NCBI GenBank assembly: GCA_938084845.1
Contig: CALKEB010000004.1
Location: forward strand, 1-64,000
Length of the DNA stretch: 64,000 nt
Reading direction: 5' to 3'
Source of the DNA: an uncultured Polaribacter sp.
Lineage (GTDB): Bacteria > Bacteroidota > Bacteroidia > Flavobacteriales > Flavobacteriaceae
Positions 1 through 64,000 of this stretch are shown one piece after another. The notes under the pieces were generated by a model, which saw only the letters and a program-made list of their open reading frames with translations, was not told where the DNA came from and ran no database searches. How positions within the stretch are numbered: position 1 is the stretch's first letter; each line of letters opens with the position of its first letter. A program made the position numbers and the translations under genes.

Positions 1-1
1 G

Positions 2-1390
2 TTACTTCCCAATACAAAAATTAGAAAAGATATGACCTAGTATATCTTTATCCACATCGTAATCGCCTGTGATTGCGCCTAAATGTCGTAAACACTCTCT
101 AATATCTATCGAAAATAAATCGGTAGATATTTCTAAATCAATTCCTTTTTGCACACTAGAAATTGAAATTAGCGCGTTGTTTAAAGCCTCAAAATGACGA
201 GAGTTTGTAACTATTGTTTCGTTATTGCTTAATGCACCAATATTAACTAAAGAAGTCAATTCTTCTTTCAAGGCCTCTATGCCAATGTTGTTTTTTGCAG
301 AAAGAGGCATTAAGTGTTCAATTTCGGCATGTAAGACGTCCATTTCTTCTTTAGAAATTAGATCTATTTTATTTACCACTACCAACAGCTTTTTATTTGG
401 AAATCGTTGTGTAATGTTTTCAATTTCTGCAATTCTATTCTCTTTTTCTTTTGCTTTAGCATCAATTAAAAATAGAATTAATTGGGCATTTTCTGCTTTT
501 TCATAGGCTTTCTTAATCCCAATAGTTTCTACAACATCTTCTGTTTTTCGAATACCTGCTGTGTCTATAAATCGAAACGCAACCCCTTCTATAATTACCT
601 CATCTTCAATTGCATCTCTAGTTGTACCTGCAATGTCTGAGACTATGGCTTTTTCTTCGTTTAATAAAGCATTTAGTAAAGTGGATTTACCCACGTTTGG
701 TTCTCCAATTATGGCAACAGGAATTCCATTTTTCATTGCATTACCAAAAGAAAATGAATCGATGAGTTTTTTTAGAACTGTCGTGATTTTAGTCACGAGC
801 TCTTTAAATTGTGTTCTGTCTGCAAACTCTACATCTTCTCCAGAAAAATCTAGCTCTAACTCAATTAATGCTGCAAAATCTAACAATTGCCCTCTAAGTT
901 CTTTTAATTGGTTAGAAATACCACCTCGCATTTGCTGAATTGCCATAGTATGACTAGCCTCAGAATTAGAAGCAATAACATCTGCTACTGCCTCTGCCTG
1001 TGATAAATCCATTTTTCCATTTAAAAATGCACGCATGGTAAATTCGCCATTATCTGCCATTCTACAACCATTTTGTAAAAATAATTGTAATATTTCTTGT
1101 TGTATATAAGTAGAACCATGACAAGATATTTCTACAACATGCTCTCCTGTATATGAGTTAGGATTTTTAAAAACAGAAACTAAAACTTCATCTAAAATAG
1201 AGCCCTCCTTGATAATGTGCCCTAAGTGTATTGAATGTGTTTTTTGATGTATTAATTTTTTTCCTTTTGTAATGGATTTAAAAAAACCATCTACAATAGA
1301 AATGGCATTTTCTCCAGAAAGCCTAATAACAGCAATGGCTCCAACACCAGAAGGTGTTGCTAAAGCTATGATAGTATCGTTTGTAATCAT
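2..1390 (-). CDS. mnmE: tRNA uridine-5-carboxymethylaminomethyl GTPase MnmE
   Basis: With MnmG this GTPase installs the (carboxymethyl)aminomethyl group on the wobble uridine C5 of certain tRNAs. The protein has the N-terminal tetrahydrofolate-binding domain, a helical domain, an inserted Ras-like G domain with P-loop GEPNVGKS at about residues 229-236, the G4 motif NKID, and the diagnostic C-terminal CIGK. The reading frame extends to 1405, but ATG at 1390 (MITNDTI) matches the family start. The longer start would overlap a TATTTTTG -7-like element at 1402-1395. The length of 462 residues is normal. The stop codon lies at the window edge, so the gene is complete. MnmG is not in the window. 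Confidence 0.96.
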   Translation of the reverse strand: MITNDTIIALATPSGVGAIAVIRLSGENAISIVDGFFKSITKGKKLIHQKTHSIHLGHIIKEGSILDEVLVSVFKNPNSYTGEHVVEISCHGSTYIQQEILQLFLQNGCRMADNGEFTMRAFLNGKMDLSQAEAVADVIASNSEASHTMAIQQMRGGISNQLKELRGQLLDFAALIELELDFSGEDVEFADRTQFKELVTKITTVLKKLIDSFSFGNAMKNGIPVAIIGEPNVGKSTLLNALLNEEKAIVSDIAGTTRDAIEDEVIIEGVAFRFIDTAGIRKTEDVVETIGIKKAYEKAENAQLILFLIDAKAKEKENRIAEIENITQRFPNKKLLVVVNKIDLISKEEMDVLHAEIEHLMPLSAKNNIGIEALKEELTSLVNIGALSNNETIVTNSRHFEALNNALISISSVQKGIDLEISTDLFSIDIRECLRHLGAITGDYDVDKDILGHIFSNFCIGK

Positions 1391-1394
1391 ATTG

Positions 1395-1402
1395 CAAAAA
1401 TA
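1395..1402 (-). promoter_or_regulatory. Possible -7 element immediately before mnmE
   Basis: On the minus strand the sequence reads TATTTTTG, matching the Bacteroidota TAnnTTTG consensus, with only four bases between it and the mnmE ATG. A transcript starting at the usual distance would have almost no leader. No clear TTG -33 element is seen. Confidence 0.35.
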
Positions 1403-1510
1403 CATAAAGAAATGATGACACGTTTAAAAATAAGAGACTTTACAAAGTAGTGCGTAATACACATTTCTTTTTCTTTTGAATTAGTGTAAACTTTTAAAAC
1501 CTTAAATACT

Positions 1511-1536
1511 TGTAACAAATTAATATATTAATCGTC
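1511..1536 (+). promoter_or_regulatory. ECF-type promoter TGTAAC-N16-CGTC upstream of DUF4870 gene
   Basis: TGTAAC at 1511-1516 and CGTC at 1533-1536 are separated by 16 bases, and the start codon follows at 1559. The same motif with the same spacing precedes the ECF sigma operon (26198-26223) and the MacB-like efflux operon (32221-32246). The flanking AT-rich bases also resemble the sigma-operon copy (TTAATCGTCC in both). This is a classical ECF -35/-10 arrangement. Control by the sigma factor at 26283 is inferred. Confidence 0.6.
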
Positions 1537-1558
1537 CAATTACTAAACGATTTATATA

Positions 1559-1897
1559 ATGAAAGAAAATAAACAACTTTTAGTACTAATGCATCTAAGT
1601 CAACTATTGGATTTTGTTTCAGGAATAGGAGGCTTTGTAGTTCCGCTTATTTTATGGTTAACAAAAAAAGATGAAGTTTATGGTATGGACCAACATGGAA
1701 AAGCCATACTAAACTTTAGAATCTCTATGTTTTTGTATGTTTTAATTTGTATCCCTTTAATTTTGTTGTTGGGGTTAGGTATTTTAGGATTAATAGTTTT
1801 GGGCTTTTTTTATTTAATATTTCCGGTAACAAATGCCATTAAGGCAAGTAATAATCAACCTCCAAAATATCCATTGTCCATTAAATTTATAAGTTAA
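1559..1897 (+). CDS. DUF4870 (Tic20-like) small membrane protein
   Basis: This 112-residue protein has the DUF4870 layout: a short cytosolic start, a hydrophobic segment around residues 18-35, the conserved motif MDQHGKAILNFRIS at about 47-60, and two closely spaced hydrophobic helices before the short tail. DUF4870 proteins are related to the Tic20 fold, and their function is unknown. The gene stands alone, convergent with the DUF4268 gene (13 bases apart). It is preceded by an ECF-type promoter, which suggests envelope-stress induction. The family call is confident, the role is not known. Confidence 0.85.
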   Translation: MKENKQLLVLMHLSQLLDFVSGIGGFVVPLILWLTKKDEVYGMDQHGKAILNFRISMFLYVLICIPLILLLGLGILGLIVLGFFYLIFPVTNAIKASNNQPPKYPLSIKFIS

Positions 1898-1910
1898 TAG
1901 AACAAGCTGT

Positions 1911-2345
1911 TTAGATAGCTTGTTTGATAAAGGCTTCATATTCATTAAAGAAAAGCTCTAACTTATCCATTTGATCAACAAAAAACTCATAACAATCTCT
2001 CCAGGTATTTTTGTTATAGATGCTAAATTTTTTATCAAAAGGAATGTATATTCTATGAATCTGTTTTCCATTTTCTAACACATAGCTTGCGTCAAAAATA
2101 ATTTCTGGTAGATCACTCGTTAACAAAGTTTTTAAAGAAAGCATTTGATCAAACAAAAGGGCATTCGCAATCTCTTCTGGATGTTCTAAATCTAAACAAA
2201 CCATTGCTTTTTTTCGATCGGCAACAAATTTAAAAGCAAACCCTTTTATTTTGGTATTGTATAAGATCCATTTTCTTGGAAAAGATTTTCCAAAGCTGGT
2301 CCAAAATTCCTTGCGTAATTGCGCAGCTTCATCTTTAGAGAACAT
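1911..2345 (-). CDS. DUF4268 domain-containing protein
   Basis: A 144-residue soluble protein that looks like the stand-alone DUF4268 domain: it starts MFSKDEAAQLRKEFW and has the conserved WILYNTKIKG and an acidic/aromatic C-terminus. In other proteins this domain accompanies nuclease-like modules, but the stand-alone form has no established function and no catalytic motif is evident. It lies 15 bases downstream of miaE on the same strand, so the two are probably cotranscribed. Confidence 0.8.
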   Translation of the reverse strand: MFSKDEAAQLRKEFWTSFGKSFPRKWILYNTKIKGFAFKFVADRKKAMVCLDLEHPEEIANALLFDQMLSLKTLLTSDLPEIIFDASYVLENGKQIHRIYIPFDKKFSIYNKNTWRDCYEFFVDQMDKLELFFNEYEAFIKQAI

Positions 2346-2360
2346 GATTTGGAGTGTTTT

Positions 2361-2942
2361 TTAACCGTGAATTTTGGCTAAATGGCCTCTTTCTTTCATC
2401 ATTTCTGCTTCGAAAGCTAAAAGTGCCTCCCATTTTTTATCTACAATTGCTCTATCTTGATAGTCTCTAGCAAATTTTAAGAATGTAGTGTAGTGATTGG
2501 CTTCAGAAATCATTAAATTTTTATAAAACTTCTTTAATTCCTCATCTTCCATGTTTTCAGAAAACACTTTAAAACGTTCGCAACTTCTGGCTTCAATTAA
2601 TGCAGCTACTAATAAACGCTGTACTAAGGCATCTGTTCTGTTTTTTGTTTTCGGAAAAAACTTTTGCAAGCGAACTGCATAATCATTTTTTTGTTCTCTA
2701 CCTAGTACCATCCCTCGCTTTACCATTAAAAGGTGTACCATCTTAAAATGCTGCATTTCCTCTATGGCAATAGAACTCATTTCCTTTACAAGTTCCGTTT
2801 CTTCAGAATAATTTATAATTATAGATACAGCATTAGAGGCTGCTTTTTGTTCTAAAAAAGCATGATCTGTTAATATTTGTTGCAAATTAACTTTAGCAAT
2901 TTCTGCCCAAGAAGTTTCAGTTTCAAATTGTAAGCCTAACAT
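2361..2942 (-). CDS. miaE: tRNA-(ms2io6A)-hydroxylase MiaE
   Basis: A non-haem diiron monooxygenase that hydroxylates the isopentenyl group of ms2i6A37 in tRNA. At 193 residues it has the expected ferritin-like four-helix ligand set: HAFLEQKAA at about 27-35, EEMQH at about 61-65, EARSCERF in the third helix and EANHY in the fourth. The start LGLQFETE is typical. It is first in a two-gene unit with the DUF4268 gene and diverges from the DbpA-type helicase. A TACTTTTG element at 2968-2961 may be its -7 region. Confidence 0.93.
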   Translation of the reverse strand: MLGLQFETETSWAEIAKVNLQQILTDHAFLEQKAASNAVSIIINYSEETELVKEMSSIAIEEMQHFKMVHLLMVKRGMVLGREQKNDYAVRLQKFFPKTKNRTDALVQRLLVAALIEARSCERFKVFSENMEDEELKKFYKNLMISEANHYTTFLKFARDYQDRAIVDKKWEALLAFEAEMMKERGHLAKIHG

Positions 2943-3053
2943 AATTTGTTTTTAAACGTACAAAAGTAAAAAAATATAACTCCTTTATTGGCAAAAGAGA
3001 CACTATCTTTGACAAGAATTTATTTCATACCAATTATAATCTAACCTTTTACA

Positions 3054-4367
3054 ATGGCCAATACGATAAAGAATCAAGAAGAAATTTTAGCGAAGCTAAA
3101 TATTTATGAGTTAAATGAAATGCAGAAAGAGGCTATTTCGGTTATCGAAAACACAAGGGATACCATAATTTTAAGCCCTACTGGTACTGGAAAAACCTTA
3201 GCTTTTTTGTTACCAACTTTAAAAATGATAGCTATTGATCAAAAAAATATACAGGTTTTAATTTTGGTGCCCTCTAGAGAGTTGGCCATTCAAATAGAGC
3301 AGGTAATCAGAGAAATGGGAACAGGTTTTAAGGTTAATGCTGTGTACGGAGGTAGATCTATGGCAAAAGATAAAATAGAGTTAAAGCATACGCCTAGTAT
3401 TTTGATTGGAACACCAGGTAGAATTTCAGATCATTTTGCCAACGATCGTTTTTCTAAAGAAAGTATTAAAACATTAATTCTAGATGAATTTGATAAATCT
3501 TTAGAGGTTGGTTTTGAATATGAGATGAGAGGAATTATAAATCAACTGCCCAACTTAGAAAATAGAATTTTAACCTCAGCGACTCAAGAAACTGAAATAC
3601 CCGATTTTGTTGGTTTAAAAAATGCAACAACACTAAACTATTTAACCGGTAAAAAACCAAAGAAACTTGATATAAAAATAGTAACCACGGCTGCAAAAAA
3701 TAAAAATGAAACTTTAGTTGAGCTGTTAAAATTTATAGGAAATCAACCAGGGATAGTATTTTGTAATCTAAAAAGTACTATCGAACAGGTAAGTGAATTT
3801 TTAACGAAGAATGCGATAGCCCATAGTTGTTTTTCAGGTGGAATGGAACAAAGAGATCGTGAACGTTCTTTAATTAAATTTAGAAATGGTACCTGTCAAA
3901 TTTTATTGGCTACAGACTTGGCTGCTAGAGGTATCGATATTCCTGAAATTAAGTACATTGTACATTATGAGTTGCCCCAAAGAGTAGAGGAGTTTACCCA
4001 TAGAAATGGAAGAACAGCCAGAGTCAATGCCAAGGGTACTGCTTATGTTTTAAAATGGGCTAAAGAACAATTACCAGATTTTATTAAAGGAGCCAATCAT
4101 CTTGACATTTCCAATCAACAAAAATTAAAATCCATTTATTGGGAAACATTGTTCATTTCTGGAGGAAGAAAAGATAAAATTTCTAAAGGTGATATTGCTG
4201 GACTGTTTTTTAAAAAAGGGAACCTAAATAAAGAGCAGCTTGGTGTCATTGAGCTAAAACACGATTGTGCTTTTGTGGCAATACCTAAATCTGAATCAGA
4301 AAGATTGGTACAACAATTAAATAACGTTTATTTAAAAAAGAAAAAAGTAAGAGTATTTTTAGTTTAG
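3054..4367 (+). CDS. DEAD-box-family RNA helicase with DbpA-type RNA-binding tail
   Basis: An ATP-dependent RNA helicase of 437 residues. Visible motifs are SPTGTGKT (motif I), PSRELA (Ia), TPGR (Ib), DEFD in place of DEAD (II), SAT (III) and HRNGRTAR (VI). From about residue 370 the sequence resembles the DbpA RNA-binding domain (GDIAGLFF, LGVIELKHDCAFVAIP), which in DbpA targets 23S rRNA helix 92. A role in late 50S assembly is therefore likely. The DEFD motif II is unusual but keeps the essential Asp-Glu. A TATCTTTG element lies at 3004-3011, though its -33 spacing is poor. Confidence 0.9.
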   Translation: MANTIKNQEEILAKLNIYELNEMQKEAISVIENTRDTIILSPTGTGKTLAFLLPTLKMIAIDQKNIQVLILVPSRELAIQIEQVIREMGTGFKVNAVYGGRSMAKDKIELKHTPSILIGTPGRISDHFANDRFSKESIKTLILDEFDKSLEVGFEYEMRGIINQLPNLENRILTSATQETEIPDFVGLKNATTLNYLTGKKPKKLDIKIVTTAAKNKNETLVELLKFIGNQPGIVFCNLKSTIEQVSEFLTKNAIAHSCFSGGMEQRDRERSLIKFRNGTCQILLATDLAARGIDIPEIKYIVHYELPQRVEEFTHRNGRTARVNAKGTAYVLKWAKEQLPDFIKGANHLDISNQQKLKSIYWETLFISGGRKDKISKGDIAGLFFKKGNLNKEQLGVIELKHDCAFVAIPKSESERLVQQLNNVYLKKKKVRVFLV

Positions 4368-4459
4368 AAAAATGTAATTATCTTACAAAAAAAATAAAAA
4401 TAATTTTTAAGACGGTGAAACATTCTTAAATTTACTATTTTGTATCATTATATTACTGT

Positions 4460-6283
4460 ATGTTAGAACTAGCGGGTATTATTATTTTAGGAATTTTAGC
4501 ACAATGGGTTGCTTGGAAGTTTAAGATTCCAGCCATTTTACCATTAATCTTAATAGGTTTATTGGTAGGTCCTATTGCTGCAACCTATCTTAGTGAAGAC
4601 GGTTCTAAGTGGATAGAGCCAATTTGGAACGGAGAAAAAGGTTTGTTTCCAGGAGATTACCTGTATTATTTTGTTTCATTAGCCATTAGTATTATTTTAT
4701 TCGAGGGTGGATTAACGCTAAAACGAAATGAAATAAAAAACGTTGGTCCTGTGATTACCAAACTAATCACTCTTGGATCTGCGGTTACTTTTTTTGGAGC
4801 CGCTATTATTGCACATTATACGTTTAATTTAGGTTGGGAGATCTCATTTCTATTTTCAGGTTTAATCATTGTTACTGGGCCTACTGTTATTACACCTATT
4901 TTAAGAAATATTCCATTAAAAAAAGATATTAGTACCGTTTTAAAATGGGAAGGTATTTTAATAGATCCAATAGGAGCATTAGTTGCAGTATTGGTATTTG
5001 AATTTATTAGTGTTGGAGGAGAAAGTGGATTTACCAAAACCGCCTTATTAGAATTTGGAAAAATATTATTATTCGGAACAACTTTTGGTTTTACATTCGC
5101 CCATGCGTTAGCCTATGCCATTAACAAAAAATTAATTCCACATTATTTACTTAATGTCGTTTCTTTATCTACAGTGCTATTGGTTTTTGTAGAATCAGAA
5201 CTATTTGCGCATGAGTCTGGTCTATTAGCTGTGGTAGTTATGGGTATGGTTCTTGGAAATAGTAAGTTAAATAATTTAAAAGAGTTGCTTTATTTTAAAG
5301 AATCTTTAAGTGTATTGCTCATTTCAATTCTATTTATTCTACTTGCAGCAAATATTAACATGAATCAGTTATTGTTGTTGTATACATGGAAAACAGCTGC
5401 TTTATTTGCTTTGGTCGTATTTGTTTTAAGACCTCTTGCTGTTTTTTTAAGTACCATAAATTCAAGATTAAAATTTAACGAAAAACTATTTATTAGTTGG
5501 GTTGGTCCTAGAGGTATTGTTGCAGCCGGAATTGCTTCTTTATTTGGTAGTAAACTACTTAAACAAGGGGTAGAGGGTGCAGAGTATATAACACCACTCG
5601 TTTTTATGATTGTTTTAGGAACAGTGCTTCTTAATGCAACAACAGCAAGGTTGTTTGCTAAAATAGTAGGTGTTTTTCTTAAAAGCTCTAATGCCATTTT
5701 AATTGTTGGAGCTTCTAGTCCTGCACGATTAATTGCAGGTTTCTTAAAAAGAAAAGGAAAACGAGTTATTATTATAGATTCAAATGAAAATTTTATCAAC
5801 CAAGCCATTAAAGAGGATTTAGAAGCCTTACCCGTGAATATTTATGACGATGATTTAAGGGATAATATTGAGCTGAATGATGTTGGATATTTAATTGCTA
5901 TTACTGGTAATGATGCAGTTAATACCTATGCCTTGACTAATTTTTCTAATGAATTTGGTGAGCATGGTGCTTTTAGATTAGCATCATCTTTAGAGGTTGT
6001 AAATTCTTCTGAAGAAGAACGTAAGGCGTTTTTTACACCTAATGACGATTATATAAACTTAAGTGAAGCCTTTAGAGAAAACCCTACAATAAAAGAAATT
6101 TTAATTGGGTCTAAGAAAGAGTATGATGCTATTTTAAAATCGTTAGAAAAAGAGGAAAAATCTATTCCACTTTTTATACAAAATAACAAAGGGATTTATT
6201 TGATTACTGAGTTTGAACAACAAGACTTTGAATTTAAAAACATAACACTTTCTTATCTAGGGAAAGAGATTGTAACTAAATAA
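4460..6283 (+). CDS. CPA1-family cation:proton antiporter with TrkA-N domain
   Basis: An integral inner-membrane antiporter of 607 residues. About the first 410 residues form some 12 hydrophobic helices of the NhaP/CPA1 type, including ISIILFEGGL, TGPTVI, EGILIDPIGAL and SWVGPRGIV, which carry the usual transport-site acidic and polar residues. From about 415 to 540 there is a Rossmann TrkA-N/RCK domain (AILIVGASSPARLIAGFL) that probably senses NAD(H) or another ligand. Na+(K+)/H+ exchange is the likely activity, and the ion cannot be told from sequence. It is monocistronic and convergent with dnaX (15 bases apart). Confidence 0.9.
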   Translation: MLELAGIIILGILAQWVAWKFKIPAILPLILIGLLVGPIAATYLSEDGSKWIEPIWNGEKGLFPGDYLYYFVSLAISIILFEGGLTLKRNEIKNVGPVITKLITLGSAVTFFGAAIIAHYTFNLGWEISFLFSGLIIVTGPTVITPILRNIPLKKDISTVLKWEGILIDPIGALVAVLVFEFISVGGESGFTKTALLEFGKILLFGTTFGFTFAHALAYAINKKLIPHYLLNVVSLSTVLLVFVESELFAHESGLLAVVVMGMVLGNSKLNNLKELLYFKESLSVLLISILFILLAANINMNQLLLLYTWKTAALFALVVFVLRPLAVFLSTINSRLKFNEKLFISWVGPRGIVAAGIASLFGSKLLKQGVEGAEYITPLVFMIVLGTVLLNATTARLFAKIVGVFLKSSNAILIVGASSPARLIAGFLKRKGKRVIIIDSNENFINQAIKEDLEALPVNIYDDDLRDNIELNDVGYLIAITGNDAVNTYALTNFSNEFGEHGAFRLASSLEVVNSSEEERKAFFTPNDDYINLSEAFRENPTIKEILIGSKKEYDAILKSLEKEEKSIPLFIQNNKGIYLITEFEQQDFEFKNITLSYLGKEIVTK

Positions 6284-6298
6284 AACTTGGGTTATTTT

Positions 6299-7993
6299 TT
6301 ATAAATCGAGTTCAAAAGTGTGTCTTAACTTATCTAGTAGTGGATTTTTCTTAACTAAAATTTTATACTTACCAGTGTTCCCATAGGCTTTTTTTTCTAT
6401 GATGGTTTTGTCTATATGTACCTTAGTAGCTATCCCATAATTATTTAAAGAAGTCCTTAAATACTGTAAAAATTTATGTTTTCCTTCTTTAAAGTGATCT
6501 TCAATTAATGTGCTGGGTAAACTTAGTTGTATCACAAAGTTTGGTAATAATTTAGGGGAACTAACACCTAAAGCTGTTGCCATAGTATTCTCTCCTTTAG
6601 CAATCATTTTTTTATGATACTCTTTCCAGAATTTTTCGAGTTGTTCCTGGGTAAATTCCTCTTTTGGATGATTGTCAAAATTTTCTTCTACAAGATTTTT
6701 TTTAACTTCTTTCTTTTCATGGATACTTTTTAAAGACAAAGAAGCACTTCTTTTTTGGACCGATTTTAAAATTGGTGTCGGTTTTGTTGGTCTTGCAGTT
6801 TCTTTAGGACTACTATTGTTGGGTAACTCTTTTTTAACTTCTTTTTTTACAAGAGGTTCAATTACTTTTTTAGCAGGTGATAGTGCTTGAAAAAAGGTTG
6901 CAGGAATTATGTAGTTAGCTGATTTTTTTTTTTCTCCATCAAAAGTGATAGAGGCAATTTGCATTAAGGTAAGTTCTACTAATAATCGCTGATTCTTACT
7001 AGCTCTATAGCTTAAATCACAGTCATTAGCTTTGTTAATGGCCTGCATTAAAAAAGGAATACTTGCTTTTACAGCTTGCGCTAAGTAGTTCTTTTTTGTG
7101 CTATCTCCAACTTCTAAAAGCGCTACCGTTGATTTGTCTTTGGCCACCAGTAAATCTCTAAAATGACTGGCTAAGCCATTTATAAAATGATGTCCTTCAA
7201 ATCCTTTACTTAATATGGTGTTGAATGCATTAAGCACTTCAGGTATTTTATTTTCTAACAATAAGCTAGTCATGTTAAAATACGTTTCGTAGTCTAAAAC
7301 ATTTAAATTTTCTGTTACGGCTTCTCTCGTTAAATTTTTACCAGAAAAACTTACAACTCTGTCAAAAATAGACAAAGCATCTCTCATGGCACCATCTGCT
7401 TTTTGAGCAATAATGTGCAATGCATCATCGTCTGCAGTAATAGCCTCTTTTTGACTAATTGTTTTTAAATAATTTTTAGCATCCAAAACACCAATTCTCT
7501 TAAAATCAAAAATTTGACAACGTGATAAAATAGTCGGAATTATTTTGTGTTTTTCTGTGGTTGCTAAAATAAAAATGGCATGTGCAGGTGGTTCTTCTAA
7601 TGTTTTTAAAAAAGCATTAAAAGCAGCCTGAGATAACATATGCACCTCATCAATAATATATACTTTATACTTACCAGTTTGTGGGGGTATACGTACTTGA
7701 TCTGTAAGACTTCTAATATCATCTACAGAGTTGTTAGAGGCAGCATCCAATTCAAAAATATTAAATGCAAAATCTTCTTCTGTACTTTCTACTTCTTGCT
7801 GATTTATTTTCTTAGCAAGGATTCTTGCACAAGAAGTTTTACCAACTCCTCTAGGTCCTGTAAATAATAAAGCCTGAGCTAAATGGTTGTTTTTTATGGC
7901 ATTCTCTAGCGTATTTGTTATGGCTTGTTGCCCAACAACATCCTCAAAGTTTTGAGGTCTGTATTTACGCGCAGAAACGATAAAATGCTCCAT
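6299..7993 (-). CDS. dnaX: DNA polymerase III subunit gamma/tau
   Basis: Clamp-loader ATPase of 564 residues from ATG at 7993 (MEHFIVSARKYRP). Motifs are GPRGVGKTSCAR (Walker A), IIDEVHML (Walker B) and LSRCQ (the SRC arginine finger). The four-cysteine zinc module of E. coli DnaX is absent and replaced by a short acidic stretch, as I recall for other Bacteroidota. After the core comes a charged, low-complexity linker and a C-terminal tau domain. The frame reaches 8017, but that codon lies inside the promoter -7 element. A run of 11 A at codons 354-357 could produce a shortened gamma form (see findings). Confidence 0.96.
   Translation of the reverse strand: MEHFIVSARKYRPQNFEDVVGQQAITNTLENAIKNNHLAQALLFTGPRGVGKTSCARILAKKINQQEVESTEEDFAFNIFELDAASNNSVDDIRSLTDQVRIPPQTGKYKVYIIDEVHMLSQAAFNAFLKTLEEPPAHAIFILATTEKHKIIPTILSRCQIFDFKRIGVLDAKNYLKTISQKEAITADDDALHIIAQKADGAMRDALSIFDRVVSFSGKNLTREAVTENLNVLDYETYFNMTSLLLENKIPEVLNAFNTILSKGFEGHHFINGLASHFRDLLVAKDKSTVALLEVGDSTKKNYLAQAVKASIPFLMQAINKANDCDLSYRASKNQRLLVELTLMQIASITFDGEKKKSANYIIPATFFQALSPAKKVIEPLVKKEVKKELPNNSSPKETARPTKPTPILKSVQKRSASLSLKSIHEKKEVKKNLVEENFDNHPKEEFTQEQLEKFWKEYHKKMIAKGENTMATALGVSSPKLLPNFVIQLSLPSTLIEDHFKEGKHKFLQYLRTSLNNYGIATKVHIDKTIIEKKAYGNTGKYKILVKKNPLLDKLRHTFELDL
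6923..6933 (-). other. dnaX: A11 slippery run inside dnaX
   Basis: On the coding strand, codons 354-357 read GAA AAA AAA AAA, an uninterrupted run of 11 A. Adding one base gives Lys-Ile-Ser-stop (about 359 residues). Losing one gives Asn-Gln-Leu-Thr-Thr-stop (about 361 residues). Thermus thermophilus makes gamma and tau by transcriptional slippage on a run of 9 A in dnaX, so function here is plausible but inferred. Confidence 0.5.
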
Positions 7994-8014
7994 TAATGAT
8001 CTAAATTTGTTCAA

Positions 8015-8045
8015 CAAAAGTAACCATCTAATCCGTTTTTTACAA
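8015..8045 (-). promoter_or_regulatory. dnaX promoter, TTG-N20-TACTTTTG
   Basis: On the minus strand TTG (8045-8043) and TACTTTTG (8022-8015) are separated by 20 bases, fitting the Bacteroidota -33/-7 consensus. The expected transcription start gives a leader of roughly 15 bases to ATG at 7993 and argues against the upstream ATG at 8017. Confidence 0.6.
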
Positions 8046-8158
8046 TAAGGTTTCTTAACAAAATGCTAAAGTTGTAAACAAAGTGTATGAAGTTTTACTT
8101 TATTTCGACATAACTTGTAATTCGGTTTTGTTATCGTGTTAAAAGTTCAGAAATTTGT

Positions 8159-8185
8159 ACCAAGAATAGTTTATAGATTCTTGGT
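8159..8185 (+). other. Hairpin in the msrA leader region
   Basis: ACCAAGAAT at 8159-8167 and ATTCTTGGT at 8177-8185 form a perfect 9-bp stem with a 9-base loop, ending 28 bases before the msrA start codon. No T run follows, so it is not an intrinsic terminator. It may be an operator dyad or a 5' UTR structure. Confidence 0.35.
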
Positions 8186-8213
8186 GCAAATTTTAATATA
8201 TCATTTAATTATT

Positions 8214-8879
8214 ATGAAAACATACACATCTATTTTTACAGTCGCTTTATCTTTATGTTTATTTTCTTGTTTGGGTTTTTCTAAAAAAGAATCGAATTCT
8301 GTAGATCAAGAATCAATTGGCAATTACAAGCCCTCTAAAGAGACTAAAGTAGCTTACTTTGCTAGTGGTTGTTTTTGGTGTGTAGAAGCAATATTTGAAA
8401 GTGTAAAAGGCGTAGAGGAAGCCGTTTCTGGTTATGCAGGGGGGCATACAAAAAAACCAACTTACGAAAGTAGTAATACAGGAACAACAGGACATGCAGA
8501 AACTGTTGCTGTGTACTATAATCCAAAGATTGTAAGTTTTGAAACTTTAGTAAAAATCTATTTTGGTTCTCACAATCCAACTACTGTAAATGGACAGCAT
8601 CCAGATTACGGTTCTCAATATAGGTCTATCGCTTTTTATGAAAATGATACTGAAAAAAAGATCATAGACGATATGATTGCTACATTAAATAAAGAAGTTT
8701 ACAATGGAAAAGTAGCTACTGAAGTTGCAAAACTTAAAAAATTCTACAAAGCAGAGGAATACCATCAGGATTTTGAAAAAAGAAATCCAAATCAACCTTA
8801 TGTAAAAGCGGTTTCTATACCTAGATTAAATAAATTTAAAAATAAATTTCCTGAATTACTTAAAGAGGAAAGCCATTAA
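8214..8879 (+). CDS. msrA: Peptide-methionine (S)-S-oxide reductase MsrA, lipoprotein form
   Basis: Reduces methionine-S-sulfoxide in proteins. The catalytic motif GCFWCVEAIFE is present, followed by VSGYAGG, the SSNTGTTGHAE region and the GSQYRS motif. Starting at ATG 8214 the 221-residue protein begins with a lipoprotein signal (MKTYTSIFTVALSLCLFSC), so the enzyme is probably anchored in the envelope and repairs periplasmic proteins. The frame extends to 8136, but that upstream part codes for nothing recognisable and would bury the signal peptide. The reading frame ends 14 bases from the convergent methyltransferase gene. Confidence 0.93.
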   Translation: MKTYTSIFTVALSLCLFSCLGFSKKESNSVDQESIGNYKPSKETKVAYFASGCFWCVEAIFESVKGVEEAVSGYAGGHTKKPTYESSNTGTTGHAETVAVYYNPKIVSFETLVKIYFGSHNPTTVNGQHPDYGSQYRSIAFYENDTEKKIIDDMIATLNKEVYNGKVATEVAKLKKFYKAEEYHQDFEKRNPNQPYVKAVSIPRLNKFKNKFPELLKEESH

Positions 8880-8893
8880 AAATCCATTGGTAA

Positions 8894-9619
8894 TTATTGT
8901 TTGCGAAACACCATACAATGTTGCCAAGGTAAATTAGTTATATTTGTATCGAGCCTAAATCCGGCAGCATTAAATTCTTTAACAGCTTGCTTTTCGCTCA
9001 TTTTGTGAATTTTTTTTATCGGAACAGAATCATCTTCCAAACGATATTCAATCAAATAAATTTTACCTGTATCCTTTAATGCTTTTTTGATGGATAAAAT
9101 AATTTCTTTTGGATAGTTAAATTCATGATATACATCAACCATAAGAATTTTATCAAAAGTATTTTCTGGTAGGTTTACAGATTTTTCATCACCTTGAATT
9201 AATTCAATATTAGTGTGTTTTTCAAACTTTGGATTTTTTAAAATAGCATTCAACATTTCTGGCTGAATGTCTACAGCATACACAAACCCTTTAGTATTTA
9301 AAGGTGCCATTTTAAACACATGATATCCAGAACCAGCACCAATATCTGCAATATTATCGGTAGTTTTAATATTCATGTTTTGAATTAGTGCAGTCGTATT
9401 TTCTTCTTTTTCACGAGAAGAACGTTCCAACCAATTAATGCCTTCATACCCCATCACATAAGCTATTTCTCTGCCTAAATACCATTTACCAATGCCATTA
9501 AAATCGCCTTTTTTGTAAGTGTAACCTATTGAAGAATTGATGTTTTCTTGACTATATAAAGAAAAACTTATGACAAAAATTAGTAAAAACGATAATGTAG
9601 TTTGATGAAAGTTTTTCAT
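8894..9619 (-). CDS. Class I SAM-dependent methyltransferase with signal peptide
   Basis: A 241-residue protein with an apparent Sec signal peptide (about residues 1-23, LSFLLIFVISFSLYSQE) followed by a Rossmann methyltransferase core: motif I IADIGAGSGYH, motif II YAVDIQPEM, then VDVYHEF and IYLIEYR. The substrate is unknown. A signal peptide on a SAM enzyme is odd because S-adenosylmethionine is cytosolic, although predicted exported methyltransferases of this kind do exist. It lies 12 bases downstream of the Cys/Met-type PLP enzyme on the same strand, so an operon and a link to sulfur or methyl metabolism are possible. Confidence 0.82.
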   Translation of the reverse strand: MKNFHQTTLSFLLIFVISFSLYSQENINSSIGYTYKKGDFNGIGKWYLGREIAYVMGYEGINWLERSSREKEENTTALIQNMNIKTTDNIADIGAGSGYHVFKMAPLNTKGFVYAVDIQPEMLNAILKNPKFEKHTNIELIQGDEKSVNLPENTFDKILMVDVYHEFNYPKEIILSIKKALKDTGKIYLIEYRLEDDSVPIKKIHKMSEKQAVKEFNAAGFRLDTNITNLPWQHCMVFRKQ

Positions 9620-9631
9620 ATTAATTGGAAT

Positions 9632-11473
9632 TTATAGAGAGTTTACAAAATCTGTAAATACTTTTTTATGCAATGCAACATCTAAATTTGGCGCTAACGA
9701 TGCACGTACAATATAATCTTTATCACCTTCTTTTGTAGTACCTTGCGTAGAGGTAGCAGGTACCGTCCAATAGCATCCTTTTAATTGCCCATAACTTACA
9801 CAGAATTTACTTTCGTTCGGTATTTCTGTAATCATTAAGTGGATTAATTTTAAATTTAAAGCTCTCTTATAAGTCTCTTTTTCTTCTAAAGTAGCACCTT
9901 TTGTTGGTAAATCTAAAGAGAATACAGAGGGGGTAAATCCTTGTTGTGCTAATGTTTCTGAAACAAAATTAATTTTAGCTTCTGGCAACACTTCTTGAAT
10001 AAAATTCACAAAATCTCTTGTATTTTTATAAGCTTCTAGAATCCTATTGTTCATACTTGGCAACTGCTCAGCAAGAATATCATATTGCTGTTTTGTAGCT
10101 TCATTATCACATAATGTTAAGTGATGCTCAATTTTGTCCATAACAGCCATTGCTTTAGTATTAGAAACACAATAACCAGCAGTACATTTACCTCCACTAG
10201 GAAATTTAGAACCACTAGCATAAGCGATACTTCTGCAAGTAGATAAAATTCTTCCTTCCCCTAAAAATTGATAGTTAGGACAAAAGGTTTGATCTAAAAT
10301 AAAGATAGGATCTATCGCAGTTTCTCCAGAATTGGTATTTCGTTGTTTGGTTAAAACACGTTGTAAATCTTCTAGATTGGGAACTTCTACTCTTGGATTT
10401 GTTGGTATTTCTGCAATAATATAAGGTACTGCATCTTGTTTTGCTACTTCATCTAAAATACGGTTTATACTAGCAACCATATCATTATCACCATCTACAG
10501 GTAAATCGACTACTTCAATATTTTTATCTAGTGCAGCAACTCTTCTTGCTTGGTCGTTTGTACCTCCGTAACAATTTGGAGGAACAATAAATTTTATTGC
10601 TTTATTAGCATGATTTTGTTTGGCATTATCTACCAAACCCATCATAATTGCATATTGAATAGATAAACCACTAGAACCTAATAATGGAGTCGCTGTTGTA
10701 CCTGTAATGTCTTTGATTAAATTTTGGACGATTTTTTTAGATTCATTAGCAATTGCAACCTTTTCGCTAGATGAAATTCCTAAAAATTGATGTAACGCTT
10801 TTAAGGAATTTAAAGGTGTCATAGCAACACTTTCTCTTCTTCTAACATGTTGAATTTCTGAAGTGTACTCTTTATTTCTCTCGCCATTTACCAATAGAAC
10901 ACTTCCTAGATTTGAGTATGCATTTACATAAAAATCTACAGACGAATTTAAATCTAAATTTTTAAAGTCCTCTTTATCAGCTATAAATAGGGTACTTGAA
11001 TTGGTTTGTTGTATTTCACTTTCATCAGCAATGAAGTGTACCGTAAATTGATAACCGTAAACACGTTTCAAGGTTTCAAAATCAATGTTATTAAATTTTG
11101 AGTTTGAAAAATAAATAGCTGTATCTCTTTTTTTCAACAGGTTTTTTCTCAATACCGCTAAAATTGGCATGGTTAAAGAAGAAAAACAGATAACTTTATC
11201 TGGATGCAAATTATTTTGTTTACTCAAAACCCACTCTAAAATACAAGACAAAGGGTGCCCTAAACGAATATAATCATAGGCGGTTGGTAGTTGCCTTAAG
11301 GCTTCTTTATTGACAACATTCTTATGAAATAATGCTTCAAATTGCATTAAAAATTCACTTTTTGCAAAAGACTCATTATAAATATCTAGTCTATGAGTTG
11401 TTAAATTAACCCAATCGTTAGGCATGTTATCAACAACTTGAGCAATAAAATTATTTAATTTTTGATGTGTCAT
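9632..11473 (-). CDS. Cys/Met-metabolism-type PLP-dependent enzyme with long N-terminal extension
   Basis: The C-terminal ~370 residues resemble the cystathionine gamma-synthase fold: a substrate/cofactor region with NCYGGTNDQARR, the FILDQTFCPNY segment with the PLP-binding Asp, and ASGSKFPSGG, in which Lys423 is the likely Schiff-base lysine. At 613 residues it is much longer than the usual ~400, with about 240 extra N-terminal residues I do not recognise. The reaction could be a beta/gamma elimination or replacement on a sulfur amino acid, but the substrate cannot be read from sequence. The gene has its own promoter (11547-11577), a hairpin in the leader, and the exported methyltransferase 12 bases downstream. 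Confidence 0.75.
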   Translation of the reverse strand: MTHQKLNNFIAQVVDNMPNDWVNLTTHRLDIYNESFAKSEFLMQFEALFHKNVVNKEALRQLPTAYDYIRLGHPLSCILEWVLSKQNNLHPDKVICFSSLTMPILAVLRKNLLKKRDTAIYFSNSKFNNIDFETLKRVYGYQFTVHFIADESEIQQTNSSTLFIADKEDFKNLDLNSSVDFYVNAYSNLGSVLLVNGERNKEYTSEIQHVRRRESVAMTPLNSLKALHQFLGISSSEKVAIANESKKIVQNLIKDITGTTATPLLGSSGLSIQYAIMMGLVDNAKQNHANKAIKFIVPPNCYGGTNDQARRVAALDKNIEVVDLPVDGDNDMVASINRILDEVAKQDAVPYIIAEIPTNPRVEVPNLEDLQRVLTKQRNTNSGETAIDPIFILDQTFCPNYQFLGEGRILSTCRSIAYASGSKFPSGGKCTAGYCVSNTKAMAVMDKIEHHLTLCDNEATKQQYDILAEQLPSMNNRILEAYKNTRDFVNFIQEVLPEAKINFVSETLAQQGFTPSVFSLDLPTKGATLEEKETYKRALNLKLIHLMITEIPNESKFCVSYGQLKGCYWTVPATSTQGTTKEGDKDYIVRASLAPNLDVALHKKVFTDFVNSL

Positions 11474-11505
11474 ACGTTTAAAAAGAATCTTAAGAGGGTG
11501 ATATG

Positions 11506-11536
11506 TTTGCTAAACTAGATCATTTGATTTAGCAAA
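11506..11536 (-). promoter_or_regulatory. Dyad/hairpin in the leader of the PLP-enzyme gene
   Basis: TTTGCTAAA (11506-11514) and TTTAGCAAA (11528-11536) are perfect 9-base inverted repeats separated by 13 bases. They lie between the predicted promoter and the start codon at 11473, so they would be in the mRNA leader. This could be a repressor operator or an RNA element. It matches no riboswitch class I recognise. Confidence 0.4.
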
Positions 11537-11546
11537 ATAATTGATG

Positions 11547-11577
11547 CAAAATTATATACTTTGTCGTCGAAAACCAA
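11547..11577 (-). promoter_or_regulatory. Promoter of the PLP enzyme/methyltransferase unit, TTG-N20-TAATTTTG
   Basis: On the minus strand TTG (11577-11575) and TAATTTTG (11554-11547) are spaced by 20 bases. The predicted start leaves a leader of about 65 bases that includes the dyad at 11506-11536. Confidence 0.5.
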
Positions 11578-11586
11578 CCAAAAGAA

Positions 11587-12654
11587 TTACAAATTTAGTA
11601 ATCTTTTAGCAGCGTTAAATGGTGTGGTTTTTCCATTTTTTAAATTCACAATTTCTTTGGTTAACTCCTTGATAATGTAAGGGTTGTTGTAGAAATTATC
11701 TTTTAATTGCTGGTTTATGGTAGAGAGCAACCAATATGTATTTTGCTCATTTCTTTTCTCTGTAAAATAATTGTTGTTTTTGGTGAGTTCAAGATATTCA
11801 CCAATCATTTCATCAACCTTATCAATGTTCAAATTTTTCAACGCGCTTGCAGTTATAACTTTAGGTTGCCATTTGCTTTCTTTTAAAGGATATAAATGCA
11901 ATGCTCTGTTAAATTCCACTTTAGCGATCTTAGCGTTTTTAGCATTATCACCATCAGCTTTATTAATAACAATGGCATCTGCCATTTCTATAATTCCTCT
12001 TTTAATGCCTTGTAATTCGTCTCCTGCACCAGCAAGTTTTAGTAATAAAAAGAAATCTACCATAGAGTGAACTACAGTTTCAGATTGGCCAACTCCTACA
12101 GTTTCAATAATAATAGTATCAAAACCTGCTGCTTCACATAAAATAATAGATTCTCTTGTTTTCTGAGCAACACCACCCAAAGAAGTTCCAGAAGGAGAGG
12201 GTCTAATAAATGCATTTTTATCGGTAACCAATTGCTCCATTCTAGTTTTATCGCCCAAAATAGATCCTTTATTAATAGAACTACTAGGGTCTACCGCTAA
12301 AACAGCAACTTTATGACCTTTTTTTGTGAGATGTTTTCCAAAAGCTTCGATAAAGGTACTTTTACCCACACCAGGAACACCAGTAATACCAATTCTTATA
12401 GCGTTATTTGAAAAAGGTAAACACTTTTCTAAGATTTCATTTGCTTTTTTTTGATGGTTAGCATTCGTACTTTCTACTAAAGTAATTGCCTTGCTTAGAA
12501 ATGTAATGTTTCCTTTTAAAATTTGAGTTACAAATTCATCAACAGCGTTTTTTTTAGCTCTATTGATTTTTATTTTTTCTGCACTAGAAAAGTTAGTGGT
12601 CTCTGGTTTGATAACCCCTTCTTTTTCGTGTAATGCAGATTGTTTTTTATTCAT
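11587..12654 (-). CDS. meaB: Methylmalonyl-CoA mutase-associated GTPase MeaB
   Basis: A G3E-family GTPase that chaperones adenosylcobalamin delivery to, and protection of, methylmalonyl-CoA mutase. The protein (355 residues) shows GITGVPGVGKSTF (P-loop), AVDPSSS, DKTRM, the switch region IIETVGVGQSE and NKADGDN (base recognition). The mutase genes themselves are not in the window. An N-terminal ~25-residue tail is lysine-rich and poorly conserved. It diverges from cysS. Confidence 0.94.
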   Translation of the reverse strand: MNKKQSALHEKEGVIKPETTNFSSAEKIKINRAKKNAVDEFVTQILKGNITFLSKAITLVESTNANHQKKANEILEKCLPFSNNAIRIGITGVPGVGKSTFIEAFGKHLTKKGHKVAVLAVDPSSSINKGSILGDKTRMEQLVTDKNAFIRPSPSGTSLGGVAQKTRESIILCEAAGFDTIIIETVGVGQSETVVHSMVDFFLLLKLAGAGDELQGIKRGIIEMADAIVINKADGDNAKNAKIAKVEFNRALHLYPLKESKWQPKVITASALKNLNIDKVDEMIGEYLELTKNNNYFTEKRNEQNTYWLLSTINQQLKDNFYNNPYIIKELTKEIVNLKNGKTTPFNAAKRLLNL

Positions 12655-12827
12655 TGTAAAAGATAAAATGTAAATTTAAAGATAAAAAAGTAATAATTTT
12701 TGCAACATTGTAAAAAATGCATACCCTCTAAGGTAATCACCTCTTTTAAAAAAACTTCTAATAAATTCCATTTCGCTATTCTTCTTAAAGTGTCTATCTT
12801 TATACCCAATAAATAGTCACGTATTTA

Positions 12828-14306
12828 ATGGAGCTTTATAAAGAAAATCAACTTAGAATATACAATTCTCTTTCTAAAACGAAAGAGGATTTTAAACCCA
12901 TCACAGAAGGTTATGTGGGGATGTATGTTTGTGGACCAACAGTTTACAGCAATGCACATTTAGGTAATGTAAGAACATTTATGTTTTTTGATGTAGTATA
13001 TCGTTACTTACTGCATTTAGGTTATAAAGTTCGCTATGTACGTAATATTACAGATGCGGGTCATTTAGAAAATGATGCAGATGAGGGCGAAGATCGTATT
13101 TCAAAAAAAGCAAGACTAGAAGAAATAGAACCTATGGAGGTTGTGCAGAAATATACTGTAGATTTTCATAATGTGTTAGAAAATTACAATTTTTTACCAC
13201 CTAGTATAGAGCCTACAGCCACTGGCCATATTGTAGAACAAATAGAAATGATTAAGGACATCATTGAAAAAGGTTTTGCGTATGAGGTTAATGGTTCCGT
13301 TTATTTTGATGTGTTAGCTTATAATAAAAAAGAAAATTATGGAATTCTTTCAGGTAGAAAAGTAGAAGACTTAATTCATAATACAAGAACTTTAGATGGG
13401 CAGTCAGATAAGAAAAATCCACAAGATTTTGCCTTATGGAAAAAAGCTGACGAAAGACATATTATGCGTTGGCCTTCCCCTTGGTCTGATGGTTTTCCTG
13501 GTTGGCATTTAGAATGTTCTGTAATGAGTACCAAATATTTAGGAGAAAGTTTTGATATTCATGGAGGGGGAATGGATTTAAAATTTCCACATCACGAATG
13601 TGAAATTGCACAGTCTAAAACTTGTTCTGGAGTAAAACCCGTGAACTATTGGATGCACACAAATATGTTGTTGCTAAATAGTCAAAAAATGGCAAAATCT
13701 ACAGGTAATTTTATTTTACCAAATGAGATTTTAACAGGTGATAATGATATTTTACCAAAAGCATTTTCTGCATCTGTGGTACGTTTCTTTAACATGCAAG
13801 CGAATTATAGAAGCATTTTAGATTTTTCGGGTGATGCTTTAGAAGCCTCAGAAAAAGGGCATTCTAAATTAATGGAAGCGATTTCTTACCTTGAGACAAT
13901 AGAAGCAGGTAGCTCATCTACATTTGATGTCGAAAGTTGGAGAAATGATTGCTATGCAGCAATGAATGATGATTTTAATACACCAATTTTAATAGCTCAA
14001 TTGTTTGAAGCAGTAAAATTAATCAATCAAATCAAAGATGGTAAAGGTGCTTTAACAACAGCAGATTTAATCGTATTTAAAACAACCATAAACGCATTTG
14101 TTTTTGATGTACTAGGTTTAGTAGGGGAAGATGCCCAAGATAATACGGATAAAATAAAAGGTGTTGTAGCGTTATTAATTAAGTTAAGAAAAGAGGCTAG
14201 AGAGAATAAAGATTGGGCTTTATCAGATCAGATAAGAGATGAGCTAATCAATTTAGGAATTCAACTAAAAGATGGTAAAGACGGTACTACTTTTTCTATA
14301 AATTAA
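12828..14306 (+). CDS. cysS: Cysteine--tRNA ligase
   Basis: Class I aminoacyl-tRNA synthetase charging tRNA-Cys. At 492 residues it has the first zinc cysteine in [17 protein letters not shown], the HIGH-equivalent HLGN, the zinc ligands in GWHLECS and HHECE, and a KMAKS version of the KMSKS loop before TGN. It leads a run of yidD, lgt and a small membrane protein on the same strand, with short gaps suggesting cotranscription. The leader has TATCTTTA near 12795, close to but not matching the -7 consensus. Confidence 0.97.
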
Positions 14307-14346
14307 ATACAATTGAACCTTTTGGTTCTTTACATATATCAAATAA

Positions 14347-14601
14347 TTGAAAAAAATACTTTCATATCCTTTTGTATTGTTGGTTCGTTTTTACCAAACA
14401 GCAATATCACCTTTTACCCCATCTACCTGTAGGTATAGCCCTACTTGTTCTCATTACACTATAGAAGCTTTACAAAAATATGGGTTATTTTCTGGAGGTT
14501 GGTTATCTTTGAAACGTATTTTTAGTTGTCATCCTTGGGGAGGATCAGGTTATGATCCTGTACCAGAGGAAATTAATAGAAATAAGTTTAAAACGAAATA
14601 A
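14347..14601 (+). CDS. yidD: Membrane protein insertion efficiency factor YidD
   Basis: A small membrane-associated protein (84 residues) thought to help YidC-dependent insertion. It shows the family motifs [20 protein letters not shown] and [14 protein letters not shown] with the conserved cysteines. The only suitable start is TTG at 14347, a rare codon that gives the family N-terminus [16 protein letters not shown]. It sits between cysS and lgt. A weak 5-bp hairpin (GAACC-TTTT-GGTTC, 14315-14328) lies just upstream. Confidence 0.93.
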
Positions 14602-14616
14602 AATTTTAAAGCATTT

Positions 14617-15441
14617 ATGAATTTTTTAGCAATAGAATGGAATCCATCTTTAGGAATTGACTTAGGATTTTTTACTGTTAGGTGGTATAGCTTAATGTTT
14701 GTAGCTTCTTTTTTATTAGGCTTGCATTTTATGAAAAAGATCTTAATAAAAGATGAAATACCTCAAGAAAAATTAGATACTCTTTTTATGTATGTTTTTG
14801 TTTCTATGCTTGTAGGAATGCGTTTAGGAGATGTCTTTTTTTACAGTTGGGATTATTACCAAGATCATTTATTAGAAATTATTATTCCTTTTAAACAAGT
14901 TAATGGTACTTGGAAATTTACTGGGTTTACCGGTTTTGCAAGTCATGGTGCAGCTATCACTATAATACTTGCAATGTATTTTTATGCTAAAAAACATTTA
15001 CAAAAACCTTGGCTATTTATTTTAGACAGACTAGCAATTATGGTAGCTTTAGCAGGGTTTTTTATAAGATCTGGTAATTTTTTTAATTCAGAAATTTACG
15101 GAAAAGCAACAAACTCTGATTTTGGAATTATTTTTAAAGCTAATGGAGAAGACTTTGCGAGGCACCCGACTCAATTGTATGAAGGGTTTAGTTATTTAAT
15201 TCTATTTTTAATCATGTGGTATCTCTATTGGAAAACCGATAAGAAAAATCAAACAGGTTTCCTATTTGGTTTATTTATGGTGGTATTATGGTCACTGCGT
15301 TTTTTTATAGAGTTTTTAAAAGAAGCTCAAGTAGATGGGAGAGAAGATTGGGTATTTAATTCATTAAATACAGGACAAGTTTTAAGTATCCCATTAATTT
15401 TAATAGGTATTTGGTTAATGTTTAGAAAATCTTTAAAATAG
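14617..15441 (+). CDS. lgt: Prolipoprotein diacylglyceryl transferase
   Basis: Inner-membrane enzyme that transfers diacylglyceryl to the lipobox cysteine, the first step of lipoprotein maturation. The protein (274 residues, about seven hydrophobic helices) contains FASHGAA, the signature RSGNFFNSEIYGK and the HPTQLYEG motif near the C-terminal third. It lies 15 bases after yidD. Several lipoproteins that would need it are encoded in this window (msrA product, propeller protein, S41 protease, second DUF4252). Confidence 0.96.
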   Translation: MNFLAIEWNPSLGIDLGFFTVRWYSLMFVASFLLGLHFMKKILIKDEIPQEKLDTLFMYVFVSMLVGMRLGDVFFYSWDYYQDHLLEIIIPFKQVNGTWKFTGFTGFASHGAAITIILAMYFYAKKHLQKPWLFILDRLAIMVALAGFFIRSGNFFNSEIYGKATNSDFGIIFKANGEDFARHPTQLYEGFSYLILFLIMWYLYWKTDKKNQTGFLFGLFMVVLWSLRFFIEFLKEAQVDGREDWVFNSLNTGQVLSIPLILIGIWLMFRKSLK

Positions 15442-15455
15442 GTAATAGTAGCGAT

Positions 15456-15761
15456 ATGAAAAAACTAAAAGAAAGATGGGGTATAGAGAGTAATTGGTCT
15501 ATAGTTGCAATTTTAATAGTATTTGCAATTAATGGTTCTTTTGCTGCTTGGGTAGCCAAACCTATTACAGCTTTTTTAGGATTAAGTCCGGATACTATTT
15601 CTGGTTGGATTTATTGGCCATTACGAATACTTTTAATTTTTCCAATATATCAACTTACCTTACCAATTGTTGGCTGGTTTTTTGGACAGTTTAAATTCTT
15701 TTGGGCTTTTGAAAGAAAGTTTTTAACTAGATTAGGATTGGGTTTTTTATTTAAGCAGTAA
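15456..15761 (+). CDS. Small membrane protein, probably DUF6787
   Basis: A 101-residue protein starting MKKLKERWGIESNWS, with two hydrophobic segments (about residues 17-40 and 50-75) and a basic, aromatic C-terminus (FWAFERKFLTRLG). It resembles the Bacteroidota family I recall as DUF6787, though I am less certain of the number than of its being a real gene. It follows lgt by 14 bases and its last 11 bases overlap the convergent gene at 15751. Confidence 0.7.
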   Translation: MKKLKERWGIESNWSIVAILIVFAINGSFAAWVAKPITAFLGLSPDTISGWIYWPLRILLIFPIYQLTLPIVGWFFGQFKFFWAFERKFLTRLGLGFLFKQ

Positions 15762-16026
15762 CTTCAGCTTCCTTATTTTTATTTTCTTTCTTTATTACGT
15801 AGTTGTATATCCAAATTAGGGTAAAGGTTGGTATCATATTAGAAAAGGGAATTATCTCTTCCAAAAAACTAACAATACCTGCAACTTTACCTAAATTTCC
15901 TTTATACATTCTGGTCATTAGATAACCAGAAAGTGGCGCCCAAATAATATCAAAGGGAAGTAATGTGGCCATACCAATACCGTCAAAAATGATACTTAAA
16001 ATTAATTTTTTATACTTATTGTTCAT
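15751..16026 (-). CDS. Small hydrophobic membrane protein, function unknown
   Basis: A 91-residue protein with hydrophobic stretches around residues 8-32 and 50-75 and a lysine-rich tail (KKENKNKEAEVTA). I do not recognise a characterised family. Its start region (YKKLILSIIFDGIGMATLLP) fits Bacteroidota small membrane proteins. The 3' end overlaps the preceding convergent gene by 11 bases, an arrangement in which both transcripts must be terminated within coding sequence. Confidence 0.65.
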   Translation of the reverse strand: MNNKYKKLILSIIFDGIGMATLLPFDIIWAPLSGYLMTRMYKGNLGKVAGIVSFLEEIIPFSNMIPTFTLIWIYNYVIKKENKNKEAEVTA

Positions 16027-16103
16027 AGTTTACAAAATGATAATTTTTAGCTAAAGATAAATTATATAATAATAGGTATTTATGTTTATAATAACTCAAT
16101 ATA

Positions 16104-16742
16104 ATGGATTTTAATACATTTATAAAGCAACTTGATGATTTAAAGAAGCAAGACTTAGGTGGTTTAGAAGCTCAGTTTAAACTTCCGCCAGAGTTAAGGT
16201 TAGCATATAATCAACAAAAGATTGCTTCAAAAAACCCTAAAAAAGCAGCTGTTTTGGCATTGTTTTATCCAAGTGAATCCACTAACGAAGTATTACTCTT
16301 GTTAACCCAAAGGGCTAGTTATAAAGGAACACATTCATCTCAGATAAGTTTTCCAGGAGGAAAAGTAGAAAAAAATGACAATAGTTTAGCCCAAACAGCC
16401 ATTAGAGAAACATTTGAGGAAGTAGGTATCCGTAAAAATGAGATTCGTATTATTAGAGAAATGACACCTGTGTATATACCTCCAAGTAATTTTTTAGCAA
16501 CTCCATATATGGGGTTTACATTAGCTAGACCTTCGTTTAAAACAAATCATGAAGTCGCCGAAATTATAGAGGTAAACTTAAAAGAATTGCTATCGGAAAA
16601 AAATATTACAACGGTTGCTATGACTACTTCTTATATGAATAAAACAAAGGTTCCTGCCTTTTCAATTCAAAATAAAATTATTTGGGGAGCTACTGCAATG
16701 ATGCTCTCAGAAATTAAAGATTTATTAAAAATGGTCATTTAA
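16104..16742 (+). CDS. Nudix hydrolase, CoA pyrophosphatase type
   Basis: A 212-residue Nudix enzyme. The Nudix box runs from GGKVEKNDNSLAQTAIRE to TFEEVGI, giving the GX5EX7REUXEEXGU pattern. The upstream LLLTQRASYKGTHSSQISFPGG matches the UPF0035/CoA motif that marks NudL-type enzymes, which hydrolyse CoA to 3',5'-ADP and phosphopantetheine. The CoA assignment rests on this motif. It precedes an acyltransferase gene by 42 bases on the same strand. Confidence 0.87.
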   Translation: MDFNTFIKQLDDLKKQDLGGLEAQFKLPPELRLAYNQQKIASKNPKKAAVLALFYPSESTNEVLLLLTQRASYKGTHSSQISFPGGKVEKNDNSLAQTAIRETFEEVGIRKNEIRIIREMTPVYIPPSNFLATPYMGFTLARPSFKTNHEVAEIIEVNLKELLSEKNITTVAMTTSYMNKTKVPAFSIQNKIIWGATAMMLSEIKDLLKMVI

Positions 16743-16784
16743 TGAATTGTTTTGTAGATTTGTCAACTTATAAATTATTTTTTA

Positions 16785-17603
16785 ATGCCAATATTTAAAA
16801 GAAATCCTTTTGGTCATTTTTTGTTTTTAAAAAAAATGATTATCAGAATTTTCGGAGTAATTTCTCATGGAAGATATCGAAAATTTAATAATCTAACTAT
16901 AGAAGGATCAGAAATATTAAGAAATTTACCAGATAAAAATGTACTTTTTATTTCTAACCATCAAACTTATTTTGCAGATGTTGCTGCAATGTTTCATGTG
17001 TTTAATGCCTCTTTAAGCGGTAGGGAAGATTCTATAAAAAATATTGGATATATATGGAATCCAAAATTAAATATTTATTTTGTAGCTGCAGGCGAAACTA
17101 TGAAGTCTGGACTTTTACCAAAAATTTTTGCGTACGCAGGTTCTGTATCTATTGAAAGAACTTGGAGAAGTGGTGGTAAGGATGTGAAGAGGCAAGTTAA
17201 AAATTCTGATATTTCTAATATTGGTAAAGCCATAAAAGATGGTTGGGTTATTACATTTCCTCAAGGCACTACAACACCTTTTAAACCAATTAGAAGAGGC
17301 ACCGCTCATATCATAAAAACATTTAAACCTGTTGTAGTACCTATTGTTATTGATGGTTTTAGACGGTCTTTTGATAAAAAAGGGCTGCGCATTAAAAGAA
17401 AGAACGTATTACAGTCTATGGTAATTAAAGATCCATTAGAAATTGATTATGAGAATGAAGATGTTATAGAAATTGTTAAAAAAATTGAAGTTGCGATTGA
17501 GCAACACCCTTCATTTTTAAAAGTACTTTCTCCAGAAGAGGCAGAAGAATATTTAAAGACAGAAGAGGAGCTTAATAAAAAGAGAACTTTTTGGAAATCT
17601 TAA
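16785..17603 (+). CDS. PlsC-like 1-acyl-glycerol-3-phosphate acyltransferase family protein
   Basis: The 272-residue protein has the acyltransferase block I NHQTYFAD (HX4D) at about residues 59-66 and a block III FPQGTTTPF, where most PlsC proteins have FPEGTRS. Basic residues SIERTWRSGG correspond to block II. It probably acylates lysophosphatidate or a related membrane lipid acceptor. The Glu-to-Gln change in block III is notable but does not remove the catalytic His-Asp. A strong terminator follows. Confidence 0.82.
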   Translation: MPIFKRNPFGHFLFLKKMIIRIFGVISHGRYRKFNNLTIEGSEILRNLPDKNVLFISNHQTYFADVAAMFHVFNASLSGREDSIKNIGYIWNPKLNIYFVAAGETMKSGLLPKIFAYAGSVSIERTWRSGGKDVKRQVKNSDISNIGKAIKDGWVITFPQGTTTPFKPIRRGTAHIIKTFKPVVVPIVIDGFRRSFDKKGLRIKRKNVLQSMVIKDPLEIDYENEDVIEIVKKIEVAIEQHPSFLKVLSPEEAEEYLKTEEELNKKRTFWKS

Positions 17604-17620
17604 TGTAGTATATTTCTACT

Positions 17621-17655
17621 AAAAAAAGCTTCACTTAATAAGTGAAGCTTTTTTT
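17621..17655. terminator. Bidirectional intrinsic terminator
   Basis: An 11-bp perfect stem AAGCTTCACTT/AAGTGAAGCTT with a 3-base loop, flanked by A7 on the left and T runs on the right. It serves both the acyltransferase gene (plus) and fahA (minus), which converge here. Confidence 0.9.
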
Positions 17656-17672
17656 GTTATTAAAACCTACTA

Positions 17673-18950
17673 TTATTTTGCAGGTAATATTTTACCAATA
17701 CACTCCCCAAATCCAATACGAACTTTATCATTTTTACAATGTGCTCTCATAATAACCGTATCATTGTCATTAATGAATTTTCGGGTGGTGCCATCTTTTA
17801 ATGTGATAGGATTTTGACCTTTCCAAGTTAACTCTAACATAGACCCAAAACTATCTTTGGTTGGGCCAGATATAGTTCCTGATCCCATCATATCTCCAGA
17901 TTCTACAGGGCAACCATTAACAGTGTGATGTGCTAATTGTTGTGCCATAGTCCAATACATATACTTAAAGTTAGAATTTGCAACTACAGTTTCTTCTCCG
18001 TTTTCTGGTTGAATGCCTACTTGTAAATGAATGTCATAGCTCCCTTTTCCTTTTTGTTTTAAATACGGTAATGGTTCATGCACTTGCTTTGGGTTTTCAG
18101 TTCTAAATGGCTCTAAAGCATCTAAAGTTACAATCCAAGGTGAAATTGTAGATGCAAAACTTTTTCCTAAAAAAGGGCCAAGAGGAACATACTCCCAAGC
18201 TTGAATATCTCTTGCAGACCAATCATTAAATTGTACCAAACCAAAAATATATTCTTCGGCTTCTTCAATAGGTATGCGCTCTCCTAAAACATTGGCATCT
18301 GTGGTAATAAAAGCCATTTCTAGTTCAAAGTCCAATAGTTTAGTGGGGCCAAAACCTGGAGTTTTGCTTCCCTCTACAGGTCTTGTTTGTCCATAAGGTC
18401 TACTAATTGGTGTTCCTGAAGGAATAATAGAAGAACTTCTACCATGATACCCTATTGGAATATGAAGCCAATTTGGGAGTAGTGCATTTTCTGGTTCTCT
18501 AAATAAAGAACCCACATTGGTAGCATGTTCTTTGCTCGCATAGAAATCTGTATAATCTCCTACAGCTACTGGCAATAACATTTCTACTTCATCCATTCTA
18601 AAGATAATTTTATCTTTATGATCGGCATTGTCTCTTAACGTTCCGTTAGTTACATCAAAAACTTCTGCGATTCTATTTCTTACTAAACGCCAAGTTTTTC
18701 TTCCGTCTGCAATAAAATCATTTAAGTTATCTTGTAAAAACATATCATCTGTTAATGGAATACCTTCAAAATAGCCCAGTTGATGAAATGCTCCTAAATC
18801 AATAGCAAAGTCACCAATTCTAGTTCCAATTGTAATAATATCGTCTCTAGTAATAAATACCCCAAAAGGAATATTCTGAATTGGAAAATCTGAATTTTCA
18901 TCGACTTTTAACCAAGATTTTCTTTTTGGATTATTTGCAGTTATAATCAT
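17673..18950 (-). CDS. fahA: Fumarylacetoacetase
   Basis: Last enzyme of tyrosine/homogentisate catabolism, cleaving fumarylacetoacetate to fumarate and acetoacetate. The 425-residue length is typical of the eukaryote-like FAH. Motifs are DFYASKEHATNVG (catalytic His and metal Asp), IPIGYHGRSSS, ELEMAFI (metal Glu), FNDWSARDIQAWEYVPLGPFLGKSF and SGTISGP. Other pathway genes are not adjacent. A CAAACCTA match (18974-18981) to a minus-strand -7 element lies upstream, but the -33 spacing is long. Confidence 0.96.
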   Translation of the reverse strand: MIITANNPKRKSWLKVDENSDFPIQNIPFGVFITRDDIITIGTRIGDFAIDLGAFHQLGYFEGIPLTDDMFLQDNLNDFIADGRKTWRLVRNRIAEVFDVTNGTLRDNADHKDKIIFRMDEVEMLLPVAVGDYTDFYASKEHATNVGSLFREPENALLPNWLHIPIGYHGRSSSIIPSGTPISRPYGQTRPVEGSKTPGFGPTKLLDFELEMAFITTDANVLGERIPIEEAEEYIFGLVQFNDWSARDIQAWEYVPLGPFLGKSFASTISPWIVTLDALEPFRTENPKQVHEPLPYLKQKGKGSYDIHLQVGIQPENGEETVVANSNFKYMYWTMAQQLAHHTVNGCPVESGDMMGSGTISGPTKDSFGSMLELTWKGQNPITLKDGTTRKFINDNDTVIMRAHCKNDKVRIGFGECIGKILPAK

Positions 18951-19116
18951 TTCGTTTTAATTTTCAATTTATTCAAACCTACATAATTTTTGATCATTTT
19001 TAAACAAAAAATTCTTAAAAAAATAAAAATATATCAACTTTAATATATTTCTCGTAATTATTAATAACTTGTTAAAAACATGGCAAGAAACCCTTTATTA
19101 AGACTTCATTTTTAAT

Positions 19117-19124
19117 TATTTTTG
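19117..19124 (+). promoter_or_regulatory. Candidate -7 element of glyA
   Basis: TATTTTTG matches TAnnTTTG 22 bases before the start codon. The -33 region is only a weak match (TTTA). Confidence 0.35.
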
Positions 19125-19146
19125 TAAACTACTAAATAATAGCAAA

Positions 19147-20421
19147 ATGCAAATAGACAATCAAATTTTTGACCTTATTCAAGAAGAAAAGGAAAGACAA
19201 TTAAATGGTTTAGAATTAATAGCATCTGAGAACTTTGTGAGCGATCAAGTAATGCGAGCTCAAGGATCTATTGTTACCAATAAATATGCTGAAGGATATC
19301 CTGGAAAAAGGTATTATGGAGGTTGTGAAATTGTAGATATTATAGAGCAAATAGCCATTGATAGAGCTAAAGAATTATTTGGAGCAGAATATGTAAACGT
19401 TCAGCCTCATTCTGGTTCACAAGCCAATACAGCTGTTTTTGCAGCTTGTTTAAAGCCAGGAGACAAAATATTAGGCTTTGATTTATCTCATGGAGGGCAT
19501 TTAACACATGGCTCTCCAGTAAATTTTTCTGGTAAGTTATATGAAACTTCTTTTTACGGCGTAGAAAAAGAAACAGGGGTTTTAAATTATGATAAAATTC
19601 AAGAAACTGCTACTGCTGAATTGCCTAATCTAATTATTGCTGGTGCTTCTGCCTATTCTAGAGATATTGATTTTAAAAGGTTTAGAGAGATTGCAGATTC
19701 TGTTGGTGCGCTATTAATGGCAGATATTTCACATCCAGCAGGAATGATAGCAAAGGGTATTTTAAATGATCCAATTCCTCATTGTCATATTGTAACTTCT
19801 ACAACCCATAAAACATTAAGAGGTCCAAGAGGTGGTATTATAATGGTTGGTAAAGATTTCGAAAACCCTTTTGGGGAAACATTAAAAAGTGGTAAACCTA
19901 AAATGATGTCTATGTTGTTAAACTCTGCTGTTTTTCCAGGAAATCAAGGAGGACCGTTAGAACATGTTATTGCCGCAAAAGCAATTGCTTTTGGAGAGGC
20001 ATTAACAGATGAGTTTTTAGAATATCAAATTCAAGTAAAAGAAAATGCTGCAGCAATGGCTAAAGCATTTGTAGCAAGAGGGTACGATTTAATTTCTGGC
20101 GGTACTGATAACCATTGCATGTTAATTGATCTTAGAAATAAAAATATTTCGGGTAAAGATGCAGAAATCGCATTGGGTAAAGCAGACATTACAGTAAACA
20201 AAAACATGGTTCCTTTTGATGATAAAAGTCCGTTTGTAACTTCTGGTATTCGTGTTGGGACACCTGCGATTACAACTCGTGGTTTAAAAACTGAAGACAT
20301 GGAAGCTGTTGTAAACTTCATAGATGAAGCCATACAAAATGCAGATAATGATGAGGCGTTGCATGAAATAGGAGAGCGTGTTTCTGATATGATGCGTTCT
20401 AGAAGACTTTTTGTAATGTAA
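19147..20421 (+). CDS. glyA: Serine hydroxymethyltransferase
   Basis: PLP enzyme interconverting serine and glycine with tetrahydrofolate as one-carbon acceptor. At 424 residues it shows [48 protein letters not shown] and the PLP-lysine signature [13 protein letters not shown]. It is monocistronic, with TATTTTTG at 19117-19124 as a candidate -7 element and a strong terminator after the stop. I saw no glycine or folate riboswitch in the 196-base leader. Confidence 0.97.
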
Positions 20422-20437
20422 ACGTATTCCAATACAA

Positions 20438-20475
20438 ATAAAAAAAGCATCAAGAATTTCTTGATGCTTTTTTTA
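20438..20475. terminator. Bidirectional terminator between glyA and rmuC
   Basis: GCATCAAGAA (20447-20456) pairs with TTCTTGATGC (20458-20467), with an A run before and T7 after. It is shared by the converging glyA and rmuC genes. Confidence 0.88.
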
Positions 20476-20491
20476 TTAAAATTGTGGAGTA

Positions 20492-21832
20492 CTATTCGTT
20501 TAATTCTGCTCTGTTGATAATATTCTCTGGCATAGATTTTTTCGCTTTCGCCCCCATTTTCTTTAATTTCTCTACACTTGTAATCAGATTTCCTCTTCCA
20601 TCAAAAAGTTTATTCATTGCATTGGAATATTCTTTTTTACTATCGTCTATTCTTTTTCCAATGCCTACTAAATCAGCAAGCAATCCTTGAAACTTGTCGT
20701 AAAGAGCACCAGCTTGTCTTGCAATTTCTATTGCATTTCGTTGTTGTTTTTCGTTATTCCACATCGAATCTATAGTTCTTAATGTAGCCAATAGAGTAGA
20801 AGGAGTAACAATAACAATATTTTTTTCAAACGCTTTATTATATAAATGGTTATCTGCATTTAAAGCCACTGCAAATGCTGGTTCTATAGGTATAAACAGC
20901 AATACAAAATCAGGAGAATCTATTTGATGTATGTCTTCATATTTTTTATCTGAAAGTTGTTCAATATGTCTTTTTAAAGAATTTATGTGCTCTTTTAAGT
21001 GCTGATTTTTTAAAGTTTCTTCCTCTTCATTAATAAAACGCTCATAAGCAACTAAAGATACTTTAGAATCTACAATCATTTTTTTATTATCTGGCAGTTG
21101 GATAACTACATCAGGTATTACTCTTTTTCCATCTTCTGAAGTGAAACTCTGTTGCACAAAATATTCTCTATCTTTTTCTAAACCTGACTTCTCTAAAACA
21201 CGCTCTAACACCAATTCGCCCCAATTTCCTTGCATTTTTGTATCCCCTTTTAATGCTTTAGTTAGGTTTATCGTATCCTTACTCATTTGGGCATTTAATT
21301 GCTCTAAATTTTTTAGCTGAGTTTCTAAAGCAGACTGAAAACCTGCTCTTTTTAAATCGCTATCCGAAACCTTTTTCTCAAAATTTTGAATTTTCTTTTC
21401 TAAAGGTTCTAAAATATTTTTAATATTTTCTCTGTTCTGATGGGTAAATTTGGTAGACTTCTCTTCAAGAATTTTATTGGCTAATACTTCAAAATCGTTG
21501 GTAAATTTTTTCTGTAAATTTTCTACTTCTTTTTGATGTTCTTCTAATTTTTTTTTAAGGTATTTTATTTCAGAATCTTGTATGCTGTTTTTTTGTAGCA
21601 AGTGTTCTTTTTCTTGCTGATTCTTTTTAACCTCAGTTTGTAAGTTTGTATAATTATTTTCAACAGCCTCTTTTGATTGTTGCGATAATAATATTCTTTC
21701 TTCTAGTGTAGATTTTTCTTTTTCTAAACTTGTTTTTTCTTTTTCAAAATTAATTTTTGCTAATAGCTTACCCACATAAAGTCCTATGACGCTAAAAATC
21801 AGTCCTATTAAAAAGTATGTAATTAATTCCAT
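20492..21832 (-). CDS. rmuC: DNA recombination protein RmuC
   Basis: An RmuC-family protein that limits inversions at short repeats in E. coli, with a predicted endonuclease-like core. The sequence shows an N-terminal membrane helix (ITYFLIGLIFSVIGLYVG), a long coiled coil (about residues 25-190), then the conserved core with MQGNWGELVLERVLEKSGL, PDVVIQLPDNKKMIVDSKVSL and FVLLFIPIEPAF. The reading frame extends to 21895, but it would then overlap the divergent acyltransferase. ATG at 21832 (or 21835) starts just before the membrane helix. Confidence 0.92.
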   Translation of the reverse strand: MELITYFLIGLIFSVIGLYVGKLLAKINFEKEKTSLEKEKSTLEERILLSQQSKEAVENNYTNLQTEVKKNQQEKEHLLQKNSIQDSEIKYLKKKLEEHQKEVENLQKKFTNDFEVLANKILEEKSTKFTHQNRENIKNILEPLEKKIQNFEKKVSDSDLKRAGFQSALETQLKNLEQLNAQMSKDTINLTKALKGDTKMQGNWGELVLERVLEKSGLEKDREYFVQQSFTSEDGKRVIPDVVIQLPDNKKMIVDSKVSLVAYERFINEEEETLKNQHLKEHINSLKRHIEQLSDKKYEDIHQIDSPDFVLLFIPIEPAFAVALNADNHLYNKAFEKNIVIVTPSTLLATLRTIDSMWNNEKQQRNAIEIARQAGALYDKFQGLLADLVGIGKRIDDSKKEYSNAMNKLFDGRGNLITSVEKLKKMGAKAKKSMPENIINRAELNE

Positions 21833-21879
21833 CATTGTGTCAAATTTAGTCCTTAAATTTATAACTTTTAAAACAGAGA

Positions 21880-22419
21880 ATGAAACGATTCGCAAAATTT
21901 ATATTCTTTACTATTTTAGGCTGGAAAATTGAAGGTACTTTTCCAAAAGAGATTAAAAAATACATTGTTATTGCTGCACCTCATACAAGTTGGTTAGACT
22001 TTCCTATTGCTATTTTTACAAGACTATGTACAGGAGTTATGATTCATTTTATTGGAAAATCATCTTTATTCAAAGGTCCTTTTGGATTTATTTTTAGAGC
22101 TTTAGGAGGAACACCAGTGCATAGAGATAAAAACAATGATACAGTAAAGTCTATTGTTACACTATTTCAAAGTAAAAAAGAATTTAGATTGGGTTTATCT
22201 CCAGAAGGAACAAGACAAAAAGTTTCTCAGTGGAAAACAGGTTTTTACTATATCGCTAAAGGTGCCAATGTGCCAATAGTAATGGCAACATTAGATTTTG
22301 AATTTAAAAAAGTAAAAATAGCAGCACCATTTTATCCAACTGATCACAAAGAAAAAGATTTCGAAGTTTTTAAAGCATTTTATGCCAATGTAAAAGGTAG
22401 AAACCCTGAATTGTCTTAA
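21880..22419 (+). CDS. PlsC-family glycerol acyltransferase
   Basis: A compact 179-residue acyltransferase with block I APHTSWLDF (HX4D) and block III LSPEGTR, both intact. It begins MKRFAKFIFFTILGWKIEG. The acceptor is not clear from sequence: this short subfamily in Bacteroidota is usually annotated as a 1-acyl-sn-glycerol-3-phosphate acyltransferase-like protein. It is a paralogue of the longer acyltransferase at 16785 and diverges from rmuC with a 47-base gap. Confidence 0.82.
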   Translation: MKRFAKFIFFTILGWKIEGTFPKEIKKYIVIAAPHTSWLDFPIAIFTRLCTGVMIHFIGKSSLFKGPFGFIFRALGGTPVHRDKNNDTVKSIVTLFQSKKEFRLGLSPEGTRQKVSQWKTGFYYIAKGANVPIVMATLDFEFKKVKIAAPFYPTDHKEKDFEVFKAFYANVKGRNPELS

Positions 22420-22556
22420 TAAGCTGTATTTCAATACTTTAAAACTATAGTTTATGTATAACAACAGTACATAGACTTACTAGAAAAAAAAATGATTTAA
22501 TAATCAAAACGCAAAACATTTTTTTAAAAAGCCTTGAATACATTTATTATTGTAGT

Positions 22557-23600
22557 TTATTTGATTGTAAGTTTCCCGATTTTATTTTGGCCACTTAGCC
22601 AAGCTGTATTTTTATCTACAAAGGTTATTGCATAAAAACCTTTTTTAGAAACTTCTACCCAGCTAACTCCACCATCATTAGAATAAGAAATTCCTGTTTT
22701 ACCCACTGCAAAGACCTCTTTTCCACCTGAATTTGGTACATACTTTACTGCGCTTTTGTAATTAGGGTTTTTTCCATCTGCAACGAGTTGCCAAGTTCTT
22801 CCACCATCAGTAGTAATGGCTTTGTTTGCTTGGTTTTCTTTTGGCTTTGAATAGTCACCACCAATAACTATTCCTGTAGTTGAGTTATAAAAGTCAATAG
22901 AATAAATTCCTTGAGGACCATTACCTTGTATTATAGGAGTATCATATACTTGCCAAGTAAAACCAAAATCGTCTGACTTTAAAATTCGCGCTCTTTTTCC
23001 GCCTGAAGCAATCCAAACAGTACTGTCTATTGTTTTAATATTGGTATTACTGGCAGCAAAAAAAGCTTCTCCATTTTCAATAGGAGGTAGTTTAGCGCAT
23101 GGTATTTTATGCCAAGTAGTACCAGCATCCTTTGTAATTAGGATAGAAGCACAATTTTCTGTTGGGTCACCAACTGCAATACCATGAAGATTATCATCAA
23201 AAAAAGTAATTGCATCGTAAAAAACGTTTTCATTTTCTTCTTTATAAACCAATTTATGGTGGTCTTTAGTAATTTTATACAACAAAGCAGGATTTCCTGT
23301 AGCTAAAGCAAAATAATTGTTGCCATTAAATGCTACGCTTCTAAAGTGAGGTATTAAAGTATCTGCATACACAATATTTTGAAGATGTAAATCAGAATTT
23401 TCATTCGTTTTAAAGCCGATATTTCCCCTAGATCCTGCATAAAAAATACGTAAACTATCTGAAGCATATATAGCTCTAATACTAGAATTTGCAATCTTAA
23501 ACTCTTTAATATCAACATTGGTTATTATTCTTGACGTGTATTTTTGATTGCATGCAGAAAAACAAACAAATGTGATAATATATAGCGCTATTCTTTTCAT
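22557..23600 (-). CDS. YCF48/BNR-type beta-propeller lipoprotein
   Basis: A 347-residue predicted lipoprotein from ATG 23600 (MKRIALYIITFVCFSAC lipobox). It contains repeated Asp-box-like units such as ITKDAGTTWHKI, KSDDFGFTWQVY, TTDGGRTWQLV and YSNDGGVSWVEV, indicating a multi-bladed propeller as in YCF48-like and BNR proteins. Annotation pipelines often call these oxidoreductase, but there is no redox motif. It is likely a surface or periplasmic scaffold. It diverges from the patatin gene with 45 bases between starts. Confidence 0.8.
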   Translation of the reverse strand: MKRIALYIITFVCFSACNQKYTSRIITNVDIKEFKIANSSIRAIYASDSLRIFYAGSRGNIGFKTNENSDLHLQNIVYADTLIPHFRSVAFNGNNYFALATGNPALLYKITKDHHKLVYKEENENVFYDAITFFDDNLHGIAVGDPTENCASILITKDAGTTWHKIPCAKLPPIENGEAFFAASNTNIKTIDSTVWIASGGKRARILKSDDFGFTWQVYDTPIIQGNGPQGIYSIDFYNSTTGIVIGGDYSKPKENQANKAITTDGGRTWQLVADGKNPNYKSAVKYVPNSGGKEVFAVGKTGISYSNDGGVSWVEVSKKGFYAITFVDKNTAWLSGQNKIGKLTIK

Positions 23601-23645
23601 TTTTGATATTTTTATTCCTCTAAAATAATAAATCATTTAGAGACT

Positions 23646-24605
23646 ATGAAAAAAGCATTGGTTATTTCTGGAGGAGGAAGTAAAGGAGCATTTGCAGGAG
23701 GAGTTGCACAGTATTTAATGAACGAAGAAAATAAAGATTATGATTTATTTTTAGGAACTTCTACAGGTAGCTTAATGGTTTCTCATTTAGCATTAAATAG
23801 GTTAGATGAACTAAAGGAGTTATATACCAATGTAAATCAGAAAACAATTTTTAGTATCAATCCTTTTAAAATTAAAAGAGTTTCTGGAGAAAAAGTAATT
23901 AGTATTCATCATTTTAATGTGTTGCGAAATTTTTTTAGAGGAAAAAATACTTTTGGAGAGAGTAAAAACCTTAGAAAGTTAATTAGACGTAACATAACAA
24001 AAAAAATGTTTGAAGAAATACAAGCAAAAAATAAGGAAATTGTAGTTACAGTATCCAATTTAACTGCGAATCAGATTGAGTATAAATCGAGCAATGAAAG
24101 CACTTATGAAGATTTTTTAGATTGGATTTGGGGTTCATGCAATTATGCACCATTTATGAGTGTTTTAAACAAAAATAAGCAACAATATGCTGATGGTGGT
24201 TTCGGTTCATTAATTCCGATAAGAGAGGCTATTTTAAGAGGTGCAACAGAAATTGATGCTATAATTTTAGAAACAGAAGTAACCCAATTTAATAGATTGC
24301 CCTCTAAAAACCCTTTTTCCTTATTGTTTGATGTTTTTGATTTTATGCTTACTCATGTAGAAAAACACAACATAACCATTGGTAAATTAGCAGCTAAACA
24401 TAAAAATGTTAAGTTAAATTTATATTATACACCTACAATTTTAACAACAAATTCATTAGTTTTTGATCAAAAATTAATGAGAAAATGGTGGTTGTCTGGT
24501 TTTGAGTTCGCAAAATCAAAACAAGAAGAGCTAATGAGTGATTTTAGACCAGATATTCTTACCGACAAAGAGGTGATAGAAGGAAGGCAACAACTTAAAG
24601 ATTAA
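23646..24605 (+). CDS. Patatin-like phospholipase
   Basis: A serine hydrolase of 319 residues with the oxyanion-hole motif GGGSKGAFAGG at about 8-18, the nucleophile elbow GTSTGS, and the catalytic-dyad aspartate in ADGGFGS. The likely activity is acyl-ester hydrolysis on lipids. No signal peptide is seen, so it is cytosolic or associated with the inner face of the membrane. Its end is 7 bases from the end of the convergent S41 protease gene. Confidence 0.92.
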   Translation: MKKALVISGGGSKGAFAGGVAQYLMNEENKDYDLFLGTSTGSLMVSHLALNRLDELKELYTNVNQKTIFSINPFKIKRVSGEKVISIHHFNVLRNFFRGKNTFGESKNLRKLIRRNITKKMFEEIQAKNKEIVVTVSNLTANQIEYKSSNESTYEDFLDWIWGSCNYAPFMSVLNKNKQQYADGGFGSLIPIREAILRGATEIDAIILETEVTQFNRLPSKNPFSLLFDVFDFMLTHVEKHNITIGKLAAKHKNVKLNLYYTPTILTTNSLVFDQKLMRKWWLSGFEFAKSKQEELMSDFRPDILTDKEVIEGRQQLKD

Positions 24606-24612
24606 CCTTACA

Positions 24613-26094
24613 TTACCTTAAAGGAAATTCTATTATTTCAGATATCATTCTGTTACTCGCTGGTGTTGCTAACTTCGAATCATAAATTTCGTTTAAAAAA
24701 TATTGTTTTTTAGTATTTGTATTTTCTTTTGCACCAGTTATAATGTATTCTAATGTTCTTGCTAATAAAGGTTCTGATGGCGCTCCTAATATTCCTAAAT
24801 TTTCGAAATCTTCTCTAAGTTCAATACCTGATATATCTATTCCAGGTGAAATTCCATTTGGATAATTTTCATTAATTTTGTTTGTGATTTCTAATACCAA
24901 TGGCTGTAAAGCATACCGATGATCGGTGTTAAAATTACTTCCTGTTTTTCTTAAATTATCAGAATCATATAATGTTAAAGAGCCTACTTGTTTTCCAACT
25001 GTTTTTGCACCAACCAATTTTACATCTATATATGCGCTTAATGCATTGATAACCAATTCAGAAGCAGAGGCTGTTGCACTAGAGGTAATAATGTAAACAC
25101 GATTTAATTCAAGACTTTTTATTGATTCTTCTACTAAAACGGAACCATTTGAATCTGTATTTCTAATTTTATTTGTAAAGTTATTTATAAAAAGTTCTGG
25201 TGGATTTGCATTGCGTATTTTTTGATTCCAAAGTTCTTTAGAAAATACCATATCTGTAAATTGGCCAGTAATCATGCTACCTAAGTAAGTAGCTGTTTTT
25301 GTAGAACCTCCAGGATTATATCTTAAATCTATAATTAAATCATTTATATTTTGTGCTTTAAAATTAGAAAATACTGCATTTAATTCAGCATCATAATTAC
25401 TAGCAAATTGATTATACATAAAGTATCCAATCTTTTGGTTATTTACCTCAATAGTTTTGTGAATAGCAATAGGATTCTCTTGTAAATCTGTTTTTTCTAG
25501 TGTAACAAAATCTCCATTATCAATAGGATCTCCATTATTATAATCTGCAAACCCCATCGTATACGTTGTATTCTCCGAAAATAGAAGTGTTCTAAAATTA
25601 TTTTCTGTTAGTTGTTGTCCGTTTATGGTAGTAAAAAGCTGCCCTCTAGTAATGTTTTTCGATGCTGCATCTGAATTTTGAACAACATAGCGAACGTAAC
25701 CAAAAACGTTATTGGTAAGTGTTTTATACCTTACCAGTCCAAACTCTATTCCATTACTTAAATTAAGACCTTGAAAAGAATTTTCCAACCTAATATAATC
25801 ATCAACAATTACAGAAAAACGATCTTCAGGTCTATTTAATAAATTTTCAAAAACGGTTTCGGGTTCTGTAAAGTTTCTAAAATAAGTATACAACTCATTA
25901 AAAGTACCGAAACGATTGTCTGCCAAATCTGGGACCTCTTCTTGCCAATAGTAGAAAACATTAAGGCCTTTCCAAATAAAATAATTTATATCATCTTGGA
26001 CATTTACCTCTAACATAGGTTCTAAAGGTGTTTTTTCGCAACTTGTTACCGTAAATAAGTAAAGAATTAAAAAAGTTTTTAAAAGTGTTTTCAT
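24613..26094 (-). CDS. S41-family (C-terminal processing) peptidase lipoprotein
   Basis: A 493-residue lipoprotein (MKTLLKTFLILYLFTVTSC). It has a PDZ-like N-terminal region (about 90-190), then the tail-specific protease core: LIIDLRYNPGGST, the nucleophile Ser in ITSSATASASEL, and GAKTVGKQVGS, which supplies the catalytic lysine. The substrate is not known. The Met at 26094 is preferred over the frame start at 26127 because it begins the signal peptide. Confidence 0.9.
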   Translation of the reverse strand: MKTLLKTFLILYLFTVTSCEKTPLEPMLEVNVQDDINYFIWKGLNVFYYWQEEVPDLADNRFGTFNELYTYFRNFTEPETVFENLLNRPEDRFSVIVDDYIRLENSFQGLNLSNGIEFGLVRYKTLTNNVFGYVRYVVQNSDAASKNITRGQLFTTINGQQLTENNFRTLLFSENTTYTMGFADYNNGDPIDNGDFVTLEKTDLQENPIAIHKTIEVNNQKIGYFMYNQFASNYDAELNAVFSNFKAQNINDLIIDLRYNPGGSTKTATYLGSMITGQFTDMVFSKELWNQKIRNANPPELFINNFTNKIRNTDSNGSVLVEESIKSLELNRVYIITSSATASASELVINALSAYIDVKLVGAKTVGKQVGSLTLYDSDNLRKTGSNFNTDHRYALQPLVLEITNKINENYPNGISPGIDISGIELREDFENLGILGAPSEPLLARTLEYIITGAKENTNTKKQYFLNEIYDSKLATPASNRMISEIIEFPLR

Positions 26095-26197
26095 AATGGA
26101 TGAGGTTATTATATGTAATTTTTCCAATTTTATAAATCGGTGTCAATTAATTTTTTTCCGTATTGCAATGTAATTATTTTTATTTTTTCAGATACTT

Positions 26198-26223
26198 TGT
26201 AACAAAATAAATAGTTAATCGTC
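26198..26223 (+). promoter_or_regulatory. ECF-type promoter TGTAAC-N16-CGTC of the sigma operon
   Basis: TGTAAC at 26198-26203 and CGTC at 26220-26223, 16 bases apart, 60 bases before the sigma factor start codon. ECF sigma factors usually transcribe their own operon, and the same element recurs before the DUF4870 gene and the MacB-like operon. Identity as the target of this sigma factor is inferred. Confidence 0.65.
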
Positions 26224-26282
26224 CTAATAATGTAAACCTAATAGAATATATTTCAGATTATTAGTGTAAACATGTTGTTTTT

Positions 26283-26792
26283 ATGAACCAATCAGACTTT
26301 TTAGAAGTTATTTTACCATTTAAAGATAAAGTTTTTAGATTGGCAAAAAGGTTGTTGGTGTCAAAAGAAGAAGCAGAAGACGCCACACAAGAATTAATTT
26401 TTAAATTGTGGAAGAATAAAAATAAAATTAGAGATTATAAAAATGTCGAGGCTTTTGCAATGACCATGACCAAAAATTATTGTTATGATCGTTTAAAAAG
26501 TAAGCAAGCAAATAATTTAACGTTAGTTCATAGCAATTATAAAGAGAATGAAACAACATTAGACAAAAAGTTAGAATATAGAGATAGTGTTCAGCAAGTT
26601 CATCAATTGATTGAAAAATTGCCAGAAAATCAAAAATTAATTATGCAATTAAGAGACATTGAACAATACAGTTTTGATGAAATATGTAAGATTCTTGATA
26701 TGAAATCAACAGCAGTAAGAGTTGCACTATCTAGAGCAAGAAAAACAGTCAGAGAGGCATTAATAAAAAAACACAACTATGGAATTAGCTAA
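26283..26792 (+). CDS. ECF RNA polymerase sigma factor
   Basis: A group 4 sigma-70 protein of 169 residues with only regions 2 and 4. Region 2 includes KEEAEDATQELIFKLWKN and YKNVEAFAMTMTKNYCYDRLK. Region 4 includes LPENQKLIMQLRDIEQYSFDEICKIL and the recognition helix STAVRVALSRARKTVREAL. It overlaps the downstream anti-sigma-like gene by 14 bases, which implies translational coupling. The operon continues with two DUF4252 genes. The promoter at 26198-26223 suggests autoregulation. Confidence 0.95.
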   Translation: MNQSDFLEVILPFKDKVFRLAKRLLVSKEEAEDATQELIFKLWKNKNKIRDYKNVEAFAMTMTKNYCYDRLKSKQANNLTLVHSNYKENETTLDKKLEYRDSVQQVHQLIEKLPENQKLIMQLRDIEQYSFDEICKILDMKSTAVRVALSRARKTVREALIKKHNYGIS

Positions 26793-27213
26793 CATAGAAA
26801 ATTTATTAAAAAAATACGAAGAAGGTACTACATCACTTCAAGAAGAAGCAAAATTAAAAAAGTATTTTACGTCTAAAGATGTAGCCCCTCATTTGGAAGA
26901 ATACAGCTTGTTGTTTAACTATTTTTCAATGGCTAAAGATGCTGTTTATCAAAAAGAAATATCATTAAGCCATAAGAAATCTAAACCAAAAAATTACAAG
27001 TGGTTATCTATAGCTGCTTCTGTATTGGTTTTATTTTCTGTTTTTTTAGGACAACAAGAATTTAAAGAGTATCAAGAACGTAAAAAGGTAGAAAAAATAT
27101 ATAAAAATGTTACTAAAGGTTTTTCTCTTTTATCTAGTAATTTAAAGAAAGGAACAAAAGCAATAGATCAATTTTATGTCCAAGAAACAAAAATTAATAA
27201 AATTTTAAAATAA
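26779..27213 (+). CDS. Probable membrane anti-sigma factor
   Basis: A 144-residue single-pass protein. Residues 1-60 form an acidic helical region (NIENLLKKYEEGTTSLQEEA), which in Bacteroidota anti-sigma-like proteins binds the sigma factor. A membrane segment (WLSIAASVLVLFSVFLG) lies at about 75-91, followed by a basic periplasmic tail. No zinc-binding HxxxCxxC motif is present. The function is inferred from position, overlap with the sigma gene, and topology. Confidence 0.75.
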   Translation: MELANIENLLKKYEEGTTSLQEEAKLKKYFTSKDVAPHLEEYSLLFNYFSMAKDAVYQKEISLSHKKSKPKNYKWLSIAASVLVLFSVFLGQQEFKEYQERKKVEKIYKNVTKGFSLLSSNLKKGTKAIDQFYVQETKINKILK

Positions 27214-27242
27214 ACACTAAAAATTAAGTAAATTCAATAATT

Positions 27243-27761
27243 ATGAAAAAAATAATACTAGTACTAGCCCTTGCATTGGCTCCAATATTTTCTAATGCTC
27301 AATCTATTTTTAATCGTCTAGAAAACTTAGAGGGAGTAGACATGATTGTGGTAAACAAAGATGCGTTTGAATTGTTAAATAAATTTAAGCCAAAAGATGT
27401 AAATGTAGAAGGGAATGATGTGATGCAAGCTTTTGAAATGTTAAATGAACTTAAAGAGTTTAAAATGTTTTCTACAGATGACTTTGCCATTGCAAATAAA
27501 ATGGAAAGCATGGTTAATTCTGCCATTAAGAGTGGAAATCTTACTGAATTAATGCGTATTAAAGAAGATGACTCTAGAGTTAAAATATATGTAAAAGCTA
27601 CAAAAAATAAAGATTTTGTAAGTGAAGTTTTAATGTTTGTTAAAGGAATTGATAAGAAAACAAATGGTATGTCTGAAGCTATGGTTTTGTCGTTGTTAGG
27701 GAATATAGATATTAATAAAATGGCTGACTTTACAGATAAAATTGTTAAAGAAAACAGGTAA
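27243..27761 (+). CDS. DUF4252 domain-containing exported protein
   Basis: A 172-residue protein with a Sec signal peptide (MKKIILVLALALAPIFSNAQ) and the DUF4252 domain, including FKMFSTDDFAIANKMESMV and MRIKEDDSRVKIYVKA. In Bacteroidota these proteins often sit in ECF sigma operons, which suggests an envelope function, but no activity is known. It lies 29 bases after the anti-sigma-like gene and has a lipoprotein paralogue immediately downstream. Confidence 0.87.
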   Translation: MKKIILVLALALAPIFSNAQSIFNRLENLEGVDMIVVNKDAFELLNKFKPKDVNVEGNDVMQAFEMLNELKEFKMFSTDDFAIANKMESMVNSAIKSGNLTELMRIKEDDSRVKIYVKATKNKDFVSEVLMFVKGIDKKTNGMSEAMVLSLLGNIDINKMADFTDKIVKENR

Positions 27762-27817
27762 TATAAAGTAAATTTCTTAAGGGTAAGCCTTTAATATATC
27801 AATCAAAAAATAGTTAT

Positions 27818-28357
27818 ATGAAAAAAATATTCAACGTGTTTGCTTTTCTATTAGTTGTAGTACTAATGAATTCTTGTAATACTAAAAACTCTTTACAATC
27901 GTACTTGGTAGAGACGAGTGGTAAAGAAGGTTTTTATACAGCAGATATTCCTTTAAGTTCAGTTTTATCTGTAGAATCTGATGTGGCAATGGATGTGCAA
28001 GAAACCATGAAAAGTGTAAAGAAAATCAATGTGGTTTTTTTACCAAAAACAGCGGCTAACGAAGCAGTATTTACTATTGAAAAAAATAAATTAAAATCTA
28101 TTTTTAAAAATAACGATACCTATAAGAGTTTAATGACTATGAAATTACAAGAGATGAATGTTTCTGTATTTTATGCTGGAAAAACAGCGGCAATTAATGA
28201 AATTGTTGCTTTTGGTTATGGAGATTCAAATGGAGTAGGAGTAGTTAGATTATTAGGTGACAATATGGATCCTTCTAAAATAATAACCCTATTAAATAAT
28301 GTAAGTATGAGTAAAAATGGTCTTGATGATATTAAAAATGTTTTCAAAATCATTTAG
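27818..28357 (+). CDS. DUF4252 domain-containing lipoprotein
   Basis: A 179-residue lipoprotein (MKKIFNVFAFLLVVVLMNSC lipobox), the second DUF4252 copy of the operon. It is diverged from the upstream copy but keeps the layout of a helical N-terminal part, a KKINVVFLPK strand and a C-terminal VVRLLGDNMDPSKI segment. One soluble exported copy and one lipidated copy suggest the two may act together at the outer membrane. A terminator closes the operon. Confidence 0.85.
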   Translation: MKKIFNVFAFLLVVVLMNSCNTKNSLQSYLVETSGKEGFYTADIPLSSVLSVESDVAMDVQETMKSVKKINVVFLPKTAANEAVFTIEKNKLKSIFKNNDTYKSLMTMKLQEMNVSVFYAGKTAAINEIVAFGYGDSNGVGVVRLLGDNMDPSKIITLLNNVSMSKNGLDDIKNVFKII

Positions 28358-28381
28358 TCGTATTATTGTAAACTAAAATTA

Positions 28382-28412
28382 AAACACCAAAATTTACTTT
28401 TGGTGTTTTTTT
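28382..28412 (+). terminator. Terminator of the ECF sigma operon
   Basis: ACACCAAAA (28384-28392) pairs with TTTTGGTGT (28398-28406) around a 5-base loop, followed by a T run to 28412. Confidence 0.85.
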
Positions 28413-28460
28413 ATCCAAGGAATTTAACTGACCATTAACAGCTACTACCCACAGTTTTAT

Positions 28461-28468
28461 TATTTTTG
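28461..28468 (+). promoter_or_regulatory. Candidate -7 element of the M1-like gene
   Basis: TATTTTTG matches TAnnTTTG, 22 bases before the start codon at 28491. No clear -33 element is seen. Confidence 0.35.
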
Positions 28469-28490
28469 ACTATTCTAGAAAATTAGAATT

Positions 28491-30929
28491 ATGAAATTTA
28501 CCCATATAGTTTTTTTAAGTTGCTTTTTTGTTAGTTTCTCCTTTTTAGCACAAAATACACGTTATAAATCTTCAAGAAATAAAGAGATAGATGTAGTGCA
28601 TACAAAGTTAAAAGTTGCTTTTAATTTTGATAATAAAACAATGGATGGAGAGGCTTGGATTACTTTAAAATCGCATTTTGAAGCTACGAATACGTTGCTT
28701 TTAGACGCTAAAGGCATGGTAATTCATAATGTTTTATTAGAAGATAAAAAACTAGCTTATGATTATGATGAGTTTGTTTTGAACATAGCACTTCCTAAAT
28801 ATTATAAAAAAGATGAGGCTTTTACAGTACACATTACCTACACAGCAAGACCAGAAAAAGTAAAAGACAAAATAACAAAACAGCTTACGAATGCTAAAGG
28901 TTTATACTTTATAGATGCTAGTGCCTCTAAACCTTCTTCATCTATGCAAGTTTGGACACACGGACAAACACAAGCAAACTCAGCTTGGTTTCCAACCATT
29001 GATGCACCAAATCAAAAAATGAGTCAAGAAATATACATAACTGTTCCTAAAACATACCAAACACTTTCTAACGGGAAACTCATTAGTAAAACAACAAAGG
29101 ATAATAATAGAACAGATTATTGGAAACAAGACAAAAAACATGCACCTTATTTGACTTTTATGGGAATTGGTAAGTTTACAGTTGTTAATGATTTCTATAA
29201 AGACCTACCAATATCCTATTATCTAAAAGAAGAATATGCCCCCTATGCAAAGGCTATTTTTGGATTGACTCCAGAAATGATAGAATTTTTTGAAAATAAG
29301 TTAGCAATACCTTTTCCTTGGAGTAAGTATAGTCAAATTGTTGTAAGCGATTTTATTACTGGAGCCATGGAAAATACTACTGCAGTGGTTCATGGAGAGC
29401 AAGCTTACCAAACCCCAGGCCAATTAATAGATAATAATACACAAGAGAACACCATTGCCCAGCAAATTTTTAATCATTGGTTTGGAAATTTAGTAACTGC
29501 AGAAAGTTGGTCTAATTTAACATTGAATGCATCTTTTGCTAGTTATGGTGCCTATTTATGGAGTGAATACAAATATGGTAAGATTGCTGCAGAAATGCAT
29601 TATTTTGAAAAAGTTGAAGCCTATAAAAACAGCCAAGATCAAAACAAAAGTTTGGTGCGCTATACGTATGACGAAACAGATGAGCTATTCGATTTAGTAA
29701 CTTATAATAAAGGATTAGCGGTTGTTCATATGTTAAGAGATTATTTAGGCGATGAAGCTTTTTTTAAAGGTTTAAACGCATACTTAACGACTTACAAATT
29801 TAAAACGGCAGAAGTACATCAATTAAGAATGATTTTTGAGGAGCTAACTGGTAAAGATTTAAATTGGTTTTTTAATCAATGGTATTTTGGAGTAAATCAT
29901 CCAAAGATTGAAATTTCTTACGATTATAATACATTAAGAAAAACAGTTACTGTAAACATAAAGCAATTACAGAAAGAAGTATTTAAATTTCCGTTTGCAA
30001 TAGACATTTTTGAAGGTTTAAAAAGAACTAGGCATAAGGTTTTTATCACGGGTAATGACGCTTCTTTTACTTTCCCTTACACTAAAATGCCAAATCTAAT
30101 TCAGGTTAATGCAAATAATGTTTTGCTTTGTAAGGTGTATGAAAATAAAATATTGAGTGAATATATTTTTCAATTAAAAAATGCAGACAATTTTGCACAT
30201 CGAACAGAAGCTTTATTTCAAGTAGCAACAAAACAAGATGACAAAGCTGCTTTTAATGCCATTGTAAATGCTTTAGACGATGATTCTTATCAAATTAGAA
30301 AGTTAGCACTTCAGCAAATTGATTTAATTAATAAATTTTCTAAAAAAGAAGCCATAAAAAAAATAATGATTATGGCTAATAATGACCCTAAGACTTTGGT
30401 GCAAGCAGAAGCAATAAGTACATTAGGAAAGTTAATTGACCCTGAGTTAAAACCAATTTTTGAACAAGCATTAACTAGCCAGTCCTATTCAGTTTTAGGT
30501 AAGGCTTTAGTATCTATGTACTATGTAGATAAAGCATTAGCCATTCAAAAATCTAAAGAATTACCAGACGAAGTTCGTAAAATTCTTGCCACCCCATTAA
30601 CAAAAATATTTATAGAAGCCAAAGATGAATCAGAATTACCATTTGTTGCTAAAAGTGTTATTTCTGGTATGTATTTAGCAAATGACGATGCAACTAAAGT
30701 ATTGTATCAAAAAGCATTCGATCAAATTTCTGTTACTAATAACACTATTGCTATTCAGAATCTTGTGGATGATATGGTTTTAAAAGGAAATGAATACAAA
30801 GGGTTTAACTTTGATAAAATAATGATTAATCTGATGAGAACAATGGTTGATCAACAGCAAAAAGGAAATAAAACAAATGCTCAAAAAAATATTGAGATCA
30901 TTAAAACAGCCATGTCTAAATTGTTATAG
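28491..30929 (+). CDS. M1-family peptidase homologue lacking all zinc and catalytic residues (probable pseudoenzyme)
   Basis: The 812-residue protein has a signal peptide, an N-terminal aminopeptidase-N beta domain, the GAMEN substrate motif intact at residues 291-295, a thermolysin-like domain and a C-terminal HEAT-like helical region. Aligning IAQQIFNHWFGNLV with the canonical HELAHQWFGNLV shows H, E and H replaced by Q324, Q325 and N328. The third zinc ligand, 19 residues on (NE in LNEGFA), is A347. The Tyr of the YxKG motif (Y405) remains. It therefore cannot bind zinc in the usual way. The frame is intact, so it is probably a conserved non-catalytic scaffold or peptide-binding protein. 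Active M1 paralogues usually exist elsewhere in such genomes. Confidence 0.88.
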   Translation: MKFTHIVFLSCFFVSFSFLAQNTRYKSSRNKEIDVVHTKLKVAFNFDNKTMDGEAWITLKSHFEATNTLLLDAKGMVIHNVLLEDKKLAYDYDEFVLNIALPKYYKKDEAFTVHITYTARPEKVKDKITKQLTNAKGLYFIDASASKPSSSMQVWTHGQTQANSAWFPTIDAPNQKMSQEIYITVPKTYQTLSNGKLISKTTKDNNRTDYWKQDKKHAPYLTFMGIGKFTVVNDFYKDLPISYYLKEEYAPYAKAIFGLTPEMIEFFENKLAIPFPWSKYSQIVVSDFITGAMENTTAVVHGEQAYQTPGQLIDNNTQENTIAQQIFNHWFGNLVTAESWSNLTLNASFASYGAYLWSEYKYGKIAAEMHYFEKVEAYKNSQDQNKSLVRYTYDETDELFDLVTYNKGLAVVHMLRDYLGDEAFFKGLNAYLTTYKFKTAEVHQLRMIFEELTGKDLNWFFNQWYFGVNHPKIEISYDYNTLRKTVTVNIKQLQKEVFKFPFAIDIFEGLKRTRHKVFITGNDASFTFPYTKMPNLIQVNANNVLLCKVYENKILSEYIFQLKNADNFAHRTEALFQVATKQDDKAAFNAIVNALDDDSYQIRKLALQQIDLINKFSKKEAIKKIMIMANNDPKTLVQAEAISTLGKLIDPELKPIFEQALTSQSYSVLGKALVSMYYVDKALAIQKSKELPDEVRKILATPLTKIFIEAKDESELPFVAKSVISGMYLANDDATKVLYQKAFDQISVTNNTIAIQNLVDDMVLKGNEYKGFNFDKIMINLMRTMVDQQQKGNKTNAQKNIEIIKTAMSKLL

Positions 30930-30958
30930 CGATTCTAAAGTGAGATGAACATCACATT

Positions 30959-31615
30959 TTAAAATAGTTTTTTTAGAGTAAAGAAACTGTCAGTAATAAA
31001 ATCAGCATTTTTTAAAGTTTGGTCTTTAACTTTAGGATTTTTGTATCCAATAACAAATATTCCAGCACCGTTAGCCGCTTGTATTCCATTATCGGAATCT
31101 TCAATTACAATACAGTTTTCTTTAAGTGTTTTTCCTAAAATCGCTGCTTTTTCAAAAATTTCTGGATGTGGTTTAGAAGCTTTTAAATCTGCACCACTAA
31201 TTTTTGCTAAGAAAAAATCTTGTAATTCAAATCTATTTAGTACCCGATCAATATTTACCATTGCAGAAGAAGAGGCTAATACTAAGTTTATTTTATTAGC
31301 ATACAAATGTTTGATGAATTCTTTAACGCCATCAACTAAATGAAGATTAGGATCGTTTTTAAAAAAATCAACATAGCGTTTTCGTTTATCGAGGACTAAT
31401 TTTTCTGGATTAAGGGATAAGTTAAAATGAGCTACCAACTTTTGAAATGCGTTTATTGTAGAAGATCCTGTTAACGTTTTATACAGTTCTTCAGAAACTT
31501 GAACTCCAATTGAATTAAAAGTTTCGTAATACGCTTTTTTATGAATTTCTTCAGAGTCTATAATAACACCATCCATATCAAACAATACACATTTAATTTC
31601 TTCAGGTAATTTCAT
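30959..31615 (-). CDS. HAD-superfamily phosphatase/phosphomutase-like protein
   Basis: A 218-residue HAD subfamily IA protein of the beta-phosphoglucomutase/phosphatase group. Motif I is LFDMDGVIIDSEE with the nucleophile and acid/base aspartates, motif II is LASSSA, and motif III/IV is in KPHPEIFEKA followed by VIEDSDNGIQAANGAG. The presence of a cap domain fits small sugar-phosphate substrates. The exact substrate cannot be told. Confidence 0.87.
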   Translation of the reverse strand: MKLPEEIKCVLFDMDGVIIDSEEIHKKAYYETFNSIGVQVSEELYKTLTGSSTINAFQKLVAHFNLSLNPEKLVLDKRKRYVDFFKNDPNLHLVDGVKEFIKHLYANKINLVLASSSAMVNIDRVLNRFELQDFFLAKISGADLKASKPHPEIFEKAAILGKTLKENCIVIEDSDNGIQAANGAGIFVIGYKNPKVKDQTLKNADFITDSFFTLKKLF

Positions 31616-31707
31616 AGTAAGAATGGTTTATTTTAGGAATAATTAATTTTGCGCAATTTCATAAAAAATCACAAAAAGCGCTAATTACAAGAAGCTATTT
31701 TTAAAGT

Positions 31708-32121
31708 TTACATAAATTTTTCCAATAACGAGGAGGTGGGCAATTCACAAACTTGCTTTTTCCCAAACCATTGATACCTATTTCTTGCAACAAAATCGTA
31801 CACAACATCTCTTAACGATTTTGGTAAGATTAGAAAAACTTGACATATTTTCCAAAAACCACTTAATTCTTTGGCAATATTTAATACTGCAGTAGATTTA
31901 ACTTCATAAGCAATATTAGGCTCATAAAGTAGTATAGAATCCAATTTGGTAACATCAATATTTAAGTGTTTTAAAATTTTTTTTCCTGTTGCTGATTGTA
32001 AATTGGCAAATAAAAAAACATGCTTCTTATCGTACTTAATAATTGTTAAAATAGCTGAATGACACAAATTACAAACACCGTCAAAAAGTATTATTTTTTT
32101 ATGTTTTGGAATTTGATTCAT
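31708..32121 (-). CDS. DCC1-like thiol-disulfide oxidoreductase (DUF393)
   Basis: A 137-residue protein with the DCC family hallmark ILFDGVCNLCHSAI (CxxC) near the start and the C-terminal FVARNRYQWFGK motif. The family has a thioredoxin-like fold, but its physiological role is unclear. The Met at 32121 is preferred to that at 32130, but either would do. The gene stands alone. Confidence 0.85.
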   Translation of the reverse strand: MNQIPKHKKIILFDGVCNLCHSAILTIIKYDKKHVFLFANLQSATGKKILKHLNIDVTKLDSILLYEPNIAYEVKSTAVLNIAKELSGFWKICQVFLILPKSLRDVVYDFVARNRYQWFGKKQVCELPTSSLLEKFM

Positions 32122-32220
32122 TTTTACCACTATTTTACTGCTAAATTAAGGATTTTTTATTCCATTTTTTAGTCTTTACACACTTGAAAATAGACCATCT
32201 AAAAACTTTTTTATTTTTTG

Positions 32221-32246
32221 TGTAACATTAATAGCCCTTAAACGTC
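32221..32246 (+). promoter_or_regulatory. ECF-type promoter TGTAAC-N16-CGTC of the efflux operon
   Basis: TGTAAC at 32221-32226 and CGTC at 32243-32246 with a 16-base spacer, as upstream of the ECF sigma operon. The start codon at 32339 leaves a leader of roughly 85 bases. Confidence 0.6.
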
Positions 32247-32338
32247 TTATGGTTGTATGAATAGCGCAGTTGTTTTTAACAAAAAATTAATAAGGCTTCA
32301 AATCGCTTTCAATACTTTAGTGCAAAATTAATCAACCC

Positions 32339-33031
32339 ATGATAAAAATAGAAAAACTACATAAATCTTATCCAATTGGCAAAGAATCTTTACATGTTTT
32401 AAAAGGTATAGATTTGCACATAAAAGAAGGAGAATTTGTTTCAATTATGGGTTCTTCAGGTTCAGGTAAATCTACATTATTAAATATTGTTGGGTTATTA
32501 GACATTCATGATGAAGGGAATTATTTTTTGAATGGGCAGTTAATAAAAGACATGAATGAGAAAAAAGCAGCATTACTTAGAAATAAGTTTTTAGGCTTTG
32601 TTTTTCAGTCATTTAATTTAATATCATACAAAACAGCCTTAGAAAATGTTGCATTGCCTTTGTATTATAAGGGTATGGGTAGAAAAGAGCGTTTAGAGGT
32701 GGCTTTAAATTACTTAGAGAAAGTAGGTTTAAAGGATTGGGCGAATCATTTACCAAACGAACTTTCTGGGGGGCAGAAACAACGTGTTGCTATTGCAAGG
32801 GCATTAGTAACAAAACCTAAAGTAGTTTTAGCTGATGAGCCAACTGGAGCTTTAGATTCTACAACTACAGATTCTGTAATGGATTTGTTAAAGGACATTA
32901 ACGATGAGGGGATGACGGTTTTTGTAATTACCCACGAAGAAGAAGTGGCAGAACAAACCAAAAGAGTAGTTCGTTTAAAAGATGGTGTTATCATTAGTGA
33001 TGAACTTACCAAAGCCTCTAAAGCAGTCTAA
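32339..33031 (+). CDS. MacB/LolD-type ABC transporter ATP-binding protein
   Basis: A 230-residue ABC ATPase with intact Walker A (GSSGSGKST), Q-loop (FVFQSFNLI), signature (LSGGQKQR), Walker B (VVLADEPTGALD) and H-loop (FVITHEEE). The sequence is of the MacB/FtsE/LolD branch, which powers mechanotransmission rather than translocation through the membrane domain. It is the first gene of a four-gene unit, 3 bases before the first permease. Confidence 0.93.
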   Translation: MIKIEKLHKSYPIGKESLHVLKGIDLHIKEGEFVSIMGSSGSGKSTLLNIVGLLDIHDEGNYFLNGQLIKDMNEKKAALLRNKFLGFVFQSFNLISYKTALENVALPLYYKGMGRKERLEVALNYLEKVGLKDWANHLPNELSGGQKQRVAIARALVTKPKVVLADEPTGALDSTTTDSVMDLLKDINDEGMTVFVITHEEEVAEQTKRVVRLKDGVIISDELTKASKAV

Positions 33032-33034
33032 GTT

Positions 33035-34267
33035 ATGTTTGATATAGATCGTTGGAGAGAAATTTTTCAAAGTATTAATAAAAATAGATTACGTTCTGTA
33101 ATGTCTGGTTTTACAGTTGCTTTTGCTATATTATTGTTTACTTTACTTTTCGGAATTGTAAGTGGTTTAAGTAATACTTTTAAAGATGCTTTTGCAGATG
33201 ATGCACAAAATGCAATGTTTGTAAGAGTATGGAAAACGTCAAAACCATATAAAGGATTACAAACGGGTAGATCCATACAACTTAGAAATACTGATTATGA
33301 TTTTGTGAATGAAGAATATGGAGAAAAAATTCAGTACAAATCTTCACGTATTTATAAAAACTTCAATTTAAAATATAAAAATGAAGCAGGTAATTACAGT
33401 GTAATGGCCATTAATCCAGACAATCAATATTTAGAAAAAACAATTATTGAAGAAGGTAGGTTTGTAAATGAAAAAGATATTAGAGATAAATCTAAAGTTA
33501 TTGTAATTGGAAGATTAATCAAAGAAGACCTATTTGGACAAAAACCTGCCTTAGGAAAACGTTTAAATGTTAATGGTAGTTCTTATCTAATTATTGGTAT
33601 TTTTTCGGATGATGGTGGAGACAATGAAGAACGTAAAGCATTTATCCCTTTAAGCACCGCACAAATGATTTATGGTAATAACGATTACATTAATCAAATT
33701 GCTTTAGGGTATGATCCAAATTTAAGTTTAGATGAAGCTGTCGCTTTTGGGAATCAAATGGAGCGCGATTTGCGTAAAAAAATGAATATTCATCCAGATG
33801 ATCAAAGTGCACTTTCTGTTAGAAATATGGCAGAGGCTAATAAAAATGTAGGACAATTTATGTTTATCCTATACTTTATAGTCATTGTAGTAGGGTCAGG
33901 TACTTTAGTGGCAGGTATCATAGGGATCTCTAACATAATGATTTTTGTAATTAAAGAGCGTACTAAAGAATTTGGAATCAGGAAAGCATTAGGTGCTAAA
34001 CCTTCTTCTATAGTAAGTATGGTTGTTCAAGAATCTGTTTTAATAACCACAATTGCTGGTTATATAGGTTTGTCTATAGGTACTTATGTATTAAGTCAAA
34101 TAGGAGATAGTTTAGAAGAAGATTATTTTATAAAAGATCCAACTGTAAGTACAGGGATTGTTGTCGGAGCTACTATAATCTTAATTATATCTGGACTTAT
34201 TGCAGGTTATTTACCTGCAAAAAAAGCAGCAAATATTAAACCAATTGTAGCACTAAGAGCAGACTAA
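33035..34267 (+). CDS. MacB-type ABC transporter permease, first copy
   Basis: A 410-residue protein with an N-terminal membrane helix (about residues 20-45), a large periplasmic MacB_PCD domain (about 50-275) and three C-terminal helices of the FtsX domain with the conserved IMIFVIKERTKEFGIRKALGA. It probably pairs with the second permease as a heterodimer, powered by the upstream ATPase. Confidence 0.92.
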   Translation: MFDIDRWREIFQSINKNRLRSVMSGFTVAFAILLFTLLFGIVSGLSNTFKDAFADDAQNAMFVRVWKTSKPYKGLQTGRSIQLRNTDYDFVNEEYGEKIQYKSSRIYKNFNLKYKNEAGNYSVMAINPDNQYLEKTIIEEGRFVNEKDIRDKSKVIVIGRLIKEDLFGQKPALGKRLNVNGSSYLIIGIFSDDGGDNEERKAFIPLSTAQMIYGNNDYINQIALGYDPNLSLDEAVAFGNQMERDLRKKMNIHPDDQSALSVRNMAEANKNVGQFMFILYFIVIVVGSGTLVAGIIGISNIMIFVIKERTKEFGIRKALGAKPSSIVSMVVQESVLITTIAGYIGLSIGTYVLSQIGDSLEEDYFIKDPTVSTGIVVGATIILIISGLIAGYLPAKKAANIKPIVALRAD

Positions 34268-34269
34268 TT

Positions 34270-35514
34270 ATGAAATTTTTATTTGATTCAGACACTTGGC
34301 AAGAAATTTACGGAAGTATTCGTAAAAATAAAATAAGAACGGTAATTACCATTATAGGTGTTTTATGGGGTATTTTCTTATTGGTAGTTCTTTTAGGAGC
34401 AGCTAGAGGTATAGATAATGGGTTTAAAAAATTATTTGGAGATTTTGCCACCAATAGTGTTTTTGTTTGGACTCAAGCTACAGATACACCTTTTAAAGGT
34501 TTTCAGGAGGGACGAAGATTTCGTCTTAAAATGAACGATATTAAAGCTTTACGATCCGAATATAAAGATGAAATTAAATTATTAGCACCAAGAAATCAAA
34601 CCAATAATCTTATTATTCATGATTTTAAATCAGGAAATTTTCAAGTAAGTGGAGATTATCCAATTCTAGATCAAATTCAAAAGAAAAAACTTATTTCAGG
34701 TCGTTTCATTAATGAAAATGATATACTTTCTACAGCTAAGGTTACTGTGATTTCTGAAGAAATGTATGAGCAATTGTTTGATAAAGGAGAACAGCCTATT
34801 GGTGAATATGTGAAAATTAATAGCATAAATTATAAAATAATTGGAGTGTACGGACCTTCTAATGGTATAGATTTAGATGGAAATACTGCTTACATTCCTT
34901 TTACCACATTTAAAAGAGTTTACAATACTGCCAATAATGTAGATTGGATGGTAATTACAGCGAGTAAAGGCGTTGATATTGAACAGATGGAAAGTGATGT
35001 TATTTTAACACTAAAAAGTTTACATAACGTTCACCCAGAAGATAAAAGAGCGTTTGGATCTTTTAATTTAGGAGTACAGATTGCCAAAGTAACTGGTTTT
35101 TTAATTGGCTTACAGTTTATGACTTGGTTTGTAGGTATAGCTACTTTAATTGCAGGAGTATTTGCTATTGGTAATATTTTATTAATTACAGTAAAGGAAA
35201 GAACTCAAGAAATTGGAATCCGAAGAGCTTTAGGAGCAACACCAAAAAGTATTCGTCAACAAATTATATTAGAATCTGTTTTTTTAACAACAGTAGCTGG
35301 AATGTTAGGTATTATATTTGGAAGTTTTGTTTTGTACATTATCGATGCTGCCTTTGGGCAAGGAGATGATGCTGCACTTATAAATCCAACTGTTAACATT
35401 CCTATAATAATTATAGCATTTGTTACCTTGATTGTGCTAGGTACTTTAATTGGACTAATTCCAGCACACATGGCAACACTTGTTAGACCAATAGAAGCAT
35501 TAAGAGAAGAATAA
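34270..35514 (+). CDS. MacB-type ABC transporter permease, second copy
   Basis: A 414-residue paralogue of the preceding permease with the same MacB_PCD plus FtsX layout. It has the N-terminal helix IRTVITIIGVLWGIFLLVVLLGAARG and the signature VKERTQEIGIRRALGATPKSIRQQI. The 2-base spacing from the first permease indicates tight coupling. Having two different permeases, rather than one MacB homodimer, is common in Bacteroidota. Confidence 0.92.
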   Translation: MKFLFDSDTWQEIYGSIRKNKIRTVITIIGVLWGIFLLVVLLGAARGIDNGFKKLFGDFATNSVFVWTQATDTPFKGFQEGRRFRLKMNDIKALRSEYKDEIKLLAPRNQTNNLIIHDFKSGNFQVSGDYPILDQIQKKKLISGRFINENDILSTAKVTVISEEMYEQLFDKGEQPIGEYVKINSINYKIIGVYGPSNGIDLDGNTAYIPFTTFKRVYNTANNVDWMVITASKGVDIEQMESDVILTLKSLHNVHPEDKRAFGSFNLGVQIAKVTGFLIGLQFMTWFVGIATLIAGVFAIGNILLITVKERTQEIGIRRALGATPKSIRQQIILESVFLTTVAGMLGIIFGSFVLYIIDAAFGQGDDAALINPTVNIPIIIIAFVTLIVLGTLIGLIPAHMATLVRPIEALREE

Positions 35515-35530
35515 ATAATCAACTAAAATT

Positions 35531-36643
35531 ATGAGTAAAAGAGCAAAAATTATTTTAACTATTATTGGACTATTATTTGTAGTAGCCTTAATTTGGTTTG
35601 GAAAGAAAAACAAAAAGAGTATTGTTGAGTATGAAACAACGACTCCTTTTAAAACAACAATTGTTAAAAAGACCGTTGCTACAGGTAAAGTAACTCCTTT
35701 AGAAGAGATTGAAATTAAACCACAAATAACAGGTATTATTGATAAAATAATGTTGTTAGAAGGTTCTGAAGTTAAAAAAGGAGATTTAATAGCAACAGTT
35801 AGAGTAGTTCCTAATGAGCAATCGCTAATTAGTGCAAAAGGTAGAGTGAATAATATTCAGATTCGTTTAGAAAATGCAAAAATTCAGTACAAAAGAAGTA
35901 AAAATCTTTACGATAAAGGTGTTGTTTCTAAACAAGAATTCGAAAATGTAGAGCTAACCTATAATCAAGCTAAGCAAGATTTAAAAAATGCTCAGAATGA
36001 TTATTTAATCATTAAAAGAGGTTCTGCAGGAATTGGAGGTTCTGCAAATACAAATATTATGGCTCAAATTTCTGGAACAATTCTAGAAATTCCTGTAAAA
36101 GAAGGAGACCAAGTCATACAATCTAACAACTTTAATGCAGGTACTACCATCGCTTCAATCGCAGACATGAGTAAAATGATTTTTGAAGGGAAAGTAGATG
36201 AATCTGAGGTTGGGAAACTTAAAAAAGGATCCAATATAGAGGTGTCTATTGGTGCTATTGAAAATGCAAAATTTCCAGCAAAATTAAATTTTATAGCTCC
36301 AAAAGGTACAGAAGAAGCAGGTGCTGTTCAGTTTAAAATTAAAGCAGACGTAACTTTAGATGATAATTATTTTATTAGAGCAGGATACAGCGCAAATGCA
36401 GATATTATTTTAGAAAAAAAGGATAGTGTATTAGCCATTAAAGAGGCATTGTTAAAGTTCGATAAAAAAACTGAAGAACCTTATGTAGAGGTAAAGATTG
36501 GAGAAGGTACTTTTGAAAAGAAAATAGTAAAATTAGGAATCTCTGATGGTGTTAATGTAGAAGTCTTAGAGGGTGTTTCTAAAGACGACGAAATTAAAAT
36601 TTGGAATAAAACTTCTGGAATGAAAGAGGTTGAAAAGAAATAA
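35531..36643 (+). CDS. Periplasmic adaptor (MacA/HlyD family) of ABC efflux system
   Basis: A 370-residue membrane-fusion protein: one N-terminal anchor helix (IILTIIGLLFVVALIWFG), a lipoyl domain (VTPLEEIEIKPQITGIIDKI), an alpha-helical hairpin (about 100-160), the second lipoyl half and beta-barrel domains. It follows the permease by 16 bases. An outer-membrane TolC partner is not in the operon. A terminator follows. Confidence 0.92.
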   Translation: MSKRAKIILTIIGLLFVVALIWFGKKNKKSIVEYETTTPFKTTIVKKTVATGKVTPLEEIEIKPQITGIIDKIMLLEGSEVKKGDLIATVRVVPNEQSLISAKGRVNNIQIRLENAKIQYKRSKNLYDKGVVSKQEFENVELTYNQAKQDLKNAQNDYLIIKRGSAGIGGSANTNIMAQISGTILEIPVKEGDQVIQSNNFNAGTTIASIADMSKMIFEGKVDESEVGKLKKGSNIEVSIGAIENAKFPAKLNFIAPKGTEEAGAVQFKIKADVTLDDNYFIRAGYSANADIILEKKDSVLAIKEALLKFDKKTEEPYVEVKIGEGTFEKKIVKLGISDGVNVEVLEGVSKDDEIKIWNKTSGMKEVEKK

Positions 36644-36662
36644 TGATTAAGAAGTTTTTTTT

Positions 36663-36696
36663 AAAAGGGGAATTCATTTTTGGATTCCCTTTTTTT
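36663..36696 (+). terminator. Terminator of the MacB-like operon
   Basis: AAAAGGGGAATTC (36663-36675) pairs with GGATTCCCTTTTT with two G-U pairs and a 6-base loop, followed by T's. It reaches the stop codon of the convergent DUF1853 gene. Confidence 0.8.
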
Positions 36697-37510
36697 ATGA
36701 CCACCAAATTAAAAAACATTTATCAATAGTTCCTTTAGGTGATTTTATCCATAATAATGGAGCAAAATTCTTTTTTAAATCTTCATTTGTTCTGTTTAAA
36801 ATTTGAGAGTAAGAAACCCAACTTACTTTTTCATAAGGTTGTAGTAACCAATCCTTTTTTGAAGGAACATAAAATTTAGAGGTTTCAAAATTCATTAATT
36901 CTTTCTTCGTTACATAAAAGCCAACAATACAATCCTCATTAATAGTCTCAAGATTTATTTTTTTGAATGAAAAGGGTATAAATAGCTGTGCTTTAAAACA
37001 CAAGAGCTGCTTAATATTAGAATAGTGTATACCAATACTATCTAAATATGCTAAACCTTCTTTTGAGTAAAGTAATGGTAATTGTTTGTTTTTAAGTTTA
37101 TTTAACTTTTCTACTAATGTATCTTTTCTATTCGGACCGATAAAGCGTTCAATTTCATTTTTACCTAATGTTTCATCATACAAATAAAATTTATATACAA
37201 TCTCTAAATGAAATGGTTTATTATCTTTTTCAAAGAGGCAGTCTAACTCACCAATAGTAACTTTATGGCGTTTAATTTGTATATTTTCTGCTATACATTT
37301 TGTCGCTTTAGTTGTATTTAATTGAAAAAAAACAAAGTGCTCTATATATTTCCCTAAGCGTTGATGTTCATCTATAGTTGCATTAAATTGTTTTGATTCT
37401 GCAGGGATATCTAGTTGTAATAATTCTAGAATACCATTGCCTTTCCATAGTGATGGTGTGTTAAGAAACCCATCGTATCTTTTTTGTATTATTTTTGTTT
37501 TAAAATCCAT
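36695..37510 (-). CDS. DUF1853 family protein, nuclease-like
   Basis: A 271-residue protein matching DUF1853. The segment TIGELDCLFE... FHLEIVYKFYLY contains Asp then a Glu-x3-Lys, similar in arrangement to a PD-(D/E)XK nuclease core, followed by IGPNRKDTLVEKL. The family's function is unknown, and the nuclease reading is my inference from these residues. It is monocistronic, divergent from the DUF2461 gene. Confidence 0.78.
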   Translation of the reverse strand: MDFKTKIIQKRYDGFLNTPSLWKGNGILELLQLDIPAESKQFNATIDEHQRLGKYIEHFVFFQLNTTKATKCIAENIQIKRHKVTIGELDCLFEKDNKPFHLEIVYKFYLYDETLGKNEIERFIGPNRKDTLVEKLNKLKNKQLPLLYSKEGLAYLDSIGIHYSNIKQLLCFKAQLFIPFSFKKINLETINEDCIVGFYVTKKELMNFETSKFYVPSKKDWLLQPYEKVSWVSYSQILNRTNEDLKKNFAPLLWIKSPKGTIDKCFLIWWS

Positions 37511-37567
37511 ATCAATATCGAAATTACAATTTCTATTTTGTAAATTGAAACTTTAAATTTAAGGATT

Positions 37568-38242
37568 ATGAAATTAGATACAGCAACCCTTCAGTTTCTA
37601 GAAAACCTCAATAAAAATAACAATAGAGATTGGTTTTTAGACCATAAACCTACTTATGAGAAAGCTAGAAATAATGTCAAATCTTTTTTTCAAGAGGTAC
37701 ACTCAAAACTTGAAGAACATGATGAGATAGAAAAATCTAAAATGATGCGTATCTATAGAGATGTTCGTTTCTCTCATGACAAAACTCCTTATAAAGCACA
37801 TTTTTCAAATTCTTATACACGGTTAGGAACTTCTTTACGAGGAGGTTATTTTCTTCAAATTAGACCAGGAGGTTCTTTTTTAGCTGGGGGATTTTGGGAA
37901 CCTAATAAAGAGGATTTATTTAGAATACGAAAAGAAATTGAACAAGATGCATCAGAAATAAGAGCCATTTTAAAAGATATTGATTTTCAAAAACATTTTG
38001 GAGCCTCTTTTCATAGCTTAAGTGAATTAAAAACAGCGCCAAGAGGTTTTGATAAAAATCATAAAGATGTAGATCTTCTAAGAAAAAAAGGATTCATTGC
38101 CATGAAGAAATTTACAGATAAGCAAGTGTTAGATAAAAACTTTGCAGCACAGGTAAATGGGAGCTTTATTGCGCTAAGACCATTTTTTAATTTGTTTAGT
38201 GATATCCTTACCACCAATTTAAATGGAGAAAGTATTTTATAA
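37568..38242 (+). CDS. DUF2461 domain-containing protein
   Basis: A 224-residue protein of the DUF2461 (TIGR02453) family, with the conserved opening FLENLNKNNNRDWFLDHKPTYEKAR, the RIYRDVRFSHDKTPYKAHF motif and the GGYFLQIRPGGSFLAGGFW segment. It is soluble with no signal peptide. The function of the family is unknown. Convergent with the MATE gene, 19 bases apart. Confidence 0.9.
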   Translation: MKLDTATLQFLENLNKNNNRDWFLDHKPTYEKARNNVKSFFQEVHSKLEEHDEIEKSKMMRIYRDVRFSHDKTPYKAHFSNSYTRLGTSLRGGYFLQIRPGGSFLAGGFWEPNKEDLFRIRKEIEQDASEIRAILKDIDFQKHFGASFHSLSELKTAPRGFDKNHKDVDLLRKKGFIAMKKFTDKQVLDKNFAAQVNGSFIALRPFFNLFSDILTTNLNGESIL

Positions 38243-38261
38243 TAAATGAAGTAATTTCCAC

Positions 38262-39608
38262 CTATTTGTCTGCTGTTAGATTCTTAGATACTTCATTTTT
38301 TAATACAATTACTGTAACTACTGTAGACAATACATCTGCAATAGGAAAAGACCACCAAACTCCAGCAACACCATAATATTTTGGTAAAAAGTAGGCTAGA
38401 GGTATTAAAAATATACCTTGTTTTAATAGGGTTAATATAAGTGCTGGAACAGCTTTTCCTGCTGCTTGAAAATATGCAGAGCCTATTAATTGCATCGTTA
38501 CAATTGGCGTAACCAAAAATACAATGAGCATTGCATTTGGAGTTTCGCTTAATAGAATTGTATCATCTGTAAAAATGGAGATGATTTGTTCTTTAAAAAC
38601 TACAATCCCAATAAAGATAATAGTCCCTAAAATAGACCCAAAGTAAATTGATTTTTTGATGGTTTCTTTCACTCTTTGATTTTTATTCGCACCGATATTA
38701 AATCCGGCTACTGGTAAAAAACCTTGCGAAACTCCAAGCACTGGAGATAAAGCAAACATCATCACTCGATTTATAATTCCATAGATTGAAATAGAAATTT
38801 CCCCTCCATACGTAAATAAAGAGTAATTTAAAACAATCATTAAAATACTTATAGCACCTTGTCTTACTACAGTTACACCACCTAGTGCTACAATTTCTTT
38901 TACAATATTTACATTCAGTTTAAAATTCTTGATTAAAATTTTTAGTTCACTTTTTTTAGAAAGAAAAAAATACAAGATATAAAGTCCACAACTCGCAAAA
39001 GAAATTGAAGTAGCTAATCCTGCTCCAGTCATTCCCCAATCAAAATATTTGATAAAGATGATATCTAACACAATATTTAATATTGCAGGTATCATCATAG
39101 CATACATGGCAAATTTAGGTTTACCTTCTGAACGTATAACAGGGTTACCCATCATTGCAAAAGCCAAAAAAGGAACTCCATAAATAACAACTGCAAAATA
39201 ATCTGATGCGATAGGTAAAATAGCACCCTTTGCACCAAATAAATTTAGAATTGGAACGCTAAAAAAATTACCCAATACAACAAAAATAATCGCTAATATT
39301 AAGGTAAGACAAATTTGATTTCCAAAGGTTAAAAAAGCTTTTTCTGAATTTTCTGCACCCAATGCTCTAGATATAATAGAAGCACCACCAATACCTATCC
39401 CCATTCCAATTGAAGATATTAAAAAAGCAATTGGTAAAACCACAGTGATTGCTGCAATTGCCAAAACGCCAATCCATTGCCCAACAAAAATAGTATCAAC
39501 AATCATATTCAAAGACATGACTAGTATACCTATAGTAGCAGGTACAGCTTGCTTTATCAATAATTTACCAATATTCTTTTCGCCTAATTCGTTTGCTAGT
39601 TTTGCCAT
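38262..39608 (-). CDS. MATE family efflux transporter
   Basis: A 448-residue, 12-helix MATE transporter (MVIN-like fold), with LIKQAVPATIGILVMSLNMIVDTIFVGQWIG at the start and the internal duplication visible in MGIGIGGASIISRALGAEN against VSQGFLPVAGFNIGANK. It probably exchanges Na+ or H+ for cationic drugs. It diverges from the thioesterase gene. The long plus-strand frame that crosses its 5' end is a shadow. Confidence 0.92.
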   Translation of the reverse strand: MAKLANELGEKNIGKLLIKQAVPATIGILVMSLNMIVDTIFVGQWIGVLAIAAITVVLPIAFLISSIGMGIGIGGASIISRALGAENSEKAFLTFGNQICLTLILAIIFVVLGNFFSVPILNLFGAKGAILPIASDYFAVVIYGVPFLAFAMMGNPVIRSEGKPKFAMYAMMIPAILNIVLDIIFIKYFDWGMTGAGLATSISFASCGLYILYFFLSKKSELKILIKNFKLNVNIVKEIVALGGVTVVRQGAISILMIVLNYSLFTYGGEISISIYGIINRVMMFALSPVLGVSQGFLPVAGFNIGANKNQRVKETIKKSIYFGSILGTIIFIGIVVFKEQIISIFTDDTILLSETPNAMLIVFLVTPIVTMQLIGSAYFQAAGKAVPALILTLLKQGIFLIPLAYFLPKYYGVAGVWWSFPIADVLSTVVTVIVLKNEVSKNLTADK

Positions 39609-39711
39609 ATCTAATGCAAATATCCTACTATTTGTTTGTTATTTTTGTAAAGTAGTATCAATAAAAGCTATACTTATTTTAAATTATATAATTTTAACTA
39701 AAATAGAGGTT

Positions 39712-40107
39712 ATGAAAAATATTTTTGAGGTGGAATTTAAAGTCGAATTAAAAGATATTGATAATTTAAATCATGTAAATAACGCGGTTTATGTGAAATG
39801 GATGGATGAAGTTGCTTTTAAACATTGGGCTTATTTAACAAGAGACAAACCTATTGTAAATACTATTTGGGTAGTGAATAGACACGAAATTGATTACAAG
39901 AGCGAAGCTTTTCTAGGCGACAAAATTACGGCTAAAACGTATGTTGGTGACACAAAAGGGGTAACCTCTGAACGAAATATAGAATTTTATAAAGACAATA
40001 CTCTTTTAGTGAAATCAAAAACTATTTGGGTTTTATTAGATGCAAAAAGTTACAAACCAGTAAGAATAAGAGAAAACATTTTAAATCTATTGCAACCTTT
40101 TAAATAA
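39712..40107 (+). CDS. Hotdog-fold acyl-CoA thioesterase (4HBT family)
   Basis: A 131-residue hotdog protein from ATG 39712. The catalytic-loop motif DIDNLNHVNNAVYVKWMDEVA contains the family Asp and the HVNNAVY signature of YbgC/4HBT thioesterases. A longer frame opens at 39445, but its first 89 codons are antisense to the MATE gene and code for no recognisable sequence. Acyl-CoA or acyl-ACP hydrolysis is likely, the chain length unknown. Confidence 0.88.
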   Translation: MKNIFEVEFKVELKDIDNLNHVNNAVYVKWMDEVAFKHWAYLTRDKPIVNTIWVVNRHEIDYKSEAFLGDKITAKTYVGDTKGVTSERNIEFYKDNTLLVKSKTIWVLLDAKSYKPVRIRENILNLLQPFK

Positions 40108-40118
40108 AAGTATCTTTG
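40090..40118 (+). promoter_or_regulatory. Promoter of the helicase-TRIC-MaoC unit, TTG-N18-TATCTTTG
   Basis: TTG at 40090-40092 and TATCTTTG at 40111-40118, 18 bases apart, fit the Bacteroidota consensus. The leader to ATG 40136 would be about 10 bases. Confidence 0.6.
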
Positions 40119-40135
40119 CACAAAATTTAGAAAGC

Positions 40136-41257
40136 ATGTCAACATTTGCAGCATTAGGAATTAGAAAAGATTATATAAAATCGATAAAAGAAATTGGGAT
40201 TACAAAACCTACAGATATTCAAGAAAAAGCAATACCTGTATTACTAAAATCACCTACAGATTTTATTGGTTTAGCACAAACAGGTACTGGTAAAACTGCT
40301 GCTTTTGGTTTGCCAGTATTGCATCATATAGATGCTAATTCAGATCATATTCAGGCTTTAATTCTTTCTCCCACCAGAGAGTTGGTGCAGCAAATCAAAA
40401 AACAATTGTTTAAGTTTACGAAATATGTAGATGATCGTATTTTTTTAGAAGCCGTTTTTGGTGGAGAAAAAATTGACAGGCAAATGAACAATTTAAAAAG
40501 AACCACACATATTGTAATTGCAACACCTGGTCGTTTAATAGATTTAATAGAAAGAGGTGCAGTAGATATTAGCCATGTAAAAACAGTAATTTTAGATGAG
40601 GCAGATGAGATGTTGAGTATGGGGTTTAAACAAGATTTAAACCGAATTTTAAAGTTCACAACTAAAACAGATAGAAAAACATGGTTGTTTTCGGCTACGA
40701 TGCCAGAAGAAATTAAGCGTATTGTAAAAACTTATATGGATGCGAATGCACCTAGAATTGAGATTAATAAAAATACATTGGTTAACGCCAATATTCGTCA
40801 TCAATTTGCAAAAACAACCTTAAAAGAGAAGGTAGCAGATATTGTTACATTTCTTGAGAAAAGACAAGCACAGAGAGGTATTATTTTTTGTAGAACAAAA
40901 GCAGGTGCTCAAAACTTAGCAAAACAATTGATAGATGAAGGTTTTTCTGCTGCTGCTTTAGAAGGAGATATGCAACAGAAAGAGCGCGATAAAGTAATGC
41001 GTGCCTTTAAAAACGAAAATCTACAGTATTTAATTTCTACAGATGTTTCTGCACGTGGAATTGATGTTAAAGAATTAGAATTTGTAATTCATCATCAACT
41101 ACCAGAACTATTAGAATATTATACCCATAGAAGTGGAAGAACAGCAAGAGCAGGTAAAACGGGTACTTCTTTAGCTTTTATTTTACCATCAGAATTAGAA
41201 AAGATTCATCAACTTCAAAAGGAGTTGAGTATTAAATTTACCGAAGTAACCGTATAA
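40136..41257 (+). CDS. DEAD-box RNA helicase
   Basis: A short RNA helicase (373 residues) consisting of little beyond the two RecA domains. Motifs are the Q motif (GITKPTDIQEKAIP), AQTGTGKT (I), PTRELV (Ia), TPGR (Ib), DEAD (II), SAT (III), and HRSGRTARAGKTG (VI). It lacks the basic C-terminal extension seen in CsdA or RhlE. It is followed without a gap by the TRIC-like gene, so the two are cotranscribed. Confidence 0.95.
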   Translation: MSTFAALGIRKDYIKSIKEIGITKPTDIQEKAIPVLLKSPTDFIGLAQTGTGKTAAFGLPVLHHIDANSDHIQALILSPTRELVQQIKKQLFKFTKYVDDRIFLEAVFGGEKIDRQMNNLKRTTHIVIATPGRLIDLIERGAVDISHVKTVILDEADEMLSMGFKQDLNRILKFTTKTDRKTWLFSATMPEEIKRIVKTYMDANAPRIEINKNTLVNANIRHQFAKTTLKEKVADIVTFLEKRQAQRGIIFCRTKAGAQNLAKQLIDEGFSAAALEGDMQQKERDKVMRAFKNENLQYLISTDVSARGIDVKELEFVIHHQLPELLEYYTHRSGRTARAGKTGTSLAFILPSELEKIHQLQKELSIKFTEVTV

Positions 41258-41884
41258 ATGAATTTAATTTATACTATTGATATTTTAGGAACCTTTGCTT
41301 TTGCTATTAGTGGTTCACTTGTAGCTTCTGATAAAAAATTCGATATATTTGGAGTACTAATTATAGCCTTTGTAACTGCTGTTGGTGGTGGAATGTTACG
41401 TGATATTTTAATTAATGCACATCCCATAAATTGGATAGGTGATTTAAATTATATATGGACAATTTTCTTAGCAGTTTTTCTAACGTTCTTATTCAAAAGT
41501 AAAATTGCATTTTTAAGTAAAACCTTATTTTTATTCGATACTATTGGGATAAGTGTATTTACTTTATTAGGCTTGCAAAAAGGTTTGTCTTTTGATTTAC
41601 ACCCTTTTATTTCTATAATTATGGGTATGGTTTCTGCTGTTTTTGGGGGTGTTCTTAGAGACGTATTAACCAATAAAATTCCTTTAATTTTTAAAAAAGA
41701 AATTTATGCATCTGCTTGTTTGGCTGGTGGTCTCTCTTATTTAATTTTAAATTTAGTAGCCATACCAAAAGAAAATAATTTTATTATTTCTGCTTCTGTA
41801 ATTATTATCATTCGTTTGATTTCTGTAAAGTATGAACTGGAATTGCCCAAAATTAATGACGATTTATTTTCTAAAAAACAATAA
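41258..41884 (+). CDS. TRIC/UPF0126-family cation channel protein
   Basis: A 208-residue, seven-helix membrane protein with the tandem UPF0126 repeats: GTFAFAISGSLVASDK and VTAVGGGMLRDILI in the first, and GTVxG-like FGGVLRDVLTNKIPLIF in the second. Bacterial TRIC homologues conduct K+. Its ATG directly follows the helicase stop codon with no gap, implying coupling. The MaoC gene follows after 2 bases. Confidence 0.9.
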   Translation: MNLIYTIDILGTFAFAISGSLVASDKKFDIFGVLIIAFVTAVGGGMLRDILINAHPINWIGDLNYIWTIFLAVFLTFLFKSKIAFLSKTLFLFDTIGISVFTLLGLQKGLSFDLHPFISIIMGMVSAVFGGVLRDVLTNKIPLIFKKEIYASACLAGGLSYLILNLVAIPKENNFIISASVIIIIRLISVKYELELPKINDDLFSKKQ

Positions 41885-41886
41885 GG

Positions 41887-42351
41887 ATGAGCGCAAAAGA
41901 ATTTAAAAATTTCCAAGAGTTCAAAACAATGCTTGGTAAAGAATTGCCAAAAGGGGAGTGGTATACCATAACGCAGGCAATGATTAATGATTTTGCAAAT
42001 GCTACGTTAGACAAACAATGGATACATATCGATGAAGAAAGAGCAAAAAAAGAATCGCCATTTAAAAGCACTGTAGCACATGGCTTTATGTCTGTAGCTA
42101 TGATTTCTAGAATGCTAGAGGAAGCATTTACCATTAAAAGTGTAAAAATGGGTTTAAATTATGGTTTAAACAAAGTTCGTTTTCCAAATCCTGTACCTGT
42201 AAATAGTGAGTTACGTATGTTAAGTTCTGTTAAAGAAATAGAGCCTTTGGCAAATAACGGAATTAAAGTAACTTTTAATTGCACTATCGAAATTAGAGGT
42301 CAAGAAAAACCTGCATGCGTAGCAGAATTCTTGGCTGCTTTATTTGAATAA
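41887..42351 (+). CDS. MaoC-family dehydratase
   Basis: A 154-residue hotdog-fold enoyl hydratase-like protein with the catalytic Asp/His pair in QAMINDFANATLDKQWIHIDEERA and FKSTVAHGF. Single-domain MaoC proteins of this type hydrate enoyl-CoA or act on (R)-specific intermediates. The substrate is unknown. It is the third gene of a tight unit that ends in a terminator. Confidence 0.88.
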   Translation: MSAKEFKNFQEFKTMLGKELPKGEWYTITQAMINDFANATLDKQWIHIDEERAKKESPFKSTVAHGFMSVAMISRMLEEAFTIKSVKMGLNYGLNKVRFPNPVPVNSELRMLSSVKEIEPLANNGIKVTFNCTIEIRGQEKPACVAEFLAALFE

Positions 42352-42355
42352 AGAT

Positions 42356-42390
42356 AAAAAAAACTCTCAACTTAGAAAGTGAGAGTTTTT
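42356..42390. terminator. Terminator after the MaoC gene
   Basis: AAACTCTCA (42361-42369) pairs with TGAGAGTTT (42380-42388), flanked by A and T runs. Likely shared with the convergent amidohydrolase gene. Confidence 0.82.
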
Positions 42391-42394
42391 AATT

Positions 42395-45300
42395 TTAATT
42401 TTGAATACCAGGTAAACCATTTGGCTTTTTCTGATGCCACCAAAAATCAGTAGCTTTCTTTTGTCTTGGATAAACTTCATCCAAATTATTGGCATTATAT
42501 AAACGCCCATTTTTCATCACTTGGTAAATAGTGTTGGTATTTTTAATATCATCTAAAGGATTTTTATCCAAAATAATAAAATCTGCCATTTTTCCAACTT
42601 CTAAAGAACCAAGATCACCATCTAAACCAATTGATTTAGCACCAAGAATGGTAGCCGCTTTTAACGCATTCATTTTACTTGTTCCAGAAGCGGTTGCCCA
42701 AAGCTCCCAATGAAAACCTAAGCCTTGCAATTGTCCATGACTTCCAACACCTGTCAGTCCACCAGCATTAATTAAATCCTCTACAAATTTTGCATGCTCC
42801 GTAAATATATGCTCCTCATCCATAAACCAACCAGGTCTTCTCCTAGCTTTACTTGCTAAATCTGTATAAGGCGTAAAGTATTGTAACTTTTTATCATGAT
42901 ACGGATTTTCTCTAGAGTAAAAATAGTTTTCAGCCCAAGGTCCTCCATAAGAAACTAAAAGAGTAGGGGTGTAAGCGATTTGAGATTCTGCCACAGATTG
43001 AATAATATCTTTATACAAAGGTGTTACTGGGTATGAATGTTCATGCCCTGGATAGCCATCTAATATTTCTGTGATATTTAATTTAAAATCTAGAGCTCCT
43101 TCTGTGGTTGGCATTAATTGTTGCTCTCTGGCAGCTTTAATTACCCATTGTCTATGTTGTCTATTTCCAACAATGTACATTTTAATAGTATTCGTGTTGT
43201 AATATTTACTGTACTTTTTCAAAGCTTCTTTGGTTTGATCATAGCTTTTTAAATTATATGCCCAATACCCTAAACCAGGCCCTGTAGAATAGGCTCTTGG
43301 CCCTAACATTTCACCAGTTTTTACCAAATCAAAATACGTAAGAACGTCTGTTGTACCTGTTTGCGGATCTCTAGAAGCTGTAACACCATAAGCTAAATTT
43401 GCTGCATAAGACCATATTTGCTTTTTATGAATGCCTGCATATGTTCTTAAATGAGAATGTGTATCTACAAAACCAGGTATAATTGTTTTACCTTTTGCAT
43501 CTATGATTTTAGCATTTCTTGGAAACTCTAATGAACCAGTTGCACCAATTGCTTTTATTCTATTATTAATTACTAGAATATCTCCATTTTCAATAACTTC
43601 ATTATTATTCATAGTTATTAAACGAGCTCCTTTAATCAAGGCCGTTCCCTTTGGAATATCTCTCTTAATAGGCACATTAATATCAATTTCTAAAGGTTGA
43701 TACTTTGTATCCTTTTTATTTTTTTTAGCAGCTTCTTTATCTTTTTTCTCTTCTTTTTTTCTTTCTTCGTCAGATATTTTAGCGAGTTCTTCTTTTCTTG
43801 CTTTCTTTTTATCTTTTAAATCTTGTTCAACTTGCTTTGCCTCTTTTAAATTGTAACTAAAAAATGCCTTACCTAAAGCCCAATGCACACTGTTTCCATC
43901 TTTAGACCATGAAGGAAATTCACCTCCAAAAGTGGTTAATTTCCATGAAGGAAATGATGCAGAAGAAGGATTAGATACAGAGATTGTAGGCGTTTGTCCA
44001 TATTTAGGAACTGTTACCACATACACATCATTTGTAATTAAAGCCATTGCTTTATCTCCTTCTGGAGCCATATAAACTTCTACAGGTCTAGAAGCATTGT
44101 TTCTTTCTTCATTTACATCATCATCTACATGTCCAAAATCAACATTGTCTTTATGAGAATTACCAAAAGTTACAATACCTCTAATGCTTACAATTTTCTT
44201 TTCATCTGTTCCATCCCAACGAATTGAGCTTAAACCAGATCCATTACTTAAATATATTCTATCGTCACTTTTTACAAAGTGAGGATTTCTTCTTCCATTA
44301 GTTTTAGTGATAAAATTTATAGCTCCACCATCACTTGAAATCCAAGCTAAATCTTCACTCCCAGAAAAAGCACCTCTAGTGTAGGCATTTTTAAAGTTTT
44401 GAGCACTTCCTTTCGTAAATACAATTCTATTGGTTTTTGCATCCCAAACAGGAGTGTTATATAATGCTGATGTGTTGGTTAATTTAATTGGGTTACCTCC
44501 TTTAGCATTTACTTTATATAAATGTCCTCCATTTTTTTCAGACCAAGTAGTGTAGACAATTTCTTTACCATTTGGAGACCAATTTGGTTGCATTTCATTT
44601 ACATCCATTTTAGTTAACCTTTTAGGCTTCCCATCAGGAAGTTGCATTACATATAATTTATTTAATGCATTAAATACAATATGTTTTCCATCAGGAGAAG
44701 TTTTTGGACTTCTGATTTGATTCGCAAACATTTGTGGATTGTCTGAAATAGGGTACTTAAATTCTAATTTTGGTCCTATAGCCAAATCTACATCTACCTC
44801 AAAAGGAATTTCTAATGCCTTTTCACCAGAAATCGGAATTCTATAAATTTTACCACCATAAGATGCCAATACCTCTTTGTTATTTGGTGTAAAGACCATT
44901 GCTGGTAAAACACCTAATGACGCCACAGATTCTTGCTCATCTCTTTGAACAGGATAAGCCAACCAGTTTTCATCACCAGAATTTAAATCTCTTAAAACCA
45001 AGCCAGTTTTTTCTTCATATCTAGAACCATATACCATGTATTTACCATCACTTGAAAGTGTAGGTGTAAATGCAGAACCATATCTCGAAGTTACTTTGGT
45101 AGATTTCCCTGTTTCTAAACTATATCTAGAAATTTGATATTGAGGCAGTTGTGCATTATAATTCCAGCCACCAGTTCTTGATGAATAATAGATATACTTA
45201 TTTTCTGAGCTAAAAACAGGCTCTACAGTTTTCAGGCTTGCAGGTGCTTTAATTAGTTGTGTACCACTTCCTGCATCTTTATGGTACAAATATAATTTTA

Positions 45301-45778
45301 AGTTTCTTTTTCCTTTAGCAGCAACAATATATTCGCCATCTGGAGACCAAGCTACAGATTCAACTGCACCTCTTTTGTCTTTAGTTACTTGTCTAGTTTC
45401 TTTTGTTTCTAAATTTAAAATCCAAACATTGTCATTTCCACTTCTGTCTGATGCAAAAGCGATGCTTTTACCATCTGGACTATAACTAGGTTTAGTATCC
45501 AAGGCTAAGCCATCTGTAATCCTTGTAGCTTTACCGCCCGAAAAAGGTATGGTATATAAATCTCCAAGCATACTAAAGATGATTGTTTCTCCATCTGGAC
45601 TTATATCTAAAGATAACCAAGTACCCTCTGTAGTTTTAAAATTTATTTTTCTGCCACTTTCTAAAGGCAACTCTTTAAATTTTTCTTGACCTGATAAAGA
45701 ATCTTTTTTTTGAGCATTGAAGCTAAATGAAAGTAATCCTATAAAAAATGCAATTATAAATTTGTTTAGTAGTTTCAT
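42395..45778 (-). CDS. Exported PD40 beta-propeller / amidohydrolase fusion
   Basis: A 1127-residue secreted protein. After a signal peptide (about 1-22) come many TolB/PD40 propeller units (for example ISPDGETIIFS, YSPDGKSIAFASDRSGN, WSPDGEYIVAA, WSPNGKEIVYTTW), then a Lys/Glu-rich linker near residues 650-690. The C-terminal amidohydrolase domain has the metal motif GFVDTHSHLRTY and GVGSHGQLQG, and ends LGAKSIGLDGDLGSLEVGKMADFIIL. This is the TolB-amidohydrolase fusion common in Bacteroidota. A peptidase or cyclic-amide hydrolase role is possible, but the substrate is not known. It is monocistronic. Confidence 0.9.
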   Translation of the reverse strand: MKLLNKFIIAFFIGLLSFSFNAQKKDSLSGQEKFKELPLESGRKINFKTTEGTWLSLDISPDGETIIFSMLGDLYTIPFSGGKATRITDGLALDTKPSYSPDGKSIAFASDRSGNDNVWILNLETKETRQVTKDKRGAVESVAWSPDGEYIVAAKGKRNLKLYLYHKDAGSGTQLIKAPASLKTVEPVFSSENKYIYYSSRTGGWNYNAQLPQYQISRYSLETGKSTKVTSRYGSAFTPTLSSDGKYMVYGSRYEEKTGLVLRDLNSGDENWLAYPVQRDEQESVASLGVLPAMVFTPNNKEVLASYGGKIYRIPISGEKALEIPFEVDVDLAIGPKLEFKYPISDNPQMFANQIRSPKTSPDGKHIVFNALNKLYVMQLPDGKPKRLTKMDVNEMQPNWSPNGKEIVYTTWSEKNGGHLYKVNAKGGNPIKLTNTSALYNTPVWDAKTNRIVFTKGSAQNFKNAYTRGAFSGSEDLAWISSDGGAINFITKTNGRRNPHFVKSDDRIYLSNGSGLSSIRWDGTDEKKIVSIRGIVTFGNSHKDNVDFGHVDDDVNEERNNASRPVEVYMAPEGDKAMALITNDVYVVTVPKYGQTPTISVSNPSSASFPSWKLTTFGGEFPSWSKDGNSVHWALGKAFFSYNLKEAKQVEQDLKDKKKARKEELAKISDEERKKEEKKDKEAAKKNKKDTKYQPLEIDINVPIKRDIPKGTALIKGARLITMNNNEVIENGDILVINNRIKAIGATGSLEFPRNAKIIDAKGKTIIPGFVDTHSHLRTYAGIHKKQIWSYAANLAYGVTASRDPQTGTTDVLTYFDLVKTGEMLGPRAYSTGPGLGYWAYNLKSYDQTKEALKKYSKYYNTNTIKMYIVGNRQHRQWVIKAAREQQLMPTTEGALDFKLNITEILDGYPGHEHSYPVTPLYKDIIQSVAESQIAYTPTLLVSYGGPWAENYFYSRENPYHDKKLQYFTPYTDLASKARRRPGWFMDEEHIFTEHAKFVEDLINAGGLTGVGSHGQLQGLGFHWELWATASGTSKMNALKAATILGAKSIGLDGDLGSLEVGKMADFIILDKNPLDDIKNTNTIYQVMKNGRLYNANNLDEVYPRQKKATDFWWHQKKPNGLPGIQN

Positions 45779-45861
45779 AAAATTTGAATAGGTTTAATAA
45801 GTAGTTTAATATTTTAATAATTAGTTAAAAAAAACTGCAGCAATCAGCTATTTTTAGTTGG

Positions 45862-46278
45862 CTATTTTAATAATCCCTCTGTTATACATCTTTTAGAATA
45901 CCAAATTAAAAAGATGCAAAAAATAATAATCATAATTGGCATGACTATACTAGATAGTTCTACTGTTGCTAATGAATACCCTTGGTGTGCAAATGCACAA
46001 ATTCCGGATATTATAAATAAATAATAGGCCATCTTTTTTTTAGCTAATAATAAAAAACAAGCTAATGCACCGCCAAAAACAGCCAATGCAAAAAATGCTG
46101 TATGCCAAGCAGGATACTCTATTAAAAATTCAGCTTGCTGTTCTTCGGGTAAAGTGGCTATCATTTCTTCCGTCATAAAGGCTTGGACTAGGTAAGCGCC
46201 AACACCCATTAAGTTCCAAATAAGCGCTAACACTGCAATTATATAAAATTTTGTACTTGTTTTTCTTTGGATTTTCAT
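45862..46278 (-). CDS. Four-helix membrane protein, function unknown
   Basis: A 138-residue integral membrane protein with four hydrophobic helices (about 12-32, 58-80, 85-103, 108-128) and a basic C-terminus. It resembles small Bacteroidota proteins often labelled as sugar transporter or hypothetical, with no functional motif I can use. It is monocistronic and divergent from the small membrane protein/HTH pair. Confidence 0.7.
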   Translation of the reverse strand: MKIQRKTSTKFYIIAVLALIWNLMGVGAYLVQAFMTEEMIATLPEEQQAEFLIEYPAWHTAFFALAVFGGALACFLLLAKKKMAYYLFIISGICAFAHQGYSLATVELSSIVMPIMIIIFCIFLIWYSKRCITEGLLK

Positions 46279-46342
46279 TTTGTATAATTTTGGTTAATTT
46301 TCTAAATGTAGTAAAAAATTTGGAAAATTATAAAATGTAAAG

Positions 46343-46374
46343 TATATTTGTCATTATATAAAATATGTTTGTCA
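46343..46374 (+). promoter_or_regulatory. Tandem promoter-like direct repeats before the membrane protein/HTH pair
   Basis: TATATTTG (46343-46350) and TATGTTTG (46364-46371) both match TAnnTTTG. Each is followed by TCA, giving TTTGTCA repeats spaced exactly 21 bases apart. They may be two promoters or two operator half-sites on one face of the helix for the HTH protein encoded downstream. Confidence 0.4.
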
Positions 46375-46396
46375 ATTTGTAAAAGAAAATAGGGTT

Positions 46397-46837
46397 ATGA
46401 AACAATCAATTTGTGAAAAAGAAAGAAGTTATGTAGAAAAAATGAATAAATTTCAACTGCACTATAAGTTTAAAAAAATAGGATATATCCTATCATTACT
46501 AGCCTTTGCTTTAATGATTGTAAAAAAGTTTATTGATGAGCCAACTTGGGTAAAACCAGTTTTATCTGGCATTTTACTAATAGGTATGTTAATTATTTCA
46601 TTGGCAAAAGAAAAACTTGAAGATGAGTATATAGATAGTTTACGATCTCAATCTTATAGAATAGCTTTTATCTTAGTCATTGTTTATTCATTAGTTCAGC
46701 CTTTGGTGAATTTTGGAGTAGGATTGCTTTTTGATGAATCAGAAAAATTACAAGGTTTTGATTACTTTCAAGTTTTATTTTATATGTTGGTAGTGCAGTT
46801 AATGGTTTTTTGGCAATTAAAACGATTTAATGCATAA
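46397..46837 (+). CDS. Small four-helix membrane protein paired with an HTH regulator
   Basis: A 146-residue membrane protein with helices near residues 28-45, 53-72, 88-108 and 125-142 and a charged N-terminus. I recognise no characterised family. It lies immediately upstream of a Cro/C1-type regulator (1 base between them), a common Firmicutes/Bacteroidota pairing of a membrane protein and a small YozG-like regulator. Confidence 0.68.
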   Translation: MKQSICEKERSYVEKMNKFQLHYKFKKIGYILSLLAFALMIVKKFIDEPTWVKPVLSGILLIGMLIISLAKEKLEDEYIDSLRSQSYRIAFILVIVYSLVQPLVNFGVGLLFDESEKLQGFDYFQVLFYMLVVQLMVFWQLKRFNA

Positions 46838-46838
46838 G

Positions 46839-47042
46839 ATGAAAAATACGCTTAAAGTACAACGTGCTATTTTAAATCTTACACAAGATAATTTAGCTAA
46901 AAAAATTGGAGTTTCTAGACAAACCATAAACTCGATTGAAAAAAACAGGTATGTACCCAGTACAGTATTGGCCTTAAAGCTATCAGCGATTTTTAAGATA
47001 CCTGTAAATGATTTTTTCACCCTTGAAAAAGATGATTATTAG
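46839..47042 (+). CDS. Small Cro/C1-type HTH transcriptional regulator
   Basis: A 67-residue protein that is essentially one XRE HTH domain: LNLTQDNLAKKIGVSRQTINSIEKNRYVPSTVLALKLSAIF, resembling the YozG/PH1519 family. The start at 46839 (MKNTLK) is typical. An in-frame ATG at 46830 would overlap the upstream gene by 8 bases. It probably binds the 21-bp-spaced repeats before the operon, but this is inferred. Confidence 0.85.
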   Translation: MKNTLKVQRAILNLTQDNLAKKIGVSRQTINSIEKNRYVPSTVLALKLSAIFKIPVNDFFTLEKDDY

Positions 47043-47079
47043 AAGATAAGTTCATCTATTAATATGTTAGCTTTATGAA

Positions 47080-48480
47080 TTAATCAGTTAAAGAAATTAC
47101 TGCTGCTTTAAACAAAGTAGCCTTAGTCTTTAAAAAATTATTTTCTAATTCAATTGCTTTTAATTTTGATTCAATTAATTTTGCCTCTCTAAAATTTACT
47201 AAGAAAACAGAGCTCTCTCCAAGAAAAAACTTACGTTCTTCTGCTTTTAAAAGCTTGCTATAATCAAATACAATGTCTTTAATATATTCATTCTGTAGTT
47301 CATAAGAATCTAACTCTTGCTGTACAGCATTTATTTTATTTCTTATAGATACTTTACTCGCCTCATTCTGGAATTCAGCATCCATTAATTTTGCTTTTGC
47401 TAATTTTAAATCTCCTCTTTCTTTTCTTAAAAAAATAGGTAACTTAAATCTTATACCTGCTTTATAATTATTAACATTAAAAGAATTTTGAACTCTTGGT
47501 GTTTGGGTTAAAAAATTATATTGCGCCTCTAATTCTGGTAGTAAATTGTTGATTTTTAAATTTTTGTCAACAGTAAGACTACTAATTTTGTAGTTTAAAG
47601 ACCTAATCTTAGGATGATTATCAATGTCAAAATTAGCATTGTTAAACAAGGCTATATTTAAAGAAGTATTTATTGTATTTAACGTATTTACGTCTGGTAC
47701 AATTGTATCTTGTAATTCTACAGGTGTATTATTATTCAACCATAAAAAATTAGACAACACTAAGGATGCTTTTATAAGCTGGATTCTAGTTTTTTCTAGA
47801 TTTAACCTTCTATTTTTTAAAGTAATTCCAGCTTCTAAAGTATCAACAGCAGCTTTGTCTCCCTCTTTATAAGCACTCTTTGTACTTTTGAAGCGAATTA
47901 TTGCATTGTCTAAAAAGTTTTGATACACTTTTTGATCATTAAAAACCTTTAACCACTTAAAATAAGCAAGTGAAGCATCAAATAAAATTTTGTTAACTAG
48001 TATTTGCTGATCTTCTTTTGCCTGATTTATAAAGAATTTAGCTTGTTTTAAATCAGCCATTCTTTGGTTAATTACCAATCCTTTTAACAGTGATGCAGAG
48101 ATTCCTGCAGCATACAAACCATCTGTGGGCACAATAGACTGTGGATTTAAAAATAACCCATCATTATTTTCAAAATTAGCTTTAAACTCTAGTCCGTAAT
48201 ACGTTGGTATTTTAAAGATACCATTCAAATTAGTATAATACTCTTGCTCTTTAAATTGTTTATTATCAAAGTCGATTTCTATTTTTGGATCAAAAGCACC
48301 CCTAGCTTTTAAAAGTTTGGCTTCACTTTTATTAATGATAAGATTTGCTTGCTTAACAATGGGATGATAGTTTTTAACATAGCCTAAGTATTCAGATAAG
48401 GTTAATACTGATGATAATTTTTCTTGAGAAAAATTGTATTGAGCTATTAGTAAAAAAAGAAAATAAATTACTTTTTTCAT
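47080..48480 (-). CDS. TolC-family outer-membrane efflux protein
   Basis: A 466-residue outer-membrane protein with a signal peptide and the two OEP repeats: long coiled-coil helices (for example KLLKARGAFDPKIEID, FKSTKSAYKEGDKAAVDTLEAG) and beta strands. It forms the exit duct of the exporter encoded just upstream. It is the last of the TetR-ABC-HlyD-TolC unit, 21 bases after the adaptor gene. Confidence 0.9.
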   Translation of the reverse strand: MKKVIYFLFLLIAQYNFSQEKLSSVLTLSEYLGYVKNYHPIVKQANLIINKSEAKLLKARGAFDPKIEIDFDNKQFKEQEYYTNLNGIFKIPTYYGLEFKANFENNDGLFLNPQSIVPTDGLYAAGISASLLKGLVINQRMADLKQAKFFINQAKEDQQILVNKILFDASLAYFKWLKVFNDQKVYQNFLDNAIIRFKSTKSAYKEGDKAAVDTLEAGITLKNRRLNLEKTRIQLIKASLVLSNFLWLNNNTPVELQDTIVPDVNTLNTINTSLNIALFNNANFDIDNHPKIRSLNYKISSLTVDKNLKINNLLPELEAQYNFLTQTPRVQNSFNVNNYKAGIRFKLPIFLRKERGDLKLAKAKLMDAEFQNEASKVSIRNKINAVQQELDSYELQNEYIKDIVFDYSKLLKAEERKFFLGESSVFLVNFREAKLIESKLKAIELENNFLKTKATLFKAAVISLTD

Positions 48481-48501
48481 GAATTTAATTCTTTATTTAT
48501 G

Positions 48502-49851
48502 TTATTTTTTTTTGTTTTTATTTATCTCTTCAGGCTGATAGTAGTTAGGAGGGAAGCTATTTAATTGTCTCCAAAGTTCAAACCAAATAGGAACATCTTC
48601 TAAAAGAGCAATAGTTTTAGCACCAGAACCAACTCGGATAGCAGTAGGCCATGTATGATCGGTTTCATCTGGAGCTAATAAAATTCTATATTTCCCATTT
48701 TTACTAATAAAATTTTCTATGGCTACAACTTTAGCTCCATAGGTTCCATAAGATACATTTGGCCAACCACTAAAAACTATTGCTGGCCAACCATCAAACT
48801 GAACACGTACTTTTTCTCCAATATGAATTAATGGTAAATCTATGGGTCTAATAAACGTTTCTACCGCTAAATCATATTGTGCTGGCATAATTCCTACAAT
48901 TTCTTCTCCTTCTTTAAAAGTCCCTCCAATACCACCTTTGATAGCTTTATTAATGTAACCGTTTTGAGGTGCTTTTATATACATTAAACCACTTCTAACT
49001 TTATAGTTACTGTTGTTATTTTCTAATTTAGAAACCTGTGCTTTTGCATCAAAACCATTTGATTGTGCCGTAAACTTATCGCTTTGAGCTTTAGAAATTT
49101 TATCTGCATAATTTGCTTTTATTCTAGAGATTTCCACCTTAGCATTTAAAACTTCATTCTTTGCTGTCAGTAATTTGTTTTCTTGTTCAATGATTTTTGC
49201 TTCAGTAGATTGTAGTTTTAGTCTTTTATTTTCAACGTCTTTTACGGCTTTAATACCTTCTTTTTCTAATGTGAAATCTCTTTCGTATTGGCGTTTTGCA
49301 ATTCTTAAATTAGTTTTAGCAGCTTCAAAAGCAATACTATCGCTCTGTACTTTTAGTTTAGATTGTAAGAGTTTATTCTTTGCTTGCTCTAACTTTAATA
49401 AACGTTCTTCTTGTAAGGCTTCTATTTGTCTTTCTAACGCATCTACTTTAAATTTATACGCATTAACAGAAGAGTTTTTTGCACTAATCTGTTCGTTAGT
49501 TCGTTCAATTAATTTATCATCAAAATAGTCACTTTTAACCTCAGAAATTCTTAAAATTGTGTCTCCCTTTTTAACATAATCTCCCTCTCTCACAAACCAT
49601 TGCTCTATTCTTCCAGGAATTTGAGATTGAATGGTTTGGGGCCTTTGTTCTGGAGTTAATGTAGTTACAATACCATTTCCAGAAATATTTTGTGTCCATG
49701 GTAAAAACAAGAAAATAAAACCAATAATTGCAGCTGCCAATAAGAACTTATTAAATACTTTATAGTACTCTTTTTTATATACTCTATTACCAGATTTAAA
49801 TTTTAGTAAATCTACTTTTTTGTGAACTTGATTGTTAGATATGTTTAACAT
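48502..49851 (-). CDS. HlyD-family membrane-fusion protein
   Basis: A 449-residue adaptor with a cytosolic N-terminus, one membrane helix (about residues 33-52), a lipoyl domain (NGIVTTL, RIEQWFVREGDYVKKGD), a long coiled coil of about 150 residues (RIAKRQYERDFTLEKEG) and a C-terminal barrel with the DGWPAIVFSG segment. It joins the ABC component to TolC. It lies 6 bases after the ABC gene, consistent with type I-like secretion or drug export. Confidence 0.9.
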   Translation of the reverse strand: MLNISNNQVHKKVDLLKFKSGNRVYKKEYYKVFNKFLLAAAIIGFIFLFLPWTQNISGNGIVTTLTPEQRPQTIQSQIPGRIEQWFVREGDYVKKGDTILRISEVKSDYFDDKLIERTNEQISAKNSSVNAYKFKVDALERQIEALQEERLLKLEQAKNKLLQSKLKVQSDSIAFEAAKTNLRIAKRQYERDFTLEKEGIKAVKDVENKRLKLQSTEAKIIEQENKLLTAKNEVLNAKVEISRIKANYADKISKAQSDKFTAQSNGFDAKAQVSKLENNNSNYKVRSGLMYIKAPQNGYINKAIKGGIGGTFKEGEEIVGIMPAQYDLAVETFIRPIDLPLIHIGEKVRVQFDGWPAIVFSGWPNVSYGTYGAKVVAIENFISKNGKYRILLAPDETDHTWPTAIRVGSGAKTIALLEDVPIWFELWRQLNSFPPNYYQPEEINKNKKK

Positions 49852-49857
49852 TATATA

Positions 49858-51522
49858 TTAGTTTATAGCTTTAATATCACCTTTATTAATTGTAATGGTC
49901 TGGCTACATTCTGTTCTCCAGCTCTTTTTACTACTCACTACAATTAAAGACCAAGGTCTTACACTATCAGTTAAATATTTAATGATATTTAAAGTTTCCT
50001 CTAAATTAAATTGATCTAAAGGATCTTCTAAAATCATTATTTTGGGTTCTTTTATAATTGCTCTGGCTAAAATCATTTTTTTAGCAATGGTATAAGACAT
50101 TTGCTTGCCCTCAGCGTTTAAAATAGTATCTAAACCATTGTTTTGTTCTTTTAAAAATTGAGCTAAACCTACAATTTCTAATACTTCAAATATTTTAGCA
50201 TCTTTTATTTTATCATTACCAAAAATTAAATTTTCTCTAATACTACCCTCAAAAGGAGTTTCTTCAGACAAGGATAAACCTAATTGAGATCTATAATGAT
50301 TTAAATTTAGGCTACTTAATGATAAATTGTTTACATATATATTACCTGCTGAAGGTTCTATAACTCCTGATATTAAGCGAAGTAAGCTAGATTTACCAGC
50401 TCCACTTTCACCCATAATTAAAATTCTACTTTTCGGTTCTATTTTAAAGGATACGTTTTTAATAATTGGCTTTTTTCTGTTTGTTACTTCATAAGAAACA
50501 TTATCTAATTCAACTGTTAAGCCAGATTTAAAAATTGGTTTCTCTCCATCTTGAGATTCTAAATCTTTATCTACAACCTGTCCAATTTTTTCAATCGATG
50601 TAAGTACATCGTAAAAGGATTCTAAGCCAATTATTAACTTTTCTACAGAAGCAATTACCAAAAGAATAATAATTTCTGCTGCAACAAATTGTCCAATATT
50701 CATTTCTTGGTTTAACACTAATGCACCACCAATTAAAAGTAAACTGGCAGTTACAATAACTTTAAAGCCAATCATTTGTGTAAATTGAAGTATCAAAATT
50801 TTAAAGTGATTTTCTCTTGCTTCAATATATTTATCTACTAATTCATCATTTTTAGTCATTGCTAAATTGGTATTACCAGATAACTTAAAACTTACTACTG
50901 TTCTAGCGACTTCTTGAATCCAATGTGCAACTTTATACTTAATTTTAGACTCTACTAAACTAGTTTCTAACCCTTTTTGTGCTGTAAATTTAAAAACTAC
51001 ATAGATTAACGTTACTAATAAAAATCCAAAAATGATAAAAAATGGATGGTAAAAAGACAATAAAATTAAAGCAAAAATAATTTGCAATACAGCTGTAGGT
51101 ACATCAATTAAAATTTTTGAAAGTCCTTTTTGAATAGATAATGTATCAAAAAAACGATTGGCTAATTCTGGTGGATAATATTCACGCAATTCAATCATTT
51201 TTATTTTTGGAAAACGATAACTTAATTCAAATGATGCTTTAGTAAAAATTCGTTGTTGTATGGTTTCTATAATTCTTAACTGCATTAATTGCAAAGCACC
51301 AGAGAAAATTACACCTATAGTGACTGCTACTACTAAAATAATCCAAGATGTAGAAATTTGGGCACCTTGTATTAAATTGATTATTGCTTGAATACCTAGG
51401 GGCAATGAAAGGGAAACAATTCCGCTAAAAATGGCATAGTAAAAAATTTGAAAGATTTCTCTTTTCTCTAATTTTAAAAGTCCTAGAAAACGCTGCCAAG
51501 GAGTTAGTTTTGTGTTAGTCAT
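49858..51522 (-). CDS. ABC exporter (fused membrane and ATPase domains) with degenerate ATPase motifs
   Basis: A 554-residue half-transporter with six hydrophobic helices (about 1-300) and a nucleotide-binding domain. Walker A is intact (GESGAGKSS, 371-379). However, the LSGGQ signature reads MSYTI (475-479), Walker B ends ILED rather than ILDE (497-500), the Q-loop Gln is Ser in LGLSLSEETPF, and the H-loop His is Ser531 in VVSSKK. The frame is intact and it lies between TetR and HlyD genes, so this looks like a diverged exporter type rather than a decayed copy. It may be weakly or not hydrolytic as a homodimer. The substrate is unknown. The gene overlaps the TetR gene by 8 bases. Confidence 0.9.
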   Translation of the reverse strand: MTNTKLTPWQRFLGLLKLEKREIFQIFYYAIFSGIVSLSLPLGIQAIINLIQGAQISTSWIILVVAVTIGVIFSGALQLMQLRIIETIQQRIFTKASFELSYRFPKIKMIELREYYPPELANRFFDTLSIQKGLSKILIDVPTAVLQIIFALILLSFYHPFFIIFGFLLVTLIYVVFKFTAQKGLETSLVESKIKYKVAHWIQEVARTVVSFKLSGNTNLAMTKNDELVDKYIEARENHFKILILQFTQMIGFKVIVTASLLLIGGALVLNQEMNIGQFVAAEIIILLVIASVEKLIIGLESFYDVLTSIEKIGQVVDKDLESQDGEKPIFKSGLTVELDNVSYEVTNRKKPIIKNVSFKIEPKSRILIMGESGAGKSSLLRLISGVIEPSAGNIYVNNLSLSSLNLNHYRSQLGLSLSEETPFEGSIRENLIFGNDKIKDAKIFEVLEIVGLAQFLKEQNNGLDTILNAEGKQMSYTIAKKMILARAIIKEPKIMILEDPLDQFNLEETLNIIKYLTDSVRPWSLIVVSSKKSWRTECSQTITINKGDIKAIN

Positions 51523-52198
51523 TATTTTTATTTAAAGTATGAAATACTAGATGTAAAAAGAATTTTGTTGGTGATTTATGATTATCACAATTGGTAATAG
51601 AAGGGAAGTGACTGTTTAAAAAGTGCTGATGCAAACTACCCTCAATAATAGTACTTGCTAAGCTTAGAGCAAATTTATATTCTGGATTAATATTCAGAAT
51701 CATTTCTTGTAAACGTGTTACCAAACGTTTATAAACTTGAAAATACCCTTCTTTGTTATCATTATCAACTTCTTTGGTTAAGAATGATTTTGAACTTTCG
51801 TTCACAATAATTTTATACAATAAAACCTCATTGATATGTGAAAAATTAGTGTCCTTTTCTACAGTTCTTGTTAAAATTGTAATGGCTTTTTCTAACTTTT
51901 CTACATTGTTAGAATTACTAAATGTTTCTATTACCAATTGGTATTCTAGCCAAGCCCAATACCAAGATGACAAGTATAACAAAAGCTTATGTTTGTTTTC
52001 AAAATATCTGTAAATAGAACTTTCATTAGAACCTATTTGAATACCTAGTTTCTTAAAGGTAAAACTTTCAAAACCAATTTCATTAATTATTTTGATACTG
52101 TTTTCTATAATTAGTTTACCTAGTTGAGATGTTTCAGGATCTTTTATATATATTTTATCGGGAACAGATATTTTTAATGTAGATAATAAATCTTTCAT
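51515..52198 (-). CDS. TetR/AcrR-family transcriptional regulator
   Basis: A 227-residue regulator, first in its operon. The N-terminal HTH spans IIENSIKIINEIGFESFTFKKLGIQIGSNESSIYRYFENKHKLL, with the recognition helix SNESSIYRYF. The C-terminal ligand domain is unassigned. ATG 52198 is preferred over the frame start 52219, which would lie on the promoter -7 element. A 19-base palindrome overlapping the promoter is its likely operator. Overlap with the ABC gene indicates coupled expression. Confidence 0.9.
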   Translation of the reverse strand: MKDLLSTLKISVPDKIYIKDPETSQLGKLIIENSIKIINEIGFESFTFKKLGIQIGSNESSIYRYFENKHKLLLYLSSWYWAWLEYQLVIETFSNSNNVEKLEKAITILTRTVEKDTNFSHINEVLLYKIIVNESSKSFLTKEVDNDNKEGYFQVYKRLVTRLQEMILNINPEYKFALSLASTIIEGSLHQHFLNSHFPSITNCDNHKSPTKFFLHLVFHTLNKNND

Positions 52199-52216
52199 GG
52201 TTTTAGTATTTAACTG

Positions 52217-52224
52217 CAAATATA
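52217..52224 (-). promoter_or_regulatory. -7 element of the TetR-ABC-HlyD-TolC operon
   Basis: Minus-strand TATATTTG matches TAnnTTTG. A TTC, one base off TTG, lies 20 bases upstream of it. The leader to ATG 52198 is about 12 bases. Confidence 0.5.
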
Positions 52225-52240
52225 ATAGTAATACTATTAT
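52222..52240. promoter_or_regulatory. Palindromic operator, probably for the TetR regulator
   Basis: ATAATAGTAATACTATTAT is a perfect palindrome of two 9-base arms about a central base. It overlaps the -7 element and the spacer of the operon promoter, where a bound TetR dimer would block RNA polymerase. The regulator identity is inferred from position. Confidence 0.6.
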
Positions 52241-52295
52241 TTTAGAATGTAATTCTTATTTTTAATGATTTTTTAACATTTATGGATAAAGCACA

Positions 52296-52327
52296 AAAAA
52301 CCTTCGAATTATAATTCGAAAGTTTTT
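52296..52327. terminator. Hairpin, possible terminator, between TetR operon and cold-shock gene
   Basis: A 15-base inverted repeat AAAAACCTTCGAATT/AATTCGAAAGTTTTT with a 2-base loop and one C-A mismatch. It could terminate in either direction, but no gene ends here, so its role is unclear. Confidence 0.4.
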
Positions 52328-52437
52328 CAAATTATCAATCATTCTATGTTCTTAATTACATAGTTTAATATATTTGAACATTTATTAGTGCTCTATTAAT
52401 TTTGATTACAGCTATTTCATAAAAGCTATTTTTTTAA

Positions 52438-52445
52438 TACCTTTG
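52438..52445 (+). promoter_or_regulatory. Candidate -7 element of the cold-shock gene
   Basis: TACCTTTG matches TAnnTTTG about 140 bases before the start codon at 52586. A long leader is typical of cold-shock mRNAs, but this rests on the motif alone. Confidence 0.4.
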
Positions 52446-52585
52446 TAACACTAAAGAACTACGGGTAAATAAAATAGCAAATTCATTTTGGTTATTTAAA
52501 ATTGATTTTACAGCAAATGCATTAGATGCAATTACCTTTCTTTAGATTTAGTAAGAAAAACGACATAAAAACAGTTATATAGTTA

Positions 52586-53038
52586 ATGGCAAAATCGCAA
52601 CAGACCTTTAGTAAAAGTGAAAAAGAAAAAAAACGTTTAAAAAAACGAGAAGACAAACGTAAAAAAATGGAAGCAAGAAAAGCTGCTAAAGATGAAAGTG
52701 GAACTTCTGGAATTCAGTTTGCTTACGTAGATCATAATGGAAATTTAACAGATACTCCTCCAGATCCTGAATTAAAAGTAGAGTATGAATTAGAAGATAT
52801 TCAGATATCTACCACTAAAAAAGAAGATTTACCAGAAGAAGATCCTGTTAGAAAAGGTAAAGTAAATTTCTTTGATTCTTCTAAAGGATTTGGTTTTATA
52901 ATCGATTCAGATAATGGAGAAAAATATTTTACACACGTTAGTGGTTTAATAGATACTATTGCAGAGAATGACAAAGTAACTTTTGAACTAGAAAAAGGGA
53001 TGCGTGGTATGAATGCAGTAAAAGTTAAAAAAGTATAA
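52586..53038 (+). CDS. Cold-shock domain protein with lysine-rich N-terminal region
   Basis: A 150-residue protein. Residues 1-40 are strongly basic (KSEKEKKRLKKREDKRKK), followed by an acidic linker and a C-terminal cold-shock domain (about 88-150) with GKVNFFDSSKGFGFIIDSDN and EKYFTHVSGL, the RNP1/RNP2-like nucleic-acid-binding strands. It is longer than classical CspA (about 70). RNA chaperoning is the likely role. A terminator follows. Confidence 0.92.
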   Translation: MAKSQQTFSKSEKEKKRLKKREDKRKKMEARKAAKDESGTSGIQFAYVDHNGNLTDTPPDPELKVEYELEDIQISTTKKEDLPEEDPVRKGKVNFFDSSKGFGFIIDSDNGEKYFTHVSGLIDTIAENDKVTFELEKGMRGMNAVKVKKV

Positions 53039-53058
53039 ACTCTACTTTTCTAGATATT

Positions 53059-53093
53059 AAAAATCCCATCATATATTTGATGGGGTTTTTTTA
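53059..53093. terminator. Terminator between the cold-shock gene and aroB
   Basis: AAAAATCCCATCA (53059-53071) pairs with TGATGGGGTTTTT (53078-53090) with one G-U pair and a 6-base loop. It touches the aroB stop codon and may act for both convergent genes. Confidence 0.82.
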
Positions 53094-54149
53094 TACGTTG
53101 TAAAAATATAAACTCTCTTTTATTAAATCGTCAGTTACTTTACAATCTAATTTAAAATCTTCAAAGTCATTCAAGAGCACAAAATTAATTTGGCCATTTA
53201 CATTTTTCTTATCGTGTTTTAACAAGTCCATGATTGCTTTAAAATCTTCAGTTAATAGGTCAATTTTATCATAAATGGCTAAAACCATCGCTTTTAAATC
53301 ATTCACCTTTTGTAATGGAAAATTAAGCAATTTATTAGAAATATAACTTTCACAAACCATACCAATGGCTATAGCTTCACCATGCGTTAGGTTTTCTTTA
53401 TCTCTAGATTCTAAATAAAAAGATTCTATAGCATGCCCAAGTGTGTGCCCAAAATTTAAAATTTTACGCAAGTCTTTTTCTTTAGGGTCTTTCAAAACTA
53501 CCTCATTTTTAATTTCTACAGATCTAAAAATCAGGTTACTAATGTTAGCTCCTTTATGCTCTTTAATATGCTCTAACAAAGAAACATCATAAGTAACACC
53601 ATATTTTATAATCTCTGCCATTCCAGATTTTAATTCTCGTTCAGTAACCGTTGCTAAATATTGGTCGTCTACAATTACCATTTGTGGATTTGCGAACAAG
53701 CCAATTTGGTTTTTTAAAACCCCTAAATCAACTCCAGTTTTTCCACCTACAGAAGCATCTACCATAGAAAGTAAAGTTGTTGGTATATTTACAAAATCGA
53801 TTCCTCGTTTAAAGCAAGAAGCCACAAAACCACCCATATCTGTAATTACTCCACCTCCTAAAGTGATCAATAAACTTTTTCGATCTCCACCCAATTCTGT
53901 AATGGCATTCCAAAGGCCAACACAAGTTTCTAGGTTTTTATTAATTTCTCCAGACTCTATTTCTATAACCTCTATAGCTTTGTCTGTCTTTAAATTAGGT
54001 ATAAATTTAGGATAACAATGTTCCATGGTATTTTCATCTACCAGAACAAATAAAGTAGAATAGTCTTTATTTTGAATTAATTTCGATAATTCTGAATAGC
54101 TTTCTTTCTGAAAATGAACAGGATAAGAAACAGCTTCTATAGTCTTCAT
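53091..54149 (-). CDS. aroB: 3-dehydroquinate synthase
   Basis: NAD- and metal-dependent second enzyme of the shikimate pathway. The 352-residue form from ATG 54149 shows ITLGGGVITDMGGFVAS, NIPTTLLSMVDASVGGKTG, KNQIGLFANP and the metal-binding Glu/His in SGMAEIIKYG, NFGHTLGHAIES and LTHGEAIAIGM. The reading frame begins at 54206, but the first 19 codons are not conserved in the family. Monocistronic, divergent from the proline dehydrogenase gene. Confidence 0.96.
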   Translation of the reverse strand: MKTIEAVSYPVHFQKESYSELSKLIQNKDYSTLFVLVDENTMEHCYPKFIPNLKTDKAIEVIEIESGEINKNLETCVGLWNAITELGGDRKSLLITLGGGVITDMGGFVASCFKRGIDFVNIPTTLLSMVDASVGGKTGVDLGVLKNQIGLFANPQMVIVDDQYLATVTERELKSGMAEIIKYGVTYDVSLLEHIKEHKGANISNLIFRSVEIKNEVVLKDPKEKDLRKILNFGHTLGHAIESFYLESRDKENLTHGEAIAIGMVCESYISNKLLNFPLQKVNDLKAMVLAIYDKIDLLTEDFKAIMDLLKHDKKNVNGQINFVLLNDFEDFKLDCKVTDDLIKESLYFYNV

Positions 54150-54210
54150 TTTTTGTAAAATTGAGAGTGCAAAATAACTAGAATTTATATAAAAATTACT
54201 ATCCAAACAC

Positions 54211-54218
54211 TATATTTG
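54211..54218 (+). promoter_or_regulatory. Candidate -7 element of the proline dehydrogenase gene
   Basis: TATATTTG matches TAnnTTTG, 20 bases before the start codon. No clear TTG -33 element. Confidence 0.35.
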
Positions 54219-54238
54219 TATTACTAAATCGATATCGT

Positions 54239-55405
54239 ATGAAACTTTTTGATAATACAGAAGTTGCTTTTGCTTTAAAATCAGATTCGCAGTTAGAAAG
54301 AGCTTATTTTTTGTTTAAAATGATACAAAATCAGCCTTTGGTAAAAATAGGAAGTACGATTACTAAATTTGCTTTAAAAATTCACTTACCCATTAAGGCT
54401 ATAATTCGAGCTACAGTTTTTGATCATTTTTGCGGTGGTATAAACGAAGATGATTGTTTACCAATTATAGATAAAATGCATTTAGAGGGAAAAGTGCATA
54501 GTGTATTAGATTATTCAGTAGAAGGTAAAGAGGAAGAAAAAAGTTTTGATGAGGCACTTCAAAAAATAATTAAAATCCTATATTTTTGTGAAGAAAAGAA
54601 ATCAATTCCGTTCGCTGTTTTTAAACCAAGTGGCTTTGGTCGTTTTGCTCTTTATCAAAAAATATCAGAAGGTAAAACTTTAACCTCATTAGAGGAAGAG
54701 GAGTGGAGTAGAGTAAAAGCACGGTTTCACAGTGTTTGTAAAGTTGCTGTAGAAAAAGATGTACCACTATTAATAGATGCAGAAGAGAGTTGGATGCAAG
54801 ATGCCGCTGATGAATTGATAGAGGAACTTATGGAAACTTACAATTCTCAAAAATCAGTTGTATTTAATACCTTACAAATGTATAGACATGATAGAATGTT
54901 CTATCTAAAAGCATTGCATAAAAAAGCAAAGGAGAAAGGGTTTCATATTGGAATGAAAGTAGTTAGAGGTGCTTACATGGAAAAAGAGCGTGAAAGAGCC
55001 GAAAAATATGGTTATGAATCGCCAATATGTGCTGACAAAAAAACTACAGATGAAAATTATGATGCTGCCATTAGATATATGATGGATAATTCTAATATGG
55101 CATTATTTGCTGGTACTCATAATGAAGAAAGCTCTTATTTGGTTATGGATTTAGCTAAAAAACATCAAATAAATGAAAGTGATTCTCGTTTATGGTTTGG
55201 GCAGTTGTATGGCATGAGTGATCATATTAGTTTTAATTTAGCTCATAAAGGTTATAACGTTGCAAAATATTTGCCTTTTGGCCCTGTTAGAGATGTAATG
55301 CCATATTTAATTCGAAGAGCTGAAGAAAACACTTCTGTTGCAGGCCAAACGAGTAGAGAATTAAATTTACTTAAGACTGAGCGAAAGCGAAGAAAAATGC
55401 CATGA
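54239..55405 (+). CDS. Proline dehydrogenase (monofunctional)
   Basis: FAD-dependent first step of proline catabolism. The 388-residue TIM-barrel protein shows KVVRGAYMEKERERAEKYG, the FAD/substrate region LFAGTHNEESS, FGQLYGMSDHIS and the C-terminal YLPFGPVRDVMPYLIRRAEEN. It is monofunctional: the P5C dehydrogenase half is absent, as is usual in Bacteroidota. Its stop overlaps the start of the LETM1-like gene (ATGA), indicating translational coupling. Confidence 0.95.
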   Translation: MKLFDNTEVAFALKSDSQLERAYFLFKMIQNQPLVKIGSTITKFALKIHLPIKAIIRATVFDHFCGGINEDDCLPIIDKMHLEGKVHSVLDYSVEGKEEEKSFDEALQKIIKILYFCEEKKSIPFAVFKPSGFGRFALYQKISEGKTLTSLEEEEWSRVKARFHSVCKVAVEKDVPLLIDAEESWMQDAADELIEELMETYNSQKSVVFNTLQMYRHDRMFYLKALHKKAKEKGFHIGMKVVRGAYMEKERERAEKYGYESPICADKKTTDENYDAAIRYMMDNSNMALFAGTHNEESSYLVMDLAKKHQINESDSRLWFGQLYGMSDHISFNLAHKGYNVAKYLPFGPVRDVMPYLIRRAEENTSVAGQTSRELNLLKTERKRRKMP

Positions 55406-55701
55406 ATACTGTAGAGGAAATAAAAGTTTTATTACAAAAAAATAAGTCTCGTTTGCGTCAAGAACTTATGCAAAGCAAAGAGGTCATGTTTTTAATAAAA
55501 AAATCTACACACTCTAAATTAACAGAAGAGGAGAAAGTTAAAATAAAAAATCAAATTATAGATATTTGTAAATCAATACCTGCCCTGGCTGTATTTCTTC
55601 TGCCTGGAGGTTCTCTTTTATTACCTTTATTAATAAAATTAATTCCAGATATTTTACCCTCTGCTTTTAGAGATGATCCTAAAACTAATCCTGAAACTTA
55701 A
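55402..55701 (+). CDS. Small LETM1-like domain protein
   Basis: A 99-residue protein: about 60 residues of charged helix, then a hydrophobic segment LAVFLLPGGSLLLPLLIKLIPDILPSAF (55-85) that resembles the conserved core of LETM1 (mitochondrial inner-membrane K+/H+ or Ca2+ exchange factor), where the LLP...KLFPxMLPSTF pattern is diagnostic. It is far shorter than LETM1 or the Bacteroidota LETM1-related biofilm proteins of about 400 residues. Translation is coupled to proline dehydrogenase, so a membrane-linked role with that enzyme is suggested but unproven. Confidence 0.72.
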   Translation: MNTVEEIKVLLQKNKSRLRQELMQSKEVMFLIKKSTHSKLTEEEKVKIKNQIIDICKSIPALAVFLLPGGSLLLPLLIKLIPDILPSAFRDDPKTNPET

Positions 55702-55764
55702 TATATTTACGTTATATATTTATCTTTTAAAAAAGCTTAACAATAAAATAATTATCTATAAGAC

Positions 55765-55794
55765 TTGTAAATCATATTGAAACAACTACTTTTG
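55765..55794 (+). promoter_or_regulatory. typA promoter, TTG-N19-TACTTTTG
   Basis: TTG at 55765-55767 and TACTTTTG at 55787-55794 separated by 19 bases, one of the best matches to the Bacteroidota housekeeping consensus in the window. Leader to ATG 55817 is about 15 bases. Confidence 0.7.
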
Positions 55795-55816
55795 CACGAA
55801 ATTTAAGAAATTATAA

Positions 55817-57589
55817 ATGCAATCAATTAGAAACATCGCAATTATTGCTCACGTAGATCATGGAAAAACTACGTTAGTTGATAAAATTATAGACCAGGCA
55901 AAAATCTTAGACGATCGTAAAGAACGAACAGATTTATTGTTAGACAATAACGATTTAGAGCGTGAAAGAGGAATAACCATCCTTTCTAAAAACGTTTCTG
56001 TAAATTACAAAAACACTAAAATAAATGTAATTGATACTCCAGGTCACGCCGATTTTGGTGGAGAAGTAGAACGTGTTTTAAAAATGGCAGATGGTGTTTT
56101 GTTATTAGTTGATGCTTTTGAAGGACCAATGCCACAAACCCGTTTTGTTTTAGGAAAAGCATTAGAGTTAGGTTTAACTCCTATAGTAGTGGTTAATAAA
56201 GTAGATAAAGAAAATTGTACTCCAGATTTAGTGCATGAAAAGGTATTTGATTTAATGTTTGCTTTGGAAGCAACAGAAGAACAATTAGATTTTACTACGA
56301 TTTATGGTTCTGCTAAAAACAATTGGATGTCTACGGATTGGAAAAATGAGACTACAGATATTGTACCATTATTAGATGCTGTTTTAGAATCTATACCTGA
56401 AACAAAGTATAATGAAGGAACACCTCAAATGCAAATAACATCGTTAGACTTTTCTGCCTTTACCGGTAGAATTGCAATTGGTCGAATTTTTAGAGGTGAT
56501 TTAGAGGCTGGAAAAGATTACATGTTATGTAAATCTGACGGATCTACTAAAAAAGTAAGAATAAAAGAATTGCATGTTTTTGAAGGAATGGGTAAAGTAC
56601 AAGTAGATAAAGTTCCTTGTGGCGATATCTGTGCAATTACTGGAGTGGAAGATTTTGAAATTGGAGATACAATTGCAGATTTAGAAAATCCAGAGGCTTT
56701 ACCAAGAACTGAAATTGATAAACCTACAATGAGTATGTTATTCACCATTAACAACTCACCTTTCTTTGGTAAAGAAGGAAAATTTGTTACTTCTCGTCAC
56801 TTACGTGATAGATTATTTAAAGAGATGGAGAAGAATTTGGCATTAAGAGTAGATACAACAGATTCTGAAGATAAGTTTAATGTATTTGGTCGTGGTGTTT
56901 TACACCTATCTGTTTTAATTGAAACAATGCGAAGAGAGGGCTATGAGTTGCAAGTTGGAAGACCTCAAGTAATTATAAAAGAAATTGATGGTGTAAAATC
57001 AGAACCTTATGAAACTTTATCTATAGACGTTCCTGAAGATGTAGCTTCTAAAGCTATTAATTTAGTTTCTCTAAGAAAAGGAGATTTATTGGTAATGGAA
57101 CCAAAAGGAGATTTACAGCATTTAGAATTTACGATTCCATCTAGAGGATTAATTGGTTTGCGTAATAAAATTTTGACAGCTACTGCTGGTCAGGCAATTA
57201 TTAACCACCGTTTTTCTGAATATGGGCCTTATAAAGGTGATTTTTCTGAAGATATTAAAGGAGCTATTGTTTCTTCTGCAGCAGGTAAAGCTACAGCTTA
57301 TGCTATAGATCGTTTACAAGATAGAGGACGTTTCTTTATAGATCCAAATCAAGAAATTTATATTGGACAAGTCGTTGGAGAAAATAGTAAGGATACAGAC
57401 ATGGGTGTAAATCTAATTAAAGGAAAAAAATTAACAAACGTTCGTTCTTCAGGAACAGACGATAGTGTTAAGATTGCTCCAAAAATAGATTTTTCTTTAG
57501 AAGAATGTATGGAATACATTAAAGGAGATGAATATTTAGAAGTTACCCCAGAAAGTTTACGCATGCGTAAAATTGAATTTAGACCATAA
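55817..57589 (+). CDS. typA: Ribosome-associated GTPase TypA/BipA
   Basis: Translational GTPase of 590 residues that binds the ribosome under stress and aids 50S assembly at low temperature. It shows IAHVDHGKTTLVDKI (P-loop), RERGITI (switch I), DTPGHADFGGEVER (G3) and NKVDKE (G4), then the EF-G-like domains III and V and the BipA-specific C-terminal domain with EYGPYKGDFSEDIKGA. Slightly shorter than the usual ~600. Confidence 0.97.
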   Translation: MQSIRNIAIIAHVDHGKTTLVDKIIDQAKILDDRKERTDLLLDNNDLERERGITILSKNVSVNYKNTKINVIDTPGHADFGGEVERVLKMADGVLLLVDAFEGPMPQTRFVLGKALELGLTPIVVVNKVDKENCTPDLVHEKVFDLMFALEATEEQLDFTTIYGSAKNNWMSTDWKNETTDIVPLLDAVLESIPETKYNEGTPQMQITSLDFSAFTGRIAIGRIFRGDLEAGKDYMLCKSDGSTKKVRIKELHVFEGMGKVQVDKVPCGDICAITGVEDFEIGDTIADLENPEALPRTEIDKPTMSMLFTINNSPFFGKEGKFVTSRHLRDRLFKEMEKNLALRVDTTDSEDKFNVFGRGVLHLSVLIETMRREGYELQVGRPQVIIKEIDGVKSEPYETLSIDVPEDVASKAINLVSLRKGDLLVMEPKGDLQHLEFTIPSRGLIGLRNKILTATAGQAIINHRFSEYGPYKGDFSEDIKGAIVSSAAGKATAYAIDRLQDRGRFFIDPNQEIYIGQVVGENSKDTDMGVNLIKGKKLTNVRSSGTDDSVKIAPKIDFSLEECMEYIKGDEYLEVTPESLRMRKIEFRP

Positions 57590-57612
57590 ATAGTCGATAT
57601 CGTTTATAAAAC

Positions 57613-57645
57613 AAAAGCCCAAGAAATTATTCTTGGGCTTTTTCT
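57613..57645. terminator. Terminator between typA and fumC
   Basis: AAAGCCCAAGA (57614-57624) pairs with TCTTGGGCTTT (57631-57641) and T's follow, so it can serve both convergent genes. Confidence 0.88.
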
Positions 57646-57663
57646 ATAAAAGTAAATTACTTT

Positions 57664-59064
57664 TTAGTTAAGACTATCTGTCATTGCTGCTGGTTTTACC
57701 CATGCATCATATTCTTCTGGAGTAACATAACCTAAACGTACAGCTTCTTCTTTCAAAGTAGTTCCGTTTTTATGTGCGGTATTTGCAATTTCTGCAGCTT
57801 TATAGTATCCAATTTTAGTATTTAATGCAGTAACCAACATTAATGAGTTATTCACTAATTCTTCAATTCTTGAATGGTTTGGTATTATACCAGCTGCACA
57901 ATTTTCTTCAAAAGATACACAAGCATCACCAATTAATTGTGCAGATTGTAATACGTTCGCAGCCATCATTGGCTTAAAAACATTCAATTCATAATGTCCT
58001 TGTGTACCACCAATAGTTACAGCGACATCATTACCCATTACTTGAGCACAAACCATGGTTAAAGCTTCACATTGTGTAGGATTTACTTTCCCTGGCATAA
58101 TTGAAGACCCTGGTTCATTAGCTGGTATAATAATTTCCCCAATTCCTGATCTAGGCCCTGAGGCCATTAAACGAATATCGTTTGCAATTTTATTTAAAGA
58201 AACCGCAATTTGCTTTAAAGCACCATGAGTTTCAACTAACGCATCATGTGCTGCTAAAGCTTCAAATTTATTTTGTGCAGTAACAAAAGGTAATGCTGTA
58301 AATTCTGCAATATATTTAGCAACTAAAACATCATATCCTTTAGGGGTATTTAAACCTGTACCAACTGCAGTTCCACCTAAAGCCAGTTGTGATAAATGTT
58401 CTAATGTATTATTTAAAGCTTTTAAACCAAAATTTAATTGTGCTACATAACCAGAAAATTCTTGACCTAGTGTTAACGGAGTAGCATCCATTAAATGAGT
58501 TCTTCCAATTTTAACAACATCATTAAATGCCTCTGCTTTTGATTGCAGCGTATTTCTTAATTGTTCTATACCAGGAATGGTGTTTTCTATAATTTTCTTG
58601 TAAGCAGCAACGTGCATTCCTGTAGGAAAAGTATCGTTAGAAGATTGTGATTTGTTTACATCATCATTTGGCTGAATCGTTTTATCACCTTCGCCAATAA
58701 CCTTACCTGCAATTTCATGAGCTCTGTTGGCAATTACCTCATTTACATTCATGTTAGATTGCGTTCCTGAACCAGTTTGCCAAATTACTAATGGAAATTG
58801 GTCATCATGTTTCCCTTCTAAAATTTCGTCACAGACTTGTGCAATTAAATCTCTTTTCTCTTCTGACAACACTCCTAATTCTGCATTTGTAAATGCAGCA
58901 GCTTTCTTTAAATAAGCAAAACCATATACAACTTCTAATGGCATAGAGGCTGGTGCACCTATTTTAAAATTATTTCTAGAACGTTCTGTTTGTGCACCCC
59001 AGTATTTATCTGCAGGAACATTTACATTACCCATTGTATCTTTTTCTATTCTAAACTTTGTCAT
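57664..59064 (-). CDS. fumC: Class II fumarate hydratase
   Basis: TCA-cycle enzyme interconverting fumarate and malate. The 466-residue protein from ATG 59064 ([12 protein letters not shown]) shows [23 protein letters not shown]-like [25 protein letters not shown] and the signature [17 protein letters not shown]. The frame start at 59091 adds nine unconserved residues and is less likely. Confidence 0.96.
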
Positions 59065-59184
59065 GATGTACTTTGTATTTAAGAATAACAAATTTAAATA
59101 ATAAAGGTCAATATTTTAAGATTAAAGGGTGTAAATAACCATAAAAACTTTAATTTTAATTGTGCAATTTTAAAAAAAATCTGT

Positions 59185-59192
59185 TATTTTTG
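59185..59192 (+). promoter_or_regulatory. Candidate -7 element of the small membrane gene
   Basis: TATTTTTG matches TAnnTTTG, with TTG at 59160-59162 (22 bases upstream), somewhat wide. The leader to ATG 59220 is about 20 bases. Confidence 0.4.
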
Positions 59193-59219
59193 CAGGTATA
59201 TAAATACAATTACAATTAA

Positions 59220-59393
59220 ATGTTAGATTTTTCAGAATTTTCAGGTTTAGTTTTATTCATGTTTATTTTTACAGCCGGTTTTTGGTTGTTAATTTTCTTA
59301 TTAACCTTTGTTGTTCCTTATTGGATTGGAGGAACTATTTGGGAAAATTTCAAATTAAAAAGAGATGCTAAAAAAGCTGCTGAAGGAAAGTAG
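59220..59393 (+). CDS. 57-residue single-pass membrane protein
   Basis: A short frame with its own promoter-like element and terminator. It encodes an N-terminus MLDFSEFSG, one long hydrophobic span (about residues 9-40, GLVLFMFIFTAGFWLLIFLL) and a basic C-terminal tail (KLKRDAKKAAEGK). No known family comes to mind. The AT codon bias, the clean promoter/terminator frame, and the aromatic membrane-edge residues (PYWIGGTIW) make it look like a real gene. Confidence 0.6.
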   Translation: MLDFSEFSGLVLFMFIFTAGFWLLIFLLTFVVPYWIGGTIWENFKLKRDAKKAAEGK

Positions 59394-59410
59394 TTTTCTT
59401 AACTTAATTA

Positions 59411-59451
59411 TAAAAAAAAACTCGTTCACACTTTGAACGAGTTTTTTTTTT
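59411..59451. terminator. Terminator after the small membrane gene
   Basis: ACTCGTTCA/TGAACGAGT 9-bp stem with a 5-base loop, A9 before and T9 after. It can also act for the convergent TonB-type receptor gene. Confidence 0.9.
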
Positions 59452-59467
59452 ATTTGATTAATACATA

Positions 59468-61924
59468 TTATTCTTCAAAATCTTCACCACCATTACCATC
59501 TCTATTTCTTTTAAAACGCTCTTTTTTCTGATTAAATCTGTACACAAAACTGACTCTAAATTGGGGCTCTCTCCATTGAAATTCAGAGTATTGGTTTAAA
59601 AAGTTTGGAATGTTTGTAGTTCTTCTACTAATTCGGCTGTTAAAAACATCGCTAAAGTTAACACTTAAAGAAGCTTTTTCATCAAAGAAATCTCTACTTG
59701 CAGCAATGTTCATGCTAAATACTCCTTGACTTTCTGTTTGCGCGTTCTGAGACGGCCCTCTATAATTAGAGTTAATTTGTAAGTCTGTTTTTCCTAAAGT
59801 AATTTTTTGATTCAATCTTATAAAGTAAGAAGTGTTTTCGAAATCAAAACTTTGAGTAACATTAGTAATAGGGTTGGTATAATCACCATCTGTTGTAACT
59901 TGATATAAGTTAAAATCACTATTGATATTCCATATTTTAAATGGTCTGTAGTTCAATGTAAACTCGAAACCTACTCTTTCTGAGGTAGATAAGTTAATAG
60001 GGAACCTTCTTGTAATAGGATCTCCATTATCTGTTACTTCACCTGTATCTTCTTGTATTCTTTCCCAATTATCATTACTAATATTATAATATAGAGAAGT
60101 ACTTAACGTAAATTTCTCCCATCTTTTTAAGTATCCAATGTCTACAGCATCTGTAATTACCGGGTTTAACTCAACATTACCTGTGTAAATATTAGCCTCA
60201 CTAGATCTACTAGGAAAAGGATTTAAGTTTCGTCCTCTTGGTCTTCTAATTCTTCGGTTATATCCTATTGTAATATTTTCTCCATCTTTAAACTCATATC
60301 CTAAATTGATGGTTGGAAAAAGGTTACCATAACTTCTAGAATCTACTGTTGTAGCTGTTTGCTGCTCAATTTCTATTGAGGTATACTCATAACGTAAGCC
60401 TGCTAATAAAGAAATGTTGTTGAATTTTTGACCATATTGAAAATAGGCTGCATTCACAAATTCTTCGTAATTGAATGAATTGTTTAATCCTGTATCTGCC
60501 ACTAATGGCCCATCAGGAAAAACTTGTCTTTCTGCTAAATAAAAGCTATTAAAAATATCTCTATAGTTACCTCTATACCCAGCTTCATACTGAATGTTTT
60601 CACCTACAGGATGTACATAATCTATTTGCAATAGAGCTCTATTTTCATCTTGATCTTCAATAACTTGCTCTAAATCATTCAACTCATTGATCTGCGTATC
60701 TACTTCAGTAATATTATTTAAAACATCTTCCATTTCTGAAGAGTACTGTAAGTTTACTGATAATTTTCTCCCTTTTTGATCAAAATTGTTTACATAATCT
60801 AATGTATACTGTATTCTTTGCTCGTCTTCACCTTCGCTTTCTGTTCTATATGTAGCTTCATTTAAACCACCATTTGCATCATATCTTTGAATATCGTTGG
60901 TATTTACATCATCATCTTTACCACTGTTAAATACAATGTTACCAATAATACTAGAGCTTTTGGTTAAATAATATTCAGCTCCAAAACTTGTAAATAATGA
61001 TCTTCCCAATCTGCCAAAATTTCTTTGTTCTATAACTCTTGCATTTTGAGCTGTAGCAGCCAAAAAGTTAGACTCACTTAAAGAATTACCTGGAGTTTCA
61101 TTATACCTAAAACCGGTATTCGTAAATAAGTTCCATTTTTCTGTTCTCCAGTTTGCATTAAAGGCAGCACCCAATCTTTCAGGATATCCTAAATCTAATT
61201 GAAGAGAGCCATTAAACCCAGTTAATTTATTTTTTCTTAGAATAATATTTAATATTCCAGCTGTACCTTCTGCATCATATCTGGCAGATGGAGAAGTAAT
61301 AACTTCTACCTTTTCTATAGCTTCTGCTGGGATTTGTCTTAATGCCTCAGCACCGTTTAGCCCAACTAATGCACTTGGTCTTCCATCTATTAAAATAGTT
61401 ACATTTTCATTCCCTCTTAAACTAACAGTACCTTCTACATCAACTTGAATAGAGGGTACATTTCCTAGAACATCACTTGCATTACCTCCTCTAATAGATA
61501 AATCTTTACCAATATTAAATACTTTTTTATCTAATCGGATGTCTACTGTTGTTTTCTCTGCAACAATTACTACTTCATTCAATGCTTTAGTGTTTTCTGA
61601 TAGTTTTATGATTCCTAAATCTGTATCAGAATCAATTACTTTTAAAGGAAAAATTTTTGAATTGAAAGAAATAAATTCTACTCGAATTTGATACGTAGCT
61701 TTTGGTACAGATATATTAAAGGATCCGTTTACATCTGTAATTCCACCAGTAATTTCTTTTGTCTGTTTGTTTTGTAGAATAATTGTAGCGTACTCTAAGG
61801 GCATTTTAGAATCAACTTCAATAACTTTACCTGAAATTAGTACTTTTTTGTTTTCAGTTTCTTGCCCTAATAAATTTTGCGAAGTAATTCCTATAAGAAG
61901 AATTATGACTATTTTTTTTATCAA
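59468..61924 (-). CDS. TonB-dependent-receptor-like outer-membrane protein (OMP_b-brl_3 family)
   Basis: A 818-residue outer-membrane barrel with a signal peptide (MIKKIVIILLIGITSQNLLGQ), a carboxypeptidase-regulatory-like N-terminal domain (about 30-110), a plug domain (VLGNVPSIQVDVEGTVSLRGN, DGRPSALVGL), and a 22-strand-type barrel ending in an R-rich C-terminus. It matches the outer membrane beta-barrel family protein group. The substrate is unknown, and there is no SusD partner adjacent. Confidence 0.9.
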   Translation of the reverse strand: MIKKIVIILLIGITSQNLLGQETENKKVLISGKVIEVDSKMPLEYATIILQNKQTKEITGGITDVNGSFNISVPKATYQIRVEFISFNSKIFPLKVIDSDTDLGIIKLSENTKALNEVVIVAEKTTVDIRLDKKVFNIGKDLSIRGGNASDVLGNVPSIQVDVEGTVSLRGNENVTILIDGRPSALVGLNGAEALRQIPAEAIEKVEVITSPSARYDAEGTAGILNIILRKNKLTGFNGSLQLDLGYPERLGAAFNANWRTEKWNLFTNTGFRYNETPGNSLSESNFLAATAQNARVIEQRNFGRLGRSLFTSFGAEYYLTKSSSIIGNIVFNSGKDDDVNTNDIQRYDANGGLNEATYRTESEGEDEQRIQYTLDYVNNFDQKGRKLSVNLQYSSEMEDVLNNITEVDTQINELNDLEQVIEDQDENRALLQIDYVHPVGENIQYEAGYRGNYRDIFNSFYLAERQVFPDGPLVADTGLNNSFNYEEFVNAAYFQYGQKFNNISLLAGLRYEYTSIEIEQQTATTVDSRSYGNLFPTINLGYEFKDGENITIGYNRRIRRPRGRNLNPFPSRSSEANIYTGNVELNPVITDAVDIGYLKRWEKFTLSTSLYYNISNDNWERIQEDTGEVTDNGDPITRRFPINLSTSERVGFEFTLNYRPFKIWNINSDFNLYQVTTDGDYTNPITNVTQSFDFENTSYFIRLNQKITLGKTDLQINSNYRGPSQNAQTESQGVFSMNIAASRDFFDEKASLSVNFSDVFNSRISRRTTNIPNFLNQYSEFQWREPQFRVSFVYRFNQKKERFKRNRDGNGGEDFEE

Positions 61925-61947
61925 AAGATGTGGTTTATTTTTTTTGC

Positions 61948-61969
61948 AAAGGTTTATTTAAAAACCTTT
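61948..61969. other. Hairpin in the leader region of the TonB-type receptor
   Basis: AAAGGTTT/AAACCTTT, an 8-bp stem with a 6-base loop, 24 bases upstream of the minus-strand start codon. No T run on the minus strand, so not a terminator for arsC. Confidence 0.3.
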
Positions 61970-62012
61970 TTATAGAGTTAAAAAAAAGTTAAACAGTAGC
62001 TTTTTATTTTTC

Positions 62013-62354
62013 TTACAGTATTGTTAGTATTTTTTCTGAAGGTCTTCCAATTATCGCTTTATGATTATGCACTACAATTGGTCTTTCTATAAGTTTTGGA
62101 TAATCAACCATAGCCTTCACTAGTTCTTGTTCTGATAATTCTTTAGCTTTAAACTTTTCTTTCCATATAATTTCGTTTTTTCTAACCAATTGAATAGGAG
62201 AGACGCCTAATTTTATGATGATATCATTTAATTCTTTTTGGGTGGGTATGTCTTCTAAATACTTAATGATTTCAAATTTTTTTCCAGATTTTTCTAAAAG
62301 TTGTAGACCTTCTCTAGATTTTCTGCATCTTGGATTGTGGTATATTTTTATCAT
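62013..62354 (-). CDS. arsC: Arsenate reductase family protein (glutaredoxin type)
   Basis: A 113-residue ArsC/Spx-fold protein with the thiol motif IYHNPRCRKSREGLQLLEKSG (single Cys), and the ArsC positions MVDYPKLIERPIVV with the Arg that stabilises the arsenate thiolate. There is no ars operon nearby, so it may serve as a general redox protein like YffB. It follows prfB by 38 bases on the same strand. Confidence 0.86.
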   Translation of the reverse strand: MIKIYHNPRCRKSREGLQLLEKSGKKFEIIKYLEDIPTQKELNDIIIKLGVSPIQLVRKNEIIWKEKFKAKELSEQELVKAMVDYPKLIERPIVVHNHKAIIGRPSEKILTIL

Positions 62355-62392
62355 CTTTTTAATTAAATATTATTTTTATAAAAATTTACGTT

Positions 62393-63487
62393 TTACGATT
62401 CTTTTTGACCGTTTAACATCAGATAAGCTTTTAGAAAAGCATTAATATTACCATCCATAACAGCATCTACGTTACCTGTTTCATGAGCTGTTCTAACATC
62501 TTTTACTAGTTTATAAGGATGCATTACATAATTCCGTATTTGACTACCCCATTCATTCTTCATTTTATTGGCTTCAATATCATCTCTGGCTGCTTGTTGT
62601 TTTTTTAATTCAATTTCATACAATTGAGATTTTAGCATTTGCAAAGCTGTAGCTCTATTATCATGCTGAGAACGGGAATTTGAACAAGAAATTTGAATAC
62701 CTGAAGGCTTGTGTGTTAATTGAACTTTAGTTTCTACTTTATTCACGTTTTGACCACCTGCACCACTAGATCTTGCTGTTGTAATTTCTATATCTGCAGG
62801 ATTTATATTAATTTCAATAGAATCATCTGCAACAGGATAAACGTAAACAGAAGCAAAACTTGTGTGTCGTTTTGCATTCGAATCAAAAGGAGAAATACGG
62901 ACTAATCGATGTACACCATTTTCACCTTTTAACCAGCCAAAAGCATAATCTCCATCTATTTCTACTGTAACCGTTTTAATACCAGCAGCGTCACCCGCTT
63001 GATAATTTAGTGTTTTTAATTTAAAACCCTGCTTTTCTGCCCACATCCCATACATTCTAAAAAGCATTTCTGCCCAATCACAAGATTCTGTTCCTCCTGC
63101 ACCAGCTGTGATCTGAATTACTGCAGATAAAGAATCTCCTTCATCAGATAACATGTTCTTAAACTCAATATCTTCTAAAAGAGCGATGGTTTTGTCAAAT
63201 TGATGTAACACTTCTTTTTCATCTGCTTCCTCTTCTTTATAAAACTCATAAAAAATATTCAGATCTTCATTTAATCTAAGTATGGTATTATAATCTTCTA
63301 CCCATTTCTTTTTAAAACGCAGTTCTTTCATGAGAATTTCTGCAACTTTAGGGTCGTTCCAAAAATCAGGATTTACTGTTTTCTCTTCTTCATTCGCTAT
63401 TTCAATCAATTTTTTATCAATATCTAAGTAAGATTTTAATTTATCTATTCTGGTTGAAATATCTTTAAGTTGGTCTTGTGTAATCAT
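62393..63487 (-). CDS. prfB: Peptide chain release factor 2
   Basis: Class I release factor reading UGA/UAA. Full length (364 residues) in a single frame, with [16 protein letters not shown] (the RF2 SPF tripeptide) and the hydrolysis motif [17 protein letters not shown]. The usual programmed +1 frameshift near codon 25 (CUU-UGA-C) is absent: the coding strand reads TAC TTA GAT there. A minus-strand TATTTTTG (63503-63496) lies only 8 bases before the start, so the mRNA leader would be very short. Confidence 0.97.
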
Positions 63488-63495
63488 AAGCTGAA

Positions 63496-63503
63496 CAAAA
63501 ATA
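63496..63503 (-). promoter_or_regulatory. Possible -7 element just before prfB
   Basis: TATTTTTG on the minus strand matches TAnnTTTG with 8 bases to the start codon. No clear -33 element. Confidence 0.35.
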
Positions 63504-63572
63504 AATGAATTTTTAGGATTTCGAGTTTTTAAACTCCTCCTTATTTCATAGTTTTATAAAAATATTTAATTC

Positions 63573-64000
63573 ATGAAAAAAATACTACTTACATTATTAT
63601 TTGTTTCTTTTTATTTGCAAGGGTTTTCTCAATTTTTTAATAAAGAAAAAGAGAATAGTCTACGAGCAGGAATCTCTAAATACTCTGGGTATTTCACATT
63701 TTATTACGATGTTAGTGCCGATAAAGTTTATTTGCAAATAGATAAATTAAATACTGATTTTCTTTACGTACGTTCATTATCAGAAGGTATTGGATCTAAT
63801 GATATTGGCTTAGATAGAGGGCAGTTGGGCGCTGGTGTAGTTGTTCATTTTAAAAAAGCAGGAAATAAAATCTTGATGGTACAACCTAATCAAGATTACA
63901 GAGCAATTACAAATAATACAGAAGAAAAAAAATCAGTAAAGGAAGCTTTTGCAAAATCGATTTTACATGGTTTTGTTATAATAGAAGCTAAAAACAATAC
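63573..64000 (+). CDS. Zinc-dependent metalloprotease (DUF5117/DUF5118-type), N-terminal part
   Basis: A gene that runs off the window edge. The first 142 residues show a signal peptide (MKKILLTLLFVSFYLQGFSQ) and the conserved N-terminal domain: FYYDVSADKVYLQIDKLNTDFLYVRSLSEGIGSNDIGLDRGQLG, followed by MVQPNQDYRAI. This matches the start of large (about 800-residue) Bacteroidota zinc-dependent metalloproteases with DUF5117. The catalytic zinc site lies beyond the window. It diverges from prfB. Confidence 0.8.
   Translation, partial: MKKILLTLLFVSFYLQGFSQFFNKEKENSLRAGISKYSGYFTFYYDVSADKVYLQIDKLNTDFLYVRSLSEGIGSNDIGLDRGQLGAGVVVHFKKAGNKILMVQPNQDYRAITNNTEEKKSVKEAFAKSILHGFVIIEAKNN

Follow-up and report, generated by a model that had tools for sequence, protein, structure and literature searches.

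The sigma factor operon and its neighbours

The window analysed here, a stretch of 64,000 nt (positions 1–64000 of one contig), belongs to a draft genome of 2.06 Mb in 70 contigs that is 83% complete, referred to below as the source genome. It encodes a 169-aa ECF sigma factor of the NF058625/GFO_1088 family (26283..26792, forward strand), in which the Pfam domains Sigma70_r2 and Sigma70_r4_2 score over cut-off, the other sigma regions were not found, and the NF058625 score is 229.7 bits against a curated cut-off of 130. The closest named orthologue is from Polaribacter (86% identity). Overlapping the sigma gene is a gene for a putative membrane anti-sigma factor of 144 aa (26779..27213, forward), followed on the same strand by two genes assigned by both Pfam and NCBIfam, one for a DUF4252 protein of the GFO_1090 family (27243..27761) and one for a DUF4252 lipoprotein of the GFO_1091 family (27818..28357). 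Beyond the DUF4252 pair, the forward strand also encodes an M1-family peptidase with HEAT repeats (28491-30929), and an S41 peptidase gene of the GFO_1087 family (24613..26127, reverse strand) is divergent; its open reading frame (ORF) starts with TTG and has an in-frame ATG near 26094.

The S41 model and the two DUF4252 models score over cut-off, as in a GFO_1087–1091 neighbourhood, and the gene order is kept in most of the 80 loci of named orthologues: an anti-sigma-like gene follows the sigma gene in all 80, the two DUF4252 genes are present in 76, the divergent S41 gene in 72 and the M1 peptidase gene in 53.

Class I anti-sigma domains (ASDI) are marked by three bundled helices and a fourth, set apart from them, which binds region 2 of the sigma factor. 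In the structural model of the 144-aa candidate (mean pLDDT 64), helices at residues 3-15, 20-31 and 37-52 (pLDDT 81-91) are followed by a low-confidence linker. A single hydrophobic segment lies near residue 75 and exceeds 1.6 on the hydrophobicity scale in 77 of 81 sequences. Pfam and NCBIfam returned no family for it, known anti-sigma domains included; its profile gave three weak, unrelated matches among PDB sequences (best E 0.014), and the fold search with the model gave no significant match, RsiW standing first among the weak ones (E 2.8; Z 3.2). The hydrophobic segment and the predicted three-helix head fit, short of proof, a membrane anti-sigma factor. For the first DUF4252 protein, the model (mean pLDDT 77.6) had no fold match at E 0.001, the weak, tied rows including DcrB, PA1624 and LppA (periplasmic or lipoproteins), and PDB sequences held no relative at E 0.1.

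A fixed-spacing motif in the window

Upstream of the sigma operon, TGTAAC (26198-26203), a 16-base spacer and CGTC (26220-26223) form a candidate −35/−10 pair at 26198..26223 on the forward strand. The initial annotation had reported the same pair, with identical spacing, at two further forward-strand positions, before a DUF4870 gene (1511..1536) and before a MacB-like efflux operon (32221..32246), and all three sets of coordinates and the exact 16-base spacing are right. The window holds three copies of TGTAAC-N16-CGTC, each between genes, compared with ∼0.002 matches expected in 5,073 intergenic bases, a total that depends on the ORF set picked by the analyst. Among 1,000 dinucleotide shuffles of these bases, 997 contained no N16 match and 3 contained one.

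When spacers from N10 to N23 were scanned across the window, N16 was found three times, N17 once and other lengths not at all; an N14–18 search gave 4 matches vs 0.15 expected, and 0 of 100 shuffles reached 4. The N17 pair (62966-62992) lies within a long open frame of the opposite strand, and the earlier statement that the other intergenic regions hold no further copy is correct. The sites at 1511 and 26198 do share TTAATCGTCC, as had been noted, but apart from the T directly before CGTC the shared bases look incidental, because the 80 sigma orthologues keep only that T. Neither Rfam at its gathering thresholds nor tRNA searches matched anything in the window.

Distribution in the source genome

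With the reversed pattern of the motif as the control throughout, the N16 form has 9 copies in the source genome vs 1 for the control, so its frequency is not the chance level that the initial annotation had named as evidence against it, though TGTAAC-N15-17-CGTC as a raw count gives only 10 matches vs 8, nine of the ten being N16. The signal therefore rests on spacing and placement. Eight of the nine N16 sites lie 19–92 bp upstream of an ORF and the ninth lies in a gene. The ORFs behind the eight sites encode the DUF4870 protein, the sigma operon, the MacB operon, an outer-membrane efflux protein (OEP), a DUF5686 protein, Pmp3, an SPFH/Band 7 protein and an M16 peptidase.

Matches arising by chance in AT-rich sequence could produce a raw N15–17 count so near that of the control, but a second intergenic site appeared in none of the 1,000 shuffles, and the orthologue footprints and the enrichment in sigma-positive genomes described below contradict this explanation, whose probability we regard as negligible.

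Allowing one mismatch gave no excess over the whole genome (55 vs 57 for the control); among the 21 of 46 such sites that were examined (those with loci), 20 lie in a gene and 1 upstream. This last site, a TGTAAA form 21 bp before a 236-aa ORF, is a possible weak target. The TGTTAC form of the motif was not found in the source genome.

Conservation before the sigma gene

In a first set of 30 best orthologues, 29 carry TGTAAC-N16-CGTC upstream of the sigma start and the remaining one has AGTAAC. TGTWAC-N16-CGTC precedes the sigma gene in all 80 named orthologues, as TGTAAC in 63 and as TGTTAC in 17, the latter mostly from Lutibacter and relatives. Both the reading of the pair as a classical ECF −35/−10 promoter and the proposed autoregulation of the sigma operon are supported by this sequence evidence, and the same promoter stands at the sigma gene and at targets, as in an autoregulated regulon. 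At 30 lower-scoring or other sigma loci, TGTWAC-N16-CGTC is kept in 9 of 10 within the family and in 6 of 20 outside it; several of the loci that do not keep it have near variants (N17; CGTT or TGTT at −10) and some show none. TGTAAC-N16/17-TGTT precedes a sigma-like gene at four loci, all from a single other family.

At several Lutibacter loci the sigma promoter has the −35 region GTTACAAAAACGTAAC, an inverted repeat that is absent from the TGTAAC form. Several Lutibacter genomes also share an identical TGTTACCAGGATGAAAACCTGGCGTC with no ORF behind it by the test used. We considered a shift of sigma specificity together with the promoter in Lutibacter and a few others, and rejected it: other gene-upstream sites there keep TGTAAC, and the residues that separate the TGTAAC and TGTTAC classes fall outside the RVxLSRARK stretch.

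Co-occurrence of motif and sigma family

We surveyed the family to which the source genome belongs, taking one genome from each genus (120 in all), at the NF058625 cut-off of 130 bits. A sigma factor over the cut-off was present in 104, which together contain 978 motifs vs 354 controls; taken singly, the motif exceeds the control in 92 of them, equals it in 4 and falls below it in 8. The 16 sigma-negative genomes contain 25 motifs vs 32 controls, that is, no enrichment, in a comparison confounded with lineage and genome size because the sigma-negative genomes are mostly small (≤ 2.6 Mb in 13 of 16). The co-occurrence is a correlation across related genomes, short of proof. In 13 named Polaribacter/Tenacibaculum genomes we counted 170 motifs vs 24 controls. 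A class-level survey found an over-cut-off NF058625 match in 20 of 159 genomes.

Of 100 sampled non-sigma sites from ten genomes, 67 lie upstream of an ORF, 23 in a gene and 10 elsewhere, and the 98 sites of seven Polaribacter/Tenacibaculum genomes divide into 76, 17 and 5; for 28 reversed-pattern sites (nine of those ten genomes plus the source genome) the corresponding numbers are 2, 25 and 1. The upstream fractions 67/100 and 2/28 differ with Fisher p 8e-9, a value that assumes independent sites, which orthologous sites are not. The label "in gene" comes from a crude open-frame test of 100 codons, and at least 9 of the 17 sites so labelled in the 98-site set precede ORFs of regulon families, as judged by eye from their N-termini.

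Several ECF sigma factors might read the motif, with overlapping regulons and the local sigma factor as only one reader. Family genomes have many ECF-like matches (10 in the source genome), Guerin et al. raise overlapping ECF regulons in discussing class SM6 (PMC9723704), and one complete genome without an over-cut-off sigma factor, G031, has 6 motifs vs 2 controls, possibly through a diverged sigma factor or another reader. The four sigma-negative genomes with at least 10 model matches are nevertheless unenriched (13 motifs vs 16 controls), and the tightest footprint is at the promoter of this sigma factor itself; we consider a shared readership rather improbable.

Predicted transcription start

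A T-purine step 9 nt after CGTC probably marks the transcription start, judging by its recurrence among aligned sites. For the sigma operon this predicts a start at 26232 on the forward strand (G, with T before it; T-purine at offset 33/34) and a leader of 51 bases; the predicted starts of the other two window promoters are A1545 and G32255. Among 151 upstream sites, a purine stands at offset 34 in 137 and an A directly after TGTAAC in 83%. The T-purine step at 33/34 is present at 95 of these 151, at 13 of 41 "in gene" sites and at 12 of 15 "other" sites, as well as at five of the eight upstream sites of the source genome. With 49 clusters of downstream genes weighted equally, the T-purine frequency is 0.53 at offset 34 and 0.04–0.38 elsewhere between offsets 28 and 43. 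The 80 sigma promoters have T in 93% and a purine in 99% at the start step, and a T-rich stretch 10–15 bases ahead of the −35 box. The step at the expected start, which was not part of the selected pattern, counts for the promoter reading.

Footprints alone cannot separate a promoter from a two-part operator of a DNA-binding regulator, and the repeated pair could in principle be the latter. The asymmetric boxes, the fixed N16 spacer, the T-purine step at the expected start and the presence at the sigma gene instead fit an ECF promoter, and we consider an operator very unlikely.

Probable targets and the extent of the regulon

The first target encodes a DUF4870 membrane protein (1559..1897, forward; Pfam). 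The second is an operon of four forward-strand genes, for the ABC ATPase of a MacB pump (32339..33031), two MacB-type permeases (33035..34267 and 34270..35514), all by Pfam, and a periplasmic adaptor (RND_mfp/MacA-like; 35531..36643; Pfam and NCBIfam). Among the best DUF4870 matches of 19 genomes, the exact motif lies at −49 to −62 in 12, namely those with at least 56% identity, and is absent from the 7 at 28–55%; the 11 second DUF4870 copies have no motif upstream. For the best MacB matches of 19 genomes, 15 have the exact motif, 1 the TGTTAC form and 3 neither, and two second MacB copies that were inspected have none. In both upstream alignments the two boxes are conserved islands. The motif is thus kept at 12 of 19 DUF4870 and 16 of 19 MacB genes, and the sequence comparison supports the earlier proposal that both are genuine targets.

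That proposal had also called the targets local. Linkage does hold in some relatives, but five of the eight gene-upstream sites of the source genome are on other contigs. Of 12 relatives, 5 have the MacB site 6–12 kb from the sigma site, 4 have it at 77–202 kb and 3 have it on a different contig; the DUF4870 site, in 10 relatives, is 24–36 kb away in 3, 346–408 kb in 2 and on another contig in 5. A Polaribacter draft (G129) has nearly the same site spacing as the window, and G141 keeps the order of the sites within 47 kb. Given this variable linkage, the neighbourhood is partly kept and most of the regulon lies elsewhere.

We tallied the regulon over eight genomes (the source genome and seven Polaribacter/Tenacibaculum genomes), with 9 "in gene" sites reassigned by eye; for DUF4870 and MacB the comparison of best matches bears the tally out. 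The sigma, MacB, OEP and DUF4870 genes carry the motif in all eight; those for Pmp3, DUF456, a DUF4252 paralogue and a 57-aa protein in seven; DUF5686 in six, an 85-aa and a 485-aa protein in five each, the M16 peptidase in four and SPFH in two. In the incomplete source genome the motif was not found before any gene for DUF456, the DUF4252 paralogue or the 57-aa protein.

None of the four genes in the window's MacB operon (32339-36643) encodes an OEP. The same promoter stands before an OEP gene located on a different contig, MacB and OEP both carrying the motif in 8/8 genomes; the OEP gene is followed by a terminator-like hairpin, with no gene within the following 124 bases. The MacB proteins and the separately encoded OEP may together form one pump.

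Interpretation and proposed working

The motif, its spacing and placement, its footprints at the sigma gene and targets, and its co-occurrence with the sigma family are features of the genomes themselves. The genome enrichment, the placement upstream of ORFs, the co-occurrence with the sigma factor, the orthologue footprints and the T-purine step together make it very probable that TGTAAC-N16-CGTC is an autoregulated ECF promoter, whose regulon is conserved and for the most part dispersed. As a whole, the reading that the sigma factor encoded at 26283-26792 reads this promoter at its own operon and at a mostly dispersed membrane and envelope regulon has, in our estimate, a probability of roughly 0.8.

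We infer sigma binding, anti-sigma action, the signal and the envelope-stress role. At rest, the single-pass anti-sigma factor would keep the sigma factor at the inner membrane, and a disturbance of the envelope would release it. The sigma holoenzyme would then fire strict TGTAAC-N16-CGTC promoters, among them that of its own operon, which would yield sigma factor, membrane anti-sigma factor and two DUF4252 envelope proteins. More sigma factor would give positive feedback, and more anti-sigma factor, perhaps with the DUF4252 proteins, negative feedback. The output would be membrane protection and efflux, through the MacB pump and a separately encoded outer-membrane channel, Pmp3, DUF4870, DUF5686, SPFH and the M16 peptidase.

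Envelope stress is proposed because of the gene content of the regulon, which makes a membrane-stress function likely. The promoter and its sigma factor could be rightly identified and the signal still be something other than membrane damage, whether oxidative, nutritional or linked to secretion. Two published results speak for this: under peroxide, a PG_0686 mutant of P. gingivalis has PG_0214-0218 raised 5- to 11-fold (PMC10101095), and in F. psychrophilum, SM6 starts, T9SS genes among them, are up in low-nutrient conditions (PMC9723704). The conserved targets, however, are membrane and efflux proteins, and oxidative-defence enzymes are absent from the eight targets of the source genome. Such a different signal is a serious alternative, if a less probable one than membrane stress.

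More speculatively, and with odds well against it as a whole, the sigma factor could be the main membrane-stress factor of Flavobacteriaceae, derived from an autoregulated circuit that the ancestor of the class Bacteroidia already had, with the DUF4252 pair controlling the anti-sigma factor either as sensors of the envelope or as governors of feedback. If true, this would be a form of control that the literature searched reports for no other ECF system.

To our knowledge, few Bacteroidota ECF sigma factors have a defined promoter and regulon. They are numerous in this phylum, with 50 in B. thetaiotaomicron (PMC12596196). A strict fixed-spacing signal that many genera retain at the sigma gene offers a ready readout; it would tie proteins of unknown function (DUF4252, DUF4870, DUF456, DUF5686 and two small ones that match no Pfam family) to one response, and the shared promoter suggests a way for a MacB pump and an outer-membrane channel to be co-expressed from separate loci.

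Comparison with known systems

SigW of Bacillus subtilis has a membrane-stress role and SPFH-type targets. It is the closest solved sigma factor by sequence (E 2.9e-13), but the likeness is one of working, not of membership: the window's sigma factor scores 67.5 bits against a cut-off of 209 for the SigW model PRK09641.1 and 51.6 against 243.1 for the SigW model TIGR02948.1. The SigW promoter given in PMC2375139, TGAAAC-N16,17-CGTA, is similar and differs in letters of both the −35 and the −10 box.

The model name of NF058625, sigma_PG0214, points to P. gingivalis, where PG_0214-0218, with a DUF4252 gene, is the named relative; here, too, anti-sigma and DUF4252 genes adjoin the sigma gene, as in PG_0214-0216. 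PG0214/PGN_0319 has been reported as SigCH, acting on cdhR and hmuYR (PMC5607195), and RA0C_1534 of R. anatipestifer as an oxidative-stress sigma factor (PMC6557517). EcfO-Reo of Bacteroides and Phocaeicola is likewise an ECF/anti-sigma pair, proposed as an outer-membrane stress sensor; Reo is described as extending through every compartment as far as the cell surface, with a regulon of nigD genes (PMC13114119), whereas the anti-sigma candidate here has 144 aa and one hydrophobic segment. Some non-canonical B. thetaiotaomicron promoters have TGTT near −10 (PMC12596196), which the TGTAAC-N16/17-TGTT form at the four distant sigma loci resembles, as a lead only.

No paper in the open-licence literature searched states TGTAAC-N16-CGTC for this sigma factor. 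A comparable published class is SM6 of the F. psychrophilum start-site map, which has a CGT box at −10; its starts precede an ECF/anti-sigma pair, two Band 7 genes, a rhodanese gene, an ABC ATPase gene and T9SS genes, and the passages on this class leave open which ECF sigma factor reads it (PMC9723704). Here CGTC lies 9–12 nt before the predicted start, and ORFs for SPFH proteins, a rhodanese-like protein (by sequence, no search) and an ABC ATPase also follow TGTAAC-N16-CGTC in relatives. Compared by −10 box and kinds of gene, SM6 may in part be the TGTAAC-N16-CGTC promoter, since several of the same kinds of ORF follow both.
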